Shown one piece after another: positions 1 through 33,981 of a stretch of DNA of 33,981 bases. A program made the position numbers and the translations under genes. The DNA lies in the IMG/VR virus record IMGVR_UViG_3300030107_000821, positions 1 to 33,981 of that record. One strand, 5' to 3'. Positions within the stretch are counted from its first letter, which is position 1; each line of letters opens with the position of its first letter. The notes under the pieces were generated by a model. That model was not told the DNA's origin. It worked only from the letters and a program-made list of their open reading frames with translations, and searched no databases. Source of the DNA: a virus.

Positions 1-735
1 TCCCAGTTGTGTGATCTCCATGGCCGGACAGGTGTTGGAGAATCTGGAGAATACCTTACCCCAGAAGTGGACAGACAAGTGGGGCTCGGAGTGCTCGGTC
101 TTGCCAACTTCCTCAGAAGATACAACATCAGTTACGAAGACTTCGGAGAATCCTTAAGTAAAGTTAATAAAGGATTCTCTGTTAGTAATGAAGCAGGGAT
201 GGCAGCTGTCGCATTAGACAGAGCAATCTTTGAAGCAGCACAGATTGCAAGACAAAATGATATGGTAAGGGCGTTCGCTATTGCACCCACTGCCAGTTGT
301 AGCTATCGCAGCAGAGACCTAGACGGCTTTGTATGCACACCCGAGATAGCACCACCAATAGCAAGAACCGTAGACAGAGATTCCGGAGAGTTCGGAGTTG
401 AAAGAGTGAGCTACGGAGACGTTGAGATAGCAAGTGAAGTAGGATGGGACGCATACAAGCGTGTAGCAGACGAAATCATGACGATGCTCGATAGGACAGG
501 ATTGCTTCATGGATACAGCTTCAACTCTTGGAGTGATGTTGTAACATATAACGAAGCTTTTGTAGAGGAGTGGCTTTGTAGTCCACAGACCTCTTTGTAC
601 TACAGCCTTCAAGTAATGGGTGATGTTCAGGATAAGTCTGATGCTTATGCAGCTTTAGCAGACACTGACATTGACAGTTACTTAGAGGATATATTAAATG
701 ATAAAAAAGAAATTACATGTGACTGCGAACAATGA
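1..735 (+). CDS. nrdA: Ribonucleotide reductase large (alpha) subunit, C-terminal part; 5' end outside window
   Basis: This is the C-terminal part of the catalytic subunit that reduces ribonucleotides to deoxyribonucleotides for phage DNA synthesis. The frame is open from base 1, so the true start lies upstream. Visible features are the loop IAPTASCS (bases about 280-306), which matches the P-T-A-S loop of the RNR barrel; a Tyr-Tyr pair in SLYYSLQ (codons at 598-603), the expected radical-transfer pair of class I enzymes; and a C-terminal Cys-X-Cys (bases 718-726), which fits the mobile redox tail. The stop overlaps the nrdB start as ATGA, and the adjacent di-iron beta gene supports class I rather than class II. 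Cyanopodoviruses usually carry an nrd gene just before the head genes, as here. The N-terminal half and any ATP-cone cannot be judged. Confidence 0.88.
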   Translation, partial: SQLCDLHGRTGVGESGEYLTPEVDRQVGLGVLGLANFLRRYNISYEDFGESLSKVNKGFSVSNEAGMAAVALDRAIFEAAQIARQNDMVRAFAIAPTASCSYRSRDLDGFVCTPEIAPPIARTVDRDSGEFGVERVSYGDVEIASEVGWDAYKRVADEIMTMLDRTGLLHGYSFNSWSDVVTYNEAFVEEWLCSPQTSLYYSLQVMGDVQDKSDAYAALADTDIDSYLEDILNDKKEITCDCEQ

Positions 736-1454
736 GAAAACATCCTTACACACAACTACTAGAAAGAAAAAGAACATGGACACCAGTCCAACCTACGAAA
801 GGGGAGATAAAAGAAGGTGCTGAAGAAACCATCAAGCGTGCTCTCGCAATACGTCATATGGAGCTACCAGTTGGAGAATTTATTTCACAAGGCTTGGAGA
901 GGACAGTCCCGTCAGCAGCGAGGACACTTCTTGAGTCGAACGTTAAAGATGAGATCAAGCATGATCTCGCTTTGGGTTTCATTGTTGACGCCCACGGTGC
1001 AGATCCTCAAGCTGAACTGGAGGCGTTAAGACTCAGAGATGCTTGGATACAACACCCTGATCACACTATTACAAAAGCCTTGGTTGCAGAACGAGCTATA
1101 TTCTTTGTTCTACTACCTATGTTTCGCTTTCTTGGTGATGCTGCTCTTAGAACAGTATCAGCTGATATTTCCAGAGATGAACAGATCCACGTTGCAACAA
1201 ATAGTCTTGTATGTGCTGAGTTGGGGCTTGTTCCTAGTCCTTCTTTGGATAAGCTTCGGAAAGCAACTATACAATGGGTATTACAACCCCTAACAGAAAA
1301 CAATACTGATAAATATTTGTCGAAAAAATTTTGGGCGGATGCGAGCGATCAGTTAATGTATCAGGGTAAAGCCCCACAATTTTCTGACACCAAAGCAGCT
1401 CGTATGCCCGCATTTTTTGAACATGCAAACACCAACCTCCCTCAATACGCTTAG
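732..1454 (+). CDS. nrdB: Ribonucleotide reductase small (beta) subunit, ferritin-like, short and Tyr-less
   Basis: The 240-residue protein is a likely radical-generating subunit that partners the nrdA product. It has two EXXH motifs, E74-I-K-H77 and E150-Q-I-H153. With E44 and E120 these give six possible metal ligands spaced E44-(30)-E74-x2-H77-(43)-E120-(30)-E150-x2-H153, the layout of a ferritin-like dimetal protein. It is much shorter than E. coli NrdB (about 375 aa). Four residues after H77, where Tyr-radical R2 proteins carry Tyr, the residue is Leu81, and the first ligand appears to be Glu instead of Asp. Known subclasses of RNR that lack this Tyr use a metal-centred oxidant, which I infer here. 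The start overlaps the nrdA stop (ATGA). A non-RNR ferritin-like oxidase is the alternative, but the nrdA linkage argues against it. Confidence 0.78.
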   Translation: MRKHPYTQLLERKRTWTPVQPTKGEIKEGAEETIKRALAIRHMELPVGEFISQGLERTVPSAARTLLESNVKDEIKHDLALGFIVDAHGADPQAELEALRLRDAWIQHPDHTITKALVAERAIFFVLLPMFRFLGDAALRTVSADISRDEQIHVATNSLVCAELGLVPSPSLDKLRKATIQWVLQPLTENNTDKYLSKKFWADASDQLMYQGKAPQFSDTKAARMPAFFEHANTNLPQYA

Positions 1455-1608
1455 TTTCCACTCAGATAAACTAGAGAAATTAGTAGAGGATTTGGAAGCC
1501 AAGTTCGCTTGGTATCCCATCCATCCCAAGGAGGATTTAGCCTCCATCATGTATCGCTCTGGACAACAGGAAGTGGTACAATATATTAAATCAATATTAG
1601 AGGAATAA
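1423..1608 (+). CDS. Small hypothetical protein between nrdB and virion genes
   Basis: This 61-residue ORF overlaps the nrdB 3' end by 32 bases. The first ATG (1423) is preferred to the in-frame TTG at 1417. The protein looks soluble and partly helical, with an acidic/basic stretch (DKLEKLVEDLEAKF) and no membrane segment or known motif. It ends just before a GAGGA ribosome-site-like stretch serving the next gene. By position it corresponds to the small genes between the replication and portal genes of T7-like phages, but I do not recognise a family. Confidence 0.6.
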   Translation: MQTPTSLNTLSFHSDKLEKLVEDLEAKFAWYPIHPKEDLASIMYRSGQQEVVQYIKSILEE

Positions 1609-1611
1609 ACT

Positions 1612-1890
1612 ATGTGCATAGGTCCATTTAGATCAAAACCTCCAACAGTGATGTCCACGCCACAACCAATACAGCCTAGACAACCTGATTTAGTACAAGC
1701 TTCTAGACTTCCAAGCAGGAAGGAGTTATTAGATCCAGATGACGTAGCTGGAGTAGAGTACGGAGTACAAACTAAAAAAGCTGTTAAAGGTGCTGCAAAA
1801 AGAACAGGTACAGATGCTTTAAAAATAAACATTAATACTGGTGGCGGAACTGGCGGCGGAACAGGAGCTGGAGGAATTAACACACCATGA
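1612..1890 (+). CDS. T7 gp6.7/gp7.3-like small virion protein (tentative)
   Basis: A 92-residue protein that starts MCIGPF, has a Pro/Gln-rich middle, a basic stretch (TKKAVKGAAKR) and a Gly/Thr-rich tail ending GAGGINTP. T7 gp6.7 also starts with Met-Cys, and T7 gp7.3 has a basic body and a GGGIN-type tail; both are small virion proteins ejected into the host with the DNA and are encoded beside the portal gene. The match here is one of position and composition, not clear homology. GAGGA lies about 9 bases before the ATG. The stop overlaps the portal start (ATGA). Confidence 0.5.
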   Translation: MCIGPFRSKPPTVMSTPQPIQPRQPDLVQASRLPSRKELLDPDDVAGVEYGVQTKKAVKGAAKRTGTDALKININTGGGTGGGTGAGGINTP

Positions 1891-3473
1891 TAAAGGCTAA
1901 GGAAAGATATAATCAACTATCATCTAGTAGAAGTCAGTTCTTAGATACAGCGGTTGAATGTTCTGAACTTACCCTACCATATCTAGTTACTCAAGATGAT
2001 AACTATAAAGGCAAACGTACATTGCTACAACCATGGCAATCAGTCGGAGCCAAAGCGGTAGTTACTCTATCCGCAAAGCTTATGCTAGCTACCTTACCCC
2101 CACAAACTAGCTTCTTTAAGCTACAAGTTAGAGATGATAAGCTTGGTGAAACTCTAGATCCTCTGATGCGTACTGAGTTAGATTTATCTTTCTCCAAAAT
2201 TGAAAGATTAATCATGGACTACATAGCCGCATCAAGTGATAGAGTTGTAGTACATCAAGCGTTAAAGCATCTTATTGTATCTGGTAATGCTCTTATATTT
2301 ATGGGCAAGGATGGTTTAAAACATTATCCACTACAAAGATACGTAGTAAATAGAGATGGTAACGGTAATGTTATTGAAATAATAACTAAAGAATTAGTAA
2401 GTCGTAAGGTATTAGGGATAGCACCTCCTCCTAACGAAAAGCCAAACGGCGAATATGGTGCTGATGAAGACGACGCTGAGGTATACACCTGTGTTAAGAT
2501 GGATGATAGCAGCGGTAACTGGAAGTGGTATCAAGAGGTTGATGATATGATCCTCGAGGGTAGCCACAGCTCAGCACCGAAGAAAGCTTCACCATGGTTA
2601 GTGCTTCGATTCAATACAGTAGACGGAGAAGATTACGGAAGAGGTAGAGTAGAGGAATTTCTTGGAGACTTAAGAAGTCTTAACGGATTGTCCCAAGCTC
2701 TTGTAGAAGGTTCAAGTGTAGCAAGTAAAGTTATCTTTCTTGTCTCACCATCCGCTACAACCAAACCCGGAACTCTTGCCAAAGCTGGTAACGGAGCCAT
2801 CATACAGGGTAGACCAGAAGACGTAGGAGTCGTGCAAGTTGGTAAGACGGCAGACTTTGCTACAGCTGCAAACTTAGCAGCAACAATCGAAAGAAGAATC
2901 CTAGAAGCTTTCTTAGTTATGAACATTAGGAATGCTGAAAGGGTTACAGCTGAAGAGGTACGCCTTACTCAGCTAGAACTAGAACAATCTTTGGGTGGGA
3001 TCTTCTCACTATTAACAGTAGAGTTTCTAGTACCATACTTAAATAGAACTTTGTTAATACTTCAAAGATCTAATCAAATACCAAGACTACCTAAAGATGT
3101 CGTAAGACCAAAGATAGTAGCTGGTATAAATTCATTAGGAAGAGGACAAGACAACGAAGCTTTAACTAGATTCTTAGGTACTGTAGCTCAGACCCTTGGA
3201 CCAGAAGCGTTAACTCAATTTATTGATCCTAGTGAAGCTATTAAAAGGCTCGCAGCAGCTCAAGGTATTGATGTCTTAAATCTTGTACGTACAGAGGATC
3301 AGCTTCAACAGCTTAGAGAACAAGTACAGGGCGAACAGGCACAGCAATCACTTGTAGATCAGACTGGACAACTTGCAGGCACTCCACTTATGGACCCAAG
3401 TAAGAATCCAGAGTTAGCTGAACAAGCAGCCGCAGCAATACAAAATTTACAACAAGGACCACCGGAAGAATAA
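1887..3473 (+). CDS. Portal (head-tail connector) protein, T7 gp8-like
   Basis: A 528-residue protein close to T7 gp8 in length (536 aa) and in the expected place before the scaffold gene. It would form the dodecameric ring at one capsid vertex through which DNA is packaged and to which the tail tubes attach. The N-terminus (YNQLSSSRSQFLDTAVECS followed by LTLPYL) and the nearby QPWQSVGAKAV segment match the conserved beginning of podoviral portals of this family. The C-terminus is Gln-rich and flexible, as in other portals. GGAGG at 1870-1874 lies upstream, with a spacer of 12 bases. The stop is followed directly by the scaffold ATG. Confidence 0.92.
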   Translation: MIKAKERYNQLSSSRSQFLDTAVECSELTLPYLVTQDDNYKGKRTLLQPWQSVGAKAVVTLSAKLMLATLPPQTSFFKLQVRDDKLGETLDPLMRTELDLSFSKIERLIMDYIAASSDRVVVHQALKHLIVSGNALIFMGKDGLKHYPLQRYVVNRDGNGNVIEIITKELVSRKVLGIAPPPNEKPNGEYGADEDDAEVYTCVKMDDSSGNWKWYQEVDDMILEGSHSSAPKKASPWLVLRFNTVDGEDYGRGRVEEFLGDLRSLNGLSQALVEGSSVASKVIFLVSPSATTKPGTLAKAGNGAIIQGRPEDVGVVQVGKTADFATAANLAATIERRILEAFLVMNIRNAERVTAEEVRLTQLELEQSLGGIFSLLTVEFLVPYLNRTLLILQRSNQIPRLPKDVVRPKIVAGINSLGRGQDNEALTRFLGTVAQTLGPEALTQFIDPSEAIKRLAAAQGIDVLNLVRTEDQLQQLREQVQGEQAQQSLVDQTGQLAGTPLMDPSKNPELAEQAAAAIQNLQQGPPEE

Positions 3474-4277
3474 ATGGCAGAAACATTAACTTATCAACCA
3501 GAGACTACTACTGAAACTATAACTGATAATCTAACAGAGGCGGAACAGGAATCCCTTAAAGTTGGTGAAGAGTTAGAGCAAAGTCAAGAGACATTACTGG
3601 CTGGTAAATATAAAGATGCACAAGAATTAGAAAAAGCTTATGTAGAATTACAGAAGAAGCTTGGTGATAACAAGGAGGAATCAGAAAATACAGAGAAGGT
3701 TAGTGCAGAGGATGATAAGTCTGAGGAGAAATCAGAACTTTCCGAACACGCTACTCTTATAAACTCTGCTAGTGATGAGTACTTCAAGAATGGCAACAAG
3801 TTGTCAGATGAAACCATGGCTAAGTTTACTTCTCTATCTTCTCAAGATCTAATCAAAGCATACATGGAGGTTCAGTCAAAAACTGAGCCTTCTTCACAAG
3901 TTCAAGTAGCTGAATTAACTGACTCAGATATTAACCAAATTAAGAACTCAGCAGGAGGAGACGCAGCTTACTCTAACATTATTAACTGGGCTAAGTCTAA
4001 CTTAGATCAAAAACAAATAACTGCATTCGATGAGGTTGTTAATACAGGTAGTGTACAAGCTATACAATTAGCTGTATCTGGATTAAAGTCAGAGTATAAT
4101 AATGCTAACGGAGTAGAAGGCAGAATGGTTACAGGTAAGAATGCACCACAGAATAAAGATGTCTACCGCAGTCAAGCAGAACTTGTTCGAGCAATGAGTG
4201 ACAAGAGGTATGATACCGACCCAGCCTATAGGCAAGACGTTATCGAAAAACTAGAACGATCAGACGTGGAGTTTTAA
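3474..4277 (+). CDS. Capsid assembly scaffolding protein, T7 gp9-like
   Basis: A 267-residue, very acidic and Gln/Glu/Lys-rich protein with predicted helical character, placed directly after the portal gene with no gap. Scaffold proteins of T7-like phages have this composition and position; they guide procapsid assembly and then leave. The first third is strongly acidic, with EESLKVGEELEQSQE and a KYKDAQELEKAYVELQKKL segment. That second segment is frequently seen in scaffold and minor-capsid assembly proteins of marine podoviruses. In T7 the scaffold is followed directly by the capsid gene; here two micro-ORFs and the photosynthesis cassette sit between them. Confidence 0.85.
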   Translation: MAETLTYQPETTTETITDNLTEAEQESLKVGEELEQSQETLLAGKYKDAQELEKAYVELQKKLGDNKEESENTEKVSAEDDKSEEKSELSEHATLINSASDEYFKNGNKLSDETMAKFTSLSSQDLIKAYMEVQSKTEPSSQVQVAELTDSDINQIKNSAGGDAAYSNIINWAKSNLDQKQITAFDEVVNTGSVQAIQLAVSGLKSEYNNANGVEGRMVTGKNAPQNKDVYRSQAELVRAMSDKRYDTDPAYRQDVIEKLERSDVEF

Positions 4278-4280
4278 ATT

Positions 4281-4361
4281 ATGCCGCAAGGAAAAGGAAC
4301 CTACGGAACTAAAGTAGGAAGACCACCAAAGAAATTAGTTAAAAAAGGAGCTAAAAAGTAA
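4281..4361 (+). CDS. Micro-ORF, 26-residue basic protein (MPQGKGTYGTKVGRPPKK type)
   Basis: ATG-initiated frame encoding MPQGKGTYGTKVGRPPKK followed by a Lys-rich tail, ending TAA at 4359-4361. Tiny proteins with a GKGTYG-x-VGRPxKK pattern occur repeatedly in marine phages near head genes, from memory of such genomes; the function is unknown. Its Gly/Arg/Pro/Lys content resembles an AT-hook-like nucleic-acid tail. The stop overlaps the next ATG (TAATG), which supports it being translated. Confidence 0.6.
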   Translation: MPQGKGTYGTKVGRPPKKLVKKGAKK

Positions 4362-4540
4362 TGGCTAGTAAGTATGATCCTTTAAAAAGAGTTGATAAAA
4401 ATGATCCAACTCTAGGAACTGATGGAGGTTCACCGGGTAAACAGTTTAAAATGAAAGAAGAACAGCTAACTATACCCGGACTTAAACTTCCTAAAGCCAA
4501 GCTAGAGAAAATGAGAAAGAGAGGTCCTCGTCCAGCTTAG
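4361..4540 (+). CDS. Micro-ORF, 59-residue basic hypothetical protein
   Basis: The frame starts MASKYDPLKRVDKNDP and ends RKRGPRPA. It has AAGGAG at 4345-4350, ten bases before the ATG, one of the clearer ribosome sites in the window, and overlaps the previous stop by one base. It is rich in Lys/Pro with no membrane segment. No family is recognised. The position between scaffold and hli suggests a small head-associated or host-directed protein, but the sequence does not decide this. Confidence 0.55.
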   Translation: MASKYDPLKRVDKNDPTLGTDGGSPGKQFKMKEEQLTIPGLKLPKAKLEKMRKRGPRPA

Positions 4541-4580
4541 TAATCATAGCGGCGACCCGAATCGTATCGTCCTCGCCTAT

Positions 4581-4799
4581 ATGTATACTACCCAAAACGA
4601 ACTCATGATTACTACCGAATACGGTAAACAAAATATTTTTCCAACAGAAACACCCCCAAGACTTATGACAAATCATAACCATAGTAACGATCAGTGGCAC
4701 GAGGCTGAGGAATTAAACGGACGACTAGCTATGCTAGGATTCTCCGCAGCACTAGGTGCTTACATTTTTACAGGTCAAATTATACCCGGAATTTTTTAA
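4581..4799 (+). CDS. hli: High-light-inducible protein (Hli), one-helix chlorophyll-binding protein
   Basis: A 72-residue protein with the chlorophyll a/b-binding signature E43-x-x-N46-G-R48-LAMLGF followed by a single transmembrane helix (about residues 49-66) and a short tail ending IIPGIF. Hli proteins sit in the thylakoid membrane, bind pigment and protect photosystem II under excess light. Cyanophages carry them to keep photosynthesis working during infection. The first 35 residues are a variable, His/Asn-rich extension; in-frame ATGs at 4605 and 4665 are alternative starts, and none has a good ribosome site. It is followed by the secreted barrel-like protein (TAATG overlap) and psbA, so the three genes probably form one transcript. 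Confidence 0.95.
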   Translation: MYTTQNELMITTEYGKQNIFPTETPPRLMTNHNHSNDQWHEAEELNGRLAMLGFSAALGAYIFTGQIIPGIF

Positions 4800-5155
4800 T
4801 GAAAAATTTTATCTTAGTTGCAGTAGCAGCTACTTTAACATCTCCAGTACTAGCACGTCCTTATGTTAACATAGAGTCTAACGCTAGCTACACTGGTTCT
4901 GACTACAAGTCAAGAGCAACAGACTTCCACGTAGGTTACGAAGGTAAAGTCAAAGACTTAGCTTACTACATACAAGGTGGTAAGACACTCAACTCTACTG
5001 ATGGTGCAGACTCTGACTCTAACTGGTCAGGTAAGACAGGACTTAATGTACCTGTTACAGGTAAGTTAGACATTTATGGTGAGCTATCTTTCGCACAAGT
5101 AGAGAATGCTGACAATAACTGGGGAACAAAGTTAGGAACTAAAATTACTTTCTAA
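4799..5155 (+). CDS. Secreted, possibly outer-membrane beta-barrel-like protein between hli and psbA
   Basis: A 118-residue protein with a clear signal peptide (MKNFILVAVAATLTSPVLA, cleavage predicted after ALA-like VLA at about residue 19). The mature part of about 99 residues alternates polar and aromatic/hydrophobic residues in about six strands: YVNIESNASYTG, ATDFHVGYEGKV, LAYYIQGGKTL, NWSGKTGLNVPV, KLDIYGELSFAQV and NWGTKLGTKITF. It ends in Phe, the typical terminal residue of Bam-inserted outer-membrane barrels. Its size would give only a small barrel or an oligomer. The start overlaps the hli stop (TAATG), and psbA begins four bases after its stop, so all three are likely co-expressed. 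Function is unknown; a porin fragment or periplasmic protein are alternatives. Confidence 0.75.
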   Translation: MKNFILVAVAATLTSPVLARPYVNIESNASYTGSDYKSRATDFHVGYEGKVKDLAYYIQGGKTLNSTDGADSDSNWSGKTGLNVPVTGKLDIYGELSFAQVENADNNWGTKLGTKITF

Positions 5156-5159
5156 TTAA

Positions 5160-6242
5160 ATGGCAACCATACAACTCAACAAAGAACTATCAGCAAGTAA
5201 CTGGGATAGGTTTTGTGAGTGGGTGACTAGCACCGAGAACCGCCTCTATGTAGGTTGGTTCGGTGTGCTTATGATACCCTGCCTACTAACCGCTACCACT
5301 TGCTTTATACTCGCCTTTATCGCAGCACCGCCTGTAGATATAGATGGCATACGTGAGCCTGTTTCCGGCTCCTTATTATATGGGAACAATATTATATCAG
5401 GAGCTGTGGTTCCAAGCTCTAATGCAATCGGACTACACTTCTACCCTATATGGGAAGCTGGTAGCCTAGACGAATGGCTATACAATGGCGGACCATATCA
5501 ACTTGTTGTCTTTCATTTTTTGATAGGTGTCGCAGCCTATGCAGGAAGACAATGGGAACTATCCTACAGATTAGGAATGAGACCTTGGATCTTTGTAGCT
5601 TACACAGCTCCTCTCTCAGCGGCACTAGCTGTCTTCTTAGTCTACCCTTTCGGACAAGGGAGTTTCAGTGATGGTATGCCTCTTGGTATTTCTGGTACTT
5701 TTAACTTCATGTTCGTATTCCAAGCAGAACACAATATCCTTATGCACCCGTTCCATATGCTCGGTGTTGCTGGGGTATTCGGTGGTTCTCTTTTCTCTGC
5801 TATGCACGGAAGTCTTGTTACTTCCTCACTCATTAAAGAGACAACGGAAGATGTATCTCAGAACTATGGCTACAAGTTTGGTCAGGATGAAGAGACCTAT
5901 AACATCGTTGCAGCTCATGGCTACTTCGGTAGATTAATATTTCAATATGCTTCTTTTAATAATAGCCGCAGTTTACATTTCTTTCTCGCTACTTGGCCCG
6001 TCGTTGGCATATGGCTCACCTCTATGGGAGTCTGTACAATGGCTTTCAACCTCAACGGTTTTAACTTTAACCAGTCTATCGTTGACAGCAATGGAAAGGT
6101 TGTTCCAACATGGGCTGATGTAGTGAACAGGGCTAACCTTGGCTTTGAAGTTATGCACGAACGTAACGCTCACAACTTCCCACTTGATTTAGCATCAGCT
6201 GAGTCAACACAAGTGGCACTAACAGCACCTACATTAGGATAA
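5160..6242 (+). CDS. psbA: Photosystem II reaction-centre protein D1
   Basis: A full-length, 360-residue D1 protein. It holds the redox and metal sites of the oxygen-evolving reaction centre in the thylakoid and is the fastest-turning-over PSII subunit; phage copies replace damaged host D1. Key residues are all present, one later than canonical numbering because of a one-residue N-terminal insertion: TyrZ Y162, D171, E190, H191, H199, H216, S265, H273, H333, E334, H338, D343 and the processed C-terminus A345, followed by a cleavable tail [15 protein letters not shown]. Residue 131 (canonical 130) is Gln. There is no intron or frameshift. Expected to be expressed with the upstream hli. Confidence 0.99.
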
Positions 6243-6373
6243 TGTCTCAACAGAGTTCAAAACTTAAAGCTTTTGTTACTTACTATTCACCTGAAACAGA
6301 AGCTAAACAACCTGAAAAGAAAACTGAAGAAAAAGAGTACGAATCATTAGAGGAAGCTCTTACAGGAGAATAG
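6242..6373 (+). CDS. Micro-ORF directly coupled to psbA (43 residues, highly charged)
   Basis: The ATG overlaps the psbA stop (TAATG). The protein begins [18 protein letters not shown] and continues as an acidic, Lys/Glu-rich tail (KTEEKEYESLEEALTGE). It is soluble with no signal peptide or membrane helix. The segment VTYYSPE resembles the N-terminus of RuBisCO large subunit (LTYYTPE), but the resemblance covers only about seven residues and is probably chance. The coupling suggests it is made with D1. Confidence 0.55.
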   Translation: MSQQSSKLKAFVTYYSPETEAKQPEKKTEEKEYESLEEALTGE

Positions 6374-6379
6374 CAATCA

Positions 6380-6434
6380 CGTCCGTTCATCCTTAACTGG
6401 ACGCATGACTCCTAAGCATGGAACGGGGCTTAGG
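6380..6434 (+). other. Candidate structured RNA: two hairpins with complementary loops, downstream of psbA
   Basis: Hairpin 1 pairs CGTCC (6380-6384) with GGACG (6399-6403). Hairpin 2 pairs CCTAAGC (6411-6417) with GCTTAGG (6428-6434). The loop of hairpin 1 contains GTTC (6385-6388) and the loop of hairpin 2 contains GAAC (6421-6424), so a kissing interaction is possible, extending to CCGTTC/GAACGG if stem 1 opens. The same bases also read as a coding frame (6405-6503), so pairing and coding cannot be separated by eye. It could be a 3'-UTR stabiliser or regulatory element of the psbA transcript. Confidence 0.4.
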
Positions 6435-6503
6435 TATATGGAGATTACAATGCAAGTAACTTACGTATATCGTGGCATTGCTTACACAAAATTTGTTAAG
6501 TGA
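6405..6503 (+). CDS. Micro-ORF with YRG-x-AY motif (DUF4278-like, short)
   Basis: This frame encodes a 32-residue protein starting MTPKHGTGLRYMEIT, with MQVTYVYRGIAYTK towards its C-terminus. In-frame ATGs at 6438 and 6450 are alternatives; the 6450 start has GGAG six bases upstream and would give 17 residues. The VTY-x-YRG-x-AY pattern is like the start of the cyanobacterial DUF4278 family, which is of unknown function and also present in cyanophages. Short versions are common in phage genomes from memory. It overlaps the candidate RNA hairpins and the next frame (GTGA). Confidence 0.5.
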   Translation: MTPKHGTGLRYMEITMQVTYVYRGIAYTKFVK

Positions 6504-6622
6504 AAATTAATTCATTATGGGCAGGGGTCTTCGGACTCCTTGTCCTTTTTACTTTTATAGAATGGTCACACGTTCTACATCATATCAGAGAAGAGGCACC
6601 TCAGAGTCGGACCTCTTCTTAA
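6500..6622 (+). CDS. Small single-pass membrane protein (40 residues), GTG start
   Basis: The GTG at 6500 overlaps the previous stop as GTGA. The product is (M)KINSLWAGVFGLLVLFTFIEW followed by a polar tail containing SHVLHHIREE. It has one clear transmembrane helix (about residues 5-22) and a His/Glu-rich cytoplasmic tail. No Shine-Dalgarno sequence is visible, and the UUCG terminator at 6524-6550 lies inside the frame, so this could be a chance frame in a 3' UTR. The hydrophobic profile and exact stop/start coupling argue for a real small thylakoid or plasma-membrane peptide. Confidence 0.45.
   Translation: MKINSLWAGVFGLLVLFTFIEWSHVLHHIREEAPQSRTSS
6524..6550 (+). terminator. UUCG-tetraloop intrinsic terminator after the psbA cassette
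   Basis: GGGGTC (6524-6529), TTCG loop (6530-6533) and GACTCC (6534-6539) form a six-base stem with one G-U pair, extended by A6523-T6540. A pyrimidine-rich run, TTGTCCTTTTT, follows. The stable tetraloop and T-run fit a factor-independent terminator that would end the hli-psbA transcript before the capsid gene. It lies within a possible small coding frame. Confidence 0.6.
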
Positions 6623-6718
6623 TTGGCATCAGCCCTGTACGCAGGATACCTTTTGCCGTCTAGACGGTGGGATAGACCACAAAAAAATCTCGAGAAAAAT
6701 TTGTACAAAGCAATATAA
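6623..6718 (+). CDS. Possible micro-ORF (31 residues), TTG start
   Basis: Immediately after the stop at 6620-6622 a TTG opens a frame encoding (M)ASALYAGYLLPSRRWDRPQ and then a basic tail ending NLYKAI. The sequence looks protein-like (short hydrophobic stretch, then Arg/Lys-rich) and is contiguous with the previous frame, but there is no ribosome site and TTG is a weak start. It ends 20 bases before the capsid ATG. It may instead be a leader of the capsid gene. Confidence 0.3.
   Translation: MASALYAGYLLPSRRWDRPQKNLEKNLYKAI
6656..6667. repeat. Perfect 12-base palindrome upstream of capsid gene
   Basis: CCGTCTAGACGG is fully self-complementary and sits 71 bases before the capsid ATG. A short hairpin CCTG-TACG-CAGG lies just upstream (6634-6645). 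Both could structure the 5' leader of the capsid transcript or form a protein-binding site. No promoter with good -35 and -10 boxes is visible between 6551 and 6738. Confidence 0.4.
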
Positions 6719-6738
6719 ATCTTTAACAATCCATATCA

Positions 6739-7929
6739 ATGGCACAACAAACAAGTGACCTAACAACGAGTCTAACTCGCCCGGGTGCACTAAATGGTGG
6801 AACAGATCCACGTGCACTCTATTTAAAGTTGTTCAGTGGAGAGATGTTCAAAGGCTTCCAGCGTAACACAATCGCTAGAGACCTTGTAATGAAGAGAACT
6901 CTTAAAAATGGTAAGAGTCTTCAGTTCATCTACACTGGACGCACAAAAGCCGAGTTTCATACACCCGGTAACAGCATACTAGGTAACTCCGATGGAGCAC
7001 CTCCAGTAGCTGAAAAGACAATTACATGCGATGACCTATTAATCAGTTCAGCATTTGTCTACGAATTGGATGAGACACTTTCTCATTACGATTTAAGAGG
7101 AGAGATTTCCAAGAAGATTGGATACGCTCTTGCTGAGAAGTACGACAGACTCATCTTCAGAGCTATCGCTAAAGGTGCACGTCTTGCTTCACCAATCTCC
7201 AAAGCTAACTTCGTTGAGCCCGGTGGTACACAGATCCAATTAACTAGATCTGGTGTTACTAACGCTACCGCAGCTTACGATTCAACCTGTCTAATCAACG
7301 GCTTCTACGATGCTGCCGCTGCACTAGACGAGAAGGGAGTTTCAACTGAAGGTAGAGTTGGTGTTCTTAACCCAAGACAGTACTACGAACTAATCCAAGC
7401 TGTTGGTTCTAACGGTCTTGTAAACAGAGATGAGCAAGGTGACTCATTACAAACAGGAAACGGAATCATTGAGATTGCAGGCATCAAGATCTTCAAGTCA
7501 ATGAATATCCCATTCTTCGGAAACTATGGTACACTCTATGGTTCTGCATCTGCAACAAATCCCGGTGTAACATCACCCGGAAACGTAGGTTCCTTCGTTG
7601 GTGACACTACAACTGCTAATGGTGTAGAAGATGCTAGATCTAACCAGACTGGAATCAACAATAACTATGGTAACCATTCTGACTTCGCTAACAGTTGCGG
7701 ACTTATCTTCCAGAAGGAAGCCGCTGGTGTTGTAGAAGCTATCGGACCACAGGTTCAGGTAACTTCAGGTGACGTTTCAGTTGTTTATCAAGGTGATGTA
7801 ATCCTTGGAAGACTAGCTATGGGTGCGGATTTCCTTAACCCTGCTGCTTGTGTTGAATTACTCGCTGGTGCTGCTCCTGCTTCAACAGGTAACGCTGCAT
7901 TTGGTGACAACTATCCAACTAACGCTTAA
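6739..7929 (+). CDS. Major capsid protein, T7 gp10-like
   Basis: A 396-residue protein expected to form the HK97-fold shell. The N-terminus is typical of T7-like capsid proteins: an Arg/Gly-containing lead, then GTDPRALYLKLFSGEMFKGF, and later IYTGRTKAEFHTPGN. It is longer than T7 gp10A (345 aa), with a Gly/Ser/Thr/Asn-rich insertion in the last third (about residues 265-315). The gene stands alone between two UUCG terminators, which fits its need for very high expression. There is no Shine-Dalgarno sequence directly before the ATG. I see no evidence of a gp10B-type frameshift extension at the 3' end. Confidence 0.95.
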   Translation: MAQQTSDLTTSLTRPGALNGGTDPRALYLKLFSGEMFKGFQRNTIARDLVMKRTLKNGKSLQFIYTGRTKAEFHTPGNSILGNSDGAPPVAEKTITCDDLLISSAFVYELDETLSHYDLRGEISKKIGYALAEKYDRLIFRAIAKGARLASPISKANFVEPGGTQIQLTRSGVTNATAAYDSTCLINGFYDAAAALDEKGVSTEGRVGVLNPRQYYELIQAVGSNGLVNRDEQGDSLQTGNGIIEIAGIKIFKSMNIPFFGNYGTLYGSASATNPGVTSPGNVGSFVGDTTTANGVEDARSNQTGINNNYGNHSDFANSCGLIFQKEAAGVVEAIGPQVQVTSGDVSVVYQGDVILGRLAMGADFLNPAACVELLAGAAPASTGNAAFGDNYPTNA

Positions 7930-7946
7930 TTTTTATTTTTTTATAC

Positions 7947-7968
7947 GGGAGCTTCGGCTCCCCTTTTT
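7947..7968 (+). terminator. Strong intrinsic terminator after the capsid gene
   Basis: GGGAGC (7947-7952), TTCG loop (7953-7956) and GCTCCC (7957-7962) form a perfect six-base stem, followed by C and TTTTT (7964-7968). The cUUCGg tetraloop is the most stable type. In T7 the single late terminator also lies just after the capsid gene, so its position is conserved. The next gene starts at 7972, so tail-gene expression must come from read-through or a further promoter. Confidence 0.88.
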
Positions 7969-7971
7969 CTT

Positions 7972-8592
7972 ATGGCTTCCACAACTATTGACATCGACAC
8001 CGAACTGTCCGCAGTAAACAATATACTGGGGGCTATTGGACAATCACCCTTAACCACTCTTAACTTTGATAACCCAGAAATATCGTTAATATATAATCTA
8101 CTCCGTGATGCTAACGTAGACACGCAAGCAGAGGGGTGGCATTTTAATACAGAAAAACATGTAAAATATACACCTGATTCCACTACTCATAAGATAGAGA
8201 TAGGTAACGATGTACTATCTTTAGATCATCATGATAATCAGTCTCGTAGAACTTATGATTTTGTACGTCGTAATGGGTTTTTATATGATAAAATAGATCA
8301 TACTGACGAATTTGAAAGCATAGCTAGTATTGATCTCGATGTTGTTAAACTATATAACTTTGAAGATCTACCTATTATATTTAGAAGATATATAGTTTAT
8401 AGAGCATCCAGAATGGCTGCTACAAAATTAGTATCTAATCCAGAACTTGTTAAATTATTAGCCCAACAAGAAGCACTTTCTAGAGCAGCTCTTATGGAGT
8501 ATGACTGTAATCAAGGAGATCATAGTATGTTCGGATTTGAAGATGAGACTGTATATCAAACCTATCAACCTTGGAGAAACCTTAGAAGATAA
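7972..8592 (+). CDS. Tail tubular protein A, T7 gp11-like
   Basis: A 206-residue protein close to T7 gp11 (196 aa), located after the capsid and overlapping the gp12-like gene by one base. The start region ELSAVNNILGAIGQSPLTTL and the GWHFNTEK motif are characteristic of this family of adaptor (gatekeeper) proteins, which form a ring below the portal. The YRASRMAATKLV segment also fits. It begins only four bases after the capsid terminator's T-run, so the ribosome site would lie within the terminator. Confidence 0.92.
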   Translation: MASTTIDIDTELSAVNNILGAIGQSPLTTLNFDNPEISLIYNLLRDANVDTQAEGWHFNTEKHVKYTPDSTTHKIEIGNDVLSLDHHDNQSRRTYDFVRRNGFLYDKIDHTDEFESIASIDLDVVKLYNFEDLPIIFRRYIVYRASRMAATKLVSNPELVKLLAQQEALSRAALMEYDCNQGDHSMFGFEDETVYQTYQPWRNLRR

Positions 8593-11450
8593 TGACAACA
8601 ATTACACAAACTATCCCTCAATACTCACTAGGAATGTCAGAGCAGCCTGACCAGCTAAAATTTCCCGGTCAGGTACAAGAGGTAACAAACGCAATACCAG
8701 ACATAACTAAAGGTCTATTTAAAAGACCGGGTGCTAAAAGAGTCGGCACAACTCCTCTAGCTAACGTACAGAGTGGTGGTTCGTGGTTTCATTATTTTCG
8801 TGATGAGACAGAAGGATCATACATAGGACAAATCGCAGCCGATGGTCAAATCCGTGTTTGGCGTTGTAGTGATGGTGTACAGATGACTACGGCTTACGGA
8901 ACTGGTGGTCAGACAGCTATAACAAATTACTTAGCTACAAGTACACCAGAAAATATACAGACACTTACGATTAACGATACAACATTTCTTACTAATCGTG
9001 ATACTACTAATGCTAATACTCTTATTGGAACAACAGGAACAACGGATGCTACACCAGATGCTCATTTTGGATATGTAGAATTAATGCGTACTGAAAATGG
9101 TAGACAGTATGGTATCAATATAAACAATGGTACAACTGTTACGACTGTTAAGCGAGCTACTAAAATAAAAGTTACTGGGAATAGCTTTGATGAAACAGAT
9201 GGATCAGGACATTGTCCCGGTATAGGTACAGAAGTTTATGCTGCTACAGCTGCTGGTAGTTATACCAGTTCAAGTAATATAGTACATGTAAAGAATAGTA
9301 GTGGTACTACACTAACTACAGGTAGAGATAACTTAACATTTCGTATAACTGCTTTAGGTCAGCAAGGTGTCAGCCCTAATTATAGTGCTAGTACCAACGG
9401 ACCTGATGGTTCTAACTATAGGTGTAGTTATAATATAGAATGTGTCTTATTGCATGGTGGTGAAGGTTGGGAAGTTGGTGACGTTGTACGAGTTAACCCA
9501 GAACATGCTACTGCTGCAAGTACTTCTGATGGTCAAGCGTATGTAGAAGTTACTGTAACAGAAATAGAAAGCACAGCAGTTAATGCTACTGTGTCTTCTA
9601 ATGGGGATGGTTTAATACGACCAGCTCCTACACCTTTTGATGCTGATACAGCTGTAACTGCTGATACTATTCTTGGTGGTATTACAGCTAACTTACCTAG
9701 TGGTATTAGTGCAAAAGTTATAGGACCGGGTATATACTTTTCCAGTACTAGCTCGTTTAGTATAGAGGTTGTTGAAGAGGATCTAATGCGATGCTTTCAA
9801 GGCTCTGTAAACGATGTACAAAACTTACCTAATCAGTGTAAACATGGTTATATAGTTAAGATAGCTAATGCTAGAATGGCAGAGGAAGATGATTACTACT
9901 TAAAATTTGAAGGAGAAAATAATAGAGACGGTACCGGCTCATGGGTCGAATGTGCTAAACCGGGTATAGCTAAAACTTTAACTAATATGCCTTTAGTTAT
10001 ACAACGTACAGCTACTACTACATTTACTGTAAAACAATTTACATATGCTGATCGAGGAGTAGGCGATGACATCACTAACCCTTTACCTTCATTTGTAGGT
10101 CAACGTATTAATAAAGTTTTATTCTTCCGTAATAGATTAGCTTTATTATCAGGAGAGAATGTAATAACATCTAGACCGGGAACATTTGGTACTCCCGATT
10201 TTTTCGCTGAATCAGCTCTTACAGTATCTGCTGCTGATCCTATAGATATATCTGCTGCTTCTATATTTCCATCTGAATTATTTGATGGTATAGAAATTAA
10301 TACAGGTTTAGTCATATTCAGTACAAACCAACAATTTCTATTAGCTTCAGATGATACAGTTTTTAATCCAGATACAGCTAAATTACGTAGTGTCTCAACC
10401 TTTAATTACAACGAAACTATACCTCCGATATCTCTAGGAACGACTTTAGCCTACTTAGATAACTCTGGTAAGTTTAGTCGATTTAATGAAATGGCTAATA
10501 CTCAAAGAGAAGGTGAACCTAGTATTGTTGAAGTAAGTAAGGTCGTCCCTACTTTACTACCTAAAGATATTGATTTATTAACTAACTCAAGAGAAAACTC
10601 CGTTGTTCTAATGGGTAAGACAGATACTGATATCGTTTATGGTTATAAATACTTTCAAGTATCTGAAGAAAGAAAACAAGCTGCATGGTTTAAATGGAAG
10701 TTTAATAATCCATTATTATATCATTTTATTATTAATGATGAATATTTCTTTTTAGATAGTGATAAGTTTCTACAGTCTATTAAACTTGTACAGACTACAT
10801 CAGATCCTAGTATAACTCAAGATGACGTTGACTTCTTATTACATGTAGATAATTATACTACTATAAGTGGTGGAAGTTTTAGTGCATCTACAAATCTTAC
10901 AACCTTCAGTAGTGTCAGTTGGTTGCCTAGTGTAACTACACCTAATCATGATTTAGTTGTTGTTGATACTAATACTAACGCTGCACGACTTGGAAGATAT
11001 GCGAAACCTACGAGTACAAGCACAACTAGCTTTACAGTACCCGGCGACTGGTCAAGTGCTACATTAACTATAGGGTATATTTATCCGTATGAAGTTAAGT
11101 TTCCTACATTTTATTACACTAGACAAGTAGGAGAGAATGCTCGATCAGATGTAAACGCTTCATTAGTTTTACATAGAATAAAACTTCACTTTGGAAAAAT
11201 AGGACTTTACGAAACCACACTTGAACGTGTAGGTAAAACAGATTATACGGAAATATACGAGTCAACTGAACTTGATGAATATAAAGTATCTGATGCTCCA
11301 TACTTAGAAGAGTATATTAAAACAATTCCTGTATACGAAAAGAATACAAACGTAGATGTTACGTTAAAATCATCACATCCCGCCCCAGCTACATTACGTG
11401 CAGTATCTTGGGAGGGTAATTATTCACCCAAATATTACAGACGTGGCTAA
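8592..11450 (+). CDS. Tail tubular protein B (nozzle), T7 gp12-like
   Basis: A 952-residue protein that would form the six-fold nozzle of the short tail, longer than T7 gp12 (794 aa). The start, TIPQYSLGMSEQPDQLKFPGQ then VQEVTNAIPDITKGLFKRPG, is characteristic of this family, in which the nozzle proteins begin with a binding segment for the upper tail. The FFRNRLALLSGENVITSRPG region is another strongly conserved motif. The insertion relative to T7 appears to be a Gly/Thr/Ser-rich beta region at about residues 150-350, perhaps an added nozzle domain. It overlaps the preceding stop (TAATG) and the gp13-like gene. Confidence 0.93.
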   Translation: MTTITQTIPQYSLGMSEQPDQLKFPGQVQEVTNAIPDITKGLFKRPGAKRVGTTPLANVQSGGSWFHYFRDETEGSYIGQIAADGQIRVWRCSDGVQMTTAYGTGGQTAITNYLATSTPENIQTLTINDTTFLTNRDTTNANTLIGTTGTTDATPDAHFGYVELMRTENGRQYGININNGTTVTTVKRATKIKVTGNSFDETDGSGHCPGIGTEVYAATAAGSYTSSSNIVHVKNSSGTTLTTGRDNLTFRITALGQQGVSPNYSASTNGPDGSNYRCSYNIECVLLHGGEGWEVGDVVRVNPEHATAASTSDGQAYVEVTVTEIESTAVNATVSSNGDGLIRPAPTPFDADTAVTADTILGGITANLPSGISAKVIGPGIYFSSTSSFSIEVVEEDLMRCFQGSVNDVQNLPNQCKHGYIVKIANARMAEEDDYYLKFEGENNRDGTGSWVECAKPGIAKTLTNMPLVIQRTATTTFTVKQFTYADRGVGDDITNPLPSFVGQRINKVLFFRNRLALLSGENVITSRPGTFGTPDFFAESALTVSAADPIDISAASIFPSELFDGIEINTGLVIFSTNQQFLLASDDTVFNPDTAKLRSVSTFNYNETIPPISLGTTLAYLDNSGKFSRFNEMANTQREGEPSIVEVSKVVPTLLPKDIDLLTNSRENSVVLMGKTDTDIVYGYKYFQVSEERKQAAWFKWKFNNPLLYHFIINDEYFFLDSDKFLQSIKLVQTTSDPSITQDDVDFLLHVDNYTTISGGSFSASTNLTTFSSVSWLPSVTTPNHDLVVVDTNTNAARLGRYAKPTSTSTTSFTVPGDWSSATLTIGYIYPYEVKFPTFYYTRQVGENARSDVNASLVLHRIKLHFGKIGLYETTLERVGKTDYTEIYESTELDEYKVSDAPYLEEYIKTIPVYEKNTNVDVTLKSSHPAPATLRAVSWEGNYSPKYYRRG

Positions 11451-11883
11451 ATATATACACCCACTAACATTTGAGGCTGCCAAGGAGGTGGCCTCCAATC
11501 TCCGTCCAGATGACCTCAGAGAGGTCGAAGAAGGTCATGGGATAGATCATAACGAACTACCCCTTCTCATGACTCAAAACCCTTCCTACGTGTATTTCAC
11601 AGTGCCTGACGGCAAGACTGCTGGCATGGCCGGAGTAGGAGAAGATGGTAATATATGGATGCTTTGCACTCCTGATATTCACCGATATCCAATTACATTT
11701 GCAAGAGAAGCCAAGCGGTATGTCGATAGCCGTAAAGAGCCTCTCCTCTGGAATATAGTTGATAGTAGAAACAAAGTACATTTAAAATTACTTAGGTTTC
11801 TAGGTTTCAAATTCTTACGTAAGTTTGAATACGGACCAAATAATGTACAATTTATAGAGTTTTGCCGTGTGCATAGATCTTAA
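11443..11883 (+). CDS. T7 gp13-like internal/assembly protein, GNAT-like fold
   Basis: A 146-residue protein beginning (M)AKYIHPLTFEAAKEVASNLRP from a GTG at 11443; a GTG at 11398 would extend it by 15 residues deep into the nozzle gene and is less likely. T7 gp13 (138 aa), needed for core assembly, has a similar place and a degenerate acetyltransferase-like sequence. Here the pattern AGMAGVGEDGNIWMLCTPD, then RNKVHLKLLRFLGFKFLRKF, looks like the core of a GNAT fold with the final helix and GF turn. No acetyl-CoA-binding loop (Q/RxxGxG/A) is evident, so catalysis is doubtful. It ends 17 bases inside the gp14-like gene. Confidence 0.75.
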   Translation: MAKYIHPLTFEAAKEVASNLRPDDLREVEEGHGIDHNELPLLMTQNPSYVYFTVPDGKTAGMAGVGEDGNIWMLCTPDIHRYPITFAREAKRYVDSRKEPLLWNIVDSRNKVHLKLLRFLGFKFLRKFEYGPNNVQFIEFCRVHRS

Positions 11884-12682
11884 TAAAGGCCAAAGAGCGG
11901 TCGACAGAGCAGAAAACGAAACAAAGGTAGTTAATCATTGGCAAAATGGACTCAAATTTGCTAATAAAGAAACCACCTTTAAACGAAAATTAGGAACAAA
12001 TATATTAGGATTCACTAGAACCCTTAGTGATTTCTATGCTTCTGCTTTAACAAATATAGGAAAAGGTAGAGGTGCTGTAGAAGATGCAACAAAAGCTTTC
12101 TATGCTTCTAAAGTTGTAAATGAAGGCGGACGTGCTATTAAGCATGGTCTTAAACAGTATCAAGCTTTACTACAGAAGAGAGCTGAAGTTGATAGTATTG
12201 TGGATAATATATTAGGAAGAAATATGGCTTATGCAAATACTGGAGCCTTACGTCAGCTACAAGCTGCAAATGCAGCAGCAAGAGAAGGATTAGGTTTACC
12301 AGCTATGTTTGGAGCACCTACTCTGCTGACTCCAACAAACAGACTTGGTGGTGCCTTAAAGATTGGTACAACAGTTTTAAGTACAGCAGCCAGTATGTAT
12401 AGCTTAGGAGCCTTTGGTAATGCTGCTAGCGGAGGACCACTTTCAGGAGTATTTGGCTCTGACCGCAAATTAAAAGAAAATCTTAAACAAGTTGGTATAT
12501 CACCTAAAGGTTACAAGATATATGAGTTTAGCTACAAAGGTGCTGATAGACGCTTTCGTGGAGTTATGGCTCAAGATGTTGTTAAGAAAAATCCTATGGC
12601 TGTAGGTATCGCATCAACTAACAACCTAAACTTCTTAACTGTAGATTATAGCCAAATTGACGTAGACATGGAGTTAGTATGA
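11867..12682 (+). CDS. T7 gp14-like internal virion protein with C-terminal S74 (intramolecular chaperone) domain
   Basis: A 271-residue protein in the gp14 position. T7 gp14 is an ejected core protein of 196 aa that forms an outer-membrane pore and also begins Met-Cys, as here. Residues 1-140 are Ala/Gln/Lys-rich helices; residues about 165-185 form a hydrophobic, Gly/Ala-rich segment. From S198 the sequence changes to SDRKLKENLKQVG followed by YEFSYK, FRGVMAQDV and VDYSQID, the hallmark pattern of peptidase S74/endosialidase chaperone domains. In that family cleavage occurs before the Ser of S-D-R-x-L-K, with a Ser/Lys dyad. S74 domains usually sit on fibres, so placement here is unusual. 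GTG start, 17-base overlap with the previous gene. Confidence 0.8.
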   Translation: MCIDLNKGQRAVDRAENETKVVNHWQNGLKFANKETTFKRKLGTNILGFTRTLSDFYASALTNIGKGRGAVEDATKAFYASKVVNEGGRAIKHGLKQYQALLQKRAEVDSIVDNILGRNMAYANTGALRQLQAANAAAREGLGLPAMFGAPTLLTPTNRLGGALKIGTTVLSTAASMYSLGAFGNAASGGPLSGVFGSDRKLKENLKQVGISPKGYKIYEFSYKGADRRFRGVMAQDVVKKNPMAVGIASTNNLNFLTVDYSQIDVDMELV

Positions 12683-15633
12683 CAGACTCATCATTTTCGA
12701 ATATAATTGGTACACCACGGGATCAGATACCCGATATTAGTGAGACCAACTGGCAAGACCCTACGCCCGATTTATCAAAAGCAGCTAATGCGAATATTAC
12801 AGATAATCAAGAAGAATTAAAAGTTTTCTTACAAAGTTTAGGTGAAATCCAAAAGCAAATGGCTAGCGATGATCTTGATAATCTTGCTCAGTTGGATGCT
12901 TTTCTTGGTGAAGGTGCTAAATTTAAAAAACTTCTTGATGCTGATAAAGAGTCTCGAGAAAGTCTAAAGAAATATAAAGGAATAAGTGACGATGTAAAAA
13001 ATCAACTAAAGGAGCTAGAAGATCTTAGTGAATTAACCGATACTGAGTTAGATGCAGAGCTTCAGAAACTAGCTTTTGACAAAAAAACAGGTAAAGTAGA
13101 CGAACAGGCTTTTGAATTTTTAAAACTTAAATACTTTCCAACAGGCGAAGAGGTAGAATTTGATGGTGTAAAAGAGGTTTATGATAAGCATAGTATCTCT
13201 GCTTTCAATACTAACATTGAAGATAATTTTATATACTCCGCAGCAACCGAAGCTCAAGCAACTGATATTTCCGAGAAAGTTATTAGGAATATCATTACTA
13301 AATACTATCTAGATCTAAACGATAAAGGTATAGATATTAATTCAAGAGAAGCTCAGCGTTACCTTAATAGACATTTATTACCTGATCTAATAAAAGAACA
13401 ATCAGCTGCTATATCTACATGGAAACAGCTCTCTACTAAAAGATACTTTGCTGCCACAGAAAGAAAAAAAGATAATTTTATTCTAAGTACTATTACTAGC
13501 TCGTCAGTAGTAGAACAACCCGATGGTTCGAAAAAGATAGTTTATGATGGAAATTTAAGTAGTACATTGTTAAAAATACAAAAAATAGATGGTGTAAATG
13601 AGCAAGAGGCTTTACAAATTTTTCATGATAGATTACCAAGCCTAAAGAATAAAATGACCCCGGGTGGTTTAAATTATTTATTATTTGAAGTGAAGATTCC
13701 ACATCCATCAGCTAAGGGTGGATTTATTACAGGATTTGATAGCCCTGAAGCTTATGACTTACTTAAGGGAAACTCTGGAAATGTAGTTCAGTTAGAGAGA
13801 TTACTGTCTGAAGTTACACAGACTAAAGATGCTATTGTAAAGAGAATTGATAATAGGTTTAAAGGTATACTCAGAGATTATAGAAAAGCGAATAATGGGC
13901 AACACCTAATAGATGGTGAAAAAGGTGAGCAAGAGGTAATGAAGCTGGTAGATCAATATCGTACTGCGCTAAAGAGTGCAGGGGTAGACCTAGACACAGT
14001 AACTATTCCCCCTGTGTTTTTCGGTGATGAGTCAACTACTACTAATACAGAGTGGTCAACTAAGCAACAAACTTTTAAGAATATAAATAATCAAGATTGG
14101 GTTAAAGATTTTAAGCAGGAAGATAATGTATTACAAGGTAATAGAAATCTACAAATTATTAAAGCTAAACAATGGTTAGAGGATGAATTAAATAAGGCAA
14201 GAGGAACATTTGGAGCAAACTTCGATGAAGATGCGTGGATAGCCGAAAATTACGATAAAGCAATAACGAAGCTTAATCGTGGTGATTTTAAACCTGATCC
14301 GAGTGACTTTCTTATTTTACCTAGACCTGAACAGGTTACACAAGAGAAAGATAATTTTTTGAATGATCCAACCGCATGGATAAACAACCCCAAATTTAAT
14401 TCATTATATGAAAAAGACGCATTAGGACAGTACATAGAATGGAAAAACAATAATTACCGAGGACCAATACCTAATTATTTTACAAGTGTAGGTACAGCTA
14501 ATGGGGATTCCGGTATGCAATATGCAATCAAAAGATTAAAAGCTTTGAATATGTGGGATGAGAAAGATGAAAACTTTATAAATCCAGAAAAGGCTTTACC
14601 TTTAAATGAGGAAGATACAAAGAAATTAACTATAAAATCTAATCTTACTAAAACTTATGGACTTCTTGACGCCACTGACGACAATCGAAAACAAGAAGCT
14701 AAGTTGCTGAACACTTTACGTAAAACCACTCCGGATAGAAAAGTAGATTATGTTAAACCTAAAAATAACATAGGCTTTAGTATGCTAGGTGCTTGGATAA
14801 AACCCGGTACGGAAATACGGTCTGTAAAAGACGTATACAATATGGCTATATCAGGAGATTTTGATAAGTTTGGGATTTATGAACTCACTTCTGAGGAACT
14901 AATACAAGCTGTTAATTCTGGAGTTGTCAGTCTAGATGATGATTTTGATGAGAATACTCAAGATTTCTTAGCAATCAATTTAGTACGTGTTAAAGCTAAT
15001 CAACAAAAAGGTATTGAGGGTGCAGTAACTGAAGGTTACGACTGGAGACGATTAATCAATTTAAGCCGAGCAGATAAAGCATTAGTACTTAAATACTTTC
15101 CAAATCTTCAAGGTATGACAACTAATCAGTTTCAAGATTTACAATCTGATATATCTTTAGCTATACTAAGTGATGCAGAGAAGAAAATGAAGAAGATTAA
15201 AGAAGGTGAGATTGTCGGTGTAGAGGAAGGTGATGAAGGAACTGGTATATTCACTCGAGCATATATACAGGCTAATCCAGAGTTCGCATTCTTAAACAAA
15301 GGTGTTAAGGAAGAGGATATAGTAGTAGAGTTAGAATCTAATCAAAACAAATTACTTGATCGTATAAATCGAGCTAGTAAAATAGTTGCTACAAGTAAAA
15401 ATGCTGATAAACGTATGATCGAGCTTAGGTTATTCTTTCAAAATAGAATCAAACAAGGCTTACCTGTACCAGATAAAATTAGAAAAATGTTACAAAATAC
15501 AAGATATGAATATGCAGGTACACAGAGAGGATCTGATACATGGAAAGATGACTTTAATTACTTAGATTACAACGTGGACACTATAGATCAATTATTGCAG
15601 ATATCAGCAGTTAAAGAAGCGAGGAAGAAGTAA
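12679..15633 (+). CDS. Internal core protein, T7 gp15-like
   Basis: A 984-residue protein between the gp14- and gp16-like genes, with ATGA overlap at its start. T7 gp15 (747 aa) is an ejected core protein forming the periplasmic part of the DNA-translocation channel. The sequence is almost entirely charged and helical, with long Lys/Glu/Asp/Asn-rich stretches, no Cys-rich motif and no membrane segment. Identification rests on order, size and character. The extra length over T7 is typical of cyanopodoviruses. No enzymatic motif is recognised. Confidence 0.78.
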   Translation: MTDSSFSNIIGTPRDQIPDISETNWQDPTPDLSKAANANITDNQEELKVFLQSLGEIQKQMASDDLDNLAQLDAFLGEGAKFKKLLDADKESRESLKKYKGISDDVKNQLKELEDLSELTDTELDAELQKLAFDKKTGKVDEQAFEFLKLKYFPTGEEVEFDGVKEVYDKHSISAFNTNIEDNFIYSAATEAQATDISEKVIRNIITKYYLDLNDKGIDINSREAQRYLNRHLLPDLIKEQSAAISTWKQLSTKRYFAATERKKDNFILSTITSSSVVEQPDGSKKIVYDGNLSSTLLKIQKIDGVNEQEALQIFHDRLPSLKNKMTPGGLNYLLFEVKIPHPSAKGGFITGFDSPEAYDLLKGNSGNVVQLERLLSEVTQTKDAIVKRIDNRFKGILRDYRKANNGQHLIDGEKGEQEVMKLVDQYRTALKSAGVDLDTVTIPPVFFGDESTTTNTEWSTKQQTFKNINNQDWVKDFKQEDNVLQGNRNLQIIKAKQWLEDELNKARGTFGANFDEDAWIAENYDKAITKLNRGDFKPDPSDFLILPRPEQVTQEKDNFLNDPTAWINNPKFNSLYEKDALGQYIEWKNNNYRGPIPNYFTSVGTANGDSGMQYAIKRLKALNMWDEKDENFINPEKALPLNEEDTKKLTIKSNLTKTYGLLDATDDNRKQEAKLLNTLRKTTPDRKVDYVKPKNNIGFSMLGAWIKPGTEIRSVKDVYNMAISGDFDKFGIYELTSEELIQAVNSGVVSLDDDFDENTQDFLAINLVRVKANQQKGIEGAVTEGYDWRRLINLSRADKALVLKYFPNLQGMTTNQFQDLQSDISLAILSDAEKKMKKIKEGEIVGVEEGDEGTGIFTRAYIQANPEFAFLNKGVKEEDIVVELESNQNKLLDRINRASKIVATSKNADKRMIELRLFFQNRIKQGLPVPDKIRKMLQNTRYEYAGTQRGSDTWKDDFNYLDYNVDTIDQLLQISAVKEARKK

Positions 15634-18600
15634 ATGACAAACTCACGATTTAGTCAAGAAGAGATTGATACGTTCCGTCTTCAACAGGAAGACCAACAAC
15701 GTGAAAAGTCTAGAGAACTTGAACAACGAAAACAAGACGAAGCTATTCAAGAAGATCCTAGGGACGTAGAAGAAGGTATTGGAGGTCTTCAAGGTCTAAT
15801 AAAAGAAGGTCAATCCATTCTGTCTGGTGGTTTACAAGATACAGCATCATCTATCGCTACATTTCCAGAGCGTACAGCTGATGCTTTGTCTGGACAAATG
15901 CAGAAAGAAAAAGAAAAATATGGAGAATACAGACCCGAGTGGAGTCCTTTTGGATCTTATGATAACCCTATAGAAACAAAGACATGGTGGGGTAAGCAAC
16001 TTAGAGCCTTAGTGCATTTTGGCTCTATGTCAGCTGCCGCACTTGTCGCAGCAAAAGGAGTAGCTGCTACAGGAATTGTCTCTATACCAGCTGGTTTAGT
16101 AGCTTTAACTAAAGGTAACTTCATAAGAGGTATGGCATTAGGTGCTGCAACTGATCTCGTTTCCAAGGAGTCAGATGGGCAGAATGCTTTAGGTGCTCTA
16201 CGTGAAAGATATGGTTGGGCTGATACTCCATTAGCTACTAAGGATACCGACCACCCTATTATGATGAAGATAAAAAACATCGTAGAGGGTATGGGTATAG
16301 GCTTATTTTTTGATGGTTTATTATATACTGTTAAAAAAGGATCTCAACCGGCTATAGACGCTATCATAAAGAGAAATAAAAGTTTAAAAGATCAAACTGT
16401 TGCAAACGGCTTAGCACAATTAAGACGTGGTGAAGCACAGTTTAGAGCAGATAAGAATGCACCTATATCTCAACCACATCAAGGTGCACATATAACAGAA
16501 GTAGATCCAGACGTAGCAAAGGATCAGCTATCTCGTACTCGTAAGGAGTGGGGAGCTGAAGAAGGCTCTACTGGATCAGTTACTACACCATTAGAACGTG
16601 AACGTATAGCACAGGAAGCTGCCACAGATGCAGCTCAAGTAGAACGTATTTATAAAGGACTTGTTAGTAGTGAGAAGTTTGCTCAACAATTAGATGCTGC
16701 AAAAGGTGATAGAGTTAAATTAGCACAAACATTTAAAGAATCAGTAGAAGCACATCAACGTATAACATTAGGTAGAAACGCTGCTGATTTGTCTGCTAAT
16801 GAATACTTAAAAGAGCTATTAGAAGCTCAGCCTGATATTATTGACGGTGTTGAAGTATGGACATCTAAGAATGTAGTTATTGCTGATCTAGTGTCTGGTA
16901 CTTTACTTAGACAACTACGTGATTTAGGTATTGCTGGACGTGAAATAGCAGACTTAGTTGACTTAAATGATATTGACGGACCAGCTAAACAAATTGTTGA
17001 TACTATGTTAACTGCATTATATCAAACTAAAAAAGCTAGGTTTGTAAAATCTGATTCATTCAGAGCTTTAAGTGCTGGTAAAGGATCTAAGAAAGTCTTA
17101 GAAGATGCTATGGCACAAGAAATGGCAGATATGAAAGAATCCGTCATGACTATGCTTAAAATAGCTAACGAAGATCCTAGTGATAATTTAATGAATGCAC
17201 TATTTGAAGCTTTCTCTATGATGAAAGATTTAAACACTTTAGAAGACTTTGATAGATGGGCTAGAACTGTATTAAAAGGTGGATCGTTTGAAGGTGGACC
17301 AGCTAGAACTGGTGCTCTTATAAAAGAATTAGAAGGTGTAATGACTCATAGTATTTTGTCTGGACCTAAAACACCAATTCGAGCAATTATGGGTACATCT
17401 ACTGCAACATTTATGAGACCTCTTGCAACAGCTTTAGGTGCTGTAATAAGACTTCCTTTTACTGGTGACGCTGCTACAGTACGTTCAAGTCTCGCATCTG
17501 CGAATGCTTTAATAGATGCAGTACCAGAATCGTTTGATTTATTTAGAAGTAGATTAAATTCTTATTTTAAAGGTGATATAAAAAATATTAAGACACGTTA
17601 TACTGACTTTACACAAAACGATGCTAACTGGGAAATCTTACGCCGTTGGGCAGAAGATAGTGGCAGAGCTGATCCCGGTGAACAGGCTGCGTTTGCTTTG
17701 GCAAACATGGCACGTGGAATGAATAACTCTAATTTGTTGACATATTCAACTAAAATGATGGCAGCTACTGATGATTCGTTTGCTTACATTTTAGGTAGAG
17801 CTAAGATGCGTGAGAAAGCTATGCGTCGTGTTCTTGATATGCAGGGTAATGGAATTGAATTACCTGAGATTACACCAGAATTAATGAAAGCTTATGAGGA
17901 TGATTTCTATTCTCAAGTCTTTGATGCTCAAGGTAATATAATTGACGAAGCTACAGAGTTTGCACGTAAAGAAGTTACACTTACACAAGATCTTACAGGT
18001 TTTTCTAAAGGTCTTAATGACGTGTTTAGTGGTGCTCCTTTAGCTAGACCTTTCTTCTTATTTGCTAGAACTGGTGTAAATGGACTAGCCCTAACAGGTA
18101 AACATACACCCGGTTTTAACTTCTTAGTTAAGGAATTTAATGATATAGCATTTGCTAATCCTAACGATATCAGTGGTTTAGCTAAGTATGGAATAAATTC
18201 AGTAGAAGAATTAATGAATGCTAAATCTCTACAAACAGGTAGATTAGCAATCGGTGCTGGTGTTGTGTTTATGGCTGCACAGGCATGGATGAGAGGTGAT
18301 CTTACTGGTAACGGACCAGTTGATAGACAAACTAGACAAGTTTGGGTAGATGGCGGTTGGAAAGGAAGATCATGTAATGTAGGTGGTGTGTTAGTAGGTT
18401 ATGATTCAATGGAACCTTTTAACTTAATTATGTCTACAATATGTGATATAGGTGATGCAAGTCAACTTATGGGTGAAGAATGGACAGAGAATCAATTAGG
18501 TAAAGTATCTCTTGTGGTTGCACAGGCTGTTACAAGTAAATCATATTTAGCTGGAATACAATCCTTTGTTGATTTATTTGGAGCTAAACCCGGACAGGGT

Positions 18601-19290
18601 CAGCGTATTGTAGCTGGACTTGTAAATAATACTGTACCTCTTTCTGGTCTACGTAACGAACTTGGTAAGCTATTTACTCCATATATGCGTGAAATAGGAT
18701 CAGGTATTGGTCAGTCTATACGTAACAGAAACTTAATAACTGAACAACTTGGTGGTGCACGAGAATTACCTATCAAATATGATATACTTAATGGCAAACC
18801 TGTAAAAGATTGGGACTTCCTAACTCGTGCATATAATGGTGTTAGCCCTATACCTTTAAATCTAGAACAGAATGAAGGTAGAAAGTTATTATGGAACTCT
18901 GGTTATGATTTAAGGCAATCAATATACTACGCACCAGATGGTACAAATTTAACGAAAGATGCTAAGATAAGATCTTTATTTGCAAAAGCTATCGGAGAAG
19001 AGAATGCTGAGCTTGATCTTATTAAATTATCTCGAGATCCTAGAATCCTAGCTTCAATGGAAGAAAGGTATAAAGATATAAAAAGCGGAAATCGTGGCGA
19101 ATATGATAATAAAGACTACTATCATAATAGAGTAATTGGTAGACTCATGGCTCAAATACGTAGGAGAGCTTGGGATAAGATCTCTGGCACACGTATGGTA
19201 CAAGAAGTCATACAAGAACAACTACTTGCCAAACAAGCACAACGTCAAAAACAAATAGACACAGGTAAATTACTATCCATGTACAAATAA
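15634..19290 (+). CDS. Internal core protein, T7 gp16-like, without visible transglycosylase domain
   Basis: A 1218-residue protein, similar in size to T7 gp16 (1318 aa), directly following gp15 and preceding the fibre. It would be ejected to form the inner-membrane end of the DNA channel. The N-terminus begins with a polar, Gln/Glu-rich coiled-coil-like stretch (residues 1-45). A hydrophobic Ala/Gly-rich segment around residues 125-180 and another around 865-885 could interact with membrane. T7 gp16 has an N-terminal soluble lytic transglycosylase domain; no E-S-x-x-NP motif or matching fold is seen here. The [20 protein letters not shown] segment looks conserved in cyanopodoviral gp16. Confidence 0.82.
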
Positions 19291-22200
19291 ATGGCAACAA
19301 CTTTCGTAGATTTTACAGGTGATGGGAATGCAACAAAAGCATTCTCATTTCCTTCTTACAAGGAAGCCGATATTAAAGTAGATGTTGATGGAGTCGTTAA
19401 AACATCAGGTTCACATTATAACATTACCAGCTATACTACAACAGGTGGTGGTAATGTTGTATTTACGTCAGGCAATATACCATCCAGCCCAGCCGCTATA
19501 CGTATTTATCGTGATACAGATGTAGACACCGCTAAAGCAACTTTTACAGCAGGATCGGCAGTTAAGGCAGCAGACCTTAACAATAATATGACGCAGATAT
19601 TATATGCTGCACAAGAAGAACAGAATCAAACAATACAAACTACTGATCTTAAGGATGGTGCTATTACAAGTGCTAAGATACTAGATGGTACAATAGCTAC
19701 AGCTGACATAGCAGCAGATGCTATAACAGGTGCAAAGATTGCAGACGATCAAATCAATTCAGAGCATTACGTAGATGGATCTATAGATACTGCGCATATA
19801 GCTGATAGTCAAGTCACTACAGCTAAAATCGCAGCTGATGCAATAAATGGAACAAAGATAGCAGATGATTCAATCAATTCTGAGCATTATGTTGATGGTA
19901 GCATTGATACTGCTCACATTGCAGACTCTCAGGTAACTACAGCTAAAATAGCTGATGCAAATGTAACAACTGCTAAGATTACAGACTTAAATGTAACTAC
20001 AGCTAAGATAGCAGCAGACGCAATTACTGGAGCTAAGATAGCCGATGACGCTGTAGATTCTGAGCATCTAGCAGCAGACTCAATTGATGCTGAACATTAT
20101 GCAGCAGGTTCTGTAGATACTACAGCTCTTGGTGCTGATGCAGTAACAGGTGCTAAGATAGCAGACGATGCTATAGACTCAGAACATTATGCGGCTGATT
20201 CTATTGACGCTGAACATTATGCGGCTGCATCAGTAGACGCTACAGCTTTAGCTTCTAACGCTGTAACTACTGCTAAGATTACAGACGCTAACGTAACAAC
20301 AGCTAAACTGGCTGCTGACTCAGTAACTATTGCTAAGATAGGTTGTGAACAAACGACTATATCTGATAGCGACTCACACATTCCTACATCAGGAGCTGTT
20401 GTAGATTATGTTGCTGCACAACTAGCACCTATTGGTGGTCTTGAAGTTATCGCAGATGATGAATCATTCCCTAATACGATCCCATCAGCTGGTGTTGTAA
20501 TTAGTATATCTGATGCAGCTGGTTTACAAGTCAATTCAAGTGGTGTATCAACTAATGCAGATGCTCTTGATAACTCAACTATAACTATTAACGGATTTCC
20601 TAGTGAATTAAGAGGTGGAGTTGGTTCAAATCCTGATCCTTATGTATTCCAGTCAGGTGCTGGTTTAATGGTTCAGTCTACTGGATCAAGTCATACTTAT
20701 AATTATCATCAAGCAATGATAAGGGAGTCTGACTTTGTACAGTTAAGTGATGACATTAATGATTTTAATAATCGTTATCGTGTAAATGCTGGAGAACCCG
20801 GATCAAGTAACGATGAAGGTGATTTAGTATACGACACTAATGCTAACAAGATGAAGGTGTATGACTCTTCAACTTCAGCATGGAAAGAGGTTACATCAAC
20901 TGGAGACTTTAAATATCTATTCTTATGTCCAGCCGGTGGTACTGGAGCACCTACTTTAAATGGTAGTATAGCTACATATGATTTACGTGAAAGCAGTAAC
21001 TCAGGTTCTGCTGCTAGTGTATCAAGTGCAGCTCAATTAGTAGTTAGTATTAATGGTGTAGTACAGAAAGCCAATACAGGTACTTCTGCACCCGCTGAAG
21101 GTTTTGCTTTAGTTGATGCTAACACTATTATCTTTGGTGCTAACTTAGCTAGTGGAGACTCTGTATTTATAGTACAGATTGGTTCTGCTGTAAGTATTCC
21201 TACACCGGGAGATGGTACAGTAAGTGCAGCTAAGATTGCAAGTGGAGCTGTTACTACAGTAAAGATAGCTGATGCTAACGTAACTACAGCTAAAATTGCA
21301 GACGATGCAGTAACCGCAGCTAAACTAGCAAGTGATGCAGTTGTTACAGCAAGTATTGTTGATGCTAATGTTACTACAGCTAAGATAGCGGGAGACGCTA
21401 TAACAGGAGCTAAAATTGCGGATGACGCAGTTGGTGCTGAACATATAGAAACATTAGATGCTAACGTAGATTTTGCTGATGATGCTAAAGCTAGATTTGG
21501 AGGTAGTAATCAGTTAGAACTTTATTATGGAAGTTCTGTAGGTAATTTAAAAACTACATCTGGTAATTTAGAACTTGGATCTGCTGGTAACGCCACAGTT
21601 AAAGTTAATGGAACTGAATCTGCTATAGTTTGTAATGCTAACGCAGCTGTTGATATATACCATAATGATTCTAAAACTGCATGGACACATGGTAGTGGAT
21701 TTAATATCAAAGGTGGTAATACAAGTGACCAGACAGAATTAATCATAACTGGTAACGAAGGTCAAGCTGCCTCAATTTTAATGAGTGCTGATGACGGTGA
21801 TGATAATGCAGACCATTGGAGAATGTATTCAAATGCCGATAACTCTTTTACTTTAACCAATTATACTGCTGGTTCTTACGAAACAAATATAAAAGCAGTT
21901 GGTAATGGAGCCGTAGAGCTATATTACGACAACAGTAAAAAGTTTGAAACAGCTTCGGCTGGATCTGCATTTACAGGTGGTGTATCTGGTAACTTATCTG
22001 CTGCATCTTCTGCAAGTACAATTACTTTAGATATGTCAGCAGCTTGTCATCATACTGTTACACTTGCACATAATACAACCTTCGCTGACCCTAGTAATGA
22101 GGTCGCCGGTCAATCGGGGTCCATCATAATTACGCAGGACGGCACGGGATCACGTACAGCAGCATGGAACTCAGCTTGGAAGTGGACAGGTGGAACTGCA

Positions 22201-22299
22201 CCTACACTTAGTACAGCAGCTAGTGCTGTAGATAGAATAGACTACTTAGTTGTAGCAGCTGGAAATATACATGCTGTAGCTAGTTTGGATGTAAAATAA
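19291..22299 (+). CDS. Tail fibre, T7 gp17-like N-terminus with repetitive shaft
   Basis: A 1002-residue fibre. Residues 1-125 are the T7-type tail-attachment domain: FVDFTGDGNATKAFSFPSY, a DVDGV turn, VVFTSGNIPSSPAAIRIYR and DLNNNMTQILYAAQEE. A long shaft follows, made of AKIADDAI/SEHYVDGSID/TTAKI-type repeats (about residues 125-350), then a mixed central region, a second repeat block (residues about 645-720), a stalk containing GAVELYYDNSKK, and a beta-rich tip ending IHAVASLDVK. It binds the tail at the portal/nozzle and recognises the host surface. The repeat blocks are ready substrates for recombination and length change. No S74 chaperone domain is present. Confidence 0.93.
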   Translation: MATTFVDFTGDGNATKAFSFPSYKEADIKVDVDGVVKTSGSHYNITSYTTTGGGNVVFTSGNIPSSPAAIRIYRDTDVDTAKATFTAGSAVKAADLNNNMTQILYAAQEEQNQTIQTTDLKDGAITSAKILDGTIATADIAADAITGAKIADDQINSEHYVDGSIDTAHIADSQVTTAKIAADAINGTKIADDSINSEHYVDGSIDTAHIADSQVTTAKIADANVTTAKITDLNVTTAKIAADAITGAKIADDAVDSEHLAADSIDAEHYAAGSVDTTALGADAVTGAKIADDAIDSEHYAADSIDAEHYAAASVDATALASNAVTTAKITDANVTTAKLAADSVTIAKIGCEQTTISDSDSHIPTSGAVVDYVAAQLAPIGGLEVIADDESFPNTIPSAGVVISISDAAGLQVNSSGVSTNADALDNSTITINGFPSELRGGVGSNPDPYVFQSGAGLMVQSTGSSHTYNYHQAMIRESDFVQLSDDINDFNNRYRVNAGEPGSSNDEGDLVYDTNANKMKVYDSSTSAWKEVTSTGDFKYLFLCPAGGTGAPTLNGSIATYDLRESSNSGSAASVSSAAQLVVSINGVVQKANTGTSAPAEGFALVDANTIIFGANLASGDSVFIVQIGSAVSIPTPGDGTVSAAKIASGAVTTVKIADANVTTAKIADDAVTAAKLASDAVVTASIVDANVTTAKIAGDAITGAKIADDAVGAEHIETLDANVDFADDAKARFGGSNQLELYYGSSVGNLKTTSGNLELGSAGNATVKVNGTESAIVCNANAAVDIYHNDSKTAWTHGSGFNIKGGNTSDQTELIITGNEGQAASILMSADDGDDNADHWRMYSNADNSFTLTNYTAGSYETNIKAVGNGAVELYYDNSKKFETASAGSAFTGGVSGNLSAASSASTITLDMSAACHHTVTLAHNTTFADPSNEVAGQSGSIIITQDGTGSRTAAWNSAWKWTGGTAPTLSTAASAVDRIDYLVVAAGNIHAVASLDVK
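19645..20346 (+). repeat. Degenerate direct repeats coding the fibre shaft (block 1)
   Basis: About 230 codons consist of near-repeats. The units are (A)ITGAKIADD, INSEHYVDGSIDTAHIADSQ and VTTAKI-ADA, reused in different order; the segment containing SEHYVDGSIDTAHIADSQV occurs twice almost exactly at about 19757-19825 and 19877-19945. Third-codon positions differ between units, so the duplication is old or selected at protein level. Such units probably form a trimeric beta-helical or coiled shaft. Confidence 0.85.
21220..21455 (+). repeat. Degenerate direct repeats coding the fibre shaft (block 2)
   Basis: A second, shorter run of the same AKIA(D/S)-(D/G)A-VT units, containing ANVTTAKIADDAV and GDAITGAKIADDAV, ends in GAEHIETLDANVDF. 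It is separated from block 1 by about 290 codons of non-repetitive sequence, which suggests duplication or modular assembly of the fibre. Confidence 0.8.
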
Positions 22300-24791
22300 T
22301 GGGATTATTTAATTCGATTAGATTAGGATCTAGTGCCGCTGGAGACTATGAGGTAGAACGCAGTTTAAGGTTTGTCGGGGAAGGGACTCATCATTACTTA
22401 GAAAGAACACCTAGCAGTGCTGGAAATAGACAAATCTGCACTTTTTCCTGTTGGACAAAAAGATCAAATATTGATGTAAGCCATTGTCTTGCAAGTGCCT
22501 ATTCTGGAAATAATGACAATGACAACATATCATTAGTATTTCGATCTTTAGGCTCTGGTAATTGTGAATTTAGAGTAGTTGGATATGCAAACAATTTTAG
22601 AATTACAAACAGAAAGTTTAGAGATGTTTCAGCTTGGTATCACATCGTAGTTGCCTTTGACACAACACAAAGTTCTGCTGATGATCGAATAAAAGTTTAT
22701 GTAAATGGAGTACAAGAAACATCATTTTCAACAAGTGGAAATGTAACTCAAAATATGAATATTGCTTTTAATGCTGCATCAGTTCATAGAATAGGTACTC
22801 AATCTAATTCACTATCTAATACTGCTGATGGTTACATTGCAGAGGTTAATTTTATTGACGGATCACAACTTACCCCATCATCTTTTGCGGAAACAGATGT
22901 TTTAACAGGAGAATATAAGCCTAAGAAATATATAGGCGGTTATGGAACAAATGGATTTTATTTAAATTTTTCAGATAATTCTGGAACGACTGCAACAACA
23001 CTTGGTAAAGATTCAAGCGGTAATGGCAACAACTTCACACCAAACAATTTTGGAACTGGCGATGCTGTAAAAGATAGTTCTACAAATAATTTTTGTAGTT
23101 TTATCGGTATTTTGCCTACGGCACAGACGACCCTTGCAGAGGGTAATTTGAAAATGACTGTAATAGATTCACATAAAACTGTATATGGAAATCATGGTCT
23201 TAGGTCAGGTAAATGGTATTGGGAAGGGTTAGCAATAGCGGGAAGTGCTACGAAATGGACTTATGGAGTAAGTGATATTTTGAATACCTTAAATACACAA
23301 ACGACAAATAATAATATGCTTCTTGGTGTCGAACCAGCCGCTAACTATGCTTACGGAGATGTAGTTTCTATTTATAATACTAATCTATATAAAAATGGAA
23401 GTAATGTTAGCTCCAGTTATCAAACTAATCCTTCTGCTGGCGACATAATTGGAATAGCTCTCGATGTAGATACAGGTAAAGTTTGGTTTGCTAGAAATGG
23501 AACTTGGATAAACGGGAGTGCTTCAGCATCAACAACTTTAGATACATCTAATCACGACACAACTGTAGCAACAGGAAAGGTTTATACCCCAGCATATTCA
23601 GCAGAAAATGTAAGCTGGCAAGCTAACTTTGGACAAGATAGTAGTTTTTCTAATGCTAAAACAGCACAAGGTAATACAGATGGGAATGGAGTTGGAGATT
23701 TTTATTATGCAGTTCCTAGTGGATTTAAAGCAATATGTTCAGCAAACTTACCCGACCCATCAATAAAGCTACCTGATAAACATTTTGATACTTTGCTTTG
23801 GACAGGAGATGGAGCTTCTAGTAAAGCCATTACTGGATTGAATTTCACTCCTGATTTTGTTTGGACAAAAAGACGTTCAGGAACGGACAACCACCACGCT
23901 TTTGACTCTGTTAGAGGTGCTTCAAGTGCAAGACTTTTTGTTAATACTAATGCTGTAGAGGATGGAAATTTTGGTTCAATAAATTCTTTTAATTCTAACG
24001 GAATTACTGTGGGAGCTAATGTTGCGACTAACGCAAATGGAGAGACTTTTGTAGCGTGGAACTGGAAAGGTGGAGGATCTGCTTCTTCAAATACGAATGG
24101 ATCTATAACGTCATCCGTATCTGCTAATACGACAGCAGGATTTTCAATACTTACTTACACAGGAACAGGAAGTCAGACTACTGTTGGTCATGGTTTAGGA
24201 GTAGCACCAAAAGTTATAATTACTAAATTAAGAGATACTAACACCCAAGATTGGATGTTTTATCCAAAACAACTTACTGGAACTGGCGGAACATATATTA
24301 AATTTAATGAAGATAATGCAGTAGCTACAGATGCACATACTTATCCAAACGTAGAACCTACATCAACTGTTTATACAGTTGGAGGAGATGACGGAGGAGA
24401 TGGTACAAATGGAAATGGCAAAGCGTATGTGGCTTATTGTTTTAGCGAAGTAGCAGGGTATAGCGAGTTTGGAACGTATACGGGGAACAATAATGCTGAT
24501 GGTCCATTTGTTTTTACAGGTTTTAGACCAGCTTGGATCTTAATAAAATCAACAGGCGGTTCAACAAACTGGGAATTAAGAGACAGCACAAGAAATCCTT
24601 ATAATCCTAGTAATATATACATAAGTCCAAACCTAAGTGGTGCTGAAGGTACAACTAGCAATCATTTAGATTTCCTTTCTAATGGATTTAAAATTAGAGC
24701 AGTAAATCATGATTCATGGAATAATGATGGACAAATTTATATGTACATGGCATTTGCAGAATCTCCATTTAAGTACTCACGAGCAAGATAA
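22299..24791 (+). CDS. Fibre/adhesin protein with LamG-like and SPRY-like domains
   Basis: An 830-residue, Gly/Ser/Asn/Thr-rich virion protein following the main fibre with one-base overlap. Residues 20-235 look like a LamG/concanavalin-A lectin fold (SLRFVGEGTHHYLERTPSS, WYHIVVAFDTT, DRIKVYVNGVQ, DGYIAEVNFIDG). Residues about 270-445 resemble a SPRY domain (LRSGKWYWEGLAIAG, GDIIGIALDVDTGKVWFARNG). The remainder contains two copies of a module marked by FTPDFVWTKRRSGTDN and FRPAWILIKSTGGSTN, each followed by D-S-x-R and a GFKI-type beta segment, ending YMAFAESPFKYSRAR. Such modules are widespread in marine phage fibres. Expected role: carbohydrate or surface-protein binding at the tail. Confidence 0.85.
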   Translation: MGLFNSIRLGSSAAGDYEVERSLRFVGEGTHHYLERTPSSAGNRQICTFSCWTKRSNIDVSHCLASAYSGNNDNDNISLVFRSLGSGNCEFRVVGYANNFRITNRKFRDVSAWYHIVVAFDTTQSSADDRIKVYVNGVQETSFSTSGNVTQNMNIAFNAASVHRIGTQSNSLSNTADGYIAEVNFIDGSQLTPSSFAETDVLTGEYKPKKYIGGYGTNGFYLNFSDNSGTTATTLGKDSSGNGNNFTPNNFGTGDAVKDSSTNNFCSFIGILPTAQTTLAEGNLKMTVIDSHKTVYGNHGLRSGKWYWEGLAIAGSATKWTYGVSDILNTLNTQTTNNNMLLGVEPAANYAYGDVVSIYNTNLYKNGSNVSSSYQTNPSAGDIIGIALDVDTGKVWFARNGTWINGSASASTTLDTSNHDTTVATGKVYTPAYSAENVSWQANFGQDSSFSNAKTAQGNTDGNGVGDFYYAVPSGFKAICSANLPDPSIKLPDKHFDTLLWTGDGASSKAITGLNFTPDFVWTKRRSGTDNHHAFDSVRGASSARLFVNTNAVEDGNFGSINSFNSNGITVGANVATNANGETFVAWNWKGGGSASSNTNGSITSSVSANTTAGFSILTYTGTGSQTTVGHGLGVAPKVIITKLRDTNTQDWMFYPKQLTGTGGTYIKFNEDNAVATDAHTYPNVEPTSTVYTVGGDDGGDGTNGNGKAYVAYCFSEVAGYSEFGTYTGNNNADGPFVFTGFRPAWILIKSTGGSTNWELRDSTRNPYNPSNIYISPNLSGAEGTTSNHLDFLSNGFKIRAVNHDSWNNDGQIYMYMAFAESPFKYSRAR

Positions 24792-24934
24792 TGGCATTTA
24801 AATTAGAAGGCGAGACTCTTCCGGTCGATGTGCCATTTCAAACATCAGATGGAACAAACTATCCGGCTAACTGGCTTAGGCTAACAACGTTAGACGAAAA
24901 GAAAGCCATTGGAATTACGGAGGAAACAGATTAA
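24791..24934 (+). CDS. Small fibre-associated conserved protein (47 residues)
   Basis: The ATG overlaps the stop of the adhesin and its own stop overlaps the next ATG (both TAATG). The protein starts MAFKLEGETLPVDVPFQ and contains YPANWLRLTTLDEKKAIGI. The pattern Y-P-x-N-W-L-R-L followed by E/D-x(2-4)-A-I-G-I is a recurring short module next to fibre genes in marine phages and resembles chaperone or tail-fibre accessory domains. Function is unproven. Confidence 0.7.
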   Translation: MAFKLEGETLPVDVPFQTSDGTNYPANWLRLTTLDEKKAIGITEETD

Positions 24935-26082
24935 TGGCATTAACACAATTAAAAACAGGAGCTATAGCTGATGATGCTGTTACAACAGATAAGTTAGCTA
25001 ACGCTATAAATACAGAAAGAACAGCTAATACAGCAAAAACAACTAATGCTACTCATACAGGTGACGTTACAGGTGCTACAGGTTTAACTATTGCAGATAA
25101 TGCAGTAACACTAGCTAAGATGGCTGGTGGTACAGACGGTCAAATAATTACATATGATGCTTCTGGAGATCCAGTAGCAGTAGGTCCGGGAACAGACGGA
25201 CAAGTATTAACATCCACAGGAGCTGGTTCACCTCCAGCTTTTGAATCAATCCCTGCATCTGGAATTTCAGATGTAGTATCTGACACATCACCACAGCTAG
25301 GTGGTAACTTAGATGTCAATACTAAAAATATTGTATTTGGAGATACTGGCGGTGTTAGTGATGATCGTTTAGTATTTGGTGCTGGCACAGATTTATCTAT
25401 ATATCACGATGGGTCAAACAGTTTTCTTGCAAATACAACAGGTCATTTAATTAGTCGTTCAGATAGTATAAAATTACAAGATTATACTAATGGTCATGAC
25501 ATGATTACTGCAACCCAAGATGGAGCCGTAGAATTATACTATGATAACAGTAAAAAGCTTGAGACTACAAGTGCTGGTGGAACGCTTACAGGTACATGGA
25601 ATGTTGGTAAAATTCTTCAAGTAGTATCAATAACTAAAAAAGGTGCTGTAACTAACTCTACAGGTTCTGCCAGTTGGTGGTCTTATAATAATTCAACTTT
25701 GAGAGCTGATATTACAGCATCAAGTGCAAGTAATAAATTTCTTGTTATAGCTAACATAACATGTACTGGTAACGGAGTAGGAGTTTTTGTTAAACTTATG
25801 GATGATGGTTCGGATGTAACTGATGCTTTAGGTGATGCTGCTGGTAGTAGAACTAGAGCAACATCCGGTCACTCCGAAGAAGATAGTCACTCAGCAACAA
25901 CTGCATCTATGAATGTTTTATTAAGTGCAGGAGATACGAACCAACATAGGTTCCATGTCGCATTTGCCCACACCTCTGGAAGTACCCAGACGATGTGTTT
26001 AAATAGAGGTCAAAATGATGGCGATGGGACTGATCGTGCTAGATATATTTCAACAATTACAGTACTGGAGATAGCAGCATGA
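24934..26082 (+). CDS. Second tail fibre-like protein
   Basis: A 382-residue protein. The N-terminus reuses fibre-shaft language (TGAIADDAVTTDKLANAIN, LTIADNAVTLAKM). The centre has SDTSPQLGGNLDVNTKNIV and a GAVELYYDNSKKLETTSAGG segment that nearly repeats the main fibre (GAVELYYDNSKKFETASAG). Residues about 225-382 form a beta-rich C-terminal domain (WNVGKILQVVSITKKGAV, WWSYNNSTLRADITASSAS, ending ARYISTITVLEIAA), a jelly-roll-like tip also seen in other marine phage fibres. It lacks the T7 tail-attachment domain, so it may bind the first fibre or act as a branch. Overlaps the next gene (ATGA). Confidence 0.83.
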   Translation: MALTQLKTGAIADDAVTTDKLANAINTERTANTAKTTNATHTGDVTGATGLTIADNAVTLAKMAGGTDGQIITYDASGDPVAVGPGTDGQVLTSTGAGSPPAFESIPASGISDVVSDTSPQLGGNLDVNTKNIVFGDTGGVSDDRLVFGAGTDLSIYHDGSNSFLANTTGHLISRSDSIKLQDYTNGHDMITATQDGAVELYYDNSKKLETTSAGGTLTGTWNVGKILQVVSITKKGAVTNSTGSASWWSYNNSTLRADITASSASNKFLVIANITCTGNGVGVFVKLMDDGSDVTDALGDAAGSRTRATSGHSEEDSHSATTASMNVLLSAGDTNQHRFHVAFAHTSGSTQTMCLNRGQNDGDGTDRARYISTITVLEIAA

Positions 26083-26369
26083 GTTTAGATCACGAAGCAA
26101 TTCGCCAAGCATATCCATCAGTTACGTTTATTGATGAGGATGGTTCAGTAATTCAAGATGCCAAGGGTAAGGATATTACTGTAGAACAATCTAAAATAGA
26201 CGCAGCTCGCAAAGCTATAGATGATGCGTATGCAGGCAAAAAATATCAAAGAGATAGAAAAGCTGAATATCCTACATGGCAGGATCAGCTTGATAAAATC
26301 TATCATTCAGGTATAGATGCTTGGAAAGCAGATATAAAAGCAATTAAAGATAAATATCCTAAGAGCTAG
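26079..26369 (+). CDS. Conserved small phage protein downstream of fibres
   Basis: A 96-residue acidic/basic soluble protein, MSLDHEAIRQAYPSVTFIDE and later YPTWQDQLDKIYHSGIDAWK then IKAIKDKYPKS. The YP-x-W-Q-x-QLDK-(I/M)YH-x-G-x-x-AWK-x(3)-IKAIKxKYPK pattern is frequent directly after fibre genes in marine phages, where it is annotated without function; it may be a fibre assembly helper or tip protein. Its ATG overlaps the previous stop (ATGA); its stop overlaps the next gene's GTG. Confidence 0.75.
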   Translation: MSLDHEAIRQAYPSVTFIDEDGSVIQDAKGKDITVEQSKIDAARKAIDDAYAGKKYQRDRKAEYPTWQDQLDKIYHSGIDAWKADIKAIKDKYPKS

Positions 26370-26752
26370 TGGAACTTCCCACCATAAACATTCCAAATGC
26401 ACCAACGATAGAGACAATATCCATCCCTCTACCTACAGCGGATGTTCCATCATATAAAATGATAATCGTTCCACCTAGCGACCTTGAACGTCCAGAGGGT
26501 ACTGAGGAAATTAAGACTGAAACTGAAACTCCACCTCCCCCTAAGTTAGATATACCTGTATTAGATATACAGTTACCTCTGCCAACTGCTGATGTAGTAG
26601 CAACTGCAACCTATGCAGCTGTGGCAGCCGTAGCAACAACCACCCTAGCTACACCCTTCTTTGATCAGATAAAGAAGAAACTACAAAAATTCATTCAAGG
26701 TAAGGTCAATACATGGAAGGAAAAGAGAAACCAGAAAAAAGAAATATCTTAA
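26369..26752 (+). CDS. Pro-rich single-pass membrane protein
   Basis: A 127-residue protein from a GTG (TAGTG overlap). The first 75 residues are Pro/Ile/Thr-rich (PTINIPNAPTIETISIPLP and a PPPPKLDIPVLDIQLPLP stretch). A hydrophobic Ala/Thr/Val helix follows (VVATATYAAVAAVATTTLA, about residues 76-95), then a basic C-terminal tail (KKKLQKFIQGKVNTWKEKR). The topology, an extended extracellular arm, one helix and a basic cytosolic tail, would suit a small lysis-module or envelope protein, but I recognise no family with known function. It overlaps the holin-like gene by 40 bases. Confidence 0.7.
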   Translation: MELPTINIPNAPTIETISIPLPTADVPSYKMIIVPPSDLERPEGTEEIKTETETPPPPKLDIPVLDIQLPLPTADVVATATYAAVAAVATTTLATPFFDQIKKKLQKFIQGKVNTWKEKRNQKKEIS

Positions 26753-27033
26753 ATAAACTCAAAGATGTTGCTGAGGATAAAGAACATCAGATAGAGATTC
26801 TAGGAACATTCGTAAGACTGGGTGTCGTTGTTTGGAGTGGATTCATAATTACAATGAACTACGTAGATATACCTATGGTTAAGAAGTCTGGCAACTCAGA
26901 TATCACTTTTGTTGCCAGCGTCTTTACAGGAGCGTTAGCTACATTTGGGCTGACCACTGGTAATAGAAACAACAATAGTAAAGGATTTGAATGTCCTATG
27001 GCAAAGAAACCAGAAAATACACCAAAAGCATGA
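26713..27033 (+). CDS. Probable class II holin-like two-helix membrane protein
   Basis: A 106-residue protein with a charged N-terminus (residues 1-27), two hydrophobic helices (about 29-51, ILGTFVRLGVVVWSGFIIT; and 63-82, ITFVASVFTGALATFGLTTG) and a polar tail (NRNNNSKGFECPMAKKPE). Size and two-helix topology fit class II holins, which release the endolysin at lysis. Because small membrane proteins cannot be identified by shape alone, this is an inference. No endolysin gene is visible in this window; in T7 it is in the early region. The ATG lies inside the preceding gene, and the stop overlaps the next ATG (ATGA). Confidence 0.55.
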   Translation: MEGKEKPEKRNILNKLKDVAEDKEHQIEILGTFVRLGVVVWSGFIITMNYVDIPMVKKSGNSDITFVASVFTGALATFGLTTGNRNNNSKGFECPMAKKPENTPKA

Positions 27034-27398
27034 AGAAATGGTTAATACTCTTAGCTCTGTTGTCACCCGCAGTAGCGAGAGCAAATACTGTTACGCCTCA
27101 GTTCACCCAAGGGTCGATGAACAGTACGACAACAACTACACAAACTGTAACAGAGACCATCCAGACACAAGTGTTTGGAGGCAAGTTAGACAGCTGGACT
27201 GGAAGCAATGTTACAGCAACCTCCGCAACTTCTGGAGGAATAGCAGCAACAGATACGGTATTCGACATTCAAACAGCTGGAAACGCATTTCAGCTCGAGA
27301 CAGTTACCAGAGCTGCTGGAGTAATAGAGCAGATAGATGTAACAAGAAACATCACAACAAACGCTACTACTACTTCCTTATCGGTCTTCTCTCAATAG
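27030..27398 (+). CDS. Secreted protein A (signal peptide, Thr-rich)
   Basis: A 122-residue protein from the ATG at 27030 (overlapping the previous stop). The signal peptide MKKWLILLALLSPAVARA is clear. The mature part is Thr/Ser/Gln-rich with beta character: NTVTPQFTQGSMNSTTTTTQ, then VFGGKLDSWTGSNVT and LETVTRAAGVIEQIDVTRNI, ending TTSLSVFSQ. Similar pairs of short secreted proteins, this one followed by a Cys-containing partner, occur in marine myo- and podoviruses from memory, without assigned function. Starts upstream at 26991 are less likely because they would bury the signal peptide. Secreted protein B is read in the -1 frame over its 3' end. Confidence 0.75.
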   Translation: MKKWLILLALLSPAVARANTVTPQFTQGSMNSTTTTTQTVTETIQTQVFGGKLDSWTGSNVTATSATSGGIAATDTVFDIQTAGNAFQLETVTRAAGVIEQIDVTRNITTNATTTSLSVFSQ

Positions 27399-27910
27399 GA
27401 AGTCCAGTTTACGCTGAAGGCGAAACGAACAATACATCTAACCCCGTGGCAGCTGCTACTGGAAATGTCACCAATCAGGCTGTACAATTCCAGAATAATG
27501 GAGCTCAAAGTAGACAATACTTTGGTCCTAATATAAGCTGTAACGGGAGTACGATGACCTTCTCACCATTCTATATGGGTAATCATACAGAACCCAGAAC
27601 ATGGAATGATGATATAGGAGGTCTTAGGCAAGAGAGTTACACTAAAGGAGAGAACTGGGGATTCCAGCTTAACTTTATGGTTCCGTTAGATCGGACATCT
27701 TTAAAACAGTGTAAGGATATTGCCAAAAGACAAGAAGAGAAGATGAGGCTTGACTATGAATTAGTTAGAGCATTAAAGTGTGCAGAGCTACAACAGAAGG
27801 GATTTACCTTCCATCCTAATTCAGATATGAAAGTATTATGTCAGGATATTGTACCTATCTCAGCACTATTACCACCTAAGCCCAAAAAGAAATTATTTGG
27901 ATTATTTTAA
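27359..27910 (+). CDS. Secreted protein B (Cys-containing), start codon not identified
   Basis: The frame is protein-like from about 27359: KRYYYFLIGLLSIGSPVYA is a good signal peptide with cleavage after VYA, followed by EGETNNTSNPVAAATGN, VTNQAVQFQNNGAQSRQY, a FGPNISCNG motif, FYMGNHTEPRTWND, NWGFQLNFMVPLDR and several Cys. The frame stays open upstream to 26987, but that part lies over secreted protein A and looks like shadow sequence. No ATG, GTG or TTG is present in this frame between about 27200 and the signal peptide, so a near-cognate start, a -1 shift from protein A, or a base-call error must be invoked. The listed start marks only where signal-peptide-like sequence begins. C-terminus KPKKKLFGLF. 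Confidence 0.7.
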   Translation, partial: KRYYYFLIGLLSIGSPVYAEGETNNTSNPVAAATGNVTNQAVQFQNNGAQSRQYFGPNISCNGSTMTFSPFYMGNHTEPRTWNDDIGGLRQESYTKGENWGFQLNFMVPLDRTSLKQCKDIAKRQEEKMRLDYELVRALKCAELQQKGFTFHPNSDMKVLCQDIVPISALLPPKPKKKLFGLF

Positions 27911-28063
27911 ATGAGTACATTTACAGATGCACAAAAGATAGATCAGCCATCACTAGATGGTGCTAACGATCTACGACCAGAAGTAGAAACTTCTATAATC
28001 AGAGAGCATAAAGCTCAAATAGCTAAAGCAAAAGCAAAAAAGAAAACCACTACCACTAAATAA
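27911..28063 (+). CDS. Micro-ORF, 50-residue hydrophilic protein
   Basis: An ATG directly after the previous stop opens MSTFTDAQKIDQPSLDGAND, followed by LRPEVETSIIREHKAQ and a Lys-rich tail (AKAKAKKKTTTTK). It is soluble, with an acidic start and very basic end. Too short for confident assignment; coupling to the neighbouring genes supports it. Confidence 0.55.
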   Translation: MSTFTDAQKIDQPSLDGANDLRPEVETSIIREHKAQIAKAKAKKKTTTTK

Positions 28064-28065
28064 TC

Positions 28066-28224
28066 ATGTTAGCAATTTTAAAACCACTCGTATTAACTAG
28101 CCTCAAGAGCGAAAAGTTCAAGAAATTTGTAGTAGAATTACTAGAAAAGCTAGTAGAGCAAACTGATAATGAGCTAGACGATAAAGCACTAGCTATAGTT
28201 AAAAAAGGATTAGGCATTGAATGA
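28066..28224 (+). CDS. Micro-ORF, 52-residue amphipathic-helix protein
   Basis: The product starts MLAILKPLVLTSLKSEKFKK and contains VVELLEKLVEQTDNELDD and ALAIVKKGLGIE. Leu/Val/Ile alternate with Lys/Glu in a way that suggests amphipathic helices rather than a true membrane helix. The function is unknown. It overlaps the next ORF by four bases (ATGA). Confidence 0.55.
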   Translation: MLAILKPLVLTSLKSEKFKKFVVELLEKLVEQTDNELDDKALAIVKKGLGIE

Positions 28225-28376
28225 TGAGAAAACCAACAGGAAAAACACTGGAGGCTATTAAAAGCCAATATAAGGGCGGATCAGATTATACTATTGAAAA
28301 GAAGAAGAGGGTAATTGAATGGTATAAGAAAGCAAAAGCTGGCAAAGCCAAAGGTCCTAACTCGGTGAACGTATAA
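28221..28376 (+). CDS. Micro-ORF, 51-residue basic protein
   Basis: MMRKPTGKTLEAIKSQYKGG, then DYTIEKKKRVIEWYKKAKAG and a KGPNSVNV end. It is strongly basic and may bind nucleic acid. A second ATG at 28224 is out of frame; the ATG at 28221 gives ATGA overlap with the preceding stop. No family is recognised. Confidence 0.55.
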   Translation: MMRKPTGKTLEAIKSQYKGGSDYTIEKKKRVIEWYKKAKAGKAKGPNSVNV

Positions 28377-28534
28377 TGGCAGAACAATGGACAGAGGAAG
28401 ATCACGAAAAATACCAACAGGAAATTGCAAGAGCATTAGCTGAAGGCAGAAAACCTAATCTTCCAAAAGGTAAACCTGTATGGGATGAGAAGCGTAAAGC
28501 ACGAATAAATAAACTACCAGTTAGATACAGTTAA
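28376..28534 (+). CDS. Micro-ORF, 52-residue charged protein
   Basis: MAEQWTEEDHEKYQQEIARA, then LAEGRKPNLPKGKPVWDEKR and KLPVRYS. It is a soluble, helical, mixed-charge protein, coupled by TAATG to the previous gene and ending two bases before the small terminase gene. By position it could assist packaging, but this is only contextual. Confidence 0.55.
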   Translation: MAEQWTEEDHEKYQQEIARALAEGRKPNLPKGKPVWDEKRKARINKLPVRYS

Positions 28535-28536
28535 TT

Positions 28537-28800
28537 ATGGAAACAATCAAGAAACTACCCAAAAAAGCAACCGAAGAGAGTTTTAATGAGCTACATTATC
28601 TTGTTACAGAGGACTTTCTACGTAGAATAAGAAGCGGAGAAGCGACTACACAAGATTTAAAGGCAGCATGTGATTGGTTAAAGACCAACGATATAACAGG
28701 CGTTGCTTTTGATGGTAGTCCTCTTGATAAATTAAACAAACTTCTGCCTACTGTAGACTCAAATCTTGTACAACGGAGGTTATATGGCAAAAACAGCTGA
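28537..28800 (+). CDS. Terminase small subunit, T7 gp18-like
   Basis: An 87-residue protein, as long as T7 gp18 (89 aa). The pattern FNELHYLVTEDFLRRIRSGE followed by ATTQDLKAACDWLKTNDITG matches the helical core of small terminases in T7-like phages, in which RI-x-SGEA-(x)2-DL-x-AA precedes WLK-x-N-x-I. It recognises phage DNA and regulates the large subunit during packaging. It lies at the head of the packaging region but is separated from the large subunit gene by three other genes. The following gene begins inside its 3' end. Confidence 0.78.
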   Translation: METIKKLPKKATEESFNELHYLVTEDFLRRIRSGEATTQDLKAACDWLKTNDITGVAFDGSPLDKLNKLLPTVDSNLVQRRLYGKNS

Positions 28801-29035
28801 TTATTACAAAAAAAATCCAAAAGCTGCTGCAAAACGCCGTACACAACAATCTAAATATAACAAAACATCTAAGGGTCGTGAAATTAGAAGTAATGCGAAC
28901 AAACTTAATAGGAAACTTGGTACCTATGGAAATGGTGATGGGAAAGACGCTGCTCACTATAAGGGGAGTAAGACCGAAGGGAGACTTCAAAGCCCATCTA
29001 TCAACAGAAGAAGCAGACTCAAAATTAAAAAATGA
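28784..29035 (+). CDS. Conserved basic phage protein (GTYGNGDG-motif family)
   Basis: An 83-residue, highly basic protein from the ATG at 28784, which has a strong GGAGG site at 28775-28779, so the ATG at 28766 is not used. Sequence runs MAKTADYYKKNPKAAAKRRT, then KYNKTSKGREIRSNANKLNR and KLGTYGNGDGKDAAHYKGSK. A K-x-GTYGNGDGxDxxH motif after a basic helical region is shared by many marine phage proteins found beside packaging or HNH genes. Function is unknown; DNA binding or a structural head role is plausible. It overlaps terS and the HNH gene (ATGA). Confidence 0.72.
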   Translation: MAKTADYYKKNPKAAAKRRTQQSKYNKTSKGREIRSNANKLNRKLGTYGNGDGKDAAHYKGSKTEGRLQSPSINRRSRLKIKK

Positions 29036-29358
29036 CCCCATTACTACCTAAACCTGATTACTATTTACACAATTTAATAACCATGACAAGTTCAGAATCT
29101 AAACGGCTCTGGAGAAGAGCTATTAAAGAGCACTTCGATTGTACATGTGTTTATTGCGGAAAATCTTATGAACTACACAAACTTACTATTGACCATGTAC
29201 ACCCTAAATGTAAGGGGGGAGAGGATATTACAACGAATGTTGTACCCTCATGTAGACGATGTAATCAGGAAAAAGGTAGCAACCATTGGCTCGAGTGGAT
29301 GAGAAGACGATTTGGAATGACAGATCGAGAGCATGTAATCTTATCACACATTAATTAA
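29032..29358 (+). CDS. Small HNH endonuclease
   Basis: A 108-residue nuclease with a complete HNH core: C39-x2-C42 zinc pair, D54-H55 (LTIDHVHPKCKGG), N69 and C74-x2-C77-N78, then a HWLEWMRRRFG helix. It is expected to cut DNA in a metal-dependent way. T7-like phages commonly carry homing HNH genes, and HNH proteins beside terminase also assist cos cleavage in other phages; both are possible here. It is embedded between terS and terL with ATGA overlap on the left and TAATG overlap on the right, so it is integrated into the transcript rather than a recent free-standing insertion. Confidence 0.9.
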   Translation: MTPLLPKPDYYLHNLITMTSSESKRLWRRAIKEHFDCTCVYCGKSYELHKLTIDHVHPKCKGGEDITTNVVPSCRRCNQEKGSNHWLEWMRRRFGMTDREHVILSHIN

Positions 29359-31082
29359 TGGAAGAAGAAGAAAGAAGTTGGAGAGATCCTCGTAGTGGTG
29401 TAAGAACAGGTCTCGGTCTTGGTTTTGAAGTAGGAGCTAACTCAATATTAGATCTATTTTCCTTTGATCCGACAGGTGCGTCTCAATATGCTGGTGGTAC
29501 TTTTATAAACTACTTAGCACAGAAGATACGTGGTGGTGAAATTAGCCAAGGAGAACTTGTTGCAGCTGGATTAACTAGCTTAATCCCCGGCGGAGCACAA
29601 GCTAGAGCTTTAACTAGAGGTGGACGCTTCGCAAGAAGTGTAGCTAAAGGAGGACTTTCTGGTGGTATTACTACTACCAGTATGTCTCTTCTTGATGAAA
29701 AAGAATTACCTTCATTTGGTGAACTCGCAGGAGGAGTAACTGGTGGAGGCTTACTTGGAGGAGCTTTTGATTTAGCTCCAGCAACGTTTACTGGTAAACT
29801 TGGCACAGAAGTTTCTCAGATTACTGATGATACATTAGCTTTTACTAAAGCATTAAAGCATAAAATATCCACAGGTAAAGGGATAATACCTGATATGATC
29901 TTAGAAGGCGGTGTTATGGATATTGGTGCCGGTGGATTAGGACGTACAGGGGAGGGTCCTAAACCTATAGAATGGCGTTATATACCTCCTGATGCTGATG
30001 AGTCTTATAAGATAAACCTAAAGTTATTTAATGACGCAGCGTTAGAGGATGGTAATTTCAGCATTAAATTATACGATGCTGGTAAAACAAACGAGACTTG
30101 GCGACGAAAAGTTGGTATAAATTATCAAACTAATCCTCAAACTAGAGTTGGTTGGGAAAGAACCAAGAGAGAACTTAGGCATAATTGGGAAGCTTTATAT
30201 GGTTCGACTATGCAACGACTTGGTTATGACACTAAAGATATACAAATAGAACATATTTTTACACTTCAACAATCAATGCCTATCTATGAAGGTGTTAGAT
30301 TCGGAAGTCCTCTTTATAACGAGATCCAAGAATATATACTGAATAGAGGTTACGCACCCGGTAATACTGAAAAAAACTTAATGGCTATATTACCACATCT
30401 ACATCAACAAAAAACTAATTATTTCAACGCATTACATGGTAAAGATGGTAAAAGATTTTTTACTCAAGACATTATAGATGAAATGGTTAAGAGTAAGAAA
30501 TTTAGATTTGAAATGATAGATGAGTACTTAAAAGAAGTAGATATGGGTAAAAAAATACTAGATGACGCCTTAGAAGTATTTGATACTTTAAATATAGAAG
30601 GTCAAGATTATATGCCAGAAGAGCTTGCTGAAAGACTAGGTAAACTTGAGTTAAATGACTACTCAGCTCCAGAATTGAAAAAGATATTCTTAGATATGGA
30701 AGCAGAGGGATTTAAAACAAATCCTAAAGCAACTGCAAAAGCAGAAGCAGCTGAAATAAAAGAAGAAAAGCTGACAGCTGATACTAAAGCTAAAAAACAG
30801 AAAGAATTAGATAGAGATGCTATTTCAGTTCAAAGAAGAATTGAACAATTAGGCAGTGCTCCGATAGATAAGTTTACTAATCCATATACTCTTAACATGA
30901 AAGATGAAGGGTTACGGGAATTAGCTGAAAAAGCTTATAAAGAAACACAACAATATAAATTAACGTTAGGACCACAGCAACTAAAATTTGACATCTTTGA
31001 ACTGGAAGATAAAGAAAAATGGATTAAAAAGTATATGCGAAGAACTCTTGATAACATAAAAAGAGAACTTAAGAAGAAATGA
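29358..31082 (+). CDS. Large protein with Gly/Ala-rich N-terminal region and HNH-like nuclease core; unknown role
   Basis: A 574-residue protein. Residues about 15-140 are Gly/Ala/Leu-rich with weak hydrophobic segments (GLGLGFEVGANSILDLFSF, ISQGELVAAGLTSLIPGG, GGVTGGGLLGGAFDL), like the N-terminal export or membrane-association region of polymorphic toxins and some marine-phage ejected proteins. Residues about 290-365 contain D-I-Q-I-E298-H299-I followed at N340-L-M-A-I-L-P-H-L-H349-x2-K352-TNYF-x-ALHG, an arrangement matching a His-Me finger/HNH nuclease (EHI, N, H-x2-K). A Lys/Glu-rich coiled-coil-like stretch (about 440-500) and a basic tail follow. It overlaps terL (ATGA). It may be an ejected host-DNA nuclease, a packaging nuclease or a toxin; no immunity-like gene is evident. 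Confidence 0.6.
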   Translation: MEEEERSWRDPRSGVRTGLGLGFEVGANSILDLFSFDPTGASQYAGGTFINYLAQKIRGGEISQGELVAAGLTSLIPGGAQARALTRGGRFARSVAKGGLSGGITTTSMSLLDEKELPSFGELAGGVTGGGLLGGAFDLAPATFTGKLGTEVSQITDDTLAFTKALKHKISTGKGIIPDMILEGGVMDIGAGGLGRTGEGPKPIEWRYIPPDADESYKINLKLFNDAALEDGNFSIKLYDAGKTNETWRRKVGINYQTNPQTRVGWERTKRELRHNWEALYGSTMQRLGYDTKDIQIEHIFTLQQSMPIYEGVRFGSPLYNEIQEYILNRGYAPGNTEKNLMAILPHLHQQKTNYFNALHGKDGKRFFTQDIIDEMVKSKKFRFEMIDEYLKEVDMGKKILDDALEVFDTLNIEGQDYMPEELAERLGKLELNDYSAPELKKIFLDMEAEGFKTNPKATAKAEAAEIKEEKLTADTKAKKQKELDRDAISVQRRIEQLGSAPIDKFTNPYTLNMKDEGLRELAEKAYKETQQYKLTLGPQQLKFDIFELEDKEKWIKKYMRRTLDNIKRELKKK

Positions 31083-32836
31083 ATAACACCCTAGCACTAT
31101 TACAACAAGATTTCAAGCTATTCCTACAGGCATTGTGGGGACAGCTTGATCTTCCTAGTCCTACAAGAGCACAATATGCAATTGCTGATTACATTCAATA
31201 TGGTCCCAAGCGACTACAAATACAGGCGTTTCGGGGAGTTGGTAAGAGCTGGATTACTGGTGCTTTTGTTCTTTGGACTCTATTTAACGACGCTGAAAAG
31301 AAAATAATGATCGTATCTGCATCTAAAGAACGTGCAGATAATATGTCTATTTTTTTACAAAAACTTATTATTGAAACACCATGGCTAAGTCAACTACAAC
31401 CGAAGTCGGACGATTCTCGCTGGAGTCGCATCAGCTTCGACGTAAACTGTTCTCCACACCAAGCCCCAAGCGTAAAATCGGTGGGAATCACTGGGCAGCT
31501 CACCGGAAGCCGAGCAGATCTCATGATTTTAGACGATGTAGAGGTTCCGGGCAACAGTATGACGGAGTTAATGCGTGAGAAGTTACTTCAACTCTGCACA
31601 GAAGCCGAAGCCATCCTTACGCCGAAAGACGATAGCCGTATTATGTATCTCGGGACTCCTCAGACTACTTTTACTATTTATCGTAAGCTGGCAGAGCGGA
31701 ATTACAGACCATTTGTTTGGCCCGCAAGATACCCCAGAGGTAAAAACATTAGCCAATACGAAGGACTCTTAGCACCAGAAATACAAGCAGATATAGACGG
31801 GGGAGCCGAAGAATGGGCTCCTACCGATCCAGACAGATTTGACAGCAACGACCTACTAGAACGTGAAGCTTCTATGGGTCGTAGCAACTACATGTTGCAA
31901 TTTCAACTAGACACAAGCCTATCAGATGCAGAGAAATTTCCACTTAAGATGGCTGATCTTATTATCACTTCTATTAACCCTAATACTGCACCCCAGAACG
32001 TCATATGGTGTTCAGATCCCACTAACGTCATCAAAGACGCCCCAACAGTTGGATTACCCGGGGACTTTTTCTATTCACCTATGCAAATGCAAGGAGATTG
32101 GAGTGAATATACAGAAACCATTTGTAGCGTGGATCCATCCGGTAGGGGTACAGACGAAACAGCGGCTTGTTATCTATCCCAAAAGAACGGAATCATCTAC
32201 TTGCATGAAATGCGAGCGTACAGAGACGGGTATAGTGATAATACCTTGCTCGACATCCTTAGAGGATGTAAAAAGTTCGGTGTTACGTCAATTGTTATCG
32301 AAACAAACTTTGGAGATGGTATAGTAAGTGAATTATTTAAGAAACATCTTATTCAGACAAAACAGAATGTCCATATCGAAGAGGTACGGGCTAACGTACG
32401 AAAAGAAGATAGAATTATTGATAGCCTTGAGCCTATCCTTAACCAGCATCGCCTTGTTGTTGATAGGGGTGTTATTGATTGGGACTACAGAAGCAATAGA
32501 GAAGCAGCTCCAGAAGAACGACTCCTATACATGCTCTTCTACCAGATGTCTAGAATGTGTAGACAGAAAGGAGCAGTCAAACATGATGACAGATTAGACT
32601 GCCTAGCACAGGGAGTAAAGTACTTCACAGACGCTTTACATATAAGTGCATCAGAAGAGATAAAGAGACGTAAGCAAGAAGAGTTCCAGAGCATCCTAGA
32701 AGACTTCATAGACAGCCCTAAAGCCAGTGCTAACCATTTAGTACTTGGTATGTCTTTAGAACAGCGTAGAGAGGCTATGGGACGTGAATCAGGAAATCAG
32801 GTTCCAACGTGGACTAAGTCGATCCCTCACGTATAG
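31079..32836 (+). CDS. Terminase large subunit, T7 gp19-like
   Basis: A 585-residue packaging motor, the same length as T7 gp19 (586 aa). The ATPase half has a Walker A motif QAFRGVGKSW (residues 49-58) and Walker B LMILDDVEV (148-156), and the GTPQTTF coupling motif at 192-198. The nuclease half has the acidic residues D352 (SVDPSGRGTDE), E408 (IVIETNFGDG) and D503/D504 (KHDDRLDCLAQG), as expected for the RNase H-like domain. It translocates DNA into the procapsid and cuts concatemers. ATGA overlap with the preceding gene. The T7 order is terS, (18.5), terL; here three extra genes intervene. Confidence 0.97.
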   Translation: MNNTLALLQQDFKLFLQALWGQLDLPSPTRAQYAIADYIQYGPKRLQIQAFRGVGKSWITGAFVLWTLFNDAEKKIMIVSASKERADNMSIFLQKLIIETPWLSQLQPKSDDSRWSRISFDVNCSPHQAPSVKSVGITGQLTGSRADLMILDDVEVPGNSMTELMREKLLQLCTEAEAILTPKDDSRIMYLGTPQTTFTIYRKLAERNYRPFVWPARYPRGKNISQYEGLLAPEIQADIDGGAEEWAPTDPDRFDSNDLLEREASMGRSNYMLQFQLDTSLSDAEKFPLKMADLIITSINPNTAPQNVIWCSDPTNVIKDAPTVGLPGDFFYSPMQMQGDWSEYTETICSVDPSGRGTDETAACYLSQKNGIIYLHEMRAYRDGYSDNTLLDILRGCKKFGVTSIVIETNFGDGIVSELFKKHLIQTKQNVHIEEVRANVRKEDRIIDSLEPILNQHRLVVDRGVIDWDYRSNREAAPEERLLYMLFYQMSRMCRQKGAVKHDDRLDCLAQGVKYFTDALHISASEEIKRRKQEEFQSILEDFIDSPKASANHLVLGMSLEQRREAMGRESGNQVPTWTKSIPHV

Positions 32837-32867
32837 AGGGAGCGAGAAGGGTGGACTCACCCCCTCA

Positions 32868-32908
32868 GAGGGAAATCGTTGTCTTAATCGACAACATCTC
32901 CCTCTTTT
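32868..32908 (+). terminator. Intrinsic terminator after terL
   Basis: GAGGGA (32868-32873) pairs with TCCCTC (32899-32904); inside, GTTGTC (32878-32883) pairs with GACAAC (32890-32895); TTTT follows at 32905-32908. A smaller hairpin, GGGTG-GACT-CACCC (32849-32862), lies just upstream, and GAGGG at 32836-32840 could also pair with CCCTC, so alternative folding is possible. It closes the long late transcript. Confidence 0.78.
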
Positions 32909-33068
32909 ATCTAATATCATCATTTGATATTCTTTAAAACACCTACTCTACACCCCCTTTAACAGTGTATTACCGTATTATACCGAACTATACAGGCGGT
33001 AACCCGTTAAATTTTAACATAAATTTGAGAAGCCATATATACGAGGGAACGAGGACGAAAATCCCCCC

Positions 33069-33096
33069 TTGACGCAGTCAGTAAAATAGTTAAAAG
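33069..33096 (+). promoter_or_regulatory. Possible sigma-70 promoter in leader 1
   Basis: TTGACG (33069-33074, five of six to the -35 consensus) is followed after 16 bases by TAAAAG (33091-33096, four of six to the -10 consensus). It would start transcription about 250 bases before the first small gene, within the repeat-rich leader. The -10 is weak, so this is tentative. Confidence 0.4.
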
Positions 33097-33318
33097 AATC
33101 TCATTGAGACTCGAAATTCTCGTGAGACTCAACGAAGCAAGGACGGAGTCACACAGGACTCAACATGATACTGTCAAGATAATGTCATGATCTGTAAGCA
33201 TCACACTCATCTCAGTCTTAGTCCAGTATCAATCAGTATTATACTGAGATTCACAATCATATGCGACTCAAATAAGATGTGTGATAATGCTAACATCTCA
33301 ACCCATTCTCAATTTGGA

Positions 33319-33340
33319 CTGCTATAATAGTAGTATAAGA
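33319..33340 (+). promoter_or_regulatory. Extended -10 host-type promoter 1
   Basis: CTGCTATAATAG contains a perfect extended -10 (TGC-TATAAT, 33320-33328) and is followed by a TATAAGA. No good -35 is present, as expected for extended -10 promoters. It lies 28 bases before the ATG at 33357, with an AAGGAGA ribosome site (33344-33350) in between. Nineteen of 22 bases match the second promoter at 33942-33963. Host RNA polymerase would recognise it, so it is probably an early promoter. Confidence 0.78.
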
Positions 33341-33356
33341 CAAAAGGAGAAATTAA

Positions 33357-33548
33357 ATGATCAACATTGAGACACAAACTAAGACAGCATTTGGAACTGT
33401 GAGACACTATGTAATTAATGAGAATCAAGCTGATGCTATTAAAACACTAACTGGTAAATTAACTGTTAATGATAATGATTTGATAGCTTTAATGCAGTTA
33501 GGATTATCAGTTAATGGTAAATCTTTAAAAGAATTAATCGCTGTTTAA
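33357..33548 (+). CDS. Small conserved-type phage protein under extended -10 promoter
   Basis: A 63-residue protein, MINIETQTKTAFGTVRHYV, then NENQADAIKTLTGKLTVNDN and a LIALMQLGLSVNGKSLKEL end. AAGGAGA six bases before the ATG is one of the strongest ribosome sites in the window. The layout of a beta-hairpin start (QTKTAFGTVRHYV) followed by two helices with TGKLTVND resembles a small protein seen repeatedly in cyanophages; function unknown. The promoter position suggests early expression and a host-takeover role. Confidence 0.75.
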   Translation: MINIETQTKTAFGTVRHYVINENQADAIKTLTGKLTVNDNDLIALMQLGLSVNGKSLKELIAV

Positions 33549-33575
33549 TTGTTATTATTTAGGAGTATTATTATT

Positions 33576-33773
33576 ATGAATCATCAAAGATTTAAATTCT
33601 ATCATCATTCTACTAATTATTATAGACAGTTATATGATTCTATTAAACAATTAGAAGATAGTTGTAAAGAAATTAATTATGAAGTATTACCATCTACTAT
33701 TAATTATAAAAGAAATTCAAGTTTTATAAAAAGTAATAGTAATACAAATAAGTCTCATAAGAAAGTGGGTTGA
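33576..33773 (+). CDS. Small basic protein, Tyr/Asn/Ser-rich (65 residues)
   Basis: From the ATG at 33576, with AGGAG at 33561-33565; the upstream TTG at 33549 is less likely. Sequence begins MNHQRFKFYHHSTNYYRQLY and ends SNSNTNKSHKKVG. It is extremely AT-rich in codon choice, with many TAT/AAT codons, and is basic and Asn/Ser/Tyr-rich. No family is recognised. It follows the previous gene with a short gap and would share its transcript. Confidence 0.55.
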   Translation: MNHQRFKFYHHSTNYYRQLYDSIKQLEDSCKEINYEVLPSTINYKRNSSFIKSNSNTNKSHKKVG

Positions 33774-33941
33774 GTCCAAGCTGAGACCAGTTTGAGACTC
33801 ACACTCATTCTCACAATCATCTCATGCGTCTCATCAGACGTGTGGGATTCGTGAGGGATTCACAATCATACTAGGACGCAACCATGAGACTCAAGAGACT
33901 TATGTGGGATTCAACAAATCTCAAGTTAGACTCATTTAATT
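33774..33941. other. Non-coding leader region 2, shares repeats with leader 1
   Basis: No gene is visible. Repeated words include GAGACTC (33794-33800, 33886-33892), GTGGGATTC (33842-33850, 33904-33912), TCACACTCAT (33799-33808), TCACAATCAT (33811-33820) and GATTCACAATCAT (33857-33869); the last, the TCACACTCAT and GAGACTC words also occur in leader 1. CGTCT-CATC-AGACG forms a small hairpin (about 33827-33840). The region precedes a second extended -10 promoter. Confidence 0.75.
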
Positions 33942-33963
33942 CTGCTATAATAGAGATATAAGA
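33942..33963 (+). promoter_or_regulatory. Extended -10 host-type promoter 2, reading out of the window
   Basis: CTGCTATAATAG again gives a perfect TGC-TATAAT (33943-33951), followed by ATATAAGA. It nearly duplicates the promoter at 33319-33340. Transcription would pass the right window edge into the next gene, probably the start of the early region if the genome follows T7 order. The transcribed part visible here ends at 33981 without a start codon. Confidence 0.75.
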
Positions 33964-33981
33964 GAGAAAACCTAAACCATT

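Follow-up and report, generated by a model that had tools for sequence, protein, structure and literature searches.

Gene Content and Layout of the Locus

The DNA stretch analyzed here (the window, 33,981 nucleotides) is the whole of IMG/VR record IMGVR_UViG_3300030107_000821, which is classed as linear. It belongs to a T7-like cyanopodovirus, as a partial RNR gene and genes for portal, scaffold, psbA, major capsid protein and terL are present; the host is taken to be a marine cyanobacterium on the grounds of psbA and of the relatives. The last late gene is terL (terminase large subunit or DNA maturase B; 31079..32836, + strand), with 75% nucleotide identity to terL of P-SSP2, P-SSP3 and P-SSP7. 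On its 3′ side lies a Rho-independent terminator (32868..32909, +) made of a hairpin (32868-32905, −18.0 kcal/mol) and a T-run. Some large late genes contain coding repeats whose spacings are multiples of 30 bases (19646-21425 and 24962-25124).

Beyond the terminator, two non-coding leaders are separated by two small ORFs, ORFa (33357..33548, +; 63 aa) and ORFb (33576..33773, +; 65 aa). The preliminary description had placed two tiny genes between the leaders, and both are conserved in relatives. ORFa belongs to a phage-only family, has a predicted strand-strand-helix-helix-helix fold and has a homologue in cyanophage NATL2A-133 (E 4e-5). Each leader ends in a promoter module, named P1 and P2 respectively. 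As a fragment, the record ends 30 bases past the −10 hexamer of P2, ahead of any RNA polymerase (RNAP) gene.

A search with terL, from which 80 IMG/VR relatives were retained, provided 19 relatives with the order terL, cut site, terminal repeat, P1, ORFa, ORFb, P2 and early genes, read as far as the contigs reach and with ORFb either intact or shortened. Such contig counts overstate the evidence because the relatives share kinship and are not independent. In the longer relatives read (L015, G001 and G002), a T7-like RNAP gene is found after the early genes, around 4-6 kb further on, and the promoters come after the terminal repeat and ahead of the RNAP gene, with which they share orientation.

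A Predicted Left Genome End

The feature had been delimited as 33100-33963 and assigned to the right end. The position is broadly correct; its beginning lies slightly upstream, at 33038, where the predicted repeat starts, and the end in question is that of the contig, not the right end of the genome. The presence of a terminase cut-site block and of a pause word led us to view it instead as the left end of the genome. The last ~950 bases of the window are thus predicted to be the left end of the phage genome, joined to the right end via the terminal repeat.

The cut-site block (33018..33043, +) reads CATAAATTTGAGAAGCCATA followed by TATACG, and the predicted left genome end, 33038, is the first base of the latter. 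Its pattern has a single match in the window, against 0.01 expected. The experimentally mapped end of P-SSP7 has a similar block, as have the S-SBP1, T7, T3 and gh-1 records at their ends; the Syn5 block resembles it more loosely, and that of SP6 is different. The ends of P-SSP7, a cultured T7-like phage of Prochlorococcus, were mapped by Sabehi and Lindell, who found a 206-bp direct terminal repeat that had been masked in the assembly by joining of the ends (PMC3350473). The P-SSP7 repeat opens with TATACGATG and is preceded by TCTGAGGTCATA; the S-SBP1 record opens likewise.

The right edge of the predicted repeat is marked by ATCTGTA (33190..33196, +), a class II pause or concatemer-junction word found at the repeat edges of T7-like phages. 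In T7, ATCTGTT is a class II terminator of the phage RNAP, located in the concatemer junction (PMC11617373), and Syn5 RNAP likewise stops at ATCTGTT (PMC9624206). The window carries ATCTGTAAGC at 33190, and relatives carry ATCTGTTGGC and variants in the same place, with the form ATCTGT(T/A/C)NGC at the predicted edge. When the first 250 bases of seven T7-like phages with known repeats were examined (L094, L151, L152, L153, L095, L088 and L089), A[TC]CTGT was found to start immediately beyond the last repeat base in T7, T3, Syn5, P-SSP7 and S-SBP1, and no more than 3 nt from the edge in SP6 and gh-1, hence in 7/7. The chance that a random position falls within 6 nt of a word of this type is 1-2%. 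By itself, ATCTGT is not rare in the window; the weight lies in its conservation and in its place between the cut-site block and the first promoter. With the cut-site block on the left and the ATCTGT word on the right, a direct terminal repeat of 152 bp is predicted (33038..33189), which is present as one copy in the assembly. The earlier suggestion that the feature is part of a terminal repeat or early leader can thus be divided: the first half of leader 1 lies within the predicted repeat, while leader 2 lies further inside the genome and duplicates the promoter module.

If cut-site block and ATCTGTT at the repeat edge are used together, the genome ends of uncultured T7-like phages can be placed from sequence. 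Such a rule would be useful where assemblies tend to fuse the ends, as happened with P-SSP7.

Additional observations concern the end regions. Words like AACAAGGACGCA recur inside the predicted repeat, in leader 1 of L008, L009, L015, L016 and L066 (read in the first 600 bases after terL). They resemble GGACGCA, found beside the cut site, and may be packaging signals. In cultured NATL2A-133, GCGATCTGTTGAC lies upstream of the early genes (L177:2206), and its circular record probably conceals the edge of a terminal repeat at that point. A pho-box-like reading of CTGTCA/ATGTCA at 33171/33182 was discarded, as the words are found at the repeat edge in some relatives only. No tRNA genes were detected near the left ends of P-SSP7 and S-SBP1; two long relatives carry a tRNA-Asp (gtc) gene in their early regions (L175:13734-13807 and L176:7942-8015, both on the − strand).

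Words Shared by the Two Leaders

The shared words and promoter blocks were found where the preliminary description had located them. GATTCACAATCAT is present at 33248 and 33857, with two copies in the whole window and none on the minus strand; TCACACTCAT is found at 33201 and 33799 and TCACAATCAT at 33251, 33811 and 33860, without other copies in the window. GAGACTC, found at 33106, 33124, 33794 and 33886, occurs six times on the + strand and once on the − strand in 34 kb. The promoter block TGCTATAATAGNNGTATAAGA is found at 33320 and 33943 only, with 0.03 occurrences expected in the window, and the 22-mers match at 19/22 positions, hence differing at three.

When leader 1 (33090-33330) was compared with leader 2 (33774-33940), 21 8-mers were found to be common, against 2.0 ± 1.9 (maximum 12) in 1,000 dinucleotide shuffles; for 9-mers, the figures were 14 and 0.55 (maximum 5). 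Most of the common words are absent elsewhere in the 34 kb. Similar density across the genome had been named as an observation that would speak against the feature; across the window, the words are almost absent outside the leaders. The view of the leaders as duplicates holds for the shared words, with the qualification that their likeness is that of a homologous module with insertions and deletions and not that of a plain copy.

As the leaders contain 13 GANTC sites, around nine times the background, we considered DNA methylation. The words keep to one strand (GACTC and GATTC, with hardly any GAGTC or GAATC), and GANTC methylation was rejected because a palindromic methylation site would be indifferent to the strand.

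Two Promoter Modules with Boxes at Fixed Distances

P1 and P2 lie at the 3′ ends of homologous modules of ~90 bp. P1 (33254..33342, +) comprises upstream boxes and an extended −10, and matches profile R1 with 75.8 bits (E 6e-23); P2 (33882..33965, +) matches it with 70.7 bits (E 2.5e-21), scores that must be read bearing in mind that the profile was trained on a set including both modules. Nothing else in the window exceeds 15 bits. In P1, ATCA/CTCA boxes start at −67, −56, −26 and −15 from the beginning of the −10 hexamer (33256..33311, +) and precede the extended −10 TGCTATAAT (33320..33328, +). In P2, CTCA boxes are found at −56, −26 and −15 (33890..33934, +), and the same extended −10 lies at 33943..33951 (+). 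The CTCA positions −56, −26 and −15 are identical in both modules. A Shine-Dalgarno sequence, AAGGAG, and then ORFa are found directly 3′ of P1.

Alignment of 32 modules showed that TATAAT is invariant, mostly with TGC in front. Two further words hardly vary: GTCTCA, immediately internal to the −35, and ATCTCA, located 11 bp upstream. The −35 hexamer varies across relatives and, in the window, is AACCCA in P1 and AAGTTA in P2; neither is the consensus TTGACA, and the weak −35 of P1 could make it a weak promoter. The initial proposal of host-type promoters preceded by regulator sites is borne out as regards the TATAAT with extended TG and the conserved words at fixed promoter distances; the consensus −35 of host σ70 promoters is lacking. 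A spacing test confirmed that the CTCA distances are fixed; a 10.5-bp helical rhythm of the words was not clean, and only the fixed distances were upheld.

Other identities for the block were considered. The region has no match to a known RNA family. A phage RNAP promoter was discarded: the block occurs at two early sites only in the window, longer relatives have two modules only, and the repetition of a motif before middle and late operons that characterizes such promoters was not found. In L015 (near 6511), as well as in L002, L008, L016 and L071, a third early promoter follows P2, with a TTGACT-type −35 and a TATAAT −10 and without boxes. Because the third promoter lacks the boxes, only P1 and P2 look regulated.

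Conservation, Duplication and Distribution of the Module

The P1 module is conserved in 19 relatives, with a mean identity of 0.73 versus 0.54 at the third codon positions of ORFa, and it is the more conserved of the two in 91% of 136 pairs. Conservation beyond that of adjacent third codon positions indicates purifying selection on the module. Between phages, likeness is 72% for P1-P1 and 71% for P2-P2, compared with 59% for P1-P2. In a tree, the P2 copies form one clade (support 0.997), which includes a single P1 copy, that of L079. Grouping of the P2 copies implies that the duplication predates the phage clade, with L079 perhaps reflecting one later exchange between copies.

Using a profile of the module, exactly two copies above 40 bits were found in 12 of the 15 longer records, on one strand and 0.4-0.8 kb apart; of the remainder, two had no match and one matched weakly over a part only (14.7 bits). 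When viral contigs were scanned with a pattern, 44 stretches were obtained, 34 with the module and 29 with two copies, although selection for the promoter core means that these figures do not measure module frequency. The 29 two-copy loci are always on one strand, 434-821 bp apart.

The module was absent from the stretches searched of the cultured phages P-SSP2, P-SSP7, P-GSP1, NATL1A-7, S-SBP1, S-CBP1, Syn5 and NATL2A-133. When cultured phages carrying the region were sought by DNA search, the cut-site block alone matched among cyanophages. A scan of genomes from 84,980 prokaryote species returned 12 occurrences of the core pattern, a number close to chance (7-8 by our estimate, with 18 fixed bases in 257 Gb). 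None was in a cyanobacterial genome, in a scan strict enough for a looser host regulon to escape.

A Putative Early Operator and Alternative Explanations

A conserved sequence that has been duplicated, is restricted to two sites per genome and lies beside the predicted terminal repeat suggests, with a probability of roughly two in three, a left genome end with tandem early promoters for the host polymerase and operators for a putative, probably phage-encoded regulator, which would bind the boxes and time or tune P1 and P2. Promoter activity, binding, the regulator and the sign of its effect are what we infer from these observations. P1 and P2 would be host σ70 promoters of the extended −10 type, read by the host RNA polymerase once the left end enters the cell, as A1-A3 are in T7, and would drive the first genes ahead of the synthesis of the phage RNA polymerase. 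Relative to the predicted start site, each promoter has CTCA-type boxes at about −38/−27, 11 bp apart and covering part of the poorly conserved −35, and a further box at about −68; at P1, another ATCA lies 11 bp above. The boxes lie on about the same face of the DNA, which fits the geometry of an operator, and the regulator would control the host polymerase at these two promoters only.

The regulator would most likely be phage-encoded because the composite was not found in cyanobacterial genomes. ORFa was rejected as a candidate: no solved DNA-binding protein matches its predicted fold, and the phage that harbors its homologue, NATL2A-133, lacks the module. MarR regulators were considered as well, as P-SSP7 encodes one (gp0.7, pMarR). 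A MarR gene was found in none of five relatives that bear the module, with positive controls, and the P-SSP7 protein had no tblastn match; hence, the gene that would define a MarR-regulated promoter class is missing from the relatives examined.

Alternatively, the boxes might be sites for a host transcription factor such as a response regulator, which would permit the phage to sense the state of the host. Response regulators often bind 11-bp direct repeats, a spacing found here at −26/−15 and, in P1, also at −67/−56, and host factors are already in the cell at the onset of phage gene expression. Against this, the core pattern is found in none of the cyanobacterial genomes scanned, and cultured relatives that infect the same host genera do not carry the module. 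We consider this explanation unlikely.

Another view is that the words are the counterpart of the T7 SRL array, made of packaging or concatemer-processing repeats next to the terminal repeat, in which case their proximity to promoters would be incidental. Leader 1 does overlap the predicted terminal repeat and its edge, and the T7 CCTAAAG words, many of them at 13-bp steps, occupy the same map position (175-355), after the terminal repeat and before A1. However, the T7 words are not tied to promoters, whereas here a second copy of the module occurs at P2, 0.6 kb further in, where the boxes keep their distances from the −10, and conservation extends into the −10 and the start site. An array of the SRL type is confined to the flank of the terminal repeat, and the words described here are also found at the internal P2. 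An SRL counterpart thus seems quite improbable. The literature provided nothing usable on T7 SRL/SRR repeats or on mapped early promoters of cyanopodoviruses.

One might also propose that P1 and P2 are plain constitutive promoters and that the words are functionless remnants of a local duplication. Tandem host promoters are indeed usual (T7, T3, gh-1), but one would not expect a functionless module to be more conserved than third codon positions, and drift should have erased the words if the duplication is older than the clade; we give this possibility very little credit. Lastly, an iteron-type replication origin, also contemplated in the preliminary description on account of repeated words within a short non-coding stretch, found no support here and is hardly credible, as the words keep fixed distances to promoters instead of forming an even array, the annotated primary origin of T3 lies downstream of the RNAP gene, and no initiator gene was seen nearby.

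Returning to a phage-encoded regulator, repression appears somewhat more likely than activation; activation by replacing the −35 contact is the less likely alternative. T7 Gp5.7 acts on A1-A3 and binds A1 at −40 to −27 (PMC5569994), the range where the proximal boxes lie in P1 and P2. As Gp5.7 acts over this range, the most economical role would be to shut off or tune early transcription. The parallel is incomplete, since Gp5.7 binds weakly at a consensus −35 and no upstream box pairs are known in T7.

A bolder proposal is that an uncultured, widespread clade of cyanopodoviruses possesses a phage-specific regulator that assembles on 11-bp direct-repeat boxes, arranged in pairs at two early promoters and no others, replaces the −35 contact and provides a true early switch before the phage makes its own RNAP. 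We regard this extension as doubtful. The opening round of transcription in T7-like phages is commonly assumed to start at constitutive host promoters. If the operator reading is true, a long, selected, duplicated operator at the first cyanophage promoters would mean that the early transcription step is regulated.

Comparison with Known Systems

The left ends of T7, T3 and gh-1 share with the window a terminal repeat, ATCTGTT at or near its edge and tandem, rightward host-type promoters before the RNAP gene. They differ in that genes lie between the promoters here, and in that each promoter has an extended, conserved module upstream and departs from the consensus at the −35. In T7, the −35 of the A promoters is TTGACT or TTGACA (PMC5569994). 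Because a consensus −35 is lacking, P1 and P2 may be said to work like promoters of the A1-A3 kind without being plain members of the class.

P-SSP7 resembles the window in its cut-site block, in a repeat that starts with TATACG, in the pause word at the edge and in the location of terL near the right end. In contrast, it has no promoter module and encodes the MarR regulator mentioned above, absent from the module-bearing relatives tested.

A different parallel is found in the middle promoters of T4, where a −10 is combined with a conserved MotA box near −30 that replaces the −35. Box and phage class are, however, different, and MotA is made during infection. No MotA-like protein was seen here.

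Among the early genes after P2, one found in a longer relative (L015:6634-6912) matches DUF3574 and, weakly, S-adenosylmethionine lyase. The early region of T3 also contains an anti-restriction gene of the S-adenosylmethionine lyase kind.
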